Of a DNA stretch of 18,173 nt, positions 1-18,173 are shown in pieces; positions within the stretch are counted from its first letter, which is position 1, and every line of letters begins with the position of its first letter. The translations under genes and the position numbers were made by a program. The stretch lies in NCBI GenBank assembly GCA_001873285.1, contig MNYV01000082.1:1-18173 (forward strand), written 5' to 3'. Under the pieces are notes generated by a model. That model did not search any database. It was not told the DNA's origin and worked only from the letters and a program-made list of their open reading frames with translations. Origin of the DNA: Nitrospirae bacterium CG2_30_53_67 (GTDB taxonomy: Bacteria > CG2-30-53-67).

Positions 1-204
1 TACATCGAAGGAAGGCTGACCACTAGGTCCTGGGAAGATAAAGACGGGAACAAGCGGTATACCACTGAAGTCCGGGCGGAGAACATGATCATGCTGGGAG
101 GTCCCGGTTCCGGTTCCGCTTCCGCCCCTGGTTCCGACCATACAGCAACTGAAAATGAGGCGCCAAGCTCCGCCTCCACGATTGAGGATGACATCCCTTT
201 TTAG
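1..204 (+). CDS. ssb: Single-stranded DNA-binding protein SSB, C-terminal part (5' truncated by window edge)
   Basis: Frame 1 is open from the first base and encodes 67 residues before TAG at 202-204. The first part, containing [11 protein letters not shown] and then VRAENMIML, matches the end of the SSB OB fold. It is followed by a low-complexity Gly/Ser/Pro-rich linker and the acidic tip EDDIPF, which is the protein-interaction tail that recruits replication and repair partners in SSB proteins. The start lies outside the window, so total length cannot be judged. The next gene begins 21 nt downstream on the same strand, so co-transcription is possible. Identification rests on the OB-fold end plus the DDIPF terminus. 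Confidence 0.93.
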
Positions 205-225
205 CCACTCAATGGGAGAAAAAAC

Positions 226-1455
226 ATGAGTGAGACATTAGCCATTGTCGTAGGCGGCGGGCCCGCGCCGGGAATCAACGGCGTCATCAGCGCGGCCGGC
301 ATCGAGGCGCTCAACCAGGGCAAAACCGTGCTCGGAATCCTGGACGGATTCAAGTGGCTCTCCAAGGGAGACACCGCCCATGTCATGCCCATCTCTCTCT
401 CCCATGTTTCAAGGATCCATCTGAAAGGCGGATCCATCATCCGGACATCAAGAGAGAACCCCACCAAGAGCCCTGAGAAGATGGCTCATGTGATCCGGGC
501 GCTCAGCGAACTTAAGGTGCGATACCTGGTTACCATCGGCGGGGATGACACGGCCTATACATCAAGCCAGGTGGAAAAGGAGGCGAAAGGAAAGATTGCG
601 GTCTGCCATGTTCCCAAGACCATTGACAACGACCTTCCGCTTCCTCCCGGCATCCCCACCTTCGGATATGAAACAGCCCGGGAACTGGGAACAAAGCTCG
701 TTGAAAACCTCATGGAGGATGCCAAGACCGCTGCACGGTGGTATTTTGTCATCGCCATGGGGCGCTCTGCCGGACACCTGGCACTGGGCATGGGAACCGG
801 CGCCGGCGCCACCATGGCCCTGATCCCCGAGGAACTGGGCAAGACCTATTCCCTGCGCAAGGTCTTGAACATTCTGGAAGGCGCAATCATCAAACGTCTC
901 TCCATGGGCAAGGACCATGGCGTGGCCGTGATTGCTGAAGGGGTTGCCGCTCGTCTTGACCCTCAAGAGTTCTCTTTCGTGAAGGACGCACCCAGGGATG
1001 AGCACGGCAACATCCGCTTGGCCGAAATCCCCTTCGGCACCATCCTCAAAGATGAAGTGACCAAAGATCTCAAAGAGATGGGGATCAAGATCACCATCGT
1101 GGCCAAGGACATCGGCTATGAGCTCCGCTGCAACCCGCCGACCGCCTTTGACCGCCAATACACACGAAATCTCGGGTACAGCGCGGCACGTTTTCTTCTC
1201 GACGGGGGCTCCGGCGCCATGATCTTATTCAAGGACGGGAAAACCACCCCTATCCCCTTTGCCGACCTCATGGATCCCAAGACCGGCAAAACCCGCATCC
1301 GGACCGTGGATATCCACTCCGAAATCTACCAGACGGCCCGGCGCTATATGATCCGGCTGAATCCCGATGATCTCAAGGGGGATGCCCTCAAACGCCTGGC
1401 CGACACGGCAAAGATGAGCCCCGATGAATTCAAAAAGCGGTTCGGGGAGTTCTGA
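226..1455 (+). CDS. pfp: 6-phosphofructokinase, probably diphosphate-dependent (PPi-PFK)
   Basis: 409 residues, PfkA superfamily, catalysing phosphorylation of fructose 6-phosphate in the cytoplasm. Visible motifs are the N-terminal phosphate-binding GGGPAPGIN (10-18), GGDDT (105-109), PKTIDND (130-136, catalytic Asp134), MGRSAGHLAL (178-187) and VIAEG (235-239). In ATP-dependent enzymes the GGDGS and PGTIDND motifs carry Gly at two positions; here they are Asp108 and Lys131, the pair that marks PPi-dependent PFKs. From established family knowledge, the enzyme should therefore use PPi reversibly and work in glycolysis and gluconeogenesis. The ATG follows GGGAG with suitable spacing. Downstream, khtT begins after 54 nt. 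An ATP-dependent assignment looks unlikely but was not tested. Confidence 0.93.
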   Translation: MSETLAIVVGGGPAPGINGVISAAGIEALNQGKTVLGILDGFKWLSKGDTAHVMPISLSHVSRIHLKGGSIIRTSRENPTKSPEKMAHVIRALSELKVRYLVTIGGDDTAYTSSQVEKEAKGKIAVCHVPKTIDNDLPLPPGIPTFGYETARELGTKLVENLMEDAKTAARWYFVIAMGRSAGHLALGMGTGAGATMALIPEELGKTYSLRKVLNILEGAIIKRLSMGKDHGVAVIAEGVAARLDPQEFSFVKDAPRDEHGNIRLAEIPFGTILKDEVTKDLKEMGIKITIVAKDIGYELRCNPPTAFDRQYTRNLGYSAARFLLDGGSGAMILFKDGKTTPIPFADLMDPKTGKTRIRTVDIHSEIYQTARRYMIRLNPDDLKGDALKRLADTAKMSPDEFKKRFGEF

Positions 1456-1509
1456 TTCTGAATAACCGAAAGAGCATTGTTCTCCTAAACCGTACAAGGA
1501 GGGGCCTTT

Positions 1510-1998
1510 ATGCAGATCCTGGAGACCGACCTGCCCGGGATCGGGAAAAAATACTCCGTCTCAACTCGATCCGACGTCACCTATTCGATCATCATCCATA
1601 ATTCCGGAAAAAGAGAAATCTACAGGTTCGAAAAAGATCAAGAGATCCCTTCGTCCGTCACCGACCTCACAGATGAGGAAGCCCGGCAGGTGGGGGCCAT
1701 CCTGTCAGGCAGTTACTTCCAGCCGACCACACTGGACCGGATGGAACTGGTGATGAAAGAAATGATTATCGAATGGTACTCATTGGATGATCCGTCTGTT
1801 TTGGCGGGTCACACCATTCAGGATCTGGCCATTAGGAAAAAATCAGGGGCATCAATCATCGCCGTGCTTCGCGGTGAAAAGGTGATCCCCAGCCCGGCGC
1901 CGGAGGAAGAACTCAAGATCGGGGACACGCTCATGGTGGTCGGAAACCGCGAACAAATCCTCTGTTTCAAGAAAAACTTTTTAGGAGATGTAAAATGA
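1510..1998 (+). CDS. khtT: KhtT-like regulatory subunit of a K+/H+ antiporter (RCK_C domain)
   Basis: 162 residues, close to the usual length of Bacillus KhtT. The N-terminal half (about 1-75) shows the family pattern DLPGIGKK, TRSD, IIIH, GKREIYRF and EARQVGAILSG. The C-terminal half (about 85-160) is an RCK_C/TrkA_C domain with GDTLMVVG near 137-144, the module that binds small regulatory ligands (c-di-AMP in Bacillus). It is soluble, has no signal peptide and should sit on the cytoplasmic face of its membrane partner. A strong AAGGAGGGG lies just upstream of the ATG. Its TGA overlaps the ATG of the antiporter gene (ATGA at 1995-1998), implying translational coupling. The ligand in this organism is unknown. 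Confidence 0.88.
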   Translation: MQILETDLPGIGKKYSVSTRSDVTYSIIIHNSGKREIYRFEKDQEIPSSVTDLTDEEARQVGAILSGSYFQPTTLDRMELVMKEMIIEWYSLDDPSVLAGHTIQDLAIRKKSGASIIAVLRGEKVIPSPAPEEELKIGDTLMVVGNREQILCFKKNFLGDVK

Positions 1999-3185
1999 CC
2001 TGGGAGATGTTAACCGGCTCCACGGTCATTCTTATCTCCCTCTTTCTTGCGGGGAGACTTGCCCTCCACATCGGACAGTCCGTCATCCCGGCTTATATTC
2101 TTGTGGGCATATCCGCCCGCCCTCTCATCGGCCATACCCACCTGATCCATTTCTTTGCAGAACTGGGGGTTATCCTTCTCCTCTTTTTTATCGGCATGGA
2201 ATTCTCCATGGATCGTTTCTTTTCATCGGCGAAAAGAATCTTCCGGGGAGGCATCATCGATCTGCTCATCAATTTTTCTATCGGTCTTTCTATCGGATTT
2301 CTTTTGGGATGGCGCTGGCTTGATTCCCTGATCCTGGGAGGGATTGTCTATGTGAGCAGTTCGGCCATCATTTCAAAGATGATCATCGATCAGAAACGCG
2401 CCGCCTATCCTGAAACCGAGACTATTCTCGGGATCCTGGTCTTTGAGGACCTGGTCATGGCCGTTTTCATCACCATGGTTTCCGCTGTAGCCACGACACC
2501 GGGGACAAGCCCGGTGTATCTTCTCTGGAGCCTCTCCAAGGGGGTTCTTTTCTGTGCCGCTTTCTTTCTGATTATCCGGAAGAGAAAAGGGTGGATCGAC
2601 CGCCTCTACCACGTCGAATCTCCGGAACTTTTCCTGTTTCTGATTATGGGATCCATTTTCTGCGTAAGCCTGTTCGCCCGCAGTCTGGGCCTGACGGAAG
2701 CCATCGGGGCCTTGTTTCTGGGAATGACCTTGTCCGGCACACCGCATAAACCCCGACTGGAAGCGGCGCTCATTCCTTACCGTGATCTCTTGGCCGCTCT
2801 CTTTTTCTTATCTTTCGGCCTCCAGATCAAAATACAGGAGTGGCTTGGCCTAATCCCGTTTTGCCTGGCACTGATCGGGATCTCTTTAACCGGGAAACTT
2901 ATCACAGGTTATCTTGTGGGAAGGCTGGACGGACTGACACACCGGGGGGCCGTAAACACGGGCCTTTTTCTGGTGGTTCGCGGAGAGTTTTCCATCATAT
3001 TGGCCGGCATCGCAACCGCCACGCCTGAAAATATCCTGTACCTTAAAAGCGTTACGGCCATCTATGTCCTGGTCCTTTCCATAATCGGCTCATGCCTCAT
3101 GCAGAACACAGAACGGGTCCACGGCATGATCCACCGGATCGGAAAGTTTATTCCAGGCGCCATACCGGAAACCAAAGAATCCTGA
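1995..3185 (+). CDS. khtU: KhtU-like K+(/Na+):H+ antiporter, CPA2 family membrane subunit
   Basis: 396 residues, almost entirely hydrophobic segments, consistent with a 12-13 helix CPA2 transporter in the inner membrane. Conserved spots are LLLFFIGMEFSMD (61-73), the discontinuous-helix region VSSSAIISKMI (120-130), the ion-binding pair FED (150-152, where Kef proteins have QD), LTEAIGALFLGM (233-244) and VVRGEFSIIL (327-336). Unlike KefB/C it has no fused RCK/TrkA-N domain; that role is presumably taken by the overlapping upstream khtT. The expected role is K+ or Na+ efflux in exchange for protons. Transcription converges on ctpA, whose stop lies only 38 nt away. Exact ion specificity cannot be read from sequence. 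Confidence 0.88.
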   Translation: MTWEMLTGSTVILISLFLAGRLALHIGQSVIPAYILVGISARPLIGHTHLIHFFAELGVILLLFFIGMEFSMDRFFSSAKRIFRGGIIDLLINFSIGLSIGFLLGWRWLDSLILGGIVYVSSSAIISKMIIDQKRAAYPETETILGILVFEDLVMAVFITMVSAVATTPGTSPVYLLWSLSKGVLFCAAFFLIIRKRKGWIDRLYHVESPELFLFLIMGSIFCVSLFARSLGLTEAIGALFLGMTLSGTPHKPRLEAALIPYRDLLAALFFLSFGLQIKIQEWLGLIPFCLALIGISLTGKLITGYLVGRLDGLTHRGAVNTGLFLVVRGEFSIILAGIATATPENILYLKSVTAIYVLVLSIIGSCLMQNTERVHGMIHRIGKFIPGAIPETKES

Positions 3186-3223
3186 GCGCATTCTGTAACG
3201 GGAACCTCTTAGATAGACACTGC

Positions 3224-4585
3224 TCAGCCGTCTTTTCTCCCGAACTCCATTACAGGCTTCTTCATTTCCAGGATCTTTAATGCCTTTAGCAGGGCCACGG
3301 CCTCCTGAAGCTGATAGTCGGTCTCTTCAGTCTTCTTCTCTTCCTGAATCCCTGTCTTATCCTGATCCTGTTCAGGTTTCTTTACCGGTTCCGGTTCCAC
3401 ATCCTCCGGGGCATTGTCCAGATCGGGATTCATCAGGTGGCGCTCCAGATCCGACTCCTTGATCATATGGCCATCCTGCTCTCCGGGTTTGATAATGACC
3501 CGGTCTTCAACAACCACATCAGGCGTTATCCCCACATTCTGGATGGACTTATCCCTCGGTGTATAATATTTTGCCGTGGTCAGGCGCAGTCCGGAGCCGT
3601 CGCTCAAGGGGATCACGGTCTGTACCGACCCCTTTCCGAAGGTCTGTGTCCCCATAATAACGGCCCGGCCCCAATCCTGAAGGGCTCCGGCCACAATTTC
3701 ACTGGCGCTCGCACTCCCTCCGTTGACCAGGACGACCATGGGAACCTTCGGAAAATCGTTACCCTCCCTGATTTTGTAATCATGCCTTTCTTCGGTGCGG
3801 CCCTGGGTGTAAACGACCAGGGTCCCCTTGGGCAGGAATTTCCCGCAGACTTCAACCGCCTGATCCAGCAGTCCGCCGGGGTTATTGCGGAGATCCAGAA
3901 TCATGGAACTGATCTTGCCCTCCTTGGTCAATTGTTTCAGCGCGTTTTCGAGCTCCTTCCCGCTATCCTGCTGAAATTGGGTGAGATGAAGATACCCGAT
4001 CTCGTTGTCAATCATCTTAGATTTGATGCTCTTGACATTAATGATTGCCCGTGTGATTTCAAATTTCTTCGGCTTTTTAAATTCCCTGCGCATGATGGTC
4101 AGGGTCACCTTGGAGCCGGGCTCTCCGCGCATCATCTTGACCGCGTCCATCAGGCTCATGTCCTTGGTGGACTTGTCGTCCACGCTCAGAATCACATCGC
4201 CGGCCTTGAGGCCCGCCTTGTATCCTGGTGTGTCCTCTATAGGGGCGATAATGGTCAGCTCCTTGTCTTTGACCGCAATCTGGATCCCGATCCCGCCGAA
4301 CTTCCCCTGCGTATCGACCTGGAGTTCCTTGTAGGTATCCGCATCCATGAAAGCGGAATGGGGATCCAGGGAGTTGACCATGCCGTTGATGGCGCCGTAG
4401 ATCAATTTTTTGGTATCCACATCTTCCACGTAGTTCTGCTGGAGAAGATGCAGAACTTCAGAGAAGATGTTGAGCTGCTCATAGGTCTCTGCGGTTGCCT
4501 GAACCCTCTTTCCCCTGACAACCCCTACAAAAACAAGGATCATTATAAAAAGTATCCCTGTAATCAAAAATGGCCGCTTCCTCAT
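3224..4585 (-). CDS. ctpA: C-terminal processing serine protease, S41 family (CtpA)
   Basis: 453 residues. A single N-terminal hydrophobic segment (about 7-23) anchors or exports it, so it acts in the periplasm. A PDZ domain covers about 95-170 (GKFGGIGIQI, GYKAGLKAGDVILSV). The S41 catalytic domain contains LDLRNNPGG (230-238), GGSASASE with the predicted nucleophile Ser293, and TFGKG with the general base Lys318; the 25-residue Ser-Lys spacing matches E. coli Prc. The tail (about 388-425) is acidic and Pro-rich. It is the last gene of the ftsE-ftsX-envC-ctpA run, 17 nt after envC. Known relatives trim C termini of periplasmic proteins and regulate peptidoglycan hydrolases, which fits this neighbourhood. 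Confidence 0.95.
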   Translation of the reverse strand: MRKRPFLITGILFIMILVFVGVVRGKRVQATAETYEQLNIFSEVLHLLQQNYVEDVDTKKLIYGAINGMVNSLDPHSAFMDADTYKELQVDTQGKFGGIGIQIAVKDKELTIIAPIEDTPGYKAGLKAGDVILSVDDKSTKDMSLMDAVKMMRGEPGSKVTLTIMRREFKKPKKFEITRAIINVKSIKSKMIDNEIGYLHLTQFQQDSGKELENALKQLTKEGKISSMILDLRNNPGGLLDQAVEVCGKFLPKGTLVVYTQGRTEERHDYKIREGNDFPKVPMVVLVNGGSASASEIVAGALQDWGRAVIMGTQTFGKGSVQTVIPLSDGSGLRLTTAKYYTPRDKSIQNVGITPDVVVEDRVIIKPGEQDGHMIKESDLERHLMNPDLDNAPEDVEPEPVKKPEQDQDKTGIQEEKKTEETDYQLQEAVALLKALKILEMKKPVMEFGRKDG

Positions 4586-4602
4586 GTTTTAAACCTCCGT
4601 GA

Positions 4603-5784
4603 TTATGGATGTGCAAGCCAGACCATGGGATCCTGAGGCTCTCCGTGGTATCGAATCTCAAAATACAGGGCAGGCCCTTTCAGGGAGCCTGTATCCCCGA
4701 CTTTTCCTATCTTCTGTCCCTCCTGAACCCTCTCTTTGACCGAGACCATGACCTGAGAAAGATGGGCATAAAGACTATAATACCCATCGCCGTGATCCAG
4801 AATAACCATCTGCCCGTACCCCTTGAACCAGTCGGCGAAAAGGACATTCCCGCCATAGACCGCTTTGACATCGGTCCCTTGACCGGCTCCAATTTCTATC
4901 CCCTTGGAGAAGATCACTGTACTTTCGTTCTCATTCTTCTGCCTGCCGAAACTCGTCACCACTTCCCCATGGACAGGCCAGGAGAATTTCCCCTTGAACT
5001 TCTCAAAATCACCAAAAAAAGACTTTTTCTTCTTGATGAGCGCGTCAACCGTCTCCTGAAGAGACTTGGCCGATTGTTCCAATTCCTGTAAAAGCTCCTG
5101 CTGCGCTGTTTTTTCTTCCCGTAATTTTTTAAGCAGGAGACTCCGCTCTTCCCGCTTGGCCAGGATCTCCAGGTTCTTCCCTTTGAACGCGTCCTGCAAG
5201 GACCGAATCTTATCTTCCCGGTCCGTCAGTTCCTGCTGTTTTATGCTGAGTTCTTCATAGACCTTTTTATAGCTCCCGATCGTCTCCCTGTCCTTTTGTG
5301 CCATGAGCTGCAGATAACGATATCGCTTCAAGAGTTCTGAATAACTTTCGGCGGAGAAGAGGGCTTTAACGTAAGAGTATCCTCCGTATTTATAAATCTG
5401 CACCACTTTGAACGAAAGATACGACTGGAATCTTCCCATATCCGACTTGAGACCCTCGACTTCTCCTTTAATCTGTTCCTTACTTTTTTGGATCTTTTTC
5501 AGGTGCAGGTCATACGACTCGAGCTGCTCTTCCTTCAGGGCAAGCTTCTGATCCATGTCCTGGAGCTGAGACAGGAGGCCCTTTTCTTTCCTCTCGAAGT
5601 CACGAAGGATCTCCTTTTCCCGGTCTATATTTTTTTGAAGTTCCTGGAGTGAATCCTTCTGAACTTTGATCTGTTTTTCGATCTCCTTTTGCGGCGCCGC
5701 CTGTGCCGCGCCAGGCAGGAGACAAAGTATCACAGGTAAGGTCCAAAACGCAAAGGCGGAGCATATTCGTTTCAAACCCGGCAT
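4603..5784 (-). CDS. envC: EnvC-like murein hydrolase activator (coiled coil plus degenerate LytM/M23 domain)
   Basis: 393 residues. An N-terminal signal peptide ends near AAQA (26-29). A long heptad-rich coiled coil (about 31-255) resembles the FtsX-binding part of EnvC. The C-terminal LytM/peptidase M23 fold covers about 268-393. The metal site is degraded: the HxGxDI motif reads SKGIEI (Ser293 and Glu297 replace His and Asp), and the HLHFE motif reads ALYFE (372-376, both His lost). Only His341 of YAH remains. It is therefore expected to be a non-catalytic activator of amidases rather than an endopeptidase. GAGAAGGG directly abuts the ATG; an alternative TTG at codon 4 would have better spacing and give a more classic MKRI signal peptide. 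The gene starts 9 nt after ftsX. Confidence 0.92.
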   Translation of the reverse strand: MPGLKRICSAFAFWTLPVILCLLPGAAQAAPQKEIEKQIKVQKDSLQELQKNIDREKEILRDFERKEKGLLSQLQDMDQKLALKEEQLESYDLHLKKIQKSKEQIKGEVEGLKSDMGRFQSYLSFKVVQIYKYGGYSYVKALFSAESYSELLKRYRYLQLMAQKDRETIGSYKKVYEELSIKQQELTDREDKIRSLQDAFKGKNLEILAKREERSLLLKKLREEKTAQQELLQELEQSAKSLQETVDALIKKKKSFFGDFEKFKGKFSWPVHGEVVTSFGRQKNENESTVIFSKGIEIGAGQGTDVKAVYGGNVLFADWFKGYGQMVILDHGDGYYSLYAHLSQVMVSVKERVQEGQKIGKVGDTGSLKGPALYFEIRYHGEPQDPMVWLAHP

Positions 5785-5793
5785 CCCTTCTCA

Positions 5794-6696
5794 CTATATT
5801 TTCAAGAAACGTCCCAGTGATATCAGGCTTCCAAAAAAACCCAGAAACATCCCGCCCAGTATGATCCAGAGGATCATGGATACCGGCAGAAATGAGACGG
5901 TCATGTCCTGCAGGAAGAACATCCCGGCGCTCTGCCTCAACCGGGGGATCCAGAAGTAGTAAATTCCCAAAAGGAGAAGGAGAGAAAACAACGACCCGAG
6001 CAGCCCCTGCAGAAGCCCTTCCATCAGAAAGGGCCCTTTGATAAAACCGTTTGTCGCTCCGATCAGTCTCATGACGGCCAGTTCATCCCTCCTTGCATAA
6101 ACGGTCAGACGGACCGTATTGGCAATGATAAAAATAATGGCCACCCCCAATAAGCCGCCCAAAATAAACCCCAGGAGGCGGAGGATATTCATAAAGGTCA
6201 GCAGGCCTCTGGTCCATTCCTGACCGTATTGGACCTCCTGAAGCTCTGAGATATTTCTGATTTTTTCCACCAGATGGTCAACGGCTTCCCGGTTCTGTGC
6301 AGCCTTGGAGAGCTTGATCTCAAAAGAGGCGGGCAGAGGGTTCTCATCCAGCCCTCCCAGCAGATAAACCGCATCTTCATGATCGGACTGTAACCTTTTC
6401 AGGGCCTCTTCTTTGGAAACATATTCAACTTTTGAAACCTCCGGATTCTCCCAAAGAATTTTTTTCATATCATCCAACCGGCCTGAAGACGTCCCATCCT
6501 TGATATACGCGGTAATCTCCACCTGCTGAACCCAGCCGGATGTAATGTGATTCACATTGGAATAGACGATCAGGAAGGCCCCGAAGATCAGGAGCGCGAA
6601 GCCGATCGTGACGACGGCCACTACGCTGATGAATTTATTCCGGCGTACGCTTTTTAACCCCTCGTCAACAAAATAGGTCAGATCCGCTAAGAACAT
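5794..6696 (-). CDS. ftsX: Cell division ABC transporter permease-like protein FtsX
   Basis: About 300 residues with the FtsX plan: a cytoplasmic N-terminus, TM1 (about 22-46), a large periplasmic domain (about 50-165), TM2 (about 170-195), then RRDELAVMRLIGAT and the coupling region before TM3 and TM4, ending with a short tail. It partners FtsE and, by analogy with E. coli, relays ATP hydrolysis to EnvC encoded next door. The frame also opens at a TTG (6714) that overlaps the ftsE stop, but I prefer ATG 6696, which has AAGGG about 10 nt upstream; the TTG has no visible ribosome-binding site. Either start leaves ftsE and ftsX coupled. Confidence 0.94.
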   Translation of the reverse strand: MFLADLTYFVDEGLKSVRRNKFISVVAVVTIGFALLIFGAFLIVYSNVNHITSGWVQQVEITAYIKDGTSSGRLDDMKKILWENPEVSKVEYVSKEEALKRLQSDHEDAVYLLGGLDENPLPASFEIKLSKAAQNREAVDHLVEKIRNISELQEVQYGQEWTRGLLTFMNILRLLGFILGGLLGVAIIFIIANTVRLTVYARRDELAVMRLIGATNGFIKGPFLMEGLLQGLLGSLFSLLLLLGIYYFWIPRLRQSAGMFFLQDMTVSFLPVSMILWIILGGMFLGFFGSLISLGRFLKI

Positions 6697-6710
6697 GACT
6701 GGCGATCCCT

Positions 6711-7442
6711 TCAAATTGGCAAGTACGGATGAACCTGACTTTTTTCCTTTTCATGTTCATCAAGATTCATCTCCGTAACCGGATGGGTATCTGAAATACA
6801 TCTCCCGCTCTGCAGCCGGATGACCCGTTTATTCATCCTTTCCACCATATCCGTGTTGTGCGTCGCCATAACGATGGTCGTCCCTCGGTTATGGATTTCC
6901 TTGAGCAGGTCCATGATCTCCGCCGCCACGGCTGCATCCAAATTACCGGTCGGCTCATCCGCCAGGAGAATGACCGGATCATTCACCACGGCCCTGGCTA
7001 CGGCCACCCGCTGCTGTTCTCCTCCGGAGAGATGAAGCGGGTAGCTGTTCATCTTGTGCTGAAGACCCACACGCCTGAGCACGTCCCAGGCTCTTCGCTT
7101 GATCTCATATTTCGGCGTTCCGACGACACGCAGGACAAAGGCAATATTGTCATACACGGTCTTGGAACGGATCAGCTTGAAATCCTGAAAGACAACCCCG
7201 ATGTTCCGCCTGAGATAGGGGATGCTTCCATTTCGAAGGCGCGATAGGTTCCGCCCATTCACCAGAATCTGGCCTTGATCCGCGCGCTCTTCGCAATAGA
7301 TGAGCTTCAGAAGCGTGGTTTTCCCCGCCCCGCTCGGCCCGGTAAAAAATACAAACTCCCCTTTTCTGATACGAAGGGTGATGCCCTTCAGGGCGCTGAA
7401 ATTTTTATCGTATTGCTTATCAACATCAAACATCTGGATCAT
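6711..7442 (-). CDS. ftsE: Cell division ATP-binding protein FtsE
   Basis: 243 residues, ABC ATPase. Walker A GPSGAGKT (35-42), Q-loop VVFQD (83-87), signature LSGGEQQR (138-145), Walker B VILLADEP (157-164) and the switch His195 are all intact. The [10 protein letters not shown] stretch and the immediately following ftsX identify FtsE rather than a generic transporter ATPase. It is slightly longer than the usual 220-230 residues because of a polar tail after about residue 215. ATP hydrolysis on the cytoplasmic face should drive conformational change in FtsX and so activate periplasmic hydrolases during division. ATG is preceded by GAGG at about 10 nt. It is the first gene of the four-gene minus-strand operon; 77 nt separate it from the small gene upstream. 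Confidence 0.96.
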
Positions 7443-7519
7443 GGGAAGACAACCTCAATGCTGCGGTTCACCTTAACCAAGTCTTTTCCATTTTCGGAAG
7501 CAGCTTTATGGCGGCGGAA

Positions 7520-7870
7520 CTATTCGTCGTCATTCGACAGATAATCGAGAATGACCTCATCTAAGCTCTTCCCCGCTTTAGATACTACGGCGGCCGGAGG
7601 GGGCGGTTTCTCTTTCCCTTTTTCATGAAACTTTCCGGCCTTCAGATCCTTGATCATCTGTTTGTGCTGCTCCTTCATCAGTTCACGTACGGCGCTGTCC
7701 AGACAGTCTGCCTTTAAGATATCCGCATAACTGACCTTCCTTGAGCAGAGAATCTTCCCGGCCTTATATAAAAGCGTTACAATAACCGGGTTCTTCACTC
7801 CGTTATCTTCGGTTTGAACGTGAAAATTTTCACCCTTATAGACAAAATCCGTATTATAGCCTGTCAACAT
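7520..7870 (-). CDS. Conserved hypothetical protein with YNTD...FHVQTED motif
   Basis: About 116 residues from the preferred ATG. The conserved-looking core near the N-terminus runs GYNTDF, YKG, FHVQTED, NPVIVTLLY and a KxGKIL hairpin, predicted beta-rich; a charged helix with KEQHKQMIKDLKAGKF and a Pro-rich linker (PPPPAA) follow, ending in the acidic tip SNDDE. I recognise the pattern as a widespread uncharacterised family but know no function. Starts are uncertain: an in-frame TTG at 7924 lies upstream of the predicted transcription start, ATG 7885 is possible, and ATG 7870 best fits the family start. None has a clear Shine-Dalgarno. It lies upstream of and parallel to ftsE. Confidence 0.75.
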   Translation of the reverse strand: MLTGYNTDFVYKGENFHVQTEDNGVKNPVIVTLLYKAGKILCSRKVSYADILKADCLDSAVRELMKEQHKQMIKDLKAGKFHEKGKEKPPPPAAVVSKAGKSLDEVILDYLSNDDE

Positions 7871-7925
7871 AAAGAGCCAACCCATATCTTGACCGGGGGA
7901 AACCCATATCCCTTTTCTTCTCAAA

Positions 7926-7955
7926 AATATAGCACAGTTAACTCAGCCGTTTCAA
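7926..7955 (-). promoter_or_regulatory. Candidate sigma70 promoter for the minus-strand small gene (and possibly ftsE operon)
   Basis: Reading the minus strand, TTGAAA (7955-7950) is followed by an 18-nt spacer and TATATT (7931-7926). A transcript would start near 7919, giving a leader of about 50 nt to ATG 7870. This argues against the in-frame TTG at 7924 as the start of the downstream gene. Confidence 0.5.
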
Positions 7956-7977
7956 GACCTAATATCGGCCTCATTTC

Positions 7978-8006
7978 TTGACGGGAGCCCTTTACTGTGA
8001 TAAAGA
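7978..8006 (+). promoter_or_regulatory. Candidate sigma70 promoter for the NYN-rluD-hflX run
   Basis: TTGACG (7978-7983), a 17-nt spacer and TAAAGA (8001-8006); an overlapping extended -10 reading, TGTGATAAA, is also present. It sits about 60 nt before the ATG of the NYN protein and points away from the minus-strand promoter at 7926-7955, forming a divergent regulatory region. Confidence 0.5.
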
Positions 8007-8066
8007 ATGGCCAATCAACCGATTTCTTAGAAATCCCCATGTGGATTTGACTGGCAGGCAACGAAC

Positions 8067-8576
8067 ATGTCCAGGCTTTTGATCGACGGATATAACCTTT
8101 TGTATACAGCATCCTCTGCCGCGCTGAAATCCGAACAAGAGGTCGAAGATCTGATAGAGAGGCTCCGAAGGTACAAAAGGCAGAAAGCCCACACCATCAC
8201 GGTGATTTTCGACGGCTATGAGCGGGGCATGCCCATCGAACGCAAGGCGCAAATCAAGGGGATCGGTGTGGTCTATTCCAGGCTTGGAGAGAAGGCGGAT
8301 CAGGTGATCGAACGGCTGGTTGAACAATGCGGAGGATCCTGCATGGTGGTCACATCCGACAGGGCGCTCTCCGATTCGGTAGAAACCCATGGGGCGGTGG
8401 TTATGGACTCTGAAGCGTTCATAGAGCGCCTGAACATAGCGGAATATTCCGAGTTCAAAGGCGCTTTCGAAGCAGATGAATCCGAAAAGACTCCCATCCA
8501 TACCAAAAAAAAAGGAAATCCAAAGAAAAAATCAAAAAAAGAACGGGAGCGGATCAGAAAACTCAATAAATTATAA
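8067..8576 (+). CDS. NYN domain protein, YacP/Rae1-like putative endoribonuclease
   Basis: 169 residues. The PIN-like NYN fold is visible with LLIDGYNLLY (4-13), TVIFDGYE (45-52), EKADQVIERL (75-84) and VVTSDRAL (94-101). The conserved acidic set Asp7, Asp49, Asp78 and Asp98 would form the metal-dependent nuclease site of YacP-type proteins. Bacillus Rae1 (YacP) cleaves mRNA in the ribosomal A site, so a translation-linked RNase is a reasonable inference but unproven here. The C-terminal about 25 residues form a Lys-rich tail (KKKGNPKKKSKKERERIR) suited to RNA binding. The gene is followed after 15-21 nt by an rRNA pseudouridine synthase gene, supporting an RNA-related role. No signal peptide; cytoplasmic. 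Confidence 0.85.
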   Translation: MSRLLIDGYNLLYTASSAALKSEQEVEDLIERLRRYKRQKAHTITVIFDGYERGMPIERKAQIKGIGVVYSRLGEKADQVIERLVEQCGGSCMVVTSDRALSDSVETHGAVVMDSEAFIERLNIAEYSEFKGAFEADESEKTPIHTKKKGNPKKKSKKERERIRKLNKL

Positions 8577-8597
8577 CGGAAATCATAAAGGATGATG

Positions 8598-9548
8598 ATG
8601 CCCAGAGAGACGACAATCCTTACGCCGGTCAAGGCAAAGGGTAACAGGATCGACCTCTTTCTTGCCAAATCCAGACCTGAATTAGGTCTTTCCCGTACTC
8701 GGATTCAGGAGTTGATCCGGCAAGGTCTCATCACGATCGACGGGAAACCGGTCAAGATCCACCAAAAAATCTCAGGGGAGGAAACCGTACAGATTACGAT
8801 CCCGGAAATCCGCCCGCTCAATCTGCTCCCATCGGACATCCCCTTCGGCATCCTCTATGAAGATGCCGACCTGATTGTGCTGAATAAACCCTCGGGGATG
8901 GTGGTTCACCCGGCCCCAGGCAACAGGGAAGGGACACTCGTCAACGCCCTGCTCTATCACTGCAAGGACCTCTCAGGAATCGGGGGCGTGGAACGTCCCG
9001 GCATCGTGCACCGCTTGGACAAGGATACCTCGGGCGTGATGGTCGCAGTAAAAAACGATCGGACACACCATGCTCTTGCGGCGCAGATTAAAGCCCGGAA
9101 GATTAAGAAGATCTATGCGGCCGTGGTCCAGGGGGAAATAAAAAAGGACTCTGACTCCATCGTGGCTCCGATCGGCAGGCATGACCGGTTTCGGAAAAAA
9201 ATGACGGTCCGTTTGATAAAAGGAAGAGAGGCCATCACCTTTTATCAGGTTGAGGAGCGATTTGAAGGATATACACTCGTCCAGGTCCGGTTGAAAACCG
9301 GAAGAACCCACCAGATTCGTGTGCATTTTTCTCATGTTCACCATCCGGTTGCCGGTGATCCGGTTTATGGAGGGAAACATTTCCAGAAGATCCACCATCA
9401 TGGAAGGGAGATGGCCGTCAAACGGCAGATGCTCCATTCCCGTCTGCTGGGCTTCATTCATCCCGGAACTGGAAAATATATGGAGTTCGAAGCGGAGATC
9501 CCGCCGGATATGCAGGAGGTTATCGGCTTTCTCAGGGGCCGGGCATAA
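8598..9548 (+). CDS. rluD: RluD-family 23S rRNA pseudouridine synthase (S4 domain)
   Basis: 316 residues from ATG 8598. Three ATGs are in tandem (8592, 8595, 8598); AAAGG ends at 8591, so only the third has a usable spacing. An S4 RNA-binding domain (about 14-75) precedes the RluA/RluD catalytic domain, with LNKPSGMVVHPAPG (95-108), the signature HRLDKDTSG (138-146, catalytic Asp141) and LKTGRTHQIRVH (232-243). It isomerises uridines in large-subunit rRNA; the S4 plus RluA architecture fits RluD (helix 69) best, although RluC has a similar layout. Length is typical. It lies between the NYN nuclease and HflX genes on the same strand. Confidence 0.93.
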   Translation: MPRETTILTPVKAKGNRIDLFLAKSRPELGLSRTRIQELIRQGLITIDGKPVKIHQKISGEETVQITIPEIRPLNLLPSDIPFGILYEDADLIVLNKPSGMVVHPAPGNREGTLVNALLYHCKDLSGIGGVERPGIVHRLDKDTSGVMVAVKNDRTHHALAAQIKARKIKKIYAAVVQGEIKKDSDSIVAPIGRHDRFRKKMTVRLIKGREAITFYQVEERFEGYTLVQVRLKTGRTHQIRVHFSHVHHPVAGDPVYGGKHFQKIHHHGREMAVKRQMLHSRLLGFIHPGTGKYMEFEAEIPPDMQEVIGFLRGRA

Positions 9549-9656
9549 GCTGCAAGGGCAGGTACAATTTATTGTTTTTGCTATAGTGGAAAAGAAGGGG
9601 GCAAGGGGTCCAGTGTTTTTCTTTGAAGATTTTGCTTGTGTTTCAGTATTTCACTT

Positions 9657-9695
9657 GAATCCTTGACCCCTGGAATCCTTGACCCCTGGAATCCT
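9657..9695. repeat. Short tandem repeat, 16-bp unit, about 2.4 copies
   Basis: The unit GAATCCTTGACCCCTG occurs at 9657-9672 and 9673-9688 without a mismatch, and a partial copy GAATCCT follows at 9689-9695. It fills part of the 175-nt gap between rluD and hflX, just upstream of the hflX ribosome-binding site. Each full copy contains TTGACC, which resembles a -35 box, and TATACT follows at 9695-9700, but the spacings (10 or 26 nt) do not make a normal promoter. Confidence 0.85.
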
Positions 9696-9706
9696 ATACT
9701 CTTGAA

Positions 9707-9714
9707 AAAGGAGG
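9707..9714 (+). promoter_or_regulatory. Strong Shine-Dalgarno that decides a TTG start for hflX
   Basis: AAAGGAGG lies 9 nt before TTG 9724, the start that opens the long HflX frame. An ATG at 9716 is in another frame and closes quickly. This supports a TTG start codon. Confidence 0.75.
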
Positions 9715-9723
9715 CATGCTTTT

Positions 9724-11403
9724 TTGGCGCACAAGAAAAAAATACAAGGAAACACCCTCGGGTTAAAACCGAGCCAGATCCAGGCACTGGACAGGATTTA
9801 CCGGAGGAGAATCCCGCCGGACCGGGTGATCACAGAAGAACTTGCCCGGTACCTCACGGAACTCTCTTATGAGATCGGAAGACAGATCGGCGTCCTCACG
9901 GACCGCAAAGGGAACATCCTGACCGCGGTGGTCGGCGACCGGCGAGGGATCCTGATTCCGGATCTCTCATCCTATCGCGTCTCGATCACCCGGCTGTGCG
10001 GTCTTAGGCTGATTCATACCCATCTCGGAAGCGAGCCCTTGACCAAGGATGATCTGACCGATCTCTCTCTGCTGCGTTTAGATCTGATCGCAGCGATTAC
10101 GGTCGGAGAACGGGGACTCCCGGGTCTTGTCCATATGGCCCATCTTGCGCCCCGCAAAAATCATGGCGACCCCTGGAAGGTCTTACCCCCCCTTTTGGTT
10201 CATCAGATTCCCATCCGGTTTTCAGACTGGATCCAGGATCTGGAAAGCGAGATCACCAGATCTCAAACCGCAGCCGGAACCCAAAACCGGAAAGACCGGG
10301 CCATTCTGATCCGGATCACCACCGGCAGATATGCCGACGCACAGGATTCCATCGAAGAACTCAAGGAGCTGGCCCGTACGGACGGGATTCATGTATTGGA
10401 CACTGTCATACAACAGCTTCCAAAGGTCCATCCCAAATTCGTGATGGGAGAAGGGAAGATCAAGGAGATCATCATCTCAGCCAAACAATCCGGTGCGGAC
10501 CTGATCGCCTTTGATCAGGAATTGACCCCGGGCCAGGCCCGCTCCATCGCCGATCTGACCGATATGCGCGTCATTGACCGTACCCAGTTGATTCTGGATA
10601 TATTCGCCCAGCACGCCAAGACCCGAGAAGGAAAGGTTCAGGTGGAGCTGGCACAACTGCATTACCTCCTCCCCCGTCTGACCGAGAGAGACTCGGGCCT
10701 TTCAAGATTGACCGGCGGCATCGGAGGCAGAGGGCCCGGAGAAACCAAACTCGAGATCAGCCGGCGGCGTACCAGGGAACGTATCCAGCGGCTTGAAAAG
10801 GAATTAAAACAGATCAACCTTGCGAGAATGCAGCGCAGGGCAAGCAGGATCCGCAAAGAGATCCCGATCATCTCCATCGTCGGATATACCAATGCCGGCA
10901 AGTCTACCCTGCTGAATGCCCTGACTCAAAGTTCGGTCCTGGTGGAAGACAAACTTTTTGCCACCTTGGATACCGCCGCCAGGCGGCTTCGATTTCCACG
11001 TGAACGGGATGTGATCATGACGGATACCGTGGGTTTTATCCGTGACCTGCCTGAAGACCTTTTTGGAGCCTTCAAGGCCACGCTGGATGAACTCCATGAT
11101 GCCGACCTCCTTCTCCATGTTGTGGATCTGCCAAACCCGCACTTTGAGGACCATATCCGGGCCGTGGAAAAAATCCTATCAGATCTCAATCTCCTTTCCG
11201 TTCCAAGCCTTTTGATTTTCAACAAGATCGACCTCATGGATAAGAGACTGGCGGCAAATCTCTGCAGGCGCTACAACGCCATCCCGGTCTCTGCAGCATT
11301 GAAGGAAGGATTGACCGAGGTTACGAAGAGAATAGAGAAAACCATCTGGGGGAAAGCTCATATGAGGAGAGCCGTGAAACCCGGGGGAAAAACAGCTTTA
11401 TAA
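9724..11403 (+). CDS. hflX: GTPase HflX, long form with N-terminal extension
   Basis: 559 residues, about 130 longer than E. coli HflX. The extra N-terminal domain (about 1-180) has beta-hairpin features (RQIGVLTDRKGNILTAVVG) and IHTHLGSEPLTKDD. The conventional HflX part follows: the N-terminal domain (about 205-345) with GRGPGETKLE at 335-344, a coiled coil (about 346-375), and the GTPase domain with G1 GYTNAGKST (387-395), G2 FATLDT (412-417), G3 DTVGF (434-438), G4 NKID (500-503) and G5 PVSA (521-524). HflX binds the 50S subunit and splits stalled ribosomes. Upstream genes act on RNA as well (NYN nuclease, rRNA pseudouridine synthase). Start TTG 9724 is backed by AAAGGAGG. The extension resembles that of long HflX proteins I recall from deltaproteobacteria. 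Confidence 0.95.
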   Translation: MAHKKKIQGNTLGLKPSQIQALDRIYRRRIPPDRVITEELARYLTELSYEIGRQIGVLTDRKGNILTAVVGDRRGILIPDLSSYRVSITRLCGLRLIHTHLGSEPLTKDDLTDLSLLRLDLIAAITVGERGLPGLVHMAHLAPRKNHGDPWKVLPPLLVHQIPIRFSDWIQDLESEITRSQTAAGTQNRKDRAILIRITTGRYADAQDSIEELKELARTDGIHVLDTVIQQLPKVHPKFVMGEGKIKEIIISAKQSGADLIAFDQELTPGQARSIADLTDMRVIDRTQLILDIFAQHAKTREGKVQVELAQLHYLLPRLTERDSGLSRLTGGIGGRGPGETKLEISRRRTRERIQRLEKELKQINLARMQRRASRIRKEIPIISIVGYTNAGKSTLLNALTQSSVLVEDKLFATLDTAARRLRFPRERDVIMTDTVGFIRDLPEDLFGAFKATLDELHDADLLLHVVDLPNPHFEDHIRAVEKILSDLNLLSVPSLLIFNKIDLMDKRLAANLCRRYNAIPVSAALKEGLTEVTKRIEKTIWGKAHMRRAVKPGGKTAL

Positions 11404-11452
11404 CCCTATAGCGAGACACGATGGAACTCGCTGAAATTTAAAAAGGAGTAAC

Positions 11453-12715
11453 ATGTCTTTTTTCAAATCCCTGTTCGGACGAGATGCAGAAACCTATAAG
11501 AAAAGGGGAGAGGCCTATATGTCATCCGGCCGATGGGGAGAGGCGCGCCTGGAACTGGATAACGCCCTCCGGCAATTGAAGGATCCAAAGGACCTTAGAA
11601 GACAGGAAATCGAGAAAAAAATCGAAGAGGCCACCTGCCGTCTGGCACGGTCCCATGAAGAGGAAGGGGATCATCTCCGGGACTCCGGACTCCTTAAGGA
11701 GGCTTTCGAACATTACGAACTGGCCTTGTCACTTTTTGAAAAGCAAGAAGACCTGCAGAGGGTGGAAAAAAAATTGGCTGCTGACCTCGCTTCATCCTCG
11801 TCTTCGCCTTCAAGATTTTTCTTGGATGAACACCTTGCCGGTCCCCAGCCTTCTCACCCTCAAACACCGGCGCACATCGAGGGAAACCCTCTGGAGTATT
11901 TCGAAGTTCTTGTGAATACTCTAAATTCCGATATCGCAGAAGAATACCGCGCCCTGGGAGAAGATTTCGCTTTGGCTTATGTCTACGCCAACCATGGAGA
12001 TTTTAAGACAGCCATTGAATATTATGAAAAGGCATTCATGAAACATCCTGAGCAGAGGGTGTTACTCAAAGAGATGGGGAGAGCTTTTCTTTTTCAGGGG
12101 GAGATCCCATCGGCTCTCAATAAACTGGCCTCGGCCCGAAACCATCTCCCGGACGATCTGGATTTGTCTTATCTTCTCGCCTCGGCCTATACTGAAGATC
12201 ATCATTTAGAAGCGGCCATGGCCATCCTCCAGGAAGTTCAAAAAAAACATCCCGAAGAGATCGAAGCATTTCTGATGATGGGCGACCTCTATGTCAAAGG
12301 CGGCGAAACGGCGAAAGCCGGAGAGGTCTACCATGAGGCCTTGAAGGTCGCGCCTGAATCTTACGAAGCCCATAGCCGGCTTGGGGCTTTGGCGCTTTCA
12401 CAGGGAGACAAATCTCTTGCCATGACGCACTATGCTGAAGCTGTGGAACACGGAAGCCATGTTCAGGATATGGTCATTCTATCCGACCTCTACCTTCAAG
12501 AGGCGGGAGATTTAGACAGCGCCCTCGGATTATTGAATAAGGCCCTCTATTACGACTCGCAGAGACGCTGGTTCTACCTGGTGCGGATTGGAGAAGTCTA
12601 TCTAAAAAAGGGCTGGAATGACAAAGCACGAGAGGTCCTTGAGCAGGCCCGAGATCTGGTCCCCCAGGACCAGAAGGAGGTTTTGCAGAAGATCAACGCT
12701 TTCTTGGAGACATGA
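11453..12715 (+). CDS. Cytoplasmic TPR-repeat protein of unknown role
   Basis: 420 residues, no signal peptide. The N-terminus MSFFKSLFGRD is a short amphipathic segment. Repeats with the TPR pattern (W/L..G..Y...G....A...Y..A....P) are visible at about 13-45 and 70-100. After a Ser-rich, Pro-containing linker (about 113-145) there is a longer run: DFALAYVYANHGDFKTAIEYYEKAFMKHP, then units near 206-239, 240-273, 274-307, 308-341, and two or three more to the end. It is a scaffold or adaptor; its partner is unknown. AAGGAG lies 5 nt before the ATG and the gene starts 49 nt after hflX, so it is probably the last member of the plus-strand unit. It converges on the prsK-like gene. It is too short for PrsT, the TPR protein of PEP-CTERM loci. 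Confidence 0.85.
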   Translation: MSFFKSLFGRDAETYKKRGEAYMSSGRWGEARLELDNALRQLKDPKDLRRQEIEKKIEEATCRLARSHEEEGDHLRDSGLLKEAFEHYELALSLFEKQEDLQRVEKKLAADLASSSSSPSRFFLDEHLAGPQPSHPQTPAHIEGNPLEYFEVLVNTLNSDIAEEYRALGEDFALAYVYANHGDFKTAIEYYEKAFMKHPEQRVLLKEMGRAFLFQGEIPSALNKLASARNHLPDDLDLSYLLASAYTEDHHLEAAMAILQEVQKKHPEEIEAFLMMGDLYVKGGETAKAGEVYHEALKVAPESYEAHSRLGALALSQGDKSLAMTHYAEAVEHGSHVQDMVILSDLYLQEAGDLDSALGLLNKALYYDSQRRWFYLVRIGEVYLKKGWNDKAREVLEQARDLVPQDQKEVLQKINAFLET

Positions 12716-12772
12716 GACAAAAAAACCGATGGAGCACCCTTCCGGTACTTCTTAACCGCGTTGCGGCTCCTT

Positions 12773-14857
12773 CTACCCTAAAGGAAACTTGAGAACAAAC
12801 TGGCTCCCCCTGTTGGGTATGCTGCTTACCTCTATGTCTCCGCCATGGGCCTCCATGATGGTTTTGCACTGGTAAAGACCGATCCCAAGCCCTTTCTTCT
12901 TGGTAGAGATAAAAGGCTTGAAGAGCCGGCTTCTTATAAACTCTTCGGTCATTCCTATTCCATTGTCCAGAAATTCAACATGGACGCACCCATTCTTCGA
13001 ATATGAAGAGACCTCAATCCTTCCCCTTCCTGCAGGAAGGGATTGAATAGCATTCAGCGTCAAATTTACAAGGACTTTCTTGACATACTCGGCGTCAGCC
13101 TGAATCTGCGGGAGGTCGTTTAAATCCGTTAAAATTTCAAGCCCCTTGATGCTTCCCGCCTTGGTGCTTTCCAAGACTTCCGTAATCAGCCGGTTGATGT
13201 GGACTGGGTTTTTCTTTATCTCCAGCTTTTTGGGAAGTGTGGAGAGCTTTTCAATGAGTTCCTTCATCTTATCCACGGTGTTCAGCAGCGTGGAGAGGAG
13301 ATCCTTTTGAAATTCCGGTTTATCCATGTTTTGCTCGGCATTTTGGAGAACAAGTGAGATGGAGGAGACCAGATTTTTCATATCATGAACCAGGAATGAG
13401 GAGATCTTATGAAAGGATTCCGTCTCTTTGGTGACCGCCACCTCCTCTATCCATTTTGCGCTGGCAATAGCGCCGGCAGCCTGATGGGCAATGATCTTCA
13501 GGAGTTCATAATCCTCTTCGGAATAATCTCCTCCATTCATCACGCCACTTAAAGTGATCATCCCCTCAAGCTGATCACCCGTTCGCAGGGGGACTACCAT
13601 GGCAATCTTAAAGCGCTTAAAGAAATCTTCGTGGCGGCTGAGAATATTCTGGACATCAGGATCTTTGGACTCGAGAGGTTCCGAGTGGTGCAGTAAATAT
13701 TGAACCAAAGGGGATTCTTCCCGCAGCAATTCAGCTTTTTTAGGGAGATTCCTGCTCTTGCTAAAACAAAGATCGCCGCTTCGTTCATTATACAGCCATA
13801 TGGAGACCTGATTGACCCAGAGCGTCTCGGTAATCATCTCGATGATTTTGAGAAGAAGATTCGGAAGGTCATGAGCTTCGCTGATCTTCCGGGTGAACTC
13901 ATTCCATTCCAGACGATAGTCATACTTGTAACGGTAGAAATGAACATTGACAAAACGTTTTAATCTTTTTTGCAGATTTGAGGAGAGAAGAAAAACGGCG
14001 AGAAGAATCAAGGTGAATGATACGAATGTTGCGGTCAGGAGCAGATCCCAACGGCCTCCGATACTTCTGACCAGATAGCCCAGAATACCGATCACCAGAA
14101 GGTAAAGTCCAACTCCAAAGGCCGCAACCGAGGTATAGACCACGTGACGGGAAACAAAGATATCCACCTTCAGCAAGCGGTGCCGGATCACGGCAAATGA
14201 GATCATTCCCCAGCAGATCGCATAGACAACGAATCCTGCCAGCAGGAGATCCAGGTGGATCGAATGGTAGAGCAGAAGGATGCTCCCCAAAAAGAGCGAA
14301 TAGAGGCTGCCGGATGTAATACCCAGCAAAAGGAACTTCAGCCTTTCTCTCTGGATCCCATGGATGGCACGATACGTCTGCTCCATCTGCAGGAAAATAA
14401 CCAAAAGGCTCAGGATCAGGTAGACACTGAAGGCGGCGCCGACAGGGCCGAAGAGAATGATCCATTTGCCCGAGACCAGACTGATTGCTTGAAGAAAGCC
14501 CGGATTGAATGCATATAAGGAGAATAAAATGCCGGCAAAACTCACAGCGGGAACGGCCACTTTTTTAAATCCCCTGAAAAATGGGAACGGCATCTGAATG
14601 TGGTGAAAGGAGAAGAGAACAACGAGGATGGGATTCAGTGAGGCGAAGACCAGAGATCCTCTCAGATAGACCATGTCAATTCCGGAAGGAAGCCATCGCA
14701 AAGCCATGAAGAACGAGAATGCCATGAGGCTTTGCAAGATAGCCGCTCCGCCCAGGGCATAAGCTGCCGTCTTCTTTCTGCTCCGGGTCAGGAGGAGGAT
14801 CCCGACGGCCAAAGAGACTATGGCCAGGATGCTTGAAAGCAAGGAATAGATATTCAT
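12773..14857 (-). CDS. prsK: PrsK-like membrane histidine kinase (PEP-CTERM/exosortase system sensor)
   Basis: 694 residues, the typical PrsK length. The N-terminal third (about 1-295) contains eight or nine hydrophobic helices. A GAF-like domain spans about 330-470 (NQVSIWLYNERSGDL, VVPLRTGDQLEGMITLSG). The kinase core has an H-box with LVHDMKN (His491), N-box NLTLNAIQS (598-606), G1 DNGIGM (631-636), F-box LFKPFIST (645-652), G2 GLGIGL (656-661) and a C-terminal GSQFVLKFP. The membrane-GAF-kinase order, the HDMKN phosphoacceptor box and the C-terminus match PrsK of the exosortase/PEP-CTERM system, which controls exopolysaccharide-linked surface genes through the sigma54 regulator PrsR. No prsR, exosortase or PEP-CTERM target is in the window. 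The Shine-Dalgarno is weak. Confidence 0.85.
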   Translation of the reverse strand: MNIYSLLSSILAIVSLAVGILLLTRSRKKTAAYALGGAAILQSLMAFSFFMALRWLPSGIDMVYLRGSLVFASLNPILVVLFSFHHIQMPFPFFRGFKKVAVPAVSFAGILFSLYAFNPGFLQAISLVSGKWIILFGPVGAAFSVYLILSLLVIFLQMEQTYRAIHGIQRERLKFLLLGITSGSLYSLFLGSILLLYHSIHLDLLLAGFVVYAICWGMISFAVIRHRLLKVDIFVSRHVVYTSVAAFGVGLYLLVIGILGYLVRSIGGRWDLLLTATFVSFTLILLAVFLLSSNLQKRLKRFVNVHFYRYKYDYRLEWNEFTRKISEAHDLPNLLLKIIEMITETLWVNQVSIWLYNERSGDLCFSKSRNLPKKAELLREESPLVQYLLHHSEPLESKDPDVQNILSRHEDFFKRFKIAMVVPLRTGDQLEGMITLSGVMNGGDYSEEDYELLKIIAHQAAGAIASAKWIEEVAVTKETESFHKISSFLVHDMKNLVSSISLVLQNAEQNMDKPEFQKDLLSTLLNTVDKMKELIEKLSTLPKKLEIKKNPVHINRLITEVLESTKAGSIKGLEILTDLNDLPQIQADAEYVKKVLVNLTLNAIQSLPAGRGRIEVSSYSKNGCVHVEFLDNGIGMTEEFIRSRLFKPFISTKKKGLGIGLYQCKTIMEAHGGDIEVSSIPNRGSQFVLKFPLG

Positions 14858-14925
14858 GACTTTATCTGAATGAATTTACGGAAATTTTGTTTATTATGGC
14901 ATAGATCGCAAAACGCGTCTATAAG

Positions 14926-14960
14926 AAAAAAGAGGCAGGAGAGATTTCTCCTGCCTCTTT
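14926..14960 (-). terminator. Rho-independent terminator after the secreted repeat protein
   Basis: A perfect 14-bp inverted repeat (arms 14929-14942 and 14947-14960, AAAGAGGCAGGAGA type, 4-nt loop) is followed on the minus strand by a run of six T (14931-14926). It starts 14 nt after the stop codon at 14975 and lies before the prsK-like gene, so it should separate the two transcripts. Confidence 0.9.
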
Positions 14961-14974
14961 CAGGATCAAGAGGT

Positions 14975-17845
14975 TTATCCCTTTCTCGTCCGTCTCAATA
15001 CCAAGAGGATGAATGGGGGGATGAAGAGAAGGAATCCATCCGGGATACTCCCGTGGTTTTGTGAAACTCGGCATCCGCCGCCGCCACCACCGCCGCCGGA
15101 ACCGGCTGCCGGACTATCGGCGGGCGCGCTTATGGCCTCCTCCGGCTCCGAGATAAAGCCGGGGTCCTCGATGATGCCGTTTGCGATGTGGTCTGTATCA
15201 CCCACACCGCCATCGGCCAGGGTAAATGACATGATATTTCCGGAAACCATGGCATCCACCTGAGTATAACCGATGTTCGGATCGTACTTCCAATACTGGG
15301 AATTCTTTTTAAAATTCCGGCCAATGATGACCTGCACGGTTACCGTTTCACCGACATTGATATCTCTCAGCTTGAACTGCAGGCCGCCATATCTTAATGG
15401 CACCGAAGGTTTCCACCTCTCCGTTAAGATGGCATCAGGGATAAACGCCGCATCCGTGATACGGCAGCCGTTTCTACCGACCTTCAAGGCCATCTTCCCG
15501 ATCTTCCCGACAAAGGAAGCGATGGTCTCATCCTTCCTGTCGGGTATTCCATTCCCATCCATATCTTCTCTTGACTCTTCAATGTCCGGGATCCCGTCAT
15601 TATCCGAGTCAGGATCCAGGGCATTGATGATCCCGTCTTCATCCGTATCTTCCGGGCTATTCATGTTTCCAATCTCTTCCGAGTCAGTAATGCCGTCCTG
15701 ATCACTGTCGGTGAGATTCGGGTTCAGTCCAATACTCGTCTCCTGTATATTCGTGAATCCGTCTCCGTCCTGGTCACCGAGCGGCCCATCCGTATCATCT
15801 TGATCAATATAGTTGGGAGCGCCGTCTCCATCAACATCTCCCATTCCTTCATCTTTATCAGAATGGCCGTCATTATCCGAATCGGTATCCAGGGCGTCGA
15901 TGATCCCGTCTCCATCCGAATCAAGCGGCCATGGAAGTGATCCGAATTCTGTTCCGTCATCCATCCCGTCACCATCAGAGTCCGCAAGGTTGGGATTCAT
16001 CATATAGGTGACCTCGGTCGAATTATTGATCCCGTCTTCGTCCTGATCACCGAGCGGCCCATCACTATCGTCTTTATCGATATAGTTTAGAGCGCCGTCG
16101 CCGTCAACATCTCCTGCCCCTTCAATACTGTCGGCTTTCCCGTCATTATCCGAGTCGAGGTCCAGGGCATCGATGATCCCGTCTCCATCCGTGTCCAGAG
16201 GAGTCAAGAGAGATCCCCACTCTACAAAATCGGAGATCCCGTCCCCATCCGAATCTGCTGACTGCGGATTGAGGCCATATTTGATTTCAAGCTCATCCGT
16301 CAGACCATCGTTGTCGGCATCCTGGGTGGAAGAAGGATTGGCCACACTGATGGTTATGGCTGAACTCGCCTGTGCTCCGCCGTTATCCGTCACGGTCAAC
16401 GTTGCCGTGTAGGTACCGGCGGCGCTGTAGGTGTGAGACGGGTTCGTGCTCGTAGATGTCGAGCCGTCGCCAAAATTCCAGCTATAGGAAACAATCGTCC
16501 CGTCACTGTCCGAGGCCGAGGCTGTAAAGCTTACGGCCAGCGGGGCCGTGCCGCTTGAGGGCGAAGCCGCGATGGATGCCGTGGGGGCCTGGTTCGGCGC
16601 AGAGACCACGATCTGTTTCGTGGCCGAGCCCGTGGCCCCGCTGTTATCTGTGACCGTAAGGGTTACGGTGAAGGTCCCGGGGGAGTCAAAAATATGTGAG
16701 GGATTTTGAATATTTGCGCTTGACCCGTCCCCAAAGTTCCATGTATAATTTGTAACCGTTCCATCAGTATCGGCGCCGGTACCACTAAAGCTGACCGAAA
16801 GGGGCGCAATCCCTTCGGTCGGCGTGGCGCCGATTGCCGCCGTGGGCGGCACATTTGTCGGCGGAGGCGCCGCCTCGACCACCACCAATACCGTATCCGG
16901 ATTGCTCTGCAACTTGCCATCGCTGACCACGAGCTGAAAACCCAGGGTCTGTCCCGAAACAGCCGTTGTTACCGAGAAGAAGGGGGTGGCCGTAGTCCCT
17001 CCCATCAGGTTCACGAAGGAACCTTGCGTTTGTGTCCAGGAGAAAGTCAACGCATTGCCGTCCGGGTCCGAACTTGAAGAACCGTTCAGGGTTACCTGGA
17101 CGCTCCCTTGGGACAATTGTGATTGGGTCACGCTCATATCCGGCCCGGCATTGGCTGTCGGAGCATGGTTCACTGAAGGCGGAGGAGAGACCACAACGAT
17201 TTGAACACTGTTCAGGCCGGTTGCTCCTCCATCGTCAGTAACGGTAAGAGTGGCCGTGTAGTTTCCAACTGAACCATAGGTGTGCGTGGTATTTTGTGAT
17301 GACGAATTTGATCCGTCTCCAAATGACCATGAATAGCTCGATACCGTTCCATCAGTATCGGCGCCGGCGCCACTAAAGCTGACCGAAAGGGGCGCAATCC
17401 CTTCGGTCGGCGTGGCGCCGATTGCCGCCGTAGGCGGGCTGTTGCCTACAGGATCAACCGCCGTAATCTCATTCGAATACCCGCTTTCATTAGAACTCGT
17501 ATCATAGGCAGTTACCGCAATATAATACGTCGTCCCCGTGGTCAGGCCGGAGAGGGCAAATGCCGGGTTTGAGGGGTCGGCAAGCGATGATACGGGTACG
17601 GTGATCGGCGAGTCGCCTTGTGCCAGGCCCGCACCGTCGTAAGGCGCTCCGGATTGATCCGTGTCATAGTAGATCTTATACCCGGCAAGGTCCGTGCACG
17701 GCGTCCCGTCCGCATTCGTTGTGGAAGGCTGCCAGGCCAAGGTAATCGAGGCCTCCGCCCTATTTGTTCCAGCAGAGATAATAATAAAGAAAAAAAGTGC
17801 GAAGATCCCTTTGGCCAACCCATCTCTTAATGCAATATGTTTCAT
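14975..17845 (-). CDS. Large secreted surface protein: FN3, PKD, Ca-binding repeats, choice-of-anchor-U-like domain, Gly-Cys-TM sorting tail
   Basis: 956 residues from ATG 17845; upstream in-frame starts lie inside the riboswitch, and AGGGGAAG (17857-17850) precedes this ATG. A signal peptide ends at AEA (30-32). Domains follow in order: fibronectin type III (33-131), PKD (136-220; YSWSFGDGS), an Ig-like/REJ-type domain (226-325), PKD (332-415), PKD (420-502), then acidic thrombospondin type 3-like Ca-binding repeats (505-772; DSDGDGI pattern). Next comes a domain at about 780-895 with QYWKYDP and FTLADGGVGDTD...ANGIIEDPG, as in choice-of-anchor U proteins. The tail is eight Gly (917-924), Cys925, a hydrophobic helix (about 934-950) and RRTRKG. 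An adhesin or matrix protein is inferred. It is under a cyclic-dinucleotide riboswitch and ends in its own terminator. Confidence 0.88.
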   Translation of the reverse strand: MKHIALRDGLAKGIFALFFFIIISAGTNRAEASITLAWQPSTTNADGTPCTDLAGYKIYYDTDQSGAPYDGAGLAQGDSPITVPVSSLADPSNPAFALSGLTTGTTYYIAVTAYDTSSNESGYSNEITAVDPVGNSPPTAAIGATPTEGIAPLSVSFSGAGADTDGTVSSYSWSFGDGSNSSSQNTTHTYGSVGNYTATLTVTDDGGATGLNSVQIVVVSPPPSVNHAPTANAGPDMSVTQSQLSQGSVQVTLNGSSSSDPDGNALTFSWTQTQGSFVNLMGGTTATPFFSVTTAVSGQTLGFQLVVSDGKLQSNPDTVLVVVEAAPPPTNVPPTAAIGATPTEGIAPLSVSFSGTGADTDGTVTNYTWNFGDGSSANIQNPSHIFDSPGTFTVTLTVTDNSGATGSATKQIVVSAPNQAPTASIAASPSSGTAPLAVSFTASASDSDGTIVSYSWNFGDGSTSTSTNPSHTYSAAGTYTATLTVTDNGGAQASSAITISVANPSSTQDADNDGLTDELEIKYGLNPQSADSDGDGISDFVEWGSLLTPLDTDGDGIIDALDLDSDNDGKADSIEGAGDVDGDGALNYIDKDDSDGPLGDQDEDGINNSTEVTYMMNPNLADSDGDGMDDGTEFGSLPWPLDSDGDGIIDALDTDSDNDGHSDKDEGMGDVDGDGAPNYIDQDDTDGPLGDQDGDGFTNIQETSIGLNPNLTDSDQDGITDSEEIGNMNSPEDTDEDGIINALDPDSDNDGIPDIEESREDMDGNGIPDRKDETIASFVGKIGKMALKVGRNGCRITDAAFIPDAILTERWKPSVPLRYGGLQFKLRDINVGETVTVQVIIGRNFKKNSQYWKYDPNIGYTQVDAMVSGNIMSFTLADGGVGDTDHIANGIIEDPGFISEPEEAISAPADSPAAGSGGGGGGGGCRVSQNHGSIPDGFLLFIPPFILLVLRRTRKG
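15530..15706 (-). repeat. Partial third copy of the 91-residue Ca-binding super-repeat
   Basis: Residues 714-772 of the secreted protein, beginning SDQDGITD and diverging towards the end (DMDGNGIPD). It keeps register with the two full units for about 45 residues, including the DEDGIINALDPDSDNDG segment. Confidence 0.75.
15707..15979 (-). repeat. Second full 91-residue Ca-binding super-repeat
   Basis: Residues 623-713, from SDGDGMDD to NPNLTD. It contains DSDGDGIIDALDTDSDNDG, GDVDGDGAPNYIDQDD and DGPLGDQDGDG, each matched at the same offset in the first unit. Confidence 0.85.
15980..16252 (-). repeat. First full 91-residue Ca-binding super-repeat
   Basis: Residues 532-622, from SDGDGISD to NPNLAD. 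Asp-rich loops DTDGDGIIDALDLDSDNDG, GDVDGDGALNYIDKDD and DGPLGDQDEDG alternate with short Glu-containing helices, the layout of thrombospondin type 3 / EF-loop-like calcium sites. Confidence 0.85.
16755..16849. repeat. 95-bp near-identical repeat, copy in second PKD domain
   Basis: Encodes the start of the PKD domain beginning near residue 333 (PPTAAIGATPTEG through DTDGTV). It matches 17343-17437 at all but three positions by eye, two of them in one GGTACC/GGCGCC change. Confidence 0.9.
17343..17437. repeat. 95-bp near-identical repeat, copy in first PKD domain
   Basis: Encodes the start of the PKD domain beginning near residue 137. The partner is 16755-16849; flanking PKD sequence is much less alike, so the match is a local patch and not whole-domain identity. 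Confidence 0.9.
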
Positions 17846-17862
17846 AATACTTCCCCTAAAAT

Positions 17863-17898
17863 AAAAAAGCCGCCAAGAAGGATGATTCCTCTGGCGGC
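17863..17898 (-). terminator. Intrinsic terminator of the riboswitch expression platform
   Basis: On the minus strand GCCGCCAGAGGA (17898-17887) pairs with TCCTTCTTGGCGGC (17882-17869), leaving a 4-nt loop, a small A/TT internal mismatch and then six T (17868-17863). The T run ends 6 nt before the Shine-Dalgarno of the secreted protein. Its 5' arm contains the P1 3' strand of the aptamer (17893-17887), so terminator and bound aptamer cannot form together. Confidence 0.9.
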
Positions 17899-18035
17899 CC
17901 GGCTGACATGAAATACAGTGTCGGTGATCCGTGATCAGTGCCAGTAAAATCACGGACACTTAATCACTCACACTGTTTCTGACGTCCCGTAACTCTGCGT
18001 CCCACGGTTTCCCGTGGTTTGCTCTGAGCAAAGGA
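17887..18035 (-). promoter_or_regulatory. GEMM-I cyclic-dinucleotide riboswitch (c-di-GMP or cGAMP type)
   Basis: Read on the minus strand, the aptamer has the GEMM hallmarks: GCAAACC (18022-18016), a 6-bp hairpin CCACGG-GAAA-CCGTGG (18017-18002) with the conserved GAAA tetraloop, then GGGACGCAGAG (18003-17993), where the family has GGGACGCAAAG. The 3' side AGCCGGGCCGCC (17904-17893 or so) matches the family AGCCGGGxxGCC. P1 forms from TCCTTTG (18035-18029) and CAGAGGA (17893-17887). The A equivalent to A47 is at 17996. The base equivalent to Vc2 G20 is A (18023). P3 is extended by about 82 nt (17986-17905). P1 shares its 3' strand with the terminator, predicting ligand-dependent antitermination of the secreted-protein gene. 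Confidence 0.87.
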
Positions 18036-18049
18036 GCTATGTTGCCGAT

Positions 18050-18078
18050 TGCTTATGACATGGCATTCAACTCCGCAA
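18050..18078 (-). promoter_or_regulatory. Weak candidate sigma70 promoter for the riboswitch transcript
   Basis: On the minus strand TTGCGG (18078-18073), a 17-nt spacer and TAAGCA (18055-18050). Transcription would begin near 18043, about 8 nt before the P1 helix. The match to consensus is poor; position relative to the aptamer is the main support. Confidence 0.35.
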
Positions 18079-18084
18079 TGGGGC

Positions 18085-18123
18085 AAATAAAAAACCCATC
18101 ACACCGCGAAAGGCATGATGGGT
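18085..18123 (-). terminator. Rho-independent terminator of an upstream minus-strand unit
   Basis: On the minus strand ACCCATCA (18123-18116) pairs with TGATGGGT (18101-18094); the interior TGCC/GGTG can extend the stem to 12 bp. Six T then follow (18094-18089). It would end a transcript coming from beyond the right edge and insulate the riboswitch unit. No gene of that unit can be identified in the remaining 50 nt. Confidence 0.75.
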
Positions 18124-18173
18124 AAAAAATTCCAAGGCGTATGTGCGCCTAAATTTTCCACCACTTCGGGATG

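Follow-up and report, generated by a model that had tools for sequence, protein, structure and literature searches.

A probable GEMM-Ib riboswitch in a predicted tandem leader of an FN3/PKD surface-protein gene of Nitrospirae bacterium CG2_30_53_67

A transcriptional ON riboswitch on the GEMM-I scaffold probably controls the gene of an exported protein near the end of the window, i.e. the whole 18,173-nt stretch of DNA analyzed here (contig MNYV01000082.1, assembly GCA_001873285.1). As judged from its sequence, the riboswitch belongs to the GEMM-Ib subtype (A20), most likely senses 3′,3′-cGAMP and would be the second of two stages in a tandem leader. By themselves, the aptamer and its ON platform are of a known kind and ordinary. 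The first stage is an upstream element, further called U. More tentatively, and with somewhat less than even confidence, the two are read as a two-input gate in series: a divergent GEMM variant missed by Rfam would act as an OFF switch, perhaps for c-di-GMP, ahead of a GEMM-Ib ON switch for cGAMP. The protein would then be made only at high cGAMP and low levels of the first ligand, and one scaffold would have been duplicated and diverged to opposite logic.

The whole window was searched with all 4227 Rfam families, resulting in a single gathering-level RNA match, to RF01051 (c-di-GMP-I/GEMM-I) at 18033-17890 on the minus strand (44.7 bits against a gathering score of 35, E 4.8e-6). The GEMM riboswitch claimed in the preliminary description was thus confirmed by the model search proposed there as a check. 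Besides the score, the P1/P2/P3 fold of GEMM-I is present. Using a register (Vc2 numbering) taken from published structures, the A20-type aptamer was placed at 17887-18035 (−), supported by covariation in relatives. P1 is formed by UCCUUUG (18035-18029) and CAGAGGA (17893-17887), followed by J1/2 (18028-18023) and P2 (18022-17997), all on the minus strand; the pocket bases 20, 47 and 92 correspond to A18023, A17996 and C17894. According to the RF01051 alignment and the fold, P3 is extended by a 63-nt insertion (17914-17976, −), predicted to form a long hairpin. This insertion was considered as a mobile or repeated element and rejected as such, since it is single copy in the genome and differs in length and sequence among relatives; it is a hypervariable P3 extension. 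The folded leader is more stable than shuffled sequence (z −5.2), none of 200 shuffles being as stable. A palindrome, UUUGCU-CAG-AGCAAA (18018-18032, −), is identical in 10 copies from six family genomes. The hairpin that it can form would compete with P1 and J1/2 and is a possible ligand-free state of the A20 aptamer; computed energies of the hairpin and P1 states lie at most 5 kcal/mol apart, with a sign that is inconsistent among members.

Directly before the gene, an intrinsic terminator spans 17858-17899 (−; stem 17899-17868, U run 17868-17858). It was identified by folding (13 bp, −19.6 kcal/mol) and is conserved in relatives. All seven nucleotides of the P1 3′ strand CAGAGGA lie within the 5′ arm of its stem, exactly at the position described earlier (17893-17887), and, also as described, the T run stops just before the Shine-Dalgarno-like sequence AGGGGAAG (17857-17850). 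Because the P1 3′ strand is wholly contained in the terminator arm, P1 and terminator are mutually exclusive, making the platform an ON switch by architecture. In the pilM cGAMP riboswitch of Geobacter, aptamer and terminator folds are likewise mutually exclusive and ligand turns expression on (PMC9262584). Without ligand, the nascent RNA would fold GGCCGCCAGAGGA into the terminator, halting transcription ahead of the FN3/PKD gene. Ligand binding would make the aptamer close P1 with CAGAGGA, block the terminator and allow transcription of the gene. The ligand-ON behavior proposed in the preliminary description thus finds support in the sequence, its sign being a prediction. It does not account fully for gene control, since the aptamer forms the second half of a tandem leader; its ligand alone may not suffice to switch on the gene, as readthrough of an upstream terminator would be needed as well.

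The target gene (14975-17845, −) encodes a 956-aa exported protein starting at ATG 17845, preceded by the Shine-Dalgarno-like sequence given above. A GTG start at 17959, returned by the ORF finder, was discarded as a mechanical extension reading through the aptamer; the ATG with its Shine-Dalgarno sequence was preferred. The protein contains an FN3-like domain (Pfam fn3, 24.8 bits, just below the cut-off of 25), PKD and calcium-type repeats and a choice-of-anchor U domain, and ends in a Gly-rich, hydrophobic and basic tail. The PKD/Ca-repeat nature noted earlier therefore stands as a sequence-based assignment, while the term "giant" does not suit a protein of this length. We infer a role in adhesion or matrix. 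At 117 nt downstream, on the same strand, lies a gene for a GAF-domain histidine kinase (12773-14857).

The same aptamer was found in 10 copies in six family genomes, with near-invariant CUUUGCUCAGAGCAAACC, GCAGAG and CGCCA, and in four additional genomes (G294, G396, G397 and G401). A 15-member alignment was made from which the variable distal P3 had been removed by hand. In this alignment, 97.3% of the P1/P2 cells are paired and 18 cells carry two-sided changes, a value reached by none of 500 shuffles. P2 accounts for most of the covariation; P1 hardly varies and shows a single two-sided change. The terminator stem contains all or most of the P1 3′ strand in each of the 12 members folded, including those from Nitrospirae metagenome-assembled genomes (MAGs). 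The downstream gene encodes an exported protein starting with an FN3-like domain in 10 of the 14 readable members (assigned partly by eye), pointing to a repeated association of such aptamers with FN3 surface proteins. L194 (G389:C141), one of these 14 members, has the same architecture before a similar FN3 protein and carries G20, a naturally occurring single-base substitution at the specificity site. As to the host itself, the nearest named matches of its HflX-like GTPase are from Nitrospirae and Desulfuromonadales MAGs, with at most 59% identity. Only two compared genera of the host family lie outside its own genus and the class adds one more, indicating an uncultured, sparsely sampled lineage.

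Regarding the ligand, the preliminary description left the choice between c-di-GMP and cGAMP. Its cyclic-dinucleotide GEMM-I class held, and the choice was refined, as A20 predicts cGAMP over c-di-GMP. Published structures show that one ligand base is read by the nucleotide immediately 5′ of the outer P2 pair (G20 in Vc2; A14 in the cGAMP riboswitch of Geobacter), and that A47 and C92 (A41 and C75 in the Geobacter riboswitch) complete the ligand site. The window aptamer combines A20 with the equivalents of A47 and C92, which is the GEMM-Ib sequence pattern. Since A20 is typical of cGAMP (GEMM-Ib) riboswitches, cGAMP is more likely than c-di-GMP to be the ligand. In Geobacter, natural A20 aptamers show a ~1200- to 1600-fold preference for cGAMP (PMC6456294, PMC8835794), and A20 is fixed in the subfamily of the window aptamer, while both other GEMMs of the host genome (L001 and L002) carry G20. 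These points, together with the Hypr enzyme described below, make it unlikely that we are dealing with a plain c-di-GMP ON switch or a dual-responsive one, in which A20 alone would be insufficient for cGAMP selectivity. This alternative draws on the A20 aptamer of Desulfobacca, which gained cGAMP affinity and mostly retained c-di-GMP binding, its affinity for the latter being little reduced (PMC9481103), on the presence of at least 13 mostly canonical GGDEF domains in the host genome, and on the G20 of L194 despite its shared architecture. We favor cGAMP because the A20 pocket base and a Hypr enzyme occur in the same genome.

That enzyme combines GAF and GGDEF domains and carries the Hypr signature GHLVGS...RYGGDEF. 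Among PDB entries it best matches 6d9m, a T4-lysozyme fusion of G. metallireducens GacA (PMC6456294), and the serine is aligned. The protein is therefore predicted to be a GacA-like Hypr, cGAMP-making enzyme. Four of five family relatives have orthologs with the same serine, as do many MAGs of Nitrospirae and Desulfuromonadales. A Hypr enzyme is encoded by 12 of 14 genomes with an A20 aptamer versus 4 of 9 without (one-sided Fisher p 0.05; 23 genomes, relatedness uncontrolled, aptamers classed from the loci fetched). Two genomes with A20 aptamers (G004 and G294) lacked a Hypr enzyme among the GGDEF domains checked.

Reading of the leaders of the two G20 GEMMs of the host revealed P1 3′ strands outside the terminator, able to pair with its 5′ arm; both look like OFF arrangements. 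L001 (725-804, G000:C76) precedes a subtilisin-like protease gene, and the Hypr GGDEF gene is located on the same contig. L002 (1501-1572, G000:C35:27215-27286), together with L307, L308 and L313, represents a conserved GEMM in which P2 is very short and the GNRA loop is absent (GGCGACCCGTCACGGGGAGC). It is mostly found directly before a gene for an FAD oxidoreductase resembling sulfide:quinone reductase (by eye), and several copies were missed by the RF01051 search.

In several relatives, the DNA immediately preceding the second GEMM aligns with the last 128 nt of the window. There, the element U (CCACCGAUAAAGGCAGCC..GGUCGCAGAGUUGUGAGGCC..GGUCGGUCAUAACCUCCCGAAGUGG) carries its own terminator and precedes the second GEMM. 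U fails the Rfam gathering score for the c-di-GMP-I family: RF03167 gave 21.1-22.6 bits in two of seven loci (gathering 59), the other loci giving no match at E 1. In an alignment of U, 97.4% of cells are paired, against 31-50% when slid, and seven pairs show two-sided changes, mostly in P2. A model built from U only retrieved eight strong copies (99-113 bits), all within the host family, followed by ordinary GEMMs (at most 47 bits, E ~1e-13), which makes U kin to the GEMM-I scaffold. When 30 genomes outside the family were searched with the model, no match exceeded 49 bits. A second GEMM comes directly after U in seven of the eight copies and is of the A20 subfamily in six. Two arrangements differ. 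In L050 (489-810, G001:C144), U is followed by an ON-type GEMM that has G20 in place of A20; if U senses c-di-GMP, this locus would place OFF and ON switches for one ligand in series. G001:C126 (L054, L265) has two adjacent FN3 genes, the first with U as its only leader switch and the second with an A20 GEMM alone.

Only the last 16 nt of U and its terminator remain in the window, as the contig end cuts the element. This remnant (18158-18173, −), consisting of J1/3 and the P1 3′ strand GUGGU (18164-18160), was identified by DNA alignment to the 3′ end of U in G001:C144, G001:C126 and G004:C19; the U model alone misses it. Neither a second full U nor the missing 5′ half on another contig was found in the host genome. 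The terminator, conserved after U in relatives, occupies 18084-18123 (−), with its stem at 18123-18094 and a U-rich tail to 18084. A possible antiterminator (18119-18164, −) pairs 18164-18151 with 18133-18119 and comprises the P1 3′ strand and the first terminator bases (−11.3 kcal/mol, p 0.003 versus shuffles). In relatives this pairing is mostly present, weaker and singly non-significant, and L075 favors another partner. As the P1 3′ strand of U lies outside its terminator, U is not an ON switch of the downstream type; as the strand can pair with the 5′ flank of the terminator, ligand binding is predicted to favor termination. An OFF switch is accordingly the somewhat favored reading of U. 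Its ligand is put at c-di-GMP with about even confidence, base 20 always being G and the A47- and C92-type bases being kept. Against c-di-GMP speak the G20 ON-type partner in G001:C144 and the departures of U from GEMM-I in the P2 internal loop, P3 and J1/3. These same departures, the Rfam scores of at most 22.6 bits and the weak antiterminator pairing in several relatives would also suit a decayed GEMM with a constitutive terminator, merely lowering basal expression. We consider such decay rather doubtful: across three genera, U has retained pocket-type bases and the GNRA loop, and its P1 and P2 show covariation, indicating that it is maintained. It is also the sole leader switch of the first FN3 gene in G001:C126.

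The sequence TTGACA occurs at near-fixed distance upstream of U in relatives. The interval separating U from the second aptamer has no promoter-like site that outscores shuffles, either in relatives or in the window, and no sigma-70-like promoter was found at the window end. Tandem order and promoter position fit one transcript through U and the second aptamer (U being incomplete in the window), and we infer transcription through U in the host genome as well. In the proposed mechanism, the transcript would start upstream at U, whose own terminator comes before the second aptamer; readthrough of that terminator is probably controlled by U, and the output would equal NOT(ligand of U) AND cGAMP. 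Should both elements sense the same ligand with opposite signs, the leader would act as a band-pass instead of a two-ligand gate, as the pairing of U with a G20 ON-type GEMM in G001:C144 might suggest. This is improbable, as in all six full pairs of the subfamily the second aptamer has A20 and U has G at base 20. If the two-ligand gate is true, these bacteria would read the balance of two closely related second messengers directly in a surface-protein transcript while it is being made, helping to explain how c-di-GMP and cGAMP are kept separate in cells with many canonical GGDEF proteins and one Hypr enzyme. The range of predicted cGAMP signaling would also grow from Geobacter to include an uncultured lineage and groundwater MAGs of Nitrospirae.

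Among known systems, the window leader resembles the Geobacter cGAMP riboswitches (pilM, GSU1761/pgcA), with which it shares the GEMM-I fold, A20, a P1 3′ strand shared with the terminator, a ligand-ON layout and a Hypr GGDEF in the genome. It differs from these in its lineage, its FN3/PKD target, the invariant CUCAGA junction with the palindrome, the long P3 insertion and the preceding U. With c-di-GMP-I riboswitches (RF01051, RF03167), it has the scaffold, the P2/P3 core and the GNRA loop in common, whereas its second aptamer has A20 instead of G20 and U scores far below the gathering thresholds. A GEMM before a gene for an FNIII surface protein, KN400_1971, is already described in G. sulfurreducens (PMC13194489), so that the link between GEMM and FN3 is not new; the likeness, by description and not by sequence, lies in the position upstream of an FN3 surface-protein gene, and no U-type tandem is described there. 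NOT A AND B tandems, such as the AdoCbl/c-AMP-GMP tandem of Desulfobacca (PMC9481103), similarly place an OFF-type before an ON-type switch, each with a terminator; here, unlike there, both switches would share the GEMM-I scaffold. A GEMM-GEMM pair of opposite predicted signs is absent from the gate table of the same paper (PMC9481103), and the new part would be the OFF-then-ON cyclic-dinucleotide tandem, with the ligand and sign of U as predicted above.
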